Source: Desulforudis sp. (GTDB lineage: Bacteria; Bacillota; Desulfotomaculia; Desulfotomaculales; Desulforudaceae). Taken from it: a DNA stretch of 33,689 nucleotides. Below are positions 1-33,689 of this stretch, one piece after another. The translations under genes and the position numbers were made by a program. The notes under the pieces were generated by a model. The model worked only from the letters and a program-made list of their open reading frames with translations, was not told the DNA's origin and made no database searches. The DNA is taken from positions 1-33,689 of the forward strand of contig QZIR01000061.1 of NCBI GenBank assembly GCA_003604975.1, given 5' to 3'. Position 1 is the first letter of the stretch. Each line of letters begins with the position of its first letter.

Positions 1-129
1 AAGCTCCTTGTGTCACTTCCTACGGAGTACTCTCCAGCAATTACCGGGAAAATCCCTTTACTAAGCACCCCGGATGATGTTTAATGAGGGTTAGAGTAAC
101 ATTCTTCTCCACGGGAGGCCTTTTTCGCT

Positions 130-1620
130 ATGCTCTACCGCAGCACCAGGGGCCGGTTCGGGCCGGTCACGGCGTCTCAAGCCATTAAGCTGGGGATCGC
201 GCCCGACGGCGGGCTGTTTGTCCCCACCGACCCGGTCACCATCGAAAACCCCGACCGTCTCATCAACTCAACCTACCAGGAGCGGGCCGAAGCCATCCTG
301 CAACCCTTCCTCACCGACTTTACGGGTGCCGAAGTCCGGGAGTGTGTACAGTCGGCCTACAATACGGTCCGGTTTGACACCCCGGCCATCGCCCCGCTTT
401 ACAAGCTTGCCCCCGGCCTGCATCTGCTGGAACTCTGGCACGGTCCGACCTGTGCCTTTAAGGATATGGCCCTGCAGATTCTGCCCTACTTCCTAAAGAA
501 AGCTACCGAGAAGACCGGCGAGGACGCCGAGATCGTGATTCTCGTGGCCACCTCCGGTGACACTGGAAAGGCCGCCCTGGAAGGATTCCGGGACGTGCCG
601 GGCACCCGGATTGTGGTCTTCTACCCCGAGCAGGGGGTAAGTGAAGTCCAGAAGAGGCAGATGGTGACCCAGGAAGGGGGAAACGTGTCCGTCGTGGCCG
701 TACGGGGCAACTTCGACGACGCCCAGTCCGGCGTGAAGGCGATTTTCACCGACGAGACCGTCAAGGCCGACCTGGCGATCCGGGGTTATAAATTCTCATC
801 CGCTAATTCGATCAACTGGGGCCGCCTGGTTCCCCAGATCGTTTACTACTTCTCCGCTTACCTGGATCTCCGGCGGGATGGCGAGATCAGTCCCCGGGAA
901 GCGGTCAACTTCGTTGTCCCCACGGGCAATTTCGGCAACATCCTGGCTGGGTTCTACGCCCGGCGGATGGGCCTGCCCATCCACCGCCTGATCTGCGCCG
1001 CCAACCGGAACAACGTCCTGACCGACTTCATCCGCACCGGGGTCTATGACCGGAACCGGGCTTTCGTACGTACCATATCGCCTTCGATGGACATTTTGAT
1101 CTCCAGTAACCTGGAACGCCTGCTTTTCGAACTGACCGGACACGACGACCGGGTCTCCCGGTGGATGGAACAGCTGCGCAGCTCCGGGTGCTATGCCGTG
1201 GACGCCGATACCGCCCGGGCGGTGGCAGAACTCTTCTGGTCCGATTTCGCCGACGACGCCGAGACAATCAACACCATCCGAAATACCTATCGTGAATACG
1301 GCTACCCGATGGACACCCATACAGCGGTAGGCCGGGTGGTTTACGGCAAGTACCGGGCAGCCACGGGCGATGCGACGAAGACCGTGATCGTCTCCACGGC
1401 GAGTCCCTTCAAATTCAACGAAAGCGTCTCCATAGCACTGTTAGACCCGGAGACCGTCTCCGGTCGGACCGAGTTTGAACTGCTGGAAATCCTCTCCGGG
1501 CTGACCGGGTGGGTCGTTCCCCCCGGACTACGCAACCTGGACAAAAAACCCGTCTTGCACGATACGGTCGTAAACCGGGAGGAGATGAAGGACGCCATAT
1601 TGAGGATCCTTCGGAAATAG
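130..1620 (+). CDS. thrC: Threonine synthase
   Basis: Predicted PLP enzyme converting O-phospho-L-homoserine to L-threonine in the cytoplasm, the last step of threonine synthesis. At 496 residues it matches the long threonine synthase class (ThrC as in E. coli and yeast). The N-terminus begins YRSTRG and continues into GIAPDGGLFVP, the usual opening of this family. The motif HGPTCAFKDMALQ carries the likely Schiff-base lysine K111, and VATSGDTGKAA is the phosphate-binding loop. SSANSINWGRL and VPTGNFGN are further family blocks. The ATG is preceded by GGGAGG about 11 bases upstream. It stands alone on the plus strand and converges with the YchF gene 49 bases away. No leader attenuator was recognised in the 129 bases before it, but the window begins there. 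Confidence 0.95.
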   Translation: MLYRSTRGRFGPVTASQAIKLGIAPDGGLFVPTDPVTIENPDRLINSTYQERAEAILQPFLTDFTGAEVRECVQSAYNTVRFDTPAIAPLYKLAPGLHLLELWHGPTCAFKDMALQILPYFLKKATEKTGEDAEIVILVATSGDTGKAALEGFRDVPGTRIVVFYPEQGVSEVQKRQMVTQEGGNVSVVAVRGNFDDAQSGVKAIFTDETVKADLAIRGYKFSSANSINWGRLVPQIVYYFSAYLDLRRDGEISPREAVNFVVPTGNFGNILAGFYARRMGLPIHRLICAANRNNVLTDFIRTGVYDRNRAFVRTISPSMDILISSNLERLLFELTGHDDRVSRWMEQLRSSGCYAVDADTARAVAELFWSDFADDAETINTIRNTYREYGYPMDTHTAVGRVVYGKYRAATGDATKTVIVSTASPFKFNESVSIALLDPETVSGRTEFELLEILSGLTGWVVPPGLRNLDKKPVLHDTVVNREEMKDAILRILRK

Positions 1621-1669
1621 ATGTACCAGAAAACATAATTCCCAGGGTTAAGGTCATTCCTGCAGGAAC

Positions 1670-2749
1670 CTACACGTTAAACCGGAAATTAATGATGTCC
1701 CCGTCCTTAACGACATACTCCTTCCCTTCCAGGCGGAACAGGCCTTTCTCCTTGACCTTTACCTGGTTTCCCAGTTCCCGGAGGTCTTCGTAGTGGAAGA
1801 CCTCGGCCCGAATGAAGCCCCGCTCGATATCGGAGTGCACCTTGCCGGCCGCCTTCTTGGCTATAGTACCCCGGCGGATGGTCCAGGCCCGCACCTCGTC
1901 CTCTCCGACGGTGAAGAAGGAAATCAGGCCGAGGCGTTCGTAGGCAGCCTGCGCCAGACGCCCAACACCGGACTCGGTAAGGCCCAGGTCTGTTATGAAA
2001 TCAGCCCGGTCTTGGGCCGGTAGCTGGCTGATCTCCATCTCGATCCGGGCACAGACCTCGATCACCGGGATGCCGCGCTCGGAGGCGTAGGCCCGTACCT
2101 TATCCCGGTCCGGATAATCCCCGGCAGCCATCTGGTCTTCATCGATATTCACGGCCAGGATCAGGGGCTTTTCCGTGAGAAAACTCTGACCGGCCATTAT
2201 CTCTTGCTCCGCCTGACTCAGTTCGACACTGCTCACCGGCTGCTCGTTCTCCAGAGCGACCAAAAGGCGTTCCAGCACGGCCAGTTGGGCCGCCGCGTCC
2301 TTTGGCATCTTGCGGGCGTTCTTAATCCGGTCGATCCGGTTCTCGATCGCTCCCATGTCCGCCAATAAAAGCTCAGCGGCAAAATCACTCAGTTCCCGGT
2401 ATGGGCTCGGTTCACCGGCCACGGACGAGACCTCGTCCGAATCAAAAGCGCGTACCACCTGAACCAGGGCATCGGCACCCCGCACCTCGTCTAGAAGCAT
2501 TACGGCCAGGCTCGCGGCGCCCTCGTCCGAACGTACGCCGGGGATGTCCTTAAACTGGATCTGGGCGTAGATCGTCTTCCGGGGCTTATACAGCCCGGAA
2601 AGGAAGTCAATACGTGCATCGGGAACGACAGCGCTCCCGAGATGTACTTCTCCCGTCCCGGCAAAACCCGTTTCGCAGCTGGCGCCGGTCAGAAGGTTAA
2701 AAAACGTGGTCTTACCCGCCAAGGGCAGCCCCACCAGTCCGATTTGCAA
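1670..2749 (-). CDS. ychF: YchF/OLA1-family ribosome-associated ATPase/GTPase
   Basis: A 359-residue P-loop protein of the Obg-related YchF/OLA1 family, a cytoplasmic ribosome-associated nucleotide hydrolase that in studied members prefers ATP and is tied to oxidative stress responses. The P-loop GLPLAGKTT lies at residues 7-15, and DIPGVRSDEGAA is the G3 (switch II) region. AVNIDED occupies the place of the G4 base-recognition motif and lacks the NKxD of true GTPases, as is usual for this family. The C-terminal part, from FFTVGEDEVRAW to GDIINFRFNV, is the TGS-like domain. The start is a TTG with GGGGAG about 11 bases upstream. It lies just downstream of the degV-like gene on the same strand, 41 bases away, so the two may be co-transcribed. 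Confidence 0.93.
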   Translation of the reverse strand: MQIGLVGLPLAGKTTFFNLLTGASCETGFAGTGEVHLGSAVVPDARIDFLSGLYKPRKTIYAQIQFKDIPGVRSDEGAASLAVMLLDEVRGADALVQVVRAFDSDEVSSVAGEPSPYRELSDFAAELLLADMGAIENRIDRIKNARKMPKDAAAQLAVLERLLVALENEQPVSSVELSQAEQEIMAGQSFLTEKPLILAVNIDEDQMAAGDYPDRDKVRAYASERGIPVIEVCARIEMEISQLPAQDRADFITDLGLTESGVGRLAQAAYERLGLISFFTVGEDEVRAWTIRRGTIAKKAAGKVHSDIERGFIRAEVFHYEDLRELGNQVKVKEKGLFRLEGKEYVVKDGDIINFRFNV

Positions 2750-2790
2750 GTCTCACTCATCTCCCCGTTACTATTGATCAGGCAGTAAGT

Positions 2791-3648
2791 TTAACACATT
2801 TCCCTGGTATAATAAACCACCCCGACCGTCCCCGGTCCGACGTGCAGACCGATTACCGGGCCAATGGAGTAGACCGGCACCGTCTTTCCAAGCCTCTCCT
2901 TAATCATTTCCGCGACCTTTTTCCCTTCCGCCTCACTGTTTATGTGATGGACGGCCACTTCCCCCAGACCCCTCTGCTGAACATCCATCAGAAAAGTCTC
3001 CACTATGGCCTGGATGGCCCGGCCCTTGGTCCTTACCTTGTTAAAGACCTCCGTCTTGCCGTCCATTACAGTGAGAATCGGCCTGATCTGTAAAATGGCC
3101 CCCAACAGCGCTGCCGCGCCCCCGATTCTCCCGCCTTTTCTCAGATACTCCAAGGTCTCGGGCACAAACAGAAAGCGACTCCGCTCGATAACGTGACGGG
3201 CCTGGCGTACGACCTCTTCCAGCGGTTGGCTGGCCTTGGCGGCCCGGGCGGCGGCCAGCACCGCAAAACCCAGTTCCATGCAGTTAGAGCGGGAATCGAC
3301 GATCTCAATAACTGCCTCCGGATACTTCTCCAAAACCATTTTCCTGGCCGTGAGGGCACTCTGGCAGGTTCCGCTCATATCCGCAGAAATGAAGATCCCC
3401 ACAACCGGATCCCCGGCCCGGACAGACTCTTCAAACAAGCTGTAAAAGTCGTACGGCGTGGGTTGCGAGGAAGTGGGGACTCTCTTGCTTGCGGCCATCT
3501 TTTGATAGAAGGTGGCGTTGTCGATCTCTTCTTCCCGGAAAGTCTCCGTCTCAAAACTCACACTTAATGACACGACCGCAATACCCAGTTCCTCTCTCAG
3601 GTCATACGGTATATACGACGTACTGTCGGTAACAATCCTTACGGTCAT
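2791..3648 (-). CDS. DegV family fatty-acid-binding protein
   Basis: A 285-residue DegV-family protein. Such proteins bind a single fatty acid, and in Firmicutes the FakB members present it to the kinase FakA for phosphorylation. The N-terminus MTVRIVTDSTSYIP holds the characteristic TDST signature, followed by VPTSSQPTPYDF and GIFISADMSGT, both standard DegV blocks, and VHHINSEAEG and GPVIGLHVGPGT near the end. I chose the ATG at 3648 because a run of six G lies 7-8 bases upstream and the family starts here. The frame is open for 14 more codons upstream (to 3690), but that extension is unlike the family. No fakA kinase is visible in the window. Whether it is a FakB or another DegV paralogue cannot be settled from sequence alone. 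Confidence 0.9.
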   Translation of the reverse strand: MTVRIVTDSTSYIPYDLREELGIAVVSLSVSFETETFREEEIDNATFYQKMAASKRVPTSSQPTPYDFYSLFEESVRAGDPVVGIFISADMSGTCQSALTARKMVLEKYPEAVIEIVDSRSNCMELGFAVLAAARAAKASQPLEEVVRQARHVIERSRFLFVPETLEYLRKGGRIGGAAALLGAILQIRPILTVMDGKTEVFNKVRTKGRAIQAIVETFLMDVQQRGLGEVAVHHINSEAEGKKVAEMIKERLGKTVPVYSIGPVIGLHVGPGTVGVVYYTREMC

Positions 3649-3711
3649 CACACAACCCCCCGCCTGAATTGGAGTGGTTTTAGTTATCATTATTTGCCTG
3701 CTATGACACCA

Positions 3712-3717
3712 ATTATA
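3712..3717 (-). promoter_or_regulatory. Candidate -10 box upstream of degV-like gene
   Basis: Read on the minus strand this is a perfect TATAAT, about 64 bases before the ATG at 3648. No convincing -35 box at 17 bases was found, so only the -10 element is supported. Confidence 0.3.
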
Positions 3718-3945
3718 TAATAGCCTGGATCAATCGGACCAGCCTGATCCGTCAACTTGGGCTATGAACGGCAGAGACCAGCCAAGATGTGGAGAGTTTA
3801 CCCATCACCTTCATACTTCGACGCCGCAATCGAGCCTCCGGTTGCACGTTCTCGCCGGGTTATTCCAGTAAAACTCATATTTATCCGTGGACGCAATTAC
3901 CATATACTAAGGAGTAGAGTCCTGCGTAAAGTGAGCTGATAATCT

Positions 3946-4281
3946 ATGCTGCAAATAGTCGCCCTCATCATCGTCGGAAGCCTGATGATCGCCCTCGTAG
4001 CCGTGGGCCAAATCAGGTTTATCGAACCCAGCCTGTGGCCGGCCTTGAAATACAACCTGACCGTAGTACCCCTGATCATTATCGCCAACGCCTTTATCTT
4101 CATCGCCTTCACCCGGGCCACCGACCTCTCGTACAACCTGCCTGGTGTTGTCGGTTTCCAGGTGGGCGTGTACACCCTCGCGCTGGCGCTGCTCTCCGTC
4201 CTTATCCTGAACGGGAGTATCAGTGCGCGAACCCTAATCGGTATCGGGCTGATCATGTTCGGGGCCGCCCTCGCTCGCTGA
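3946..4281 (+). CDS. Small four-helix membrane protein, SMR/EamA-like
   Basis: A 111-residue, very hydrophobic protein with about four membrane segments: residues 3-21, 33-53, 65-85 and 92-109. Length and helix count match the small multidrug resistance/EamA superfamily, whose members act as homo- or heterodimers exporting cationic or polar compounds. The last helix, GIGLIMFGAALAR, resembles the C-terminal EamA/SMR helix. The conserved membrane glutamate of SMR efflux pumps (normally in the first helix) is absent, since helix 1 has no acidic residue; transport of organic cations is therefore not supported. The ribosome binding site is weak. The gene stands 141 bases upstream of the AOR gene on the same strand. 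Function is unknown. Confidence 0.6.
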   Translation: MLQIVALIIVGSLMIALVAVGQIRFIEPSLWPALKYNLTVVPLIIIANAFIFIAFTRATDLSYNLPGVVGFQVGVYTLALALLSVLILNGSISARTLIGIGLIMFGAALAR

Positions 4282-4352
4282 CACTCATTTAAGAATTACA
4301 CAAATATTCAGGATCCGCGTCTATTTGACACGTGGAATCTATTGACCATCCG

Positions 4353-4372
4353 CAGACTGATCAATTAGTCTG
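4353..4372. promoter_or_regulatory. Inverted repeat upstream of AOR gene
   Basis: A perfect 6-bp inverted repeat, CAGACT and AGTCTG separated by 8 bases, lies about 50 bases before the AOR start codon. A TTGACC at 4342-4347 could be a -35 box. The position suits an operator or a short leader hairpin; no known regulator site was matched. Confidence 0.28.
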
Positions 4373-4422
4373 TAAGTAGATGATACCACCAAAGCTAATC
4401 GGGAAAACATGGAGGTGTTCTA

Positions 4423-6162
4423 ATGGAAAAACTGTTACGCGTTGACATGTCCAACCTGGAGGCCCGCTTCGAAGACTTGCCGGACAAGTATGCCCTGCTT
4501 GGGGGCCGGGCCATGACCGCCGCCATCGTAGCTGACGAAGTAGCACCAACCGTACATCCGTTAAGTGAACGCAATAAACTAGTCTTTGCACCCGGGATCC
4601 TGACCGGAACCACGGCCCCGTCATCCGGTAGGCTTTCCGTGGGCGCCAAGTCCCCGCTGACCGGGACGATCAAGGAATCCAACGCCGGGGGCATTTCGGC
4701 CCAGAAACTGGCCAGTCTGGGCATCCGGGCGCTGGTGGTGGAAGGTAAGCCTGCGGAAAAAGGCTTCTACGTCCTGGTCCTTTCGTCGGAGGGAGCCCGT
4801 ATCGAACCCGCCGGTGATTTGGCCGGACTGGGCTGTTACGAACTGAATAGGCGACTCTGGGAAAAGTACGGCAAGAATTCAGGCCTTATGTGCATTGGAC
4901 CGGCGGGCGAGGCCGGTATGCCCACCGCCGGCGTCTCCACGAACGACCGGGAAAACCACCCGGGCCGCTACGCCGGACGCGGCGGGTTAGGTGCCGTAAT
5001 GGGCTCTAAGGGTCTGAAGGCGATCGTCCTTCTCTGTGACAAGGTTTTTGAAGCCCCGGTAGCAGAGCCGGAGAAGTTTAAAGAAGCCCAGAAACTACTT
5101 TCCAAGGCCATCCTTGAACACCCCGTAACCGCACAGGCCCTGCCGGCCTTTGGTACTGCCGTGCTGATTAACATCCTAAACGAGGCGGGCGGACTGCCGA
5201 CTAAAAACTTCAGCGCCGGCCGCTTCGAAGAGGCCGCCAAGACCGGCGGTGAAGCAATGGCGGAGTTCTGCAAGACCCGTGGGGGTAAGGGCAAAATGGG
5301 ACATGGCTGTCACCCGGGCTGCATCATCCGCTGCTCAAACATTATTCCTGATGAGAAAGGCGAGGTCGCCTGTGCCCCGGTGGAATATGAGTCTTCCTGG
5401 GCCCTAGGCGCCAACTGCGGTATTGGGGATCTCGACACCATCGCCAGACTGAATTACCTCTGCAACGACGTCGGGTTGGACACCATCGAGACCGGCGTGA
5501 CCATCGGTGTGCTGATGGAGGGCGGCCTGCTTGCCTTCGGTGACGGGTCCGGAGCCATCGCCCTGCTGGACACCGAAGTACGTAACGTAACCCCCCTCGG
5601 CCGTATCGTCGGCGCAGGGGCAGCAGTTGCCGGCAAGACCTTCGGCGTAGTCCGTGTCCCGGTCGTCAAGAGTCAGGGCATGCCTGCCTACGATCCGCGC
5701 GCCGTTAAAGGCATCGGGGTCACTTACGCAACTTCGACCATGGGCGCCGACCATACGGCCGGATATTCAGTAGCGACCAACATCCTGAAAGTAGGCGGAT
5801 TCGTCGACCCGCTCCAGGCGGAGGGTCAGGTCGATCTGGCCCGCAACCTGCAGATCGCCACAGCCTTCGTGGACGCCTCCGGCCTCTGCCTGTTCACCGC
5901 CTTCCCGCTGCTGGACATCGACTACGCCCTCCCGGCCGTGGCTGACATGTACGCCGCCCGCCTGGGCCGCCCCTTCACGGTAGCGGACGCCCTCGAAGCC
6001 GGGAAGGAAGTCCTGCGCGTGGAACGGAAATTCAACGAAGCCGCTGGTTTCACCAAGGCGCACGACCGGCTGCCCGACTTTATGAAGTACGAGAAGCTGC
6101 TGCCGCACGACGTGGTCTTCGACGTTACGGACGAGGAACTGGACACGGTCCACAACTTCTAG
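4423..6162 (+). CDS. aor: Tungsten-containing aldehyde:ferredoxin oxidoreductase
   Basis: Predicted cytoplasmic tungstopterin enzyme of the AOR family, interconverting aldehydes and carboxylates with ferredoxin as electron partner. At 579 residues it is slightly shorter than the usual 600-620. The N-terminal domain (1-210) has the family blocks LLGGRAMTAA, FAPGILTGTTAPSSGR and KSPLTG that bind the bis-pterin cofactor. The [4Fe-4S] ligands are visible as C296xxxC300xxxC304 in GHGCHPGCIIRC, plus C489 in DASGLC. ATSTMGADHTAGYS is a typical pterin-domain segment. The ATG follows GGAGG at 7 bases. The next two genes are a sulfur-carrier-like protein and its E1-like activator, an arrangement known beside AOR genes and consistent with pterin or tungsten cofactor synthesis. 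Substrate range is not readable from sequence; other AOR subfamilies (for example benzoyl-CoA-reductase-like BamB) are less likely given the size and neighbours. Confidence 0.92.
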   Translation: MEKLLRVDMSNLEARFEDLPDKYALLGGRAMTAAIVADEVAPTVHPLSERNKLVFAPGILTGTTAPSSGRLSVGAKSPLTGTIKESNAGGISAQKLASLGIRALVVEGKPAEKGFYVLVLSSEGARIEPAGDLAGLGCYELNRRLWEKYGKNSGLMCIGPAGEAGMPTAGVSTNDRENHPGRYAGRGGLGAVMGSKGLKAIVLLCDKVFEAPVAEPEKFKEAQKLLSKAILEHPVTAQALPAFGTAVLINILNEAGGLPTKNFSAGRFEEAAKTGGEAMAEFCKTRGGKGKMGHGCHPGCIIRCSNIIPDEKGEVACAPVEYESSWALGANCGIGDLDTIARLNYLCNDVGLDTIETGVTIGVLMEGGLLAFGDGSGAIALLDTEVRNVTPLGRIVGAGAAVAGKTFGVVRVPVVKSQGMPAYDPRAVKGIGVTYATSTMGADHTAGYSVATNILKVGGFVDPLQAEGQVDLARNLQIATAFVDASGLCLFTAFPLLDIDYALPAVADMYAARLGRPFTVADALEAGKEVLRVERKFNEAAGFTKAHDRLPDFMKYEKLLPHDVVFDVTDEELDTVHNF

Positions 6163-6187
6163 GACGACCGGGTATAATAAACTATTG

Positions 6188-6219
6188 AAGCGGGGTGGGG
6201 CATAAACCCCATCCCGCTT
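6188..6219 (+). terminator. Strong hairpin between AOR and MoaD-like genes
   Basis: A 13-bp stem (6188-6200 with 6207-6219, one G:U pair) closes a 6-base loop. The following tract TTTAAATTT is only partly T-rich, so this is probably a partial terminator that lowers expression of the two carrier genes relative to the AOR, or an mRNA-stabilising hairpin. Confidence 0.6.
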
Positions 6220-6270
6220 TAAATTTCGGGTCTTGGGGTTGGTTCAGTTTTAACAAGGAGTACTATTAGG

Positions 6271-6513
6271 ATGCCAAAAGTAAGCGTTCGCCTGTTCGCG
6301 ACCCTGCAGCGTTACCTGCCGCCGGCCAATATCGGCGAGGCCACGGTTATGGACGTCTCCCCGGGAACGACGGTGCAATCGCTGCTGGGGGAGCTCGGAG
6401 TTCCCCTGGAACAGGTCAAGATCGTGATGATTAACGGGATCCATACGGAAACGGATTACGTCCTGCAGGAAGGGGACCGGGTCGGTGTTTTCCCACCCGT
6501 TGCCGGAGGGTAA
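6271..6513 (+). CDS. MoaD/ThiS-family sulfur carrier
   Basis: An 80-residue ubiquitin-fold protein that begins KVSVRLFATLQRYLP and ends PPVAGG. The C-terminal diglycine is the site where members of this family are adenylated and thiocarboxylated to deliver sulfur, as MoaD does for molybdopterin and ThiS for thiazole. The block GDRVGVFPPVAGG is characteristic of MoaD-like proteins. An AAGGAG lies 11 bases before the ATG. It directly precedes a ThiF/MoeB-like gene, the expected activating partner, and follows an AOR gene, so a role in tungstopterin dithiolene formation is the best inference. A general MoaD or a tRNA-thiolation carrier cannot be excluded. Confidence 0.85.
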   Translation: MPKVSVRLFATLQRYLPPANIGEATVMDVSPGTTVQSLLGELGVPLEQVKIVMINGIHTETDYVLQEGDRVGVFPPVAGG

Positions 6514-6514
6514 G

Positions 6515-7231
6515 ATGGACACAGAACGCTACAGCAGAAGCTTGATGTTACCGGGTTGGGAGCGGCAAACGCAGAATCGCCTCGCCGCTTCATCCGCCCT
6601 GGTGGTGGGCGCCGGCGGGTTGGGTTCGCCAGTTCTGTATTATCTAGCCGCGGCCGGGGTCGGACGGATTGGTATTGTGGAAGGCGACACGGTCGACCGG
6701 TCGAACCTCCAGCGGCAGATCCTCTACACCACCTCCGACATCCACCGGCCGAAGGGGCAGGTGTCCGTGGAACGTCTGGGGGCACTGAACCCGGAGATCG
6801 ATTTCAAGCTTTATCCCTATCACCTGGATCCCCACAACGCTGCGGAGATCGTCCACGGCCATGACGTTGTCATCGACTGTACGGATAACCTTACGGCACG
6901 CCGTCTTCTGCACGCCACCTGCCGGAAAGCGGGTAAGGCCTGGGTACACGGGGCAATCAGCGAGTACTACGGTCAGGTGACCATCTTTCTACCGGACCGG
7001 GGACCGTGTTGGGCCTGCCTGTATGAGGGCTCCGACTCCCGTGAGCCGGAGAAGGTCGGCACCTTTGGGGCAGCGGTCGGAGTGATCGGCAGCATCCAGG
7101 CCGGCGAAGCAATCAAGTACCTGGGTCAAATCGGGGAGCTACTGGTAGGACGCCTCCTGGTCTGGGACGCCCTGACCGGCGGGTTCGACCAAATGAGCTT
7201 CACCACACGGCCCGGCTGCCCCGATTGTTAA
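6515..7231 (+). CDS. ThiF/MoeB/HesA-family adenylyltransferase (E1-like)
   Basis: A 238-residue E1-like enzyme that should adenylate the C-terminal glycine of the preceding carrier protein. VVGAGGLGSPV (residues 31-40) is the nucleotide-binding loop, and DRSNLQRQIL (61-70) carries the conserved R and Q that contact ATP. Two CxxC pairs, C165xxC168 (CWAC) and C235xxC238 (CPDC, the last residues), form the structural zinc site. The loop where ThiF carries a catalytic cysteine reads KVGTFGAAVGVIG and has no cysteine, so it looks like MoeB, which works without a thioester. The ATG at 6515 sits one base after the stop of the carrier gene, whose last codons supply the GGAGG; the two are translationally coupled. 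An in-frame start at 6485 exists but would overlap the carrier. Confidence 0.88.
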   Translation: MDTERYSRSLMLPGWERQTQNRLAASSALVVGAGGLGSPVLYYLAAAGVGRIGIVEGDTVDRSNLQRQILYTTSDIHRPKGQVSVERLGALNPEIDFKLYPYHLDPHNAAEIVHGHDVVIDCTDNLTARRLLHATCRKAGKAWVHGAISEYYGQVTIFLPDRGPCWACLYEGSDSREPEKVGTFGAAVGVIGSIQAGEAIKYLGQIGELLVGRLLVWDALTGGFDQMSFTTRPGCPDC

Positions 7232-7237
7232 TCCGCC

Positions 7238-7478
7238 TTACAGCTCGATGGTATCCGGATCTGCGGACGGGCGCCCGGTAATCCCTTCCCGGATCTTCTC
7301 ATCAATATCCACCATGAGCTTCTGAAAGGCGGCTCCCGCCTCGTAGAACCTTTGGGTTGGCGATCGCTTTGGCGTCGGCCCGCAGCAGTGCTTCGGTGCG
7401 CTGCATTTCACCGTATTCCCTGGTCTGGGCGATCCGGCTCCCCAACTCTAAAGCATCTTCAAGCACTGATTTTCCCAA
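7238..7478 (-). pseudogene. Broken YlbF/YmcA-family gene
   Basis: Read on the minus strand from a TTG at 7478 (run of five G just upstream), the frame gives KSVLEDALELGSRIAQTREY and LLRADAKAIANP, which resembles the N-terminal helix of the YlbF/YmcA (DUF964) family. It then shifts near 7350; the next frame continues QRFYEAGAAFQKLMVDIDEK and IREGITG to a TAA at 7238, resembling the family C-terminus. Joined, the product would be about 80 residues against a usual 110-130, so the middle appears deleted as well as frameshifted. YlbF-type proteins take part in competence, sporulation and RNA-processing complexes in Bacillus. It faces the ThiF gene tail to tail with only 6 bases between. A sequencing error alone would not explain the missing middle. 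Confidence 0.6.
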
Positions 7479-7613
7479 TTTCTTACCCCCTTATCACATC
7501 GTGTTCTTCTCGGTCCGGGTAATCATCCCACTGGGTCAGGTACCCTTGCTTGGTATTCGATAAACAGCGGCAAAGCATACTATAGTCAACACCCCTCGAA
7601 AGGAGTAACGCCC

Positions 7614-7937
7614 TTGATCTTAAAATCAGTGTCCGAGTTTGACCAGCAAGTCAGGCAAAACTGGATTGGGAAACCGGTAAGCGTAACCAAAACTGAACCA
7701 ACACCCCAGATCCGCTTTACACTAGAAGGCACCCGCGTGGTCGGACCGGACGAGGTCGACCCGGTGATCCGGCAGCGCTATCCGGACAATAACGCCCGCT
7801 TTCTGGTCTTCTTCGGAGATGGAACGATGCATGCTCTGATCGTGCACGTTGACGATGGTACCGTGTACGACATCCGTGACCACCGCCTGGTCATCCTGAG
7901 TGACGACGAGGTGGTCCAGGTGTCTCAGGTACATTAG
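7614..7937 (+). CDS. Unknown 107-residue protein
   Basis: I do not recognise the family. The protein is soluble and has no signal peptide. It looks rich in beta strands (ITLE-like and FLVFFGDGTMHALIVHV stretches) with a motif DGTVYDIRDHRLVILSDDE near the end, suggesting a small beta-barrel or PilZ/YcgR-like fold, though this is only impression. The start is a TTG with AAGGAG 8-9 bases upstream, which is a good site. Its last 47 bases overlap the 3' end of the APC permease gene on the other strand (7891-7937). Codon usage resembles the neighbours. Confidence 0.65.
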   Translation: MILKSVSEFDQQVRQNWIGKPVSVTKTEPTPQIRFTLEGTRVVGPDEVDPVIRQRYPDNNARFLVFFGDGTMHALIVHVDDGTVYDIRDHRLVILSDDEVVQVSQVH

Positions 7938-9231
7938 CCCGCCCGTTGGATCCGGGTATCAGCCGTTTGAACAACAGGGCCATCACGATTACTACCGGCG
8001 GTACCAGAGCGGCCCATCCAAGGAAGAAGTACACCCCAGTAGTGGCGAAAAGGGCGATCCAGGCCATCAGACGCCCCCACCGATTGTCGGCCAGAAGACG
8101 GGTTCCGGCGAGACACCCGCCGATGTAAGTGGCCATAAAGGTGGCGTTGGGAAACACGATCAGTTCCTTCAGGCCCACTATCCCGCCCGTGATCAGCCAA
8201 AGGGTAATCCCCGCCCCAACCGCGATGAACGCCAGGGAGACCACCGGCGTACTATGCGCAGGATGAAGATACCCCAGGATCCGGGGGGCTGCGCCGGCCC
8301 TCGCCAAGGCGAAGCCCACCCGCGAGGCAGCCCCTACATAGGCGTTGGCCGTGGCTACACAGATGAAGAGGGCGGTTATGCCGGTCACCCAGGCCGCGAC
8401 CGGCCCCATGGTGTCACGCATCATCACCGCCAGCGAGGCGGAGGACTTCTCCAACCCGTACGAAGCTGTACCCACCGTGGCCAGGGCCACTGCGAAGTAC
8501 ATTACCCCGACCACCACGATGCTGATGATCACACTCCGCATCACGTCACGCTGGGGATCCACGAATTCCTCAGACAGGTGGGTTACCGCTTCCCACCCGA
8601 TAAAGCACCAGAACATTATCGCCGCGGCCTGAGCCACAGACAGCCAGCCAAAGGGGACAAAGGGGGCAAAGTGCTCAGGGGCGACCCGGGGCAAAGCTCC
8701 TGCGGCCGCCAGGATGATCACCAGCAGAATCGCTGAAACCATGGCTACCTGCATTCGGCCGGCGGCCTTCATCCCCAGATAGTTGGTGATCAAGACCACA
8801 CCCAGGATCAGGGCGGCCACAATGGCCTGAGAAGTATGGGTGAGATAGAGTGCCGCCCCCAGGTAAGCTGCGCCCGTCACCGCCACAATCGGGGCCCCAA
8901 CAGGTACGGAAATAAAAAAGAACCAACCCACCAGCGCCCCCGGGACGGGACCGTAGGCCAGCCGGACAAAGTTGGAAACGCCGCCGGCATCGGGGTAACG
9001 TGCCGAAAGCAATCCCATCGTCAGTGCCATAGGAACCACCAGCACCGACATAAAGGCCCAAGCCAAGAGCGAGGCCGGACCTGCCACATCCGCCGCCAGG
9101 GCCGGTATCAGGAGTACCCCGGAACCAAGTACCGATCCTACATATAGTGAGACGGCCTGGGCCAATCCGATCGACTTCTTAAGGCCCCGGCCGTCAATCT
9201 CCACTGCTGCTGCGTTTGGTTCTACGGACAA
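7891..9231 (-). CDS. APC-superfamily amino acid permease (YjeH-like)
   Basis: A 446-residue integral membrane protein with about 12 helices, of the amino acid-polyamine-organocation superfamily. The first helix contains SLYVGSVLGSGVLLIPALAA, with the GSG(V/I)L substrate-binding break of APC transporters, and FWCFIGWEAVTHLSEEFVDP corresponds to the helix-6 region with its conserved acidic end. The overall layout and the N-terminal cytoplasmic tail resemble YjeH-type methionine/branched-chain exporters, but substrate and direction cannot be deduced. The start is a TTG with a G-run about 11 bases upstream. The C-terminal tail is hydrophilic and proline-rich. It is followed on the minus strand by no close gene; its 3' end overlaps the unknown plus-strand gene by 47 bases. 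Confidence 0.85.
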   Translation of the reverse strand: MSVEPNAAAVEIDGRGLKKSIGLAQAVSLYVGSVLGSGVLLIPALAADVAGPASLLAWAFMSVLVVPMALTMGLLSARYPDAGGVSNFVRLAYGPVPGALVGWFFFISVPVGAPIVAVTGAAYLGAALYLTHTSQAIVAALILGVVLITNYLGMKAAGRMQVAMVSAILLVIILAAAGALPRVAPEHFAPFVPFGWLSVAQAAAIMFWCFIGWEAVTHLSEEFVDPQRDVMRSVIISIVVVGVMYFAVALATVGTASYGLEKSSASLAVMMRDTMGPVAAWVTGITALFICVATANAYVGAASRVGFALARAGAAPRILGYLHPAHSTPVVSLAFIAVGAGITLWLITGGIVGLKELIVFPNATFMATYIGGCLAGTRLLADNRWGRLMAWIALFATTGVYFFLGWAALVPPVVIVMALLFKRLIPGSNGRANVPETPGPPRRHSG

Positions 9232-9275
9232 AAGTGATTAACCCCCATCACAACCCGGAAATACATCTCATCCGA

Positions 9276-9944
9276 TTAGCCGATGCGCCCCCGGATATTG
9301 GCCAGGGCGTCCATGGCCACCTCACCAACCGTACGCTGCCAGAGCTTGCCGGCCTCGTAAATGAGGACGGTGTTGCAGTCACCGCTCAATCGGCTGAGTT
9401 CGAGGGCGGCGTCTTCTACCCCGATTTCCCCGAGAGACCAGGCCGCAAAACCCCGGATCTGCGGATCTGGATCGCTGAGGGAGGCAATTAGGGCAGGGAT
9501 AGAGTCCTGTACCAGCTGTGGATTGCGCTTGCCAATCCGGCCCATGGCCCAGATCACCCCCCGGCGCAGCCTTTCGTCCTCGAAAAAGGAAAAGACCTGG
9601 GGGGTAAAACTCCCGTACAGGTCGGGCTGGTTTTTGATTACCTCACCGATTGCCTCGGGCGCGCTCCAGCCACAGCCACCCGACTCGTCGTTCAACGACC
9701 AGAGAAGACGTCTGATGATTTCCCGGCCGGCGTCCGGATCCCGCCGACCAAACTCGCCGCCGACGTAGCCCAACCCCTCGATCGCCCGCCAACGCGTCAG
9801 CCCTTCCGGGTTATAGATCAGGGTAAACAACTCCCTGATCACCGCCCTGTCCTGCACCGCCAGGCTGGCGAGCCCGGCATACTGACGCGTATTCAGCAGG
9901 CGGTCTACCTCTTCCTTTACAGACAAATTAGAATCAACCTCCAT
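9276..9944 (-). CDS. HEAT-repeat protein, DVU0298 type
   Basis: A 222-residue all-helical repeat protein. Repeats of about 30-35 residues are visible: RWRAIEGLGYVGGEFGR, GCGWSAPEAIGEVIKN, LRRGVIWAMGRIGKRNPQ and IRGFAAWSLGEIG, each with the HEAT-type pattern of a small-residue turn before a helix. The segment DESGGCGWSAPEAIGEVI is the hallmark of the DVU0298 family, described in sulfate reducers and related anaerobes, with no known biochemical role; a scaffold or protein-interaction function is inferred. The ATG at 9944 lacks a good ribosome binding site; a GGAGG inside codons 1-3 lies 11 bases before a TTG at 9926, which could be the true start. The permease gene follows 44 bases downstream on the same strand. 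Confidence 0.82.
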   Translation of the reverse strand: MEVDSNLSVKEEVDRLLNTRQYAGLASLAVQDRAVIRELFTLIYNPEGLTRWRAIEGLGYVGGEFGRRDPDAGREIIRRLLWSLNDESGGCGWSAPEAIGEVIKNQPDLYGSFTPQVFSFFEDERLRRGVIWAMGRIGKRNPQLVQDSIPALIASLSDPDPQIRGFAAWSLGEIGVEDAALELSRLSGDCNTVLIYEAGKLWQRTVGEVAMDALANIRGRIG

Positions 9945-10256
9945 TCCGCAGGCAATTACCTTATTTTAACTGTTTCACGGCATAAATAATCACTTACACC
10001 TAAATTCTACACCGTGATTCTCTTTGCCTGCCTCGCGTCCTAAACTCAGTTCACAATTTCCGACAAGGCCTGGGCCACACCCTCGTTCGTAATGGCGCCA
10101 TCCAGCACGTTAATCCCCTAGAACCTCCTTTTGGAAGTTTATGTTAATTGAATTCCTGATTCCAGAAGATACTAACACTGCTTCGCTTAAGCGTCAACGC
10201 CCCTATCCCAAGTTACTCACTGGCAAATTAAAGAACTGACCGAAATGGAAACAGCA
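9945..10256. other. Intergenic, no confident gene
   Basis: This stretch is AT-richer than its surroundings. On the minus strand an AGGAGG at about 10125-10130 is followed by a 20-codon frame (10046-10108, GTG start, reading LDGAITNEGVAQALSEIV) ending in TGA. It may be the last scrap of a lost gene or chance. Nothing else was recognised. Confidence 0.4.
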
Positions 10257-10277
10257 GGACATTTTGGTCAAATGTCC
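10257..10277. promoter_or_regulatory. Perfect 8-bp inverted repeat
   Basis: GGACATTT and AAATGTCC flank a 5-base centre (TGGTC). The symmetry and AT-rich setting suit a dimeric repressor site, but no nearby intact gene starts here, so it may be a leftover operator beside the exonuclease III stub. Confidence 0.3.
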
Positions 10278-10320
10278 AATTAATCGAATAGACTTATTTG
10301 CCGGAGGGTTTTCGAGCCGA

Positions 10321-10506
10321 TCATGCCGCCGTAGCCGAGTCGATCCAGGCGGTCAAGGGTCCACACCGGACGGTTGAGTTGACCATGCTAGCTCTAAGTC
10401 TCGGTCTCAAACTCGACCACCAGGAAGGTGGACAGTCCAGCACAATACCGAGCCGGGCCCGAATGGAGTTGGTGTTAAAGCTGGCTACCTTGAAGGTTTG
10501 CGTCAA
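10321..10506 (-). pseudogene. Exonuclease III (XthA) N-terminal stub
   Basis: From a TTG at 10506 the minus strand encodes MTQTFKVASFNTNSIRARLG and IVLD, matching the N-terminus of exonuclease III/ExoA-type apurinic endonucleases (the N in FNTNSIR is an active-site residue). After about 24 codons similarity stops: the expected QETK block with the metal-binding glutamate and all later motifs (GDxN, SDH) are absent, and the open frame runs on without family likeness to 10321. The gene therefore lost its catalytic core by deletion. Ribosome-binding-like GGGAGAG lies upstream. Exonuclease III repairs abasic sites; a functional copy must exist elsewhere if needed. The segment between 10300 and 10430 was not assigned to any family. 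Confidence 0.65.
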
Positions 10507-10593
10507 TCCTGTCTACTCTCCCTGCCACACAATTCAACAAAAGGTATTTGGGTTACCGATTCGCCTTCCGTTTGGGGCAACAATGCGAACGCA

Positions 10594-10627
10594 AACAAAA
10601 AAGGCGGTAACCATACGCTACCACCTT
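10594..10627 (-). terminator. Rho-independent terminator of the flavin reductase-like gene
   Basis: On the minus strand a 9-bp stem (10619-10627 with 10601-10609, one G:U pair) closes a 9-base loop and is followed by a T-run (10597-10602). It lies 70 bases after the stop codon at 10697. Confidence 0.72.
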
Positions 10628-10696
10628 AAAAGATCCTCTGTATGCCGGTCCTTCCAGAAGTCGACCTCGTCGCCATCACGTTTCCCGGACGAACCC

Positions 10697-11254
10697 CTAT
10701 TCAAGACCGTCCCCTTTGGAAAACCCGTATCCGCCGATCTGCTCGCGCACCGTACGGTACTCCCGGAAACAAAAAGCATAAGGTTTAACCTTGTCCACAT
10801 CCAGACGGCCGTTTTCATTCAAAACGTTTTCGTTGATATGGACGGCCAGAACTTCTCCGATAAACATATCGTGCGTGGGAAGCTTGACCACCTCAACCAC
10901 ACGGCACTCCAGGTTAATCGGGAATTCCTTGATCAGCGGGGCCTTTACCTGGCTGGCCGGGACCGGGGTCAACCCGGTTTCTTTAAACTTATCGACATCC
11001 CGCCCGGAAACCAAGCCGCAACGGTCAGTAATTCTGGCCTGCTCCGCCGAGGGCACGTTGATCACATATTCCCCGCTTTGGCGTACCATCTCGTACGTGT
11101 AGCGTGAAGGTCTGATACTGACATAAACCATTGGCGGCTCGGAGTTGACAATACCGGTCCAGGCGATGGTGATCATATTCGGACGAAAACCCTCGGCCGC
11201 CGCCGTCACCAGCACGACCGGCACCGGTAAAAGAGCAGGAACCGCCTTACGCAC
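10697..11254 (-). CDS. Flavin reductase-like FMN-binding protein
   Basis: A 185-residue protein of the flavin reductase-like family (split-barrel FMN-binding fold). Blocks PVPVVLVTAAAEG, NMITIAWTGIVNSEPPMVYV, SIRPSRYTYEMVRQSGEYVI and CRVVEV with HDMFIGEVLAVH follow the family order from N- to C-terminus. Members bind FMN and transfer electrons from NAD(P)H, rubredoxin or other carriers; the partner is unknown here. The GTG at 11254 has only AAGG close by; a run of six G lies about 20 bases upstream, so the true start may be a few codons earlier at an unusual codon. It is monocistronic, ending in a terminator, and stands between a stub of exonuclease III and a divergent ABC transporter. Confidence 0.85.
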   Translation of the reverse strand: MRKAVPALLPVPVVLVTAAAEGFRPNMITIAWTGIVNSEPPMVYVSIRPSRYTYEMVRQSGEYVINVPSAEQARITDRCGLVSGRDVDKFKETGLTPVPASQVKAPLIKEFPINLECRVVEVVKLPTHDMFIGEVLAVHINENVLNENGRLDVDKVKPYAFCFREYRTVREQIGGYGFSKGDGLE

Positions 11255-11543
11255 TACCTTGCTAATAATGAACCCCCCTTGTGACCCCGATGGATAATTT
11301 GTTCATATACTAGCATTCCTGACTAACTTCGTCAATTTTTCCCTAGCGCCCTGCCCATTCCGGACCACCGAATAGGCCCCCAGGGCGATTGAGGCCGTTT
11401 TACCGTACGGTGTCTCGTGACGCGAGGTGATCACAATGCTATGCCGTTCCATGGCACGGTAGTACCGGATAAGGCACAATACGTGGGGAAATAATATGCA
11501 GTACGCCCAATGCCAATCCAACTTGTCGAAGGAGCAACCGCCT

Positions 11544-12440
11544 TTGTCCGTTATTGTAACCAGGGGTCTCACCAAGCAGTACGGGGCAAAAACCGCCCTC
11601 CGTGACCTTAACTTGGAAATCGACGAAGGGATCATCTTTGGTTTCCTAGGCGCCAACGGGGCCGGAAAAACCACCTTGATCCGCCTGCTGCTCGGCCTAA
11701 TCCGCCCCACCGCCGGAAAGGCCTGGGTGATGGGTAAGGAAGTACGGCAGACCGATCCCGGACTGCGCCGGAGGATCGGTTACCTGCCGGGCGAACTGCG
11801 TCTCTATGAAGACATGCGCGGAAGCGAGGCACTCCGGTTTCTCGGCCGATTCTACGACGTAGCCGACACGTCCATCCGGGATCATCTCCTGGACGTGCTG
11901 GAACTCCCGCCGTCAGCCCTGCGTGCCCCGGTCAAGAAATACTCGCGGGGGATGAAGCAAAAGCTGGGCATCATCCAGGCACTCCAGCACGACCCGGATC
12001 TCTTGATCATGGACGAGCCGACCGAAGGCCTCGACCCCCTGATCCAGCGTAACTTCTACGAGGTGTTGCGTGACTGGCGTGAGCGTGGCAAGACCGTCTT
12101 CATGTCTTCTCATAATCTGACCGAAGTGGAAAAGGTGTGCGAACGCGTGGGTATCATCCGCCAGGGGAGACTGGTAGCCGACGAACGCGTAGAAGACCTG
12201 CAGGGTAAACTCCTGCACCACGTCGAGGTCGTCTTTGAACAGCCGATCGCCGAGGGGACTCTAGAGATCCCCGGGGTGGATGTGGTCTTCCGTAACGGGC
12301 GGCGGGCGGATCTAAAGGTACGGGGGGATCTGAACCCTCTGCTCGCCGTACTGGCCCACTTGAATGTCGCTGACTTGAGCGTGCAACGGGCGTCCCTGGA
12401 AGACATCTTTCTGGAATTCTACAGGGAGGAAACCGCTTGA
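11544..12440 (+). CDS. ABC transporter ATP-binding protein
   Basis: ATPase of an ABC-2 export system, 298 residues from the chosen start. Walker A GANGAGKTT is at residues 37-45 and the signature is KYSRGMKQKLGI. Walker B with the catalytic glutamate is DLLIMDEPTEGLDP, and the switch histidine sits in FMSSHNL. The region after residue 210 is the C-terminal extension found in DrrA/CcmA/NatA-like exporters, ending LEDIFLEFY. The TTG at 11544 has AAGGAG 9 bases upstream and places the beta strand VIVTRGLTKQYG at the N-terminus; an in-frame ATG at 11496 with a weaker GGGGA is the alternative. The permease gene overlaps its stop codon by one base. Substrate (drug, lipid or peptide) is unknown. Confidence 0.9.
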   Translation: MSVIVTRGLTKQYGAKTALRDLNLEIDEGIIFGFLGANGAGKTTLIRLLLGLIRPTAGKAWVMGKEVRQTDPGLRRRIGYLPGELRLYEDMRGSEALRFLGRFYDVADTSIRDHLLDVLELPPSALRAPVKKYSRGMKQKLGIIQALQHDPDLLIMDEPTEGLDPLIQRNFYEVLRDWRERGKTVFMSSHNLTEVEKVCERVGIIRQGRLVADERVEDLQGKLLHHVEVVFEQPIAEGTLEIPGVDVVFRNGRRADLKVRGDLNPLLAVLAHLNVADLSVQRASLEDIFLEFYREETA

Positions 12441-13237
12441 TGTTCCGCGCCAACCTCGTCGCAACGGTCTTGCGCCGCAGGCGCAACCTTATTTTTATCT
12501 ACTTCCTGGCACTCACCCTTTTCATGTACCTGATCGCAGCCACTTTCCCCACCGTCAACCAGGCCGGCGCTGAATTCATGGAGGCGCTTCCTCCGAGCAT
12601 CAAGAACCTAGTTGGTGACGCCAACCTCCCGTTTGCTTCCCTTCCGGGTTACCTGGGACTTGGCCTGTCCCACCCGCTGATCCTGGTACTCTTCAGCGCC
12701 TTTATCATCTCTTCGGCAACCCAGGCCGTAGCCGGGGAGATTGACCGCCGGACAGCCGACCTGATCCTTAGTCGTCCGATCTCCCGCGCTTACGTCCTGG
12801 CCTCACACCTGCTGGTGACCCTGGCCGGATTGTTCCTACTGGCCCTGGCTACCTGGCTGGGGGTGGTACTCGGGGTGTTTTTAGGACACATCGAACCCGA
12901 CCTGGGACGAACCGCGCTGGCCTCGCTGGGACTCTTCGCCCTGTTCTTCGCCGTCACTGGTTACTCCTATGCCATTTCGGCCTTGACGTCGGATGCGGCA
13001 CGCTCCAACGGGCTGGCTGCCGGTCTGACCGCGCTGTTCTTCTTCATGCACTTTATCGGCAACCTCTGGGATCGGGCCGAATTCCTGCTCCCGTTTACCA
13101 TCTTCAATTACTACACGCCGGGCGCCACCCTGGAGGGCTTCGTCAGCCCGGCTGAAAACATGGTCCTGCTCTTTACGGTCGGGTTGATTCTCGTGGCCGC
13201 TTCCTTCACCTTCCTGGACCGAAGGGACATCAACTGA
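12440..13237 (+). CDS. ABC-2 family transporter permease
   Basis: Membrane partner of the preceding ATPase: 265 residues with six predicted membrane segments (about residues 20-37, 72-97, 115-141, 152-180, 187-205 and 236-256). EIDRRTADLILSRPISR is the conserved cytoplasmic coupling-helix region of ABC-2 permeases of the ABC2_membrane_3 type. A large extracellular loop lies between the first two helices. The ATG at 12440 overlaps the ATPase stop in a TGATG junction, with GGGAGGA 9 bases upstream, so the two are translationally coupled and likely form one half-transporter dimer. No dedicated regulator gene adjoins, so substrate and trigger remain open. Confidence 0.88.
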   Translation: MFRANLVATVLRRRRNLIFIYFLALTLFMYLIAATFPTVNQAGAEFMEALPPSIKNLVGDANLPFASLPGYLGLGLSHPLILVLFSAFIISSATQAVAGEIDRRTADLILSRPISRAYVLASHLLVTLAGLFLLALATWLGVVLGVFLGHIEPDLGRTALASLGLFALFFAVTGYSYAISALTSDAARSNGLAAGLTALFFFMHFIGNLWDRAEFLLPFTIFNYYTPGATLEGFVSPAENMVLLFTVGLILVAASFTFLDRRDIN

Positions 13238-13475
13238 CGGGGGGATGGTTTTCAGGCAGCGATTACATCTTGACCAACTTAATAGTGTTCGGATGATTAA
13301 GACCGATACCCCATTATGGCATAATTGTCTGGAATAATATGTAAAACCATAGTGGGACTGCAACAATAAATTCCCCGTCTAATTGACATCTTACATTTAC
13401 ATAGAAAACCCGCATCGCCAGAATGCATTATCAAAGTTCAAGCGTCAAAGAATAGGGGGAGGGAGGGATCGCCCA

Positions 13476-13946
13476 TTGGCCAGAGACCCCAAGAAAAAGA
13501 AACTCACTGTTGACCAAAAACGTTACACAGAGCTGGTCCGTGACACCGTACCGCGGCCAAGGTACATAAAAACCGCTCTATTGGCCTACTTTTTCGGCGG
13601 TCTGATCGCCCTGATCGGCCAGGGATTTATTGACTTTTACCGCTCGTCTATGAACTTGACCGTAAAAGAGGCGGCGAATCCGGCTGTAGCCACGATGATC
13701 TTCATCGGCGCCCTGCTTACCGGTCTTGGTGTGTTCGATAAGATTGCCCGCGTGGCCGGAGCCGGGCTGGCCGTGCCGGTTACCGGTTTCGCCAATTCAC
13801 TCGCGTCTGCAGCCCTGGAATTCAAGCGGGAAGGGCTGGTATTCGGGGTGGGTAGTAAGATGTTTATCCTGGCCGGGAGCGTAATCACCTTCGGGGTGGT
13901 TACGGCCTTCATCATTGGCCTGATTTACGCCATATTCATCTATTAG
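13476..13946 (+). CDS. spoVAC: Stage V sporulation protein AC
   Basis: A 156-residue membrane protein of the SpoVAC family, made in the forespore and placed in the spore inner membrane, where it acts as a mechanosensitive channel component for dipicolinate-calcium release in germination. After a charged N-terminal segment ending VPRPRYIKTALLAYFFGGLI there are four membrane segments. The block ALLTGLGVFDKIARVAGAG followed by PVTGFANSLASAALEFKREG is the family signature. The TTG at 13476 has GGAGGG 8 bases upstream; the frame is open 31 codons further but that part is not conserved. It heads a spoVAC-spoVAD-spoVAE series. I found no convincing sigma-G promoter in the 238 bases upstream, which otherwise hold nothing I recognise. 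Confidence 0.93.
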   Translation: MARDPKKKKLTVDQKRYTELVRDTVPRPRYIKTALLAYFFGGLIALIGQGFIDFYRSSMNLTVKEAANPAVATMIFIGALLTGLGVFDKIARVAGAGLAVPVTGFANSLASAALEFKREGLVFGVGSKMFILAGSVITFGVVTAFIIGLIYAIFIY

Positions 13947-14002
13947 CTTAGCCCGCTTGGGTTAGTGGGAAGTATAAGCTCTCGAAGACAGGAGTGTCAC
14001 GG

Positions 14003-15022
14003 TTGGCCCGTAAGATTGGTAAGCAGACCTACAGGCCTGAGAACCCGCCGGTAATCATCAGCACCGCCGCTATCGCAGGACCTTTCGAAGGTCAGGGACC
14101 CCTTCAACCCTACTTTGACCACATCTATACCGACATTATGGCCGGCGAGCGCAGCTTTGAGGCTGCTGAGCGGGAGATGGCGTTAAATGCTTGCTGGACC
14201 TGTATGAACAAAGCTGGGAAAACGCCGCAGGAGGTGGACTTTTTCCTGGCCGGTGACCTTTTAAACCAGATTACCACCTCCGGCTTTTCGGCGGTCGAAC
14301 TGTCCATCCCCTACCTTGGAATCTACGGCGCCTGTTCGTCTGCGGGTGAAGGGCTGGCGCTGGCCACGATGCTGGTTGACGGAGGCTATGCCAACCTGGT
14401 ACTAGCCGCTACTTCCAGCCACAACGCGGCGGCCGAGAAACAGTATCGTTACCCCACTGAATATGGTGTCCACCGCAAGCCGACCGCCCAGTGGACGGTT
14501 ACCGGCGCCGGGGCGGCTCTGGTTGCACCCGGTGGCACCGGAGACGGACCTCTGATCACCATGTTCACCGTCGGTAAACCGGTGGACCTGGGCATCAAAG
14601 ATGTGCAAAATGTCGGGGCCGCAATGGCTCCGGCGGCTGCCGACACACTTGTACGGCATTTTGCGGACACCGGACGGGGACCGGAGTATTATGACCTGAT
14701 CGTCACCGGAGATCTGGGGAAGTTCGGGAAGGATCTAATCAAAAAACTGGCCGTCTCTAAAGGTGGATTCGATCTTTCACATAATTACGAGGACTGCGGT
14801 CTGATCTTATACGACACCGAGAAACAGGACGTGCATGCCGGCGCCAGTGGCTGCGCCTCTTCAGCCGTAGTTGTCTATGGCTACCTCTACCGACGGCTGA
14901 TGGAAGGAACACTGAAACGCCTGCTGATGGTACCAACCGGAGCCCTGCACAGCCCGTGTTCCGTTCAGCAGGACGATAACATCCCGAGCATCGCACACGC
15001 CATCAGCATCGAGAAACTGTAA
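14003..15022 (+). CDS. spoVAD: Stage V sporulation protein AD (dipicolinate-binding)
   Basis: A 339-residue soluble protein with a thiolase-like fold that binds dipicolinic acid and helps its uptake into the developing spore. Family blocks include PPVIISTAAIAGPFEGQGPL, YFDHIYTDIMAGERSFE, the ACSSAGEGLALA segment corresponding to the thiolase active-site region and GDLGKFGKDL. It ends LHSPCSVQQDDNIPSIAHAI, the usual C-terminus. The TTG at 14003 has an AGGAG about 8 bases upstream and gives MARKIGKQTY; a GTG at 13994 lies inside that ribosome binding site and is less likely. It sits 56 bases after spoVAC and 16 bases before spoVAE. Confidence 0.95.
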   Translation: MARKIGKQTYRPENPPVIISTAAIAGPFEGQGPLQPYFDHIYTDIMAGERSFEAAEREMALNACWTCMNKAGKTPQEVDFFLAGDLLNQITTSGFSAVELSIPYLGIYGACSSAGEGLALATMLVDGGYANLVLAATSSHNAAAEKQYRYPTEYGVHRKPTAQWTVTGAGAALVAPGGTGDGPLITMFTVGKPVDLGIKDVQNVGAAMAPAAADTLVRHFADTGRGPEYYDLIVTGDLGKFGKDLIKKLAVSKGGFDLSHNYEDCGLILYDTEKQDVHAGASGCASSAVVVYGYLYRRLMEGTLKRLLMVPTGALHSPCSVQQDDNIPSIAHAISIEKL

Positions 15023-15038
15023 CCGGAGGTTCAGCAAC

Positions 15039-15398
15039 ATGGAATGGCAAATTTACATCTGGGCGTTTCTGGTAGGCGGAGCATTCGCCATGATCGGGCA
15101 GCTGATCCTCGACTATACGAACTATTCACCCGGTCACGTACTGTCCGGGTTTGTAGTTGCTGGCGGCATCTTGGGCGGGCTGGGCATATATCCGAAGCTG
15201 ATCGAGTTTGCCGGGGGTGGAGCCAGCATGCCGATCTCCAGCTTCGGTAACGCCCTAGTCCAGGGCGCCATTTCCGAGGCTGAACGCAACGGGGTGATTG
15301 GGGTGATGACGGGGATGTTTGAGCTGACCAGTACCGGTATCACCGCCGCCATCGTGTTTGCCTTTTTTGTGGCCCTGGTCTTCAACCCCAAAGGCTAA
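15039..15398 (+). CDS. spoVAE: Stage V sporulation protein AE (SpoVAEb type)
   Basis: A 119-residue membrane protein with three to four helices. Blocks AFLVGGAFAMIGQLILDYTN, GGILGGLGIYPKLIEFAGGG and PISSFGNALVQGAISEAERN, then GMFELTSTGITAAIVFAFFVA, match SpoVAE(b). The protein is an inner-membrane component of the SpoVA channel and is distantly related to SpoVAC, sharing the GxGxxxKxxxxAGxG and SFGNALVQGA pattern. GGAGG lies 10-11 bases before the ATG. It is the third gene of the series; SpoVAA, AB, AEa and AF are absent, giving the short C-D-Eb form common in clostridia and in spoVA2mob-type clusters. Confidence 0.93.
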   Translation: MEWQIYIWAFLVGGAFAMIGQLILDYTNYSPGHVLSGFVVAGGILGGLGIYPKLIEFAGGGASMPISSFGNALVQGAISEAERNGVIGVMTGMFELTSTGITAAIVFAFFVALVFNPKG

Positions 15399-15406
15399 AA
15401 GCTAAG

Positions 15407-15427
15407 AAGGGGACAGGCTACTTTTTT
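15407..15427. repeat. Half copy of GGGACAGGCTAC repeat
   Basis: The run ggggacaggctactttttt just after spoVAE repeats one arm of the perfect palindrome at 15756-15802. A small separate hairpin (CTCCA at 15433-15437 with TGGAG at 15444-15448) follows. The two copies bracket the DUF1657 gene. This word resembles REP-like elements spread by IS200-type (RAYT) transposases; that link is inference. Confidence 0.55.
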
Positions 15428-15524
15428 GAATTCTCCATAGGCCTGGAGCCATCTTGCTTCAATGTTCCTTTCCAAGGTCAATACGCCATCAATATCATAG
15501 AGGACTAAAGGAGGTGATATTCCT

Positions 15525-15746
15525 ATGACCATACAGAGCGACTTGCAAAAGAACGTCGCGCAGGCCCAGTCCCTGCTTGGTTCCTATTCCATGGCCGCCT
15601 CTAGTACCCAGGACCAAATGGCTAAAAAGATGTACCAGGAACTGGCCCAGGACATGCAGCGCCACATCGACTCGCTTAACTCCAGGCTTAGCTACCTGGA
15701 GAAAAACAACCCGATGTACCAGCAGCAGCAGCAGGCCCCACAATAA
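15525..15746 (+). CDS. DUF1657 small coiled-coil protein, spore-associated
   Basis: A 73-residue hydrophilic helical protein resembling DUF1657: MTIQSDLQKNVAQAQSLLGS begins it, and KKMYQELAQDMQRHIDSLNS then SRLSYLEKNNPMY complete two helices, followed by a glutamine-rich tail (QQQQQ). DUF1657 genes are a known companion of spoVAC-spoVAD-spoVAEb in Bacillus spoVA2mob and in clostridia, where they are linked to spore heat resistance or germination, though the molecular role is unclear. The ribosome binding site is very strong (AAAGGAGGTGAT, 8 bases before the ATG), suggesting high expression. It lies 126 bases after spoVAE and may have its own promoter, since a TGAAT at 15426 could be part of a sigma-G -35 box; that is weak. 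Confidence 0.78.
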   Translation: MTIQSDLQKNVAQAQSLLGSYSMAASSTQDQMAKKMYQELAQDMQRHIDSLNSRLSYLEKNNPMYQQQQQAPQ

Positions 15747-15755
15747 GCGTTTCCT

Positions 15756-15802
15756 AAAAAAGGGACAGGCTACTTTTACAAAAAGTAGCCTGTCCCTTTT
15801 TT
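15756..15802. terminator. Perfect 22-bp palindrome, bidirectional terminator
   Basis: Left arm 15756-15777 and right arm 15781-15802 are exactly complementary around a 3-base loop (ACA). Each arm begins and ends in an A- or T-run, so it can terminate both the DUF1657 transcript and the converging NfnAB-like operon, whose stop codon lies 12 bases away. The core GGGACAGGCTAC is shared with the half copy at 15407-15427. Confidence 0.85.
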
Positions 15803-15813
15803 ACTTTTCGGGT

Positions 15814-17241
15814 TTAATATTTTGCGGAGAGGTAGGCGTCGATGGCCCGGGCGGCCTTCTTGCCGGCACCCATGGCCAGGATCACCGTAGCAGCCCCAGT
15901 TACAATGTCGCCCCCGGCGAACACGCCTTCACGGCTGGTCTGGCCTGTTTCCTCGTCCGCGACAATGGTACCCCGGCGACCGATTTCCAGGCCCGGAGTG
16001 GTCCGCGGCACCAGCGGATTCGGACTCTGTCCGATCGCGATAACCACGGTATCAACCTCAAATTCACAGTTCGATCCATCCACCGGAACCGGGGAACGGC
16101 GCCCCGATTCGTCGGGCTCGCCCAGCGTCATCCGGATACACTCCATCCCGGTCACCCAGCCCCGTTCGTCACCGATGATTCGCACCGGGTTGATCAGGAA
16201 GTTAAACTCGATCCCTTCCTCCTCCGCATGCAGAAACTCCTCGAGACGGGCCGGCATCTCGTCCCGTGAACGCCGGTAGAAAATCTGTACTGACTCCGCC
16301 CCCAGGCGTAGTGCGGTGCGGGCCGAGTCCACAGCCACGTTCCCGGCGCCGACCACGGCCACCCGGCGACCGACCCGGATCGGAGTGGCGTACTCGGGAA
16401 AAAGGTAAGCCTTCATCAGGTTCGTGCGGGTCAGAAATTCGTTAGCGGAATAGACCCCGATCAGGTTCTCGCCGGGGATCCGCATGAAGCGGGGAGCGCC
16501 GGCCCCCGTCCCGATGAACACGGCCTCAAACCCGAATTCATCGAGCAGCTCATCCACGCTCAGGGTCTTGCTGATCACCGTGTTCACCTTGATCTCCACA
16601 CCCAGTGATTGCACGTAGTCAATCTCGGTCTGGACGACCCGCTTGGGTAAACGGAATTCGGGGATACCGTAGACCAACACCCCGCCCGACTTGTGCAGGG
16701 CTTCAAAAATAGTGACCTGATAACCCATCCGCGCCAGGTCGGCGGCACAGGTCAATCCGGCTGGCCCGGAACCAACCACAGCCACGCGGCGTCCCGATCC
16801 GGAAGCAGACTCCCGGGCTGGCGACTCTTCCGGCTGCTCATTCTGCAGGGCATAATCAGCCACAAAACGTTCCAAGCGGCCAATGCCTACCGGTTCAAAC
16901 TTTTTACCCATCAGACAGTATTGCTCACACTGGTTCTCCTGGGGACAGACCCGACCACAAATGGCTGGCAGGTTGTTTTTCCGGCGGATCACCCGGGCGG
17001 CCTCCGCGAACCGGCCTTCCTTAATCTCGGCAATAAACTCAGGGATGTCGACCTCAACCGGACAGCCCTGCTTGCAGTTTTGCTCCTTACACTGTAGACA
17101 ACGCTCGGCCTCGGCGATGGCGTCTTCCGCAGAATACCCCAGGGCCACCTCATCGAAATTGCCCGCCCTGACGTGGGGATCCTGTTCCGGCATAGGACGC
17201 TTTACCTTGACCAGCGGCTTTTTCTTCGGCTTCTCCGACAC
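15814..17241 (-). CDS. NfnB-like large flavoprotein (NADPH-dependent, glutamate synthase small-subunit family)
   Basis: A 475-residue protein of the GltD-like family: N-terminal iron-sulfur domain followed by FAD and NAD(P)H domains. Ligands for two [4Fe-4S] clusters are visible as C48, C51, C56, C60 and C95, C99, C105, C109. FAD binding uses VVGSGPAGLTCAADLARMG and NADPH binding uses VVGAGNVAVDSARTALRLG; GVFAGGDIVTGAATVILAMG is the C-terminal FAD block. Together with the gene upstream (stop to start 14 bases) it makes the pair NfnA-NfnB, which couples NADH, NADPH and ferredoxin by flavin-based electron bifurcation in many strict anaerobes. A stand-alone glutamate synthase beta subunit or sulfide dehydrogenase SudA is the alternative name. 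The start is GTG with GGAGGGGAG upstream. Confidence 0.88.
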   Translation of the reverse strand: MSEKPKKKPLVKVKRPMPEQDPHVRAGNFDEVALGYSAEDAIAEAERCLQCKEQNCKQGCPVEVDIPEFIAEIKEGRFAEAARVIRRKNNLPAICGRVCPQENQCEQYCLMGKKFEPVGIGRLERFVADYALQNEQPEESPARESASGSGRRVAVVGSGPAGLTCAADLARMGYQVTIFEALHKSGGVLVYGIPEFRLPKRVVQTEIDYVQSLGVEIKVNTVISKTLSVDELLDEFGFEAVFIGTGAGAPRFMRIPGENLIGVYSANEFLTRTNLMKAYLFPEYATPIRVGRRVAVVGAGNVAVDSARTALRLGAESVQIFYRRSRDEMPARLEEFLHAEEEGIEFNFLINPVRIIGDERGWVTGMECIRMTLGEPDESGRRSPVPVDGSNCEFEVDTVVIAIGQSPNPLVPRTTPGLEIGRRGTIVADEETGQTSREGVFAGGDIVTGAATVILAMGAGKKAARAIDAYLSAKY

Positions 17242-17255
17242 CTTCTCCCCTCCCC

Positions 17256-18101
17256 CTAATGACCGTTGCGACAGCCACAGTCCAACCGCGCCAGGGCTTT
17301 CGCTTCCTGATCCCGGTAGACTGCGGCCCGCTTCATCTGCTCATCAAAATCAACCTGGTGGGCGTCAAACTCCGGACCGTCCACACAGGCGAACTTGGTC
17401 ACGCCGCCCACCGTGACGCGGCACGAACCACACATCCCGGTACCGTCCACCATCAGGGAATTCAAGCTGATCATGGTGGGAAGGTTGTATTGTTTGGTCA
17501 CTCCCGTGACCACTTTCATCATAATCATCGGACCAATCGCAATGACCTGGTCGATGGGCGTTCCCTGTTCGATCAGGTCTTTAAGGATGTCGGTAACGAA
17601 ACCCTTGCGACCCTGGCTGCCGTCATCAGTGGCAATATGCAGCTGATTGCTGTACCGGCCCAACTCCCGGGTCAGGATCAGGTGCTCGGCACTACGCGCC
17701 CCAACGATGGTAATCACGTTCACGCCCTTCTGGCTCAGCGCCCTCACCTGCGGATATAGGGGGGCACAACCGACACCGCCGCCGATACAGACCACCGTCC
17801 CTGAATCGCGTAATTCGGATGGATTACCGAGCGGCCCGATGAAATCAAGCAGGGCGTCTCCGACCTCCATTTTAGCCAGCGTCTTGGTGGTGAAGCCAAT
17901 CTCCTGCACGACCATGGTGATCGTGCCCATTTTACGGTCGTAGTCCGCTATCGTTAACGGAATTCGTTCGCCCGTCTCGTTCACCCGGACGATTACGAAC
18001 TGTCCCGGCTGTGCTTTGCGTGCCACCAGCGGGGCGCTGATTTCATACAACCGAACCCCGGGAGCCAGAGTCCTTTTCACCTGGATGGGATACAACACCA
18101 T
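17256..18101 (-). CDS. NfnA-like small flavoprotein (sulfide dehydrogenase/dihydroorotate dehydrogenase electron-transfer type)
   Basis: About 280 residues of the ferredoxin-NADP reductase-like family used by NfnA, SudB and PyrK. RIPLTIADYD is the FAD-binding block, CIGGGVGCAPLYPQVRAL the NAD-binding start and VIAIGPMIMMK a later one. The end has DGTGMCGSCRVTVGG and FACVDGPEFDAHQVDF, which supply three cysteines (and probably an aspartate) for a [2Fe-2S] cluster; NfnA is reported to use three cysteines and one aspartate. It precedes the large subunit by 14 bases on the same strand. The start is ambiguous: an ATG at 18101, GTG at 18098 or TTG at 18095; GAGG spacing (8 bases) favours the TTG. 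The family also includes SudB, so sulfide or polysulfide reduction is an alternative role. Confidence 0.88.
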   Translation of the reverse strand: MVLYPIQVKRTLAPGVRLYEISAPLVARKAQPGQFVIVRVNETGERIPLTIADYDRKMGTITMVVQEIGFTTKTLAKMEVGDALLDFIGPLGNPSELRDSGTVVCIGGGVGCAPLYPQVRALSQKGVNVITIVGARSAEHLILTRELGRYSNQLHIATDDGSQGRKGFVTDILKDLIEQGTPIDQVIAIGPMIMMKVVTGVTKQYNLPTMISLNSLMVDGTGMCGSCRVTVGGVTKFACVDGPEFDAHQVDFDEQMKRAAVYRDQEAKALARLDCGCRNGH

Positions 18102-18251
18102 CACCTCAAGTATCTTATTTGCCGCAAACCTTCCGTTATTGCGTGCCCGGTCACTTGTCAGAAATCACTCTAACCTGTTCGACACGGCCTGACTAAAACC
18201 TGCCAGGGCAACCTGAATTAGCCGGCCGTAACCAACGGCTTGTACAACCAG

Positions 18252-18599
18252 CTAAAAAGTGAGAACGGTCCAGCCGTTCTGCAGATACCGTGCCAGGGAC
18301 GGATGTCCGGAAATATCGCTAAGAAACGCCAGACCCTGGGCCTCGGTGGATTCCACCGCGCCGGTCCTGGTGGCACAGGCCCTACAAACGCCTTCAACCA
18401 GCCCCTTAGCTTTTACCTCGTTATATAAGGCGGCGAAGGCGTGGCTATCATATCCCAGTATTGTAACCAACTGGGTGGCCATGCCTTCCATAATAATCCG
18501 GACTTCCAGTCCTCTTGAGTGCATGTCGAGAGCATTCAGAAGAACGTGCACAAAACACATCTGCTCGCCCTGAAAAGCAACAAGCAAATACTTCGGCAC
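18252..18599 (-). CDS. DsrE-family protein
   Basis: A 115-residue soluble protein with the DsrE/F-like fold: KYLLVAFQGEQMCFVHVLLN, then GLEVRIIMEGMATQLV and a C-terminal GVCRACATRTGAVESTEAQG segment. DsrE-like proteins of this kind are small alpha/beta proteins, some acting as sulfur carriers with a conserved cysteine; here C at VCRACATR occupies the place where sulfurtransferase members have one, but the CXXC-like spacing is not a proven active site. An AGGAG ends directly at an ATG (18608) and lies 9 bases before GTG 18599, so the GTG is taken as the start. It is the third minus-strand gene from the upstream small-protein gene; role unknown. Confidence 0.8.
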   Translation of the reverse strand: MPKYLLVAFQGEQMCFVHVLLNALDMHSRGLEVRIIMEGMATQLVTILGYDSHAFAALYNEVKAKGLVEGVCRACATRTGAVESTEAQGLAFLSDISGHPSLARYLQNGWTVLTF

Positions 18600-18648
18600 A
18601 GGCTTCATCTCCTGGAAGATTGTTTAGTATGAACTATAGCTTGTTTCC

Positions 18649-18840
18649 CTAACCAAATATCTTGCCGAACAGCCGACTAAAGAAAGACTTCTTCGGCGCC
18701 GCCGCTTCCACAGGTGGGCCGGCGGATCCGGCAACCGGTTCCGCCTTCGGAGCCGGCTGGGAAGCCGCTTGGGGTGCGGCATACCGCTTAATCATATCCG
18801 CCACGTTTTGGTCAATGGTAGCCTTGATATTGAGAGACAT
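18649..18840 (-). CDS. Small unknown protein with basic amphipathic tail
   Basis: A 63-residue protein of no known family. It starts MSLNIKATIDQNVADMIKRY, then has an alanine/proline-rich linker (about residues 23-49) and ends KKSFFSRLFGKIFG, a short basic amphipathic segment that could bind membrane. The ATG at 18840 has GGGAGG 9 bases upstream; an in-frame ATG at 18885 adds a hydrophobic stretch but lacks a site. It lies 49 bases before the DsrE-like start on the same strand, so the two are probably co-transcribed. Annotation as a small membrane-associated partner is inference. Confidence 0.6.
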   Translation of the reverse strand: MSLNIKATIDQNVADMIKRYAAPQAASQPAPKAEPVAGSAGPPVEAAAPKKSFFSRLFGKIFG

Positions 18841-19161
18841 TCCCCGCATCCTCCCTGTTATATAATAGCCAAGCCAAAAAATCAAAAAACGAAGCTACAA
18901 GACATAACTCCGTCCGGTGCCGGGACTGTCTGCATCGATCACCGGGCAAGCCACGGTGCGGATACCATCGTAATACCTTAAAGATCTGGGATGTCTATAA
19001 GATATCTATTCGGCAGATTCCGAAACATCCCTGCTTTATTTCGAGAATATTTGTAATAGTTGTAATAGTCTCTTGGCCTGTGTTTGCCATCACTTGCCAC
19101 GTCCAGGCCGAGCCCACCCTGCAAAGGACCATCTAATGCCAGCCTATGCTCATTTTTCCCC
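18841..19161. other. Intergenic, faint decayed coding
   Basis: On the minus strand, 18896-18993 has a short frame including YDGIRTVACPVIDADSPGTG ending in TAG; it reads like coding sequence but no family was recognised. The remaining bases hold no gene, terminator or tRNA that I can support. Confidence 0.35.
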
Positions 19162-19345
19162 CTACCCCCTTATGGTGTCTAAAATCCCGGAGCTCATGAT
19201 GATCAGAATGACCAACGGTGCCACATAGCGGATCAGGAATCCCCACTAGGCCCCAACTTCAGCCGTCCGGTGTTCCGGTTACCCTCTTCCTGGGCGTTAT
19301 TTACACCCCAGATGTAGCCAACGAAAATCGCCGACAAGCGAAGTA
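19162..19345 (-). pseudogene. C-terminal remnant of neurotransmitter:sodium symporter (NSS)
   Basis: On the minus strand one frame reads LSAIFVGYIWGVNNAQEEGN then a frameshift around 19245, after which another frame reads WGFLIRYVAPLVILIIMSSG to a TAG at 19162. This is the order of the last two helices of NSS (SNF-type) transporters, with the hydrophilic E-N-rich loop between them and an aromatic-rich final helix. No upstream part of the about 450-residue protein remains in this window, so the gene is a truncated, frameshifted stub. Such transporters import amino acids with sodium. The match rests on helix pattern and short motifs, so it needs a search to confirm. Confidence 0.5.
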
Positions 19346-19397
19346 TTGCAGTGCTTAGCCCTCTACGATGGCTAGAACACAGCCAGTGAGAGACCGC

Positions 19398-19423
19398 GAA
19401 AAACGAGCCTGACAAAGCCAGGC
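19398..19423 (-). terminator. Candidate terminator after the exonuclease gene
   Basis: A 5-bp stem (19407-19411 with 19419-19423) and a 7-base loop, followed on the minus strand by a run of five T. It lies about 40 bases beyond the exonuclease stop. Moderate strength. Confidence 0.45.
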
Positions 19424-19460
19424 ACCGTTTTGCCCTCTGCAGGACAGGCACCCGGCCTCG

Positions 19461-20177
19461 TTAGAAGCTGAATCCGCCCTGGTAGTAATAATCCATATGC
19501 TGCTGTACAAACGCATGCAGATCACCCAGGGTGTAGACCCCCCGATGGCGGACCTGCCTGATCAGGTCTTCAAACAGGCGGGCTGTGAGCAAGGCATCGC
19601 CCAGCGCGGTGTGCCGCCCAGCTGCGTTGATGCCGTGCACTTTAAGCAGGCTGTCCAGGGAATGGGACGACCGCTGCGGATATACGGCCTTGGAAATGAC
19701 ACAAGTGTCCAGATAAGAGCTATGCAGTTTACTATTACACAGCCGCAGCTTCTCGTTCATGAAGTCCATGTCGAAAGTCACATAATGGCCGATTAGGACG
19801 CTGTCCCCGGCGTACTCCAGGAAGTCCGAGAGGACCGTAAAAACGTCGTCCCGACCTTCGACCATGTCCTGCGAAATCCCGGTAAGGCTTGTGACTTCCG
19901 GCGGAATGGAGCGGAAGGGGTTTACCAGGCGGTGAAAAGTCTTTCCCGCCTGGACTTGGCCACGTTCAACCTTCACCGCACCGACGGAGATAATCTCATC
20001 GCCACCCCGGTGGGCAAAGCCTGTAGTCTCGGTGTCTAAAACCACGAAGCAGTGATCGTCCAACAGCTGGGCCGGATCAGGCTTTTTCCGTTTGTCCAGA
20101 CACTGCCTCCGGATAAGCTCCACCGTTTCGGCGTCAGGCGGAGGCCCGGGATAAGCACATCTTCCGGCAAAAACCAA
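19461..20177 (-). CDS. DnaQ/PolC-type 3'-5' exonuclease
   Basis: A 238-residue DEDD-type exonuclease. Exo I is FVVLDTETTGF with D48 and E50 as metal ligands, Exo II is VLIGHYVTFDMDFM with the conserved D, and Exo III is GRHTALGDALLTARLF with the catalytic H and D. The first 40 residues are an extra N-terminal tail without similarity. Such proteins trim 3' ends in repair or act as proofreading-like exonucleases. The TTG start has a GGGGGTGA about 5 bases upstream, and the stop of the cNMP/CBS/DUF294 gene lies 16 bases before it, so both form an operon. This exonuclease-DUF294 pairing recurs in proteobacteria and anaerobes, hinting at a shared nucleotide-linked role. Confidence 0.88.
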   Translation of the reverse strand: MVFAGRCAYPGPPPDAETVELIRRQCLDKRKKPDPAQLLDDHCFVVLDTETTGFAHRGGDEIISVGAVKVERGQVQAGKTFHRLVNPFRSIPPEVTSLTGISQDMVEGRDDVFTVLSDFLEYAGDSVLIGHYVTFDMDFMNEKLRLCNSKLHSSYLDTCVISKAVYPQRSSHSLDSLLKVHGINAAGRHTALGDALLTARLFEDLIRQVRHRGVYTLGDLHAFVQQHMDYYYQGGFSF

Positions 20178-20193
20178 TTCTTCACCCCCGTGG

Positions 20194-22137
20194 TTATGAA
20201 CCCGGCTTGAGATAATTCAGCCAGGCCTCGGTGAAGTTGCTGCTGGTCAGTTTCTGCAACCGGTTGATTACCGACAGCGCGTCCTTGAGTACAGCCTGTT
20301 CCCGCTTGCTGAGCTTGGCCGGTGTAATATAGTTGTCAGCCGCCAGACCCTGACGGTGCTTGACAACGTTCTGCCGAATCCGGAACATCATCACCGTCTC
20401 GAAAGAGGCCTGGATGAACTCGGCATCGTCGCGGGGGATCCCACCGCGCTCAACCAGCTGATCCAGCCTGCCAAAGGTCGAAGGTTCGGTAATCTTGTAA
20501 CGCATCGCAAAGACGCGGATACAGTTGACGATATGCGTACATACGCTCGACTTAAGATTTAGTTCGTTCTTGTGGGGACCGGACTTCTCGGTTATGAAGC
20601 CGCCAAGCATGTTCAGCGGAACCCGGAACTGGACCTCGTCGTGGGTCAGCATATGGGTTACCACCGTCTGCCTCTCAAAAGCCTCGAACATCCTCTCCCA
20701 GAGGATCTTGGTCAGGCCCTTGTCACCGAAGATCGGCCGGAAATCAAGGAAGATCGTGAGCATCCGGATCCCTTCCGGCTCGGGGCTGTAAATCCAGCGG
20801 TGCAGGGTGGCGTTCCACTCACTCATCGACCGACACCAGGCGGGATTAGAAGCCACGACGTTCCCCTTGCACTTCTGGAATCCACACTCGGCCAGACTCT
20901 CCACAATTCTTTCACCCAGCGTGAGGAAATACTGCTTTACCGCTTCGGCCTGGTCCGGCTCGGGGTCGGCGTAGACGATCGCGTTATCCTGGTCGGTACG
21001 CAGCGTCTGCTCACGGCGTGCGGCGCTGCCCATGTTCACAAAGCAATATGGTACCGGTGGCGTACCCAGTCCGTCCTCCACCATCTGTTCCTCACAGAGG
21101 TGGACCACCCGGCGGGTCAGCTTGTCATTCAACTCGGCCATGATCTCCATCAGTTCCCGGGTCGGCGCTTTCTCGGTGACCAGGGCGTAGAGGAAATTGT
21201 CCACTTCTTTACCGGTCTCGCACAGACCACCCAGGCTGTGTTCACTCTCAATCCGGTGGGCCACCCACAGAGAGCCGGTACTCTGGGCCTTCAGCAGGTC
21301 GACCAAACTGACGATACCGACCAGCAGGCCGGACTCGGTCACCGTGACGTGTTTTGCACCGGACTTGATCACGGCGAGTAGGGCCTCGTTCAGGAAGGCG
21401 TCTGCGGGCAGGGTTACCAGCTTGGTGTTCAGGACGTCTTTGGCTCTGCGTTCACTGGGGCACAGTCCCTCGGCAAACATCTGACTAACTAGATCACGCT
21501 CAGTAACCAGACCCAACGGCTGTCCGACATCATCAATCACAATCACGGAGCTAATATTGTGTTCCGCCATCAATCCGGCCACGCCGGTGATATTGTCCTC
21601 GGGCCTACAGGTAATAACCGGGCGTGACATTATCTCGCCGACACGCCGTTTGAAAAGGCTGCTTTCCGCACGTGAAAACGTATCCAGGGACTGTTCAGAG
21701 ACAATCTCGTCGTAGAGCATCCTCATCCGGTCCAGCATCACCCGGCTAAAGAAGGTGGCTACCTCCGGATGGTTATGAATCAGGTGTTCAAATATGTCGC
21801 GGGGGATGATCAGACAGGTCAGGGTTTCCTTAACCCGTACGTTACCCGAATAACTGCCGCCGGTGAGAACCACCGTCTCTCCGAAAATGTCATTACGGCG
21901 CCGGTACCCGACCACCGTTTCGACGCCCTTGTCGTTGTTTAGGGTAACCTCAGCTAAACCGTCCAGGACAATGAAGAGCAGACCCAGGCTGGCACCGCCC
22001 CGCCGGAAGATATATGTGCCGACGGGGTACTTACGAATCTCAACTTGAGGCGCCAACTCCTCTAATGCCTCCCAGTTCAATTCCTTAAAGGGAGTAAGAG
22101 CCTTCAGAACCTCAAAAGTGTCTACCTCTTCGTTCAA
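20194..22137 (-). CDS. cNMP-binding/CBS/DUF294 nucleotidyltransferase-like regulator
   Basis: A 647-residue multidomain protein. Residues 1-150 form a cyclic-nucleotide-binding-type domain (PVGTYIFRRGGASLGLLFIV and NDIFGETVVLTGG); residues 165-300 hold two CBS motifs (IMSRPVITCRPEDNITGVAG and VLNTKLVTLPADAFLNEALL). Residues 330-480 carry a nucleotidyltransferase-like DUF294 domain, whose GSAARREQTLRTDQDNAIVY holds the GS and DxD metal-binding pattern, and the rest is the DUF294 C-terminal helical domain. Such GlnD-like proteins sense a nucleotide and may modify a partner, but the substrate is unknown. The TTG start at 22137 has AGGAGG 8 bases upstream. It directly precedes the exonuclease gene. 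Confidence 0.9.
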   Translation of the reverse strand: MNEEVDTFEVLKALTPFKELNWEALEELAPQVEIRKYPVGTYIFRRGGASLGLLFIVLDGLAEVTLNNDKGVETVVGYRRRNDIFGETVVLTGGSYSGNVRVKETLTCLIIPRDIFEHLIHNHPEVATFFSRVMLDRMRMLYDEIVSEQSLDTFSRAESSLFKRRVGEIMSRPVITCRPEDNITGVAGLMAEHNISSVIVIDDVGQPLGLVTERDLVSQMFAEGLCPSERRAKDVLNTKLVTLPADAFLNEALLAVIKSGAKHVTVTESGLLVGIVSLVDLLKAQSTGSLWVAHRIESEHSLGGLCETGKEVDNFLYALVTEKAPTRELMEIMAELNDKLTRRVVHLCEEQMVEDGLGTPPVPYCFVNMGSAARREQTLRTDQDNAIVYADPEPDQAEAVKQYFLTLGERIVESLAECGFQKCKGNVVASNPAWCRSMSEWNATLHRWIYSPEPEGIRMLTIFLDFRPIFGDKGLTKILWERMFEAFERQTVVTHMLTHDEVQFRVPLNMLGGFITEKSGPHKNELNLKSSVCTHIVNCIRVFAMRYKITEPSTFGRLDQLVERGGIPRDDAEFIQASFETVMMFRIRQNVVKHRQGLAADNYITPAKLSKREQAVLKDALSVINRLQKLTSSNFTEAWLNYLKPGS

Positions 22138-22234
22138 GCTGGCAACCTCCTCTCGATATTGGGGTAATCCCCAGGGCGCAACTGAATATGATTATCTATT
22201 TTAGCACGTCAATAGGATCTTGTGCTAAGGTTAT

Positions 22235-23089
22235 TTATTGGTCTGCGGTTAGCGCACGGTAGGCCTGTAACAACATGCCCGTAACACGTCCCGGCTGACC
22301 GTCCCCGATCTGCTGCCCGTCCACCCGCACTACAGGACGGATCTCGTACACCGAGTTGGTCACAAAGACCTCCCCGGCGGAAAGCAGCTCATCCCTCGAG
22401 AACTCGCGTTCAACTGTCCTTAGGTCTTGCTTGGCACAGAGGTCCAAGACAAACCCCCGTGTAATCCCGCCCAGGATGCGATTGTCGGCCGGATGAGTCA
22501 GGACCGTCTCTTCCTGCACGATGAACACGTTGCTCGCGTAGGCCTCCGTAACCAGGCCGTTCCGGCGGACAAAAATTGCCTCATCGACCCCCGCCTCCCG
22601 GGCCTTATGCTTGGCCAGGATATTGGCCAGCAGGGATGTCGACTTTATATGACACATATCCCACCGGCCGTCGGGCACAGTAATCGCCGTCAGGGGATCC
22701 ATGTGGTCACTGAAAAGGTAGTCCGGCAGATGGCGGACAGTGATCAGTACGGCCGGCTTGAGGTCCAGACTGAAGAGGTGGTTACGGGGCTCGGCGCCCC
22801 GACTTACCTGGATGTAGACCAGCGCGTCCGTAATCTCACTCTTTTTGTAAACCGTACGAACCAGTTCCTTGAATCCGACGGCATCAACAGGCAGCTTCAG
22901 TTCAATAGCGGCCGCACTGCGGACCAGGCGGTCAATGTGCCCGTCCAGTCCGAACAGCCGTCGGTCATAAGAGCGAACCACCTCGTAAATCCCGTCGCCG
23001 AACAAAAAGGCCCGGTCATCAATAGAAACCATCGCACTGTGCAGTTCGGTTAATTCTCCGTTTAAATAAGCAAGTTCCGCCAAAGACAT
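22235..23089 (-). CDS. dat: D-amino acid aminotransferase
   Basis: A 284-residue fold-type IV PLP aminotransferase. K149 in CHIKSTS is the lysine that binds PLP, E182 in VTEAYASNVF is the conserved PLP-nitrogen ligand, and R102/H104 in VSRGAEPRNHLF mark the D-amino-acid aminotransferase subtype (the branched-chain BcaT subtype lacks this RxH). It would interconvert D-alanine and D-glutamate with 2-oxo acids, supplying D-amino acids for peptidoglycan and the spore cortex. The ATG has a GGGGT about 5 bases upstream. It lies between the c-di-GMP regulator gene and the DUF294 gene on the same strand. 4-Amino-4-deoxychorismate lyase is the nearest alternative, but the RxH pattern favours Dat. Confidence 0.85.
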   Translation of the reverse strand: MSLAELAYLNGELTELHSAMVSIDDRAFLFGDGIYEVVRSYDRRLFGLDGHIDRLVRSAAAIELKLPVDAVGFKELVRTVYKKSEITDALVYIQVSRGAEPRNHLFSLDLKPAVLITVRHLPDYLFSDHMDPLTAITVPDGRWDMCHIKSTSLLANILAKHKAREAGVDEAIFVRRNGLVTEAYASNVFIVQEETVLTHPADNRILGGITRGFVLDLCAKQDLRTVEREFSRDELLSAGEVFVTNSVYEIRPVVRVDGQQIGDGQPGRVTGMLLQAYRALTADQ

Positions 23090-23213
23090 CTACCCCAAAA
23101 AAGGACTCCGGTAGGCAACCATTTTCCGGGCACCCATCCTATATTCTTTCTTTTCAGCCAAAACCCTTGTATGCGTTTTTGATACTTACAGGTATTTGGA
23201 AATGCACCGTTTT

Positions 23214-25310
23214 TTAGTTATTGTTACACGGCTGCTTCTGGGCCATCAGGAAATGTGTGAAGTCCTCAACGGGCATTGGTTTTCCAAACAGAAACCCCTG
23301 CATTTCAAAACAGTCGTGGTCTTTAAGGAAATTTAACTGCTCCTCCCTTTCGACTCCTTCCGCAATCACTCCCATGTTCAGACTCCGACCCAGAACGATG
23401 ACAGCCGAGGCAATGGCACCGTTATGCGAATCTGTCCCGATCTCGGCCACAAAAGACCGGTCGATTTTAAGCTTGTTAATAGGGAAACGGCGCAGGTAGC
23501 TGAGAGAAGAGTAACCCGTACCGAAATCATCGATAGAGAGCTGGATCCCCATCTCGTTCAACTGATTCAACACGCTTACGGTATGCTCCGCATTCTGCAT
23601 CGCAATGCTCTCCGTGATTTCCAGCTCCAAGCACGTAGGGTCCAGGCCCGTCGTCTTCAATACCCGCGAGACGACTTCCACCAGATTCTGCAGTTGGAAC
23701 TGCCGTGCCGATAAATTTACCGCCACGCGTATACTCGGGAAACCGGAGTCCTGCCAGGCTTTGTTCTGAGCACAGGCTGTTTTCAGGACCCATTCCCCGA
23801 TAGGCACGATCAGGCCGCTCTCTTCCGCCAGAGGAATAAACTCCCCCGGCAAGACCAGCCCCAGTTTAGGATGCTGCCAGCGGACCAGGGCTTCCATCCC
23901 GGTGATCCCGCCTGACTTGACGTTGATCTTTGGCTGGTAGTGGACCACGAACTCCCTACGCTCTAAGGCACGCCGCATGCTGTTCTCCAGCGACAGACGT
24001 TCGGAGGCTTTGGCGTTCATGCTCGATGCGTAAAGCTCGTAATGATTACGGCCGTTTTCCTTCGCCCTGTACATAGCCGTGTCGGCGTTTTTCAACAAGG
24101 TCTCGGCGTCCTGCCCGTCGTCGGGGAAGAGGACGATCCCAATGCTGGTGGAGATGTACAGTTCGTGTTCACCGATTTTTAGAGGCTGCCGGACCGCTTC
24201 AACCACTTTTTGCGCGATCCTGGCGGCGTGTTCGGCCTTCATAATTTCAGGCAACAACAGCGTGAACTCGTCGCCCCCCATCCGGGCGACCGTGTCATCT
24301 TCACGTACACAGTTTCTTAACCGGATCCCGACCTGATTTAGAAGCTGGTCACCAATATCGTGACCCAACGTATCGTTAATTAGCTTGAAGCGATCCAGGT
24401 CGAGAAACAGCACGGCCAGCCCGTTGTTGTTGCGTTTGGCGTGCGCCATTGCCAGGGCGAGACGGTCCTTAAACAACATCCGGTTCGCCAGACCAGTCAG
24501 GTTGTCGTGAAAAGCCTGGTGCCAGATCGTTTCCTCGTAGCGTTTGCGCTCGGTGATATCACGCAGGATCAGGGTGACGAAGCACTGCCTGTGGACGCAG
24601 AAGTCACTGAAGGTAAACTCGATTGGGACAGCGGAACCATCATTGCGCCGTCCGACCACCTCACTGCTGACACCGCAGACCTCGTCTTCTCCGATGAGCT
24701 GGCTGACTATGAATCCATCCTTGTCGTGGAAATCGGGCAGCAACACGTTAATGTTCTGCCCGATAACGTCGCCGGGAGCATAGCCGAAGATGCGTTCACA
24801 GGCGGGATTGAAAGACTTAACCACACCGTACGTATCGACGGTGATGATGCCGTCGTGCGCCCGACTGATAATCGATCGCGCCAGAGCTTCGACTTTGTCC
24901 AGCGAGGCCTCCGTCTGTCTCGCCCGCATTAAGCGCCGGACACGGTTCCGCAAAACCGCCCAGTGAATAGGCTTGGTGATGTAGTCGGTGGCTCCGGCAT
25001 TGAAGGCGTCATCCACCGCGTTGTCATCACTCAAGCCGGTAATCATAATTACCGGGGTTCGGTTCCCCCCGGGAAACGCCTGCATCTGGGCGCAGGCAGA
25101 CAAACCGTTCATCACCGGCATTACGCAATCCATCAGGACCAGATCTGGTTGAAAGCGCTTGAAAATAGACAACGCCTGCTGGCCGTCTTCGGCCTCGGCC
25201 ACCGTGTAGCCGTCGCCCTCGAGTACCTGGCGCAGTTTTAGGCGCAAATATCTTGAGTCATCCACAATCAGGATCAGGGGTTTGTCGTTGGTTTCGGACG
25301 ATTCCGTCAT
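23214..25310 (-). CDS. Response regulator with PAS, GGDEF and EAL domains
   Basis: A 698-residue signalling protein. The receiver domain (1-130) has the acidic pair in IVDDSR and phosphoacceptor D61 in LVLMDCVMP. A PAS domain follows (about 145-260, ARSIISRAHDGIITVDTYG). The GGDEF domain has an intact GGDEF at 345-349 with I-site RxxD at 336-339 (REDD), so diguanylate cyclase activity and product inhibition are possible. The EAL domain has EAL at 473-475 and later DDFGTGYSSLSYLRRFP, KIDRSF and IAEGVE, so phosphodiesterase activity is also plausible. It thus may control c-di-GMP in response to a phosphorelay or PAS ligand. No cognate histidine kinase adjoins. The ATG follows AAAGGTAA. No promoter was identified. 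Confidence 0.93.
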   Translation of the reverse strand: MTESSETNDKPLILIVDDSRYLRLKLRQVLEGDGYTVAEAEDGQQALSIFKRFQPDLVLMDCVMPVMNGLSACAQMQAFPGGNRTPVIMITGLSDDNAVDDAFNAGATDYITKPIHWAVLRNRVRRLMRARQTEASLDKVEALARSIISRAHDGIITVDTYGVVKSFNPACERIFGYAPGDVIGQNINVLLPDFHDKDGFIVSQLIGEDEVCGVSSEVVGRRNDGSAVPIEFTFSDFCVHRQCFVTLILRDITERKRYEETIWHQAFHDNLTGLANRMLFKDRLALAMAHAKRNNNGLAVLFLDLDRFKLINDTLGHDIGDQLLNQVGIRLRNCVREDDTVARMGGDEFTLLLPEIMKAEHAARIAQKVVEAVRQPLKIGEHELYISTSIGIVLFPDDGQDAETLLKNADTAMYRAKENGRNHYELYASSMNAKASERLSLENSMRRALERREFVVHYQPKINVKSGGITGMEALVRWQHPKLGLVLPGEFIPLAEESGLIVPIGEWVLKTACAQNKAWQDSGFPSIRVAVNLSARQFQLQNLVEVVSRVLKTTGLDPTCLELEITESIAMQNAEHTVSVLNQLNEMGIQLSIDDFGTGYSSLSYLRRFPINKLKIDRSFVAEIGTDSHNGAIASAVIVLGRSLNMGVIAEGVEREEQLNFLKDHDCFEMQGFLFGKPMPVEDFTHFLMAQKQPCNNN

Positions 25311-25716
25311 AGTTTACCTTTCGTTTTCAAAATCCTGCTCAAGTGCAAACATGGATGGTGTTTCTTCATAAAGCATTAAATTCCTTCATGCACCCGGGGT
25401 GATCATTGCTAGAAGTTGCAAGTTGTTTTATTTTCGGTTCAAAAAGACTATTCCACTATTCAAACCGTTTATTTAATAAATGACCGATAACCAGTCGTAA
25501 CAAGTCTTTCCTTGTTCCCATCAGCGGCCGTCCGGTCATCTCGACCATGGTCAGGTAATGTTTATGGCATGCTTACAACAACCGGAAGGCTTGTATAGCC
25601 CTTGGCAAAAGAAGGCCTAAGCTACTCGTGATACCCTTGGCTGAAGTCAGAATCCCAAACTGAGCGACAGTCATTAATCCTGTATAGAAGGGAACACGAC
25701 TGCCGAGAATATCGAC
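25311..25716. other. Intergenic, no gene seen
   Basis: About 400 bases between divergent genes, rich in A and T in its middle. A short palindrome TTTATTTAATAAA lies near 25470-25482. No open frame longer than 20-30 codons, tRNA or terminator was recognised. It presumably holds both divergent promoters, which I could not place with confidence. Confidence 0.4.
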
Positions 25717-26631
25717 ATGGAAATTATCGCTGTACACGGCGGGCTTGACACAAGCCGGGACCGCCAGTTCATGGAGGTCCTCGAAGAAGCAGCACAGCAG
25801 GGATACAAGCTCCTGGCCACAGACCGGGTCCAGGCCATGGAAGCCGTTATACGGGTGCTGGAGGATTCCCCGAAGTTCAACTGCGGCTACGGTTCAATCC
25901 TCAACCTTGACGGGGAAGTGGAGATGGATGCGGCCATCGTTGACGGCGTGACCAACCGCTTCGCTGCGATAGCGGCGATACGGCTGGTCAACAACCCGAT
26001 CTCCGTTGCCCGTAGGCTGATGGAGAAAACCGAACAGGTGATCGTGGCCGGCGACGGGGCCGTTAAGTTCGCCCGACAACAGGGCTTCCCCGAGGCAAAC
26101 TGCGTCTCCGAGGAGCAACTCGATGCCTGGCAGAAGGCCAAGGAGAGCCTGGCCCGTGGCGAGACGCCCACCCAGAACTTGTTCACCGGGCTTGAGTATC
26201 ACGCGGATACCGTCGGCTGCGTGGTCTGGGACGGTAAAGGGCTGGGAGCGGCCTCATCAACCGGGGGGTTCTCTCTGAAAATGCCCGGTCGGGTCGGGGA
26301 TACCCCGTGTCTGGGCGGGGGCATATTCGCCTCTCCAACCAGCGCTACGGTCTGTACCGGGGTAGGCGAGGCCTTCATTGAAACACTTACCGCAAAATAC
26401 GTGGATGAGCAGATTGTCAGTGGTCTCCATCCGCAACAAGCGGTAGAGTTTGCCCTGAGGAGGCTGGCCGACTTGAAGGGTACGGAAGGCGGGATTCTGA
26501 CGATGGACGCCGAGGGAAGGATTGGGTCGGCCTTTAACGCGGGACGCTTCCCGGTTGTATTCCTGGTCAACGGTAAGGTTCAGAAGGACTTTAAACCAGT
26601 CAATCTAAAACCGGAGCTGACCCTAAACTAG
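25717..26631 (+). CDS. Isoaspartyl peptidase/L-asparaginase (Ntn-hydrolase)
   Basis: A 304-residue N-terminal-nucleophile hydrolase of the plant-type asparaginase family (peptidase T2). Autocleavage is expected before T165 in YHADTVGCVVWD, the conserved nucleophile, and the downstream STGGF and GRVGDTPCLGGG blocks form the active site. The first part contains FNCGYGSILNLDGEVEMDA, the usual substrate-side region. Such enzymes hydrolyse isoaspartyl dipeptides from damaged proteins and L-asparagine. The ATG has a weak ribosome binding site (GAG about 9 bases upstream), unusual among the neighbours. No close neighbour shares its strand: the gene downstream begins 445 bases away behind a separate promoter. 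Confidence 0.92.
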   Translation: MEIIAVHGGLDTSRDRQFMEVLEEAAQQGYKLLATDRVQAMEAVIRVLEDSPKFNCGYGSILNLDGEVEMDAAIVDGVTNRFAAIAAIRLVNNPISVARRLMEKTEQVIVAGDGAVKFARQQGFPEANCVSEEQLDAWQKAKESLARGETPTQNLFTGLEYHADTVGCVVWDGKGLGAASSTGGFSLKMPGRVGDTPCLGGGIFASPTSATVCTGVGEAFIETLTAKYVDEQIVSGLHPQQAVEFALRRLADLKGTEGGILTMDAEGRIGSAFNAGRFPVVFLVNGKVQKDFKPVNLKPELTLN

Positions 26632-26722
26632 ACCGTTCCAGGATCGTGCTTCAGGAAAATTCGATGTTTTTTGGATTTGTTCTCTATCATTAGTTGCTTT
26701 GTGAATTCCAGGTTTTAGGGGA

Positions 26723-26751
26723 TTGATGAACAATAAGCCCTGGTGTAGAAT
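26723..26751 (+). promoter_or_regulatory. Sigma-A-type promoter of a short transcript
   Basis: A TTGATG -35 box (26723-26728), a 17-base spacer and a TAGAAT -10 box (26746-26751) match the housekeeping consensus at 4/6 and 5/6 positions with the ideal spacing. Transcription would start near 26757-26760. Confidence 0.6.
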
Positions 26752-26757
26752 AGTAAT

Positions 26758-26843
26758 AGAAATAGATGATACGGCTGTCCGGTCGACCTGTACGGGTCAG
26801 TCCGGAAGCGTACAAGGCCCGGCAACACCGGGCCTTAGTTTTT
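26758..26843 (+). ncRNA. Candidate structured small RNA or leader ending in a terminator
   Basis: Downstream of the promoter lies a nested hairpin: ACG/CGT (26771-26773 with 26809-26811) encloses CCGG/CCGG (26779-26782 with 26802-26805) and GACC/GGTC (26785-26788 with 26795-26798) around a 6-base loop. It is followed by a strong terminator. A second hairpin lies outside at 26847-26873 (AACCC/GGGTT and GGGA/TCCC around GGAC). No convincing coding frame fills it. The nearest downstream gene starts 230 bases later, so an independent RNA is more likely than a riboswitch, but a leader with readthrough is possible. I could not match it to any known riboswitch or RNA class by inspection. Confidence 0.42.
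26814..26843 (+). terminator. Rho-independent terminator
   Basis: A perfect 9-bp stem (26814-26822 with 26828-26836) closes a 5-base loop (CAACA) and is followed by TTTTT at 26839-26843. GC-rich stem plus T-run is a textbook intrinsic terminator and ends the candidate short RNA. Confidence 0.85.
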
Positions 26844-27075
26844 CCAAACCCCTGGGAGGACTCCCCAAGGGTTGCCCTGATTAATGGCGCACGATAAGAG
26901 GGAAAGAACCCCCAGATCACGAACTCAGATCAGACTGGTCAGCGGCGTTTTTAGGCCGGCTCAGAAAAAGGAACACGAAGCGGCCTCCAGAGAATGATCC
27001 AGTTAAGAAAACAAGGCGGTTTAGAAAGCCCCGAGCTGCCTGGAAAACGGCAGCTCCCGCAATAGAAAGGACAGC

Positions 27076-28149
27076 ATGGTTATCAAGGTAATGACCCGGA
27101 ACCTCTACTTCGGGGCCTCTGCGGCCCGTCTAAAGGTCTCGTCGCTTCCGGACGTCCCGGCACGGGTCGCCGACATGTGGCAGATGATCCTGGCTAACGA
27201 CTTTCCCGCCCGGGCCAAGGCGTTAGCCAACGAAATTGCGGTCAAGCGACCCCATCTGGTCGGCTTACAGGAGGCCACCCTCTTACGTGTCCGGTCGCCC
27301 GGGCTCTTCTTGAAGAGCAGTTGCCGGCACATCATGAGCCCAAACAAGCTCCTGCAGTGTCACGGGTTGTTAATGTACCTCTTGTTCAGACGCAACAAGA
27401 GAATAGCCACAACCGTGGCCTGCGATTTTCTGGACATCCTGCTGGGTGAACTCCGCAGTCGCGGACTCGGGTACACTCCGGCCGCCGTGTGGACAGGCAC
27501 CGACATTGAAGCGCCGAGCGCGACCGGCGACGATGTCCGGCTGACGGACCGGACGGTGATAATTGCCCGGTCCGACCTTCCTCCCGGGGAATTAACTCTG
27601 TCGAACCCGCAGACGAAAGACTTCACCAGTACTTTTCTCCCGTTGATCGGCGGGCTTTTGACCATGCCCATCAGGCACGGATGGGCGTCCGTCGACGTGA
27701 CCATCCGCGATCGGTCATTCCGCTTTCTTGCCACCCACCTGGACGCTGATTCCCCTGCCATCCAAGCGGCTCAGGCGAGGGAGCTCCTGCGGGGACCGTG
27801 CCAAACCGAGCTTCCCCTGGTACTGGTCGGAGATTTCAATTCCAAGGCCGTCCGCAGCGGCGAAGGCACTTACGACCACCTCATCGCCGGAGGTTGTGTC
27901 GACGCTTGGACGGTGGCCGGTTCGGGCGACGGTTTCACGGCGTGGCAGGACGAGAATCTGCTCAACCCGGTTTCCCGCCTGGACCGGAGGATTGACCTGA
28001 TTCTCTACCGCGGGGGGTTCCAAGTCCAGGGCGTGGAAGTAGTGGGGGCGGAACCTGACGACCGTATTCCGGAGGGCCTGTCACCGTCCGGCCGTCTCTG
28101 GCCCTCTGACCACGCCGGGGTCGTCGCCACCCTGCGCCCGCCCCCCTAA
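27076..28149 (+). CDS. Endonuclease/exonuclease/phosphatase-family hydrolase
   Basis: A 357-residue protein of the EEP fold (DNase I-like). The family markers are N9 in MTRNLYFG, E in LVGLQEATL (about residue 66), the THLDAD region with its histidine, LVGDFNSK (GDFN), the RRIDLIL region and SDHAGVVA at the end. These form the metal-dependent phosphoesterase site; substrate could be DNA, inositol phosphate or lipid head group. There is no signal peptide or membrane segment. Between about residues 78 and 110 (nucleotides 27307-27405) a basic, cysteine-containing segment interrupts the region following the catalytic glutamate, which looks like an insertion or an old double frameshift. An AAGGA lies about 5 bases before the ATG. 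Its 3' end overlaps the pseudogene on the other strand by 4 bases. Confidence 0.85.
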   Translation: MVIKVMTRNLYFGASAARLKVSSLPDVPARVADMWQMILANDFPARAKALANEIAVKRPHLVGLQEATLLRVRSPGLFLKSSCRHIMSPNKLLQCHGLLMYLLFRRNKRIATTVACDFLDILLGELRSRGLGYTPAAVWTGTDIEAPSATGDDVRLTDRTVIIARSDLPPGELTLSNPQTKDFTSTFLPLIGGLLTMPIRHGWASVDVTIRDRSFRFLATHLDADSPAIQAAQARELLRGPCQTELPLVLVGDFNSKAVRSGEGTYDHLIAGGCVDAWTVAGSGDGFTAWQDENLLNPVSRLDRRIDLILYRGGFQVQGVEVVGAEPDDRIPEGLSPSGRLWPSDHAGVVATLRPPP

Positions 28150-28719
28150 AAGCAGCATCCGGCCCTGCTGTTCGACCCAGGCTCCGTGCTGCCGACTGAC
28201 ACGGTTCCGGCCCTTTTTTTCGCTCTGTAAAGGGCCTCGTCAGCCGCATTGAACACCTCGGCCACCCTCTGGTGTTGATCGCCTTTTGGCCGATGCTGAC
28301 CGTGATGTTGACCTTGCCCCCGGAGCCTTTACCCGTATTTCCCTGCTGGGGTTTCTTCTTCGGGCGGTCTTTCCCTCGCAGGGTGAAGCCTCTCTTAGCG
28401 ATCGTCTCTCTCAAGCGCTCAAGGTGGGCTGCGGCTTCGTCCAGTTTCTTCCCGGGGAAGAGGATTGTGAATTCCTCCCCGCCATAGCGGAACGCCTTGC
28501 CTCCGCCGGAAACCTGAGCGATCGCGAAGGCGATATACTTCAAGGCTTGGTCCCCCACATTATGTCCGTATCTGTCGTTGAACTGCTTAAAGATGTCGAT
28601 GTCCACCATCACAATTGTGTAGTCTCAGCCTGCAGGTGCAACCACAACAGGCAGGAAACCAACAGCAGTACCAACGGTACAGATAGCAGATACAGTGTTC
28701 TGGCGACGCCTTCTTTCAT
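28146..28719 (-). pseudogene. Decayed membrane-anchored GGDEF diguanylate cyclase
   Basis: On the minus strand an ATG at 28719 reads MKEGVARTLYLLSVPLVLLL and a few more hydrophobic residues, one membrane helix, and stops after about 36 codons. A different frame, 28612 onward, encodes MVDIDIFKQFNDRYGHNVGD with the metal-binding D and then GGEEF within FRYGGEEFTILFP. It reads ITVSIGQK and shifts again near 28275; the next frame gives AADEALYRAKKRAGTVSV, the usual GGDEF C-terminus, ending at TAG 28146. Two frame breaks and a missing middle show a once functional c-di-GMP synthase (GGEEF core) now decayed. Its former N-terminal helix suggests membrane anchoring. It lies immediately downstream of the LysM gene on the same strand. 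Confidence 0.72.
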
Positions 28720-28731
28720 ACCGCATGTTTT

Positions 28732-28884
28732 CTAGCCGCCCCATTTCAATTCCTTTCGCGCCTCTTCGACAATTATGTGCGGATCACGAATCTGACCGTT
28801 TAACCGCAAGACATCCTGCATCTGAACCCCGAAACGGCGACAGATACCAAACAACGTGTCTCCGCGTTCAACGGTGTACTGCAT
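28732..28884 (-). CDS. 50-residue LysM-domain protein
   Basis: A very short gene: MQYTVERGDTLFGICRRFGV then QMQDVLRLNGQIRDPHIIV, one LysM domain (Y-x-V-x-x-G-D-T-L and the L-x-x-x-N pattern), and a basic tail ending KWGG. LysM domains bind N-acetylglucosamine-containing glycans such as peptidoglycan; in clostridia single-domain proteins often accompany spore-coat or cell-wall processes. There is no signal peptide, so export is not evident, and the tail lacks the usual closing GQxLxIP block, so the domain is slightly shortened. GGGAGG lies 7 bases before the ATG. It follows the 107-residue gene by 70 bases and may be the last intact gene of the SQR-like operon. Confidence 0.7.
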   Translation of the reverse strand: MQYTVERGDTLFGICRRFGVQMQDVLRLNGQIRDPHIIVEEARKELKWGG

Positions 28885-28954
28885 TGTAGTCCTCCCATCT
28901 TACCTTGTGTTTGTAGGAGATAGTCCCCAACCAGATTACGATTTTAGTTGTCCG

Positions 28955-29278
28955 CTAATCCTCAGCCTCCTTGCACAAAGCTTGCAGGAAGCAAAACGTA
29001 CCCCGCGGCGGCCTCAGGGGCGAGACTTCAATGATCTCAAACCGGTTCCCACCGAGAATGACACGGTGACCTACCTGCGGGGGACGGTCCGCATTGGCAA
29101 TGGTACAGGGGTATGATCCTCCGGCCTCCAGATAGCTGACCCTGTATTCGATCACGAACCTGGGAGGGCGCTTGCTGTGACTGACCCCCCACAGGATCCG
29201 CAAATTGAGCACCAGAAAACACCACAGTTGGTATAGCCTAAAGCTCATCCAGAAACGCTCCCACTTGGTGATCTCCAT
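28955..29278 (-). CDS. Unknown 107-residue protein next to SQR-like gene
   Basis: No family recognised. The first 30 residues (MEITKWERFWMSFRLYQLWC and following) are rich in aromatic and hydrophobic residues and could form an amphipathic or membrane helix. The remainder looks like beta strands, with RFVIEYRVSYLEAGGSYPCT and GHRVILGGNRFEIIEVSPLR. GGGAGG lies 11 bases before the ATG, and the SQR-like stop is 20 bases upstream, so it is co-transcribed with that flavoprotein. A membrane anchor or small redox partner for it is plausible but unproved. Two cysteines (FCFLQALC) lie near the end. Confidence 0.65.
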   Translation of the reverse strand: MEITKWERFWMSFRLYQLWCFLVLNLRILWGVSHSKRPPRFVIEYRVSYLEAGGSYPCTIANADRPPQVGHRVILGGNRFEIIEVSPLRPPRGTFCFLQALCKEAED

Positions 29279-29298
29279 TCAGCTTGCTGCCTCCCTCA

Positions 29299-30729
29299 CT
29301 ACTCCGGGATAATCCTCCACCCCAGGTTTCCCTGCACTTTCCAAAGCATCGTCGTGTGAATCATGCGTTTCATCCAGGCGCCGGCCAGGCCGATTTCGAT
29401 ACGGGTGCCAAACGGATCACGCCCACACCTGTTCCGGTAGCGCAGGAAGTTCGGTACGGTCGGGAAAAGGGTGATCGACACGGCCGAGCCATCCCAAAGG
29501 GAGCCGCTCATCGATGCGATGCAGGCCGAAAACATCTCCGTCATTCGCTCTTGGTGGGTCATTCTGCCCTGTTCAAGAAGGCTGATGATGTTCTTGGCTA
29601 CCAGACGGCCGATGGTACCTGACACCATGCCGGTACGGGGGGCGGAAGCGGTCATGTTTGTTCCATTCCGGGTGATGTGGGGAACGGAAATGGAACCGGG
29701 AGCCGCAAAGGCAATGCCGGCGGCAAAGATGTTCCGGTAGTTGGGGTTCTGGTAGGTGGCCGGCCACGCCTCGGGGGTATAGACGAGCCTTTCATAGGGT
29801 AACCCGTAAAAGCCGTCCACGATCACAAAGCCGTCCTGGTTAACGAGTTTACTGGAGACATCCTCACCGTTCCTCCCGATGTACTTGAGCGGGGAGCCAA
29901 TGAACTGGGGAATCAGCATCGCGAAATCATATTCGGTTTCCCCAAAGTTGCCCTCGTAGTCTTCCCAGCAAACCCGGTCTGCAACGACATGGCGGGCACC
30001 CTTCCGGACCTGCCACTTGATATCGAATTCCCGGAAGATTGACGTGGTAAAGTCCTCGCTGGACCGAACCCGGCTTCCGCTCCCGGTGTAGACGCCGCCG
30101 ACACCAAAATCCCCGATGGCCGGTTCATTGGAAAACCACATGAGTTCGGCCCTGTCCCGCAATCCTAGTTTCACCAGGTCCTTGTGCACGTTGGTGATGT
30201 ATTCAAAGGCGGCCCCCTGACAGGTGCTCCTGGGGTGGCCGACGCCAATCACCATCCTGACCCTTTCGCCCCGCTTCATCCGTTCAATGCATTGACCGTA
30301 GGCATCTCGGCACTGAATCGCGTGGTTCAGGCAACAGATTGAAAGGGTGTGTCCGTGCTGCGGTCCCAGACCCGGCGTGCCTTCGAAATTAAGCTTCGGC
30401 CCGGTAGCCACCAGCAGATAATCGTAGTTCACCCTTACTGGGCCACCGCCGGCCTTCTCCACGAGAACGTAGTTTTCGTCCGGGTGAACTTCCCTGGCCG
30501 TACCTTGGACAAAATGAACGTGCATCCGGTCGTAGACGGGTTTGAGGGGAACGCGCACTTTCTCCGGCGGCATGTGACCCACGCCCACCCAGACCAGTGA
30601 AGGCAGGTACAGGAAGTAGTCGTTCTTGCTGATCATTACAATGTGGTGGTCACGGCCTAGCCTGTGGCCGAGATAGAGGGCCGCGGTATGACCGGCGAAC
30701 CCGGCGCCGATGATCGCTACCGTAGCCAC
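29299..30729 (-). CDS. SQR/NDH-2-like FAD-dependent oxidoreductase
   Basis: A 476-residue two-dinucleotide-binding flavoprotein. FAD binding: VAIIGAGFAGHTAALYLGHR near the N-terminus; second block GNIFAAGIAF-like sequence NIFAAGIAFAAPG. The segment VGHPRSTCQGAAFEYI contains C170, matching the active-site cysteine region of sulfide:quinone oxidoreductases, and C132/C133 lie where a second one is usual. The third conserved SQR cysteine near residue 350 is missing, so it may be a different flavoprotein of the family (for example a type-III-like SQR or NDH-2 relative). The C-terminal 60 residues are hydrophobic-basic and may dock on the membrane. The GTG start has a GGGGGG run about 5-8 bases upstream. 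It leads a short operon with the 107-residue and LysM genes. Confidence 0.75.
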   Translation of the reverse strand: MATVAIIGAGFAGHTAALYLGHRLGRDHHIVMISKNDYFLYLPSLVWVGVGHMPPEKVRVPLKPVYDRMHVHFVQGTAREVHPDENYVLVEKAGGGPVRVNYDYLLVATGPKLNFEGTPGLGPQHGHTLSICCLNHAIQCRDAYGQCIERMKRGERVRMVIGVGHPRSTCQGAAFEYITNVHKDLVKLGLRDRAELMWFSNEPAIGDFGVGGVYTGSGSRVRSSEDFTTSIFREFDIKWQVRKGARHVVADRVCWEDYEGNFGETEYDFAMLIPQFIGSPLKYIGRNGEDVSSKLVNQDGFVIVDGFYGLPYERLVYTPEAWPATYQNPNYRNIFAAGIAFAAPGSISVPHITRNGTNMTASAPRTGMVSGTIGRLVAKNIISLLEQGRMTHQERMTEMFSACIASMSGSLWDGSAVSITLFPTVPNFLRYRNRCGRDPFGTRIEIGLAGAWMKRMIHTTMLWKVQGNLGWRIIPE

Positions 30730-30874
30730 GGGATCCCCCCTTCAAGAAGGTAAACGTCATATCCTTGGTATGCTTCGGTGATATTCAATATATGGTCGGA
30801 TAGCCGGGATGGGAATAGCATCCGGGTACTATATCTATACAGGTCCAGTTATATATCAAAAGTTCTATGTTCCT

Positions 30875-31683
30875 CTATCTTTTTTTGAACAGTATGGTCA
30901 ACACCCCGAGTCCGGATGGCCGTTCTTTCCTAAAGCCGACCCCTGATTGCCGGGGATGCAGCCAGGATCGACGACGGGAACGAGCTTTTTGGTCCGCGAA
31001 CCGGTAACGGTTTTGCTGATCCACCACGTGCCATCCGCGCTCACAGGTGAACCGGATGACCACGATGCCGGTAACGCCGCCTTTGCAGTCCAGGCTCGAT
31101 CCTTGCGGCCCACAAAGGCCCCTTTTACGAGACGGACCGTGGCTCCCTTTTCAATCAGTTTCCTGATGTCTTGCTCACTGCGGTACAGGTAAGCCTGGAT
31201 GGTCACCGCCGCCGGGACGTTCTCCTGCAAGAGCAGGTAGTATAGATCGAGCGTCTTCTGAACGTACGAATAGTCTTCCATATCCAACATCAGCCGTTTT
31301 CCGCTTTCACCCGGCTGTTCCCGGACCAACCGCCCGATACGCATCGCGTGGTCTTGACCAAATTGGTCTTTCACCGAATAACCGACCTGCGTTGGATCTA
31401 TGGAAACGTGGAGCTCCAGTCTTGTCTGTCCCAGAGTACCGATCACAGCCATTATTTGCTTTACGTTTTCTACTATTAGTTCCGGCGAGTCCACATATTC
31501 GCCCAGGTAATAGAGGGATGTTTGGAATCCCGAGTCTTTCAGCTGCATTGCCTTTTCTTTGGCGGCTTTTACATCACGGCCTCCGACGAATTGGGTAGCC
31601 AGTCTTGAGGCCAACCGATTTCTCTGCATATGCCTTCTTACCAACCCATTTGTCAGGGCTGTGAGCAGAACGGATAAACCACG
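30875..31683 (-). pseudogene. Broken proline dehydrogenase
   Basis: From a GTG at 31683 the minus strand encodes LTNGLVRRHMQRNRLASRLA then QFVGGRDVKAAKEKAMQLKD and LHVSIDPTQVGY, LMLDMEDYSYVQKTLDLYYL and TIQAYLYRSEQDIRKLIEKG, ATVRLVKGAF; these are the TIM-barrel blocks of the proline dehydrogenase (ProDH/PutA-type) family, with K and R of the substrate site in the last. After KGAF the frame continues for about 75 codons without similarity to 30898, and a different frame reaching 30875 ends in KERPSGLGVLTILFKK, a possible C-terminal helix remnant. About 70-100 residues of the barrel, including the final FAD-binding strands, are lost. The enzyme would oxidise proline to pyrroline-5-carboxylate; this copy should be inactive. 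Confidence 0.7.
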
Positions 31684-31868
31684 CTAGTCTACGGGGACTC
31701 ACCGACTCCTGGGAGCCATCAGCAACCCACCGTGAGGGGTGACGACGCTCACCTGGGAACAATCCGGCACATGCAGTCGTAGTACGGTGTACCCAGGCCC
31801 ATATCCGGCAGGTATTGGGGGGTTAGGCAAACGCATCGCTACCGTACCCGACAAGGCATTCTCGCCGA

Positions 31869-33119
31869 TTATCCCTTCTTAGCTGGCTTCGTAGCATTTT
31901 GTTCAAACACCTCTGTCCAGTTGACCTTACCGGTCATCTGCATCACGACAAACAGGGTTATGATCGCCAGGATGGTAATGACCAGCCCGGTGTAACCCTG
32001 GAAGAAAAACGTATAAGAGAAGAGGACAAGGAAGACAAACTGCGAAAGCCCGACCTCCACAAAGGCAAACCTCTTGCCCACCACCAGCCGCATATACGAA
32101 ACCACCAGGAAGATGGACATCAGGGAGCAGATAACAAAAGCCAGGTGGATGGAAATGTGGTCGGCCAGGTAAGCGAGCAACAGGTGGAAGCTGAAGTAGG
32201 CCGCGCACACAAACAGGTAATTCATCGGGTGAATATCGATCTTGCGTAATACCGTGATAATAAAGAGGATAAACAAGAAAAACAGCAACGACACGGGGGC
32301 AAAATAACTAACGTTCGCTACCCACGGGCCGGGATTCAGCTTCTGCGGCAGAGCCATGCCGATCTTAACCCCGGTCAGCAGGTTGGAATACTCCCAGCTA
32401 AGCTCCCAGCCCTTTTCCGTCTCTACCTTCTTCGTCGGCGAGATGCTGTTCTGGGGAAAATCGATCTCCTTAAAGTCGGTGTTCATCGTCAGGCTGAAAT
32501 TCCTGATCTGGTTGACCTCCTCGCCGAAATCGTACCACCATTCGTCCATCCCCTGAGACTTATAGGAGATCAGGAAGTTCTGGGCCTCGCCCGGTGCCAG
32601 GTTAACTACGCCGGTCACCTTGCCGGCTTCGATGTCGAGGTTCTCCAGCTCTTTCCCGTTAACCAGGAACCTAAAGTCATCATAGATGGCCCCGCTGTTG
32701 GGAAATTCAAAGGTGATTTGAGCCTCGCCCTGTTCCCCCGTGTTATTGACGGTTTCATACTCGCCGCCGAAGTTTACACGGTAGGTCGAGTACCATAGCA
32801 GTCCCTTTTGCCGGTAGTCGATCTCAAGATCGGTGTTTATTCTGCTGCCGTCGATCGGAAGACGGTGGGTGACCTTTTCTGCTTTGGTCTCGGTTACCTT
32901 TTTGCCGTCCACGGTCTTGGTAACCTGGGACTCCTTCACTATATTTAACTGTACCGTAGGCGCTTTTTGCCCTTGGGCCGTTCCCCAGAGCTGGCCGACT
33001 TCATATTTGAGCGTTTGGTCCTGACTATGCGTGCGCATCTCTACGGTATTCCCCAGAAAAAGCCACGCAATTGAGACACCTACAAAGATCGCGATCAGGG
33101 CTACAATGTTCCGACCCAT
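31869..33119 (-). CDS. CreD-like inner membrane protein
   Basis: A 416-residue membrane protein: one N-terminal helix (residues 5-24, ALIAIFVGVSIAWLFLGNTV), a large extracytoplasmic beta-rich domain to about residue 275, then six helices in the last 140 residues ending MQMTGKVNWTEVF. This layout and the terminal KVxW block resemble the CreD (inner membrane protein) family, which in Escherichia is under CreBC control and linked to envelope stress and colicin tolerance; biochemical activity is unknown. The overall similarity is partial: the N-terminal domain lacks the usual CreD blocks, so I treat it as CreD-like. The ATG has GGGGG about 10 bases upstream. The 211 bases after its start to the transposase remnant hold no gene I recognise. 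Confidence 0.65.
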   Translation of the reverse strand: MGRNIVALIAIFVGVSIAWLFLGNTVEMRTHSQDQTLKYEVGQLWGTAQGQKAPTVQLNIVKESQVTKTVDGKKVTETKAEKVTHRLPIDGSRINTDLEIDYRQKGLLWYSTYRVNFGGEYETVNNTGEQGEAQITFEFPNSGAIYDDFRFLVNGKELENLDIEAGKVTGVVNLAPGEAQNFLISYKSQGMDEWWYDFGEEVNQIRNFSLTMNTDFKEIDFPQNSISPTKKVETEKGWELSWEYSNLLTGVKIGMALPQKLNPGPWVANVSYFAPVSLLFFLFILFIITVLRKIDIHPMNYLFVCAAYFSFHLLLAYLADHISIHLAFVICSLMSIFLVVSYMRLVVGKRFAFVEVGLSQFVFLVLFSYTFFFQGYTGLVITILAIITLFVVMQMTGKVNWTEVFEQNATKPAKKG

Positions 33120-33330
33120 ACTTCCCGGACCCCCTTCTTAATGATCCCTTTTAGCTAGTAACCCGTTCCTCAATTTAGTTTTCTGCTAGATACCTTCCAC
33201 GCTCAACAGATATTTCCTTTTAGGCGGTGCCGAAGAATCCTGGCGTCTCAACCCCCATTAGAAGGAAATACGAAAGCCGTGGAAGAATTATCCCTACGGT
33301 GCAACTATCAAAAGCTTCAGAGGGTATTGA

Positions 33331-33689
33331 CTATGGAAAACGACAGCAGGGAATAGTATCTGCGCGATGGAGCGGAGCTTTGTGTTACGGGCGCTGAGAA
33401 AAGCATTGGCTACAAGGAAGCTGGAAATCATCAACAACGATCAGGGTGCGCATTTTACCTGCGGCGACTACATCGAGCTGCTAAAAGAAAACGGCGTTAA
33501 GATCAGCATGGATGGCAAGGGCCGGGCAACCGACAACGCCATTACCGAGCGGTTTTTCCGGAGTTTGAAATGGGAGAAGATTTATTATGAGGAATACCGG
33601 ACGCCGCGGGAAGTATACCGGGCTGTTCGGGATTATATTGACGAATACAATTATGTCCGACCGCATCAGGCCATCGGTTATGAAAAGCC
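33331..33689 (+). mobile_element. 5'-truncated IS3-family transposase (OrfB), cut by window end
   Basis: The frame open from 33331 (likely ATG-bearing stretch at 33367) encodes INNDQGAHFTCGDYIELL and DGKGRATDNAITERFFRSLK, then YNYVRPHQAIGYEK: the second D and the E of the rve DDE triad and the YNxxRPHxxLG end of IS3/IS150-type transposases. The first aspartate and the OrfA start are absent upstream, so the element is already truncated at its left end or this is its 3' half. No terminal inverted repeat or target duplication was seen, and the right end lies beyond 33689. The coding is compositionally similar to the host, suggesting an old or related insertion. Confidence 0.85.

Follow-up and report, generated by a model that had tools for sequence, protein, structure and literature searches.

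The window analysed here, 33,689 nucleotides of a Desulforudis contig, carries at positions 26723-26843 a promoter, a bulged hairpin (HP1), a perfect 9-bp hairpin (HP2) and a U-run. An asparaginase gene (PF01112) lies upstream, a position already remarked on in the first-pass annotation and kept within the genus, where the copy in the same-genus relative G001 (locus L003) also stands downstream of an asparaginase gene. The next gene after the element encodes an endonuclease/exonuclease/phosphatase in the window, and in G001 it is a convergent 93-aa frame. Beside the endonuclease/exonuclease/phosphatase gene, a GGDEF-domain frame on the minus strand (27962-28612) is without its N-terminal part and has an apparent frame shift near its C-terminal end; an intact 334-aa homologue occupies the equivalent place in G001 (L003:51-1055), and the window frame appears to be a decaying gene. 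A proline-dehydrogenase-like frame, recognised by eye further along the minus strand (30898-31644), likewise looks frame-shifted in its last part. Less than 7 kb from the element there is a cNMP-binding/CBS/DUF294 gene, both in the window (20194-22137, minus strand) and in the same-family genome G002 (L017:10179-12116), hinting at shared ancestral surroundings.

Promoter and leader

The sigma-70-type promoter TTGATG-17-TAGAAT (26723-26751, plus strand) proposed in the first-pass annotation is present, its hexamers TTGATG (26723-26728) and TAGAAT (26746-26751) being separated by 17 bases, and a site scan returned it as the sole sigma-70-like site in 26500-27200. Because 0.5 such sites are expected by chance in that interval, the window promoter is weak evidence when taken alone. 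Among the eight copies of the element described below, however, seven have sigma-70-like promoters 13-31 bases upstream of the core, in forms such as TTGACA-17-TAACAT, TTCACA-18-TATATT, TTAACA-17-TACAAT and TTGACA-18-TAAAAT, among others. Set against shuffled upstream sequence, this placement has a combined p of 2e-6, a crude measure that comes from simple hexamer matching in the copies other than the paralogue L002, whose promoter is unclear. The promoter of the G006 copy has a weak -35, that of the G050 copy ranks best among five sites in 16 kb, and that of the G002 copy is one of the two best among six sites in 14 kb.

Around the -35 hexamer of the window lies a conserved block, TTAGGGGATTGATGAACAA (26715-26733, plus strand), all 19 bases of which are the same in the G001 copy, while the spacer that precedes it shows 41% identity to that copy. 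Part of the block, GATGAACAA, recurs in the paralogue L002 at roughly equal spacing, and the whole is possibly an operator or other regulator site, or else an extended -35. From the position of the promoter we infer that transcription would start about 7 bases past the -10 hexamer, giving a short A/G-rich 5' leader (26758-26767, plus strand); leaders are purine-rich, and TAGAA-like, in most copies. HP1 begins 16 bases downstream of the -10 hexamer and HP2 immediately adjoins it.

Copies, conservation and distribution

Eight copies of the element occur in seven genomes, two of them in the window's own genome and one in each of six relatives, so that carriers make up seven of the 113 genomes of the order. 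A DNA search of the own genome recovered the paralogue L002 (G000:C15:21479-21574, 81% identity over 95 bases), and the same approach applied to 100 relatives recovered copies in G001, in G002 and G006 of the same family, and in G066 of another family. A covariance model (R1) built from these six copies and run on the 113 genomes of the order added two more, in G058 and G050 (E values of 5e-11 and 1e-6), both of them first reached through this model. The convergent metallo-beta-lactamase-fold gene (PF13483) that adjoins the G066 copy also adjoins each of these two, a synteny of which the search made no use.

Comparison with G001 sets the element apart from its surroundings. The core (26768-26837) is identical at 67 of 70 positions (96%), against 79% identity in the asparaginase gene upstream, 76% in promoter and leader, 41% in the spacer between gene and promoter and 28% past the tail, and the promoter hexamers are preserved on either side of a spacer that is mostly altered. 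A core at 96% beside a gene at 79% and flanks at 28-41% points to selection on promoter, HP1 and HP2 as one conserved unit. The hairpin that the first-pass annotation had placed beyond the terminator (26847-26873), with a suggested role in read-through, falls outside this unit: it folds no better than shuffled sequence (z -0.31) and lies where identity to the closest relative drops to 28%, so it is best regarded as a chance, unconserved structure, and the proposed role is unsupported. In G002 the element is directly followed by a long perfect inverted repeat (L004:1604-1642, GCCGTTTAAACCCACCGG...), which is absent in G006.

Further searches delimit the RNA to what looks like a single lineage. 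The exact HP2 23-mer occurs in the 113 genomes at the eight element sites and nowhere else, always directly 3' of HP1. A sensitive model search of 17 near genomes yielded no additional member, a phylum sample of 398 genomes yielded no member outside the family itself, and plasmids gave no match. Weak model matches in other genomes (18-26 bits) proved on inspection to be ordinary terminators or coding palindromes, and the GGCCCGG-N5-CCGGGCC palindromes found elsewhere in non-carriers lie inside coding frames. One phage match is a chance piece within a tail gene; a Flavobacteriales pattern match (L025) and five viral-contig matches are plain terminators that share the stem, HP2 by itself accounting for about 30 bits, and the match at L075 looks coding. 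The equivalent places in genera g3 and g30 were read, where readable, as a check for mere divergence, and the element is absent from them, which indicates that it was either lost or acquired whole.

Folding and constraint of the two hairpins

The predicted 86-nt RNA has a folding energy of -37.8 kcal/mol (z -4.1), equalled by none of 200 shuffles. Single-sequence features of this kind are not rare, and the case is therefore decided by conservation across copies. Each of the eight copies, folded individually, gives the same two hairpins. HP1 (26768-26813, plus strand), as defined by these folds and by covariation, is made up of the pair G26768-C26813 and the helices TACG/CGTA, CT/AG and TCCGG/CCGGA, with single-base bulges on its 5' strand at A26769, G26774 and G26777. 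The nested stem that had been read by eye at 26771-26811 is thus real, though its limits lie further out and the 5'-strand purine bulges had been missed. Across copies these single unpaired bases are mostly purines and constant in position, whereas the upper stem and loop differ in both length and letters.

In an alignment of the eight sequences (A4), standard pairs fill 99.4% of the pair cells, 5 of the 12 HP1 pairs show two-sided compensatory changes (A-U/G-C, U-A/C-G, C-G/G-C and G-C/A-U) and the covariation score is matched by none of 500 shuffles, although A4 was itself adjusted to the structure and these counts are biased towards it; structures slid along the same alignment are 19-52% paired. 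RNAalifold, run on A4, returned identical helices and, in the uppermost part of HP1, three further covarying pairs. Three positions of HP1 include G-U pairs; read from the other strand these would become A-C, so that the plus strand is fixed and structure at the level of RNA is indicated. The covariation check proposed in the first-pass annotation has thus been carried out on homologues: the HP1 stem covaries, and both stems are conserved in relatives.

HP2 (AAGGCCCGG CAACA CCGGGCCTT, 26814-26836, plus strand) is constrained differently. Its perfect 9-bp stem and five-base loop are invariant, with 9 of 9 pairs unchanged in every copy (Fisher p 0.007 against HP1), a comparison that draws on few independent lineages because five of the eight sequences come from one family. 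In the window the stem is followed by AGTTTTT, whose U-run (26839-26843, plus strand) completes the intrinsic terminator described at the outset. The stem is found in all eight copies and the U-tract in four (the window, L002, L003 and L005); in L004, L006, L012 and L013 HP2 is followed by AGTCTTGG, ACGATTCT, CGGTTCAG and AGCATTTG, respectively, and a terminator scan run on two of these four reported neither as a terminator. Since HP2 is invariant even though half of the copies are without a U-tract, its sequence appears to be the conserved property and the hairpin to be more than a terminator. Nor is it a recycled or favoured terminator, for the palindrome GGCCCGG-N5-CCGGGCC is found in its own genome solely at the element.

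A perfect palindrome of fixed sequence is also what would be expected of a dimer-binding site, and the locus might be a DNA-level element, such as a protein operator or a recombination or replication site, that owes its RNA-gene look to that palindrome. We judge this very improbable: the G-U pairs and one-strand bulges of HP1 mark a plus-strand RNA, promoters precede seven of the eight copies, and the palindrome, confined as it is in its own genome, always comes directly after HP1. Still harder to credit is a short protein gene, for which a frame at 26766-26897 (MIRLSGRPVRVSPEAYKARQHRALVF..., faintly antitoxin-start-like) is open in the window, in L003 and, with GTG, in L002. From its start to HP2 the frame measures 48, 46, 45 or 38 bases according to the copy and so is not kept, changes occur as compensatory pairs, and the long L003 version is antisense to the convergent 93-aa frame, all of which agrees with the earlier impression that no convincing coding frame spans the region. 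The locus is, in our assessment, very probably a stand-alone RNA gene.

Mode of action and relation to known RNAs

Gene context bears directly on whether such an RNA would act in cis. Some 120 bases downstream of the paralogue L002 come arsR (PF01022) and a heavy-metal P-type ATPase gene, on the same strand, and the copies in G002 and G006 (L004 and L005) are flanked on one side by a LysM gene and on the other by a DUF2301-like membrane gene with a cation-efflux gene behind it, again on the same strand. These loci would suit a riboswitch-like leader or attenuator in which HP1 senses a signal and HP2 terminates transcription ahead of the downstream gene. In G001, G066, G058 and G050, however, the next gene is convergent (in the last three, the metallo-beta-lactamase-fold gene), leaving nothing to control in cis; the downstream genes are unrelated, and a mutually exclusive antiterminator helix, sought across copies, was found in no consistent or conserved form. 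An attenuator is accordingly improbable. Since the neighbours change from genus to genus and four loci have a convergent next gene, no single downstream gene is served, and a constant cis target is excluded for most copies. The changing context argues instead for an RNA that acts in trans.

The main rival to recognition by a protein is a base-pairing sRNA, probably helped by Hfq, whose leader or HP2 loop would pair with mRNAs while HP1 and HP2 provide stability and termination. A stand-alone, promoter-driven form is typical of Hfq-helped sRNAs, and the element resembles such intergenic RNAs in its length, its own sigma-70-like promoter, its compact hairpins, a host that encodes Hfq and, in four of eight copies, a U-run; the TAGAA-like, A/G-rich leaders of most copies would also fit. 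It is the presence of Hfq in all carriers that gives this reading its standing, but Hfq is encoded in all 14 genomes examined, carriers and non-carriers together, and does not discriminate. Unlike Hfq-type sRNAs, the element has no conserved unpaired seed: the two families share no conserved unpaired stretch long enough to be of use, and the HP1 loop differs in sequence and length in A4. Its terminator-position hairpin is, moreover, sequence-invariant and retained even where the U-tract is missing, an invariance that stability does not account for because compensatory changes would serve equally well. We regard base pairing as an unlikely, if serious, alternative. Fixed letters in paired and bulged positions, with no unpaired seed common to both families, favour protein recognition over antisense pairing, and protein recognition stands in our estimation at an even chance of being the way in which this RNA works.

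Other known systems offer partial likenesses. As in the titrating RNAs of the CsrB/RsmZ type and in 6S RNA, what is conserved is structure of a kind that a protein would read, but the element has neither repeated GGA loops nor the large central bubble of 6S, and no Rfam match to either. Like bacterial Y RNA, the partner of Rsr/Ro60, it is a short bulged stem from an intergenic gene; unlike Y RNA, it has no Rfam match and no TROVE protein in its host. TROVE (PF05731) was found in none of 14 genomes, including all seven carriers, while a control match was obtained in Deinobacterium, and a Y RNA identity is excluded by this absence. TROVE and Hfq were the two candidate protein partners tested for co-occurrence, the one being absent and the other present with and without the element. 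Proximity of some copies to cation-efflux or P-type ATPase genes recalls the NiCo (czcD) and other metal riboswitches, from which the element differs in having no Rfam match and in that half of its loci have a convergent next gene. An integron attC site, considered for the one-strand bulges, was dropped by eye for want of GTTRRRY core sites. Rfam 15 gave no match at the gathering threshold and nothing credible at loose thresholds, where a minus-strand hit to a plant-virus pseudoknot (18 of 50 bits) is attributable to chance. The first-pass annotation could assign no known class and thought of an undescribed small RNA; with conserved, covarying stems and no Rfam match, this is still the best reading, and the element looks like a new RNA family, absent from those catalogued, of a known kind, the bacterial sRNA.

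On the preferred reading, which we consider about as probable as its negation, the element is a new, lineage-restricted, stand-alone trans-acting sRNA that works most likely through a protein recognising HP2 and the bulged HP1. An RNA of some 86 nt would be made from its own housekeeping promoter, with a predicted end at or just past HP2. HP1 would supply a stem in which one strand carries conserved single-base bulges, topped by a free-form upper stem-loop, and HP2 a hairpin in which the sequence, and not pairing alone, is fixed. A putative protein would read HP2 together with the bulged lower half of HP1, and the RNA, acting in trans, may serve as a decoy that titrates this inferred regulator, or as a scaffold. 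More tentatively, and in our view rather unlikely, the element could represent a new class of protein-recognised sRNA among Firmicutes of the deep subsurface, whose sequence-locked hairpin at the terminator position, retained where the U-tract is missing, would capture a regulator.

Desulforudis-like bacteria inhabit deep rock, in places almost alone. To our knowledge, little has been learnt of their RNA regulation, and a search of one library of papers returned none joining D. audaxviator with a small RNA. A conserved, duplicated, promoter-linked predicted RNA with a sequence-locked terminal hairpin would offer an entry point to RNA regulation in Desulforudis, and the invariance of HP2, which as a mere terminator could drift freely, makes a specific prediction of a binding partner.
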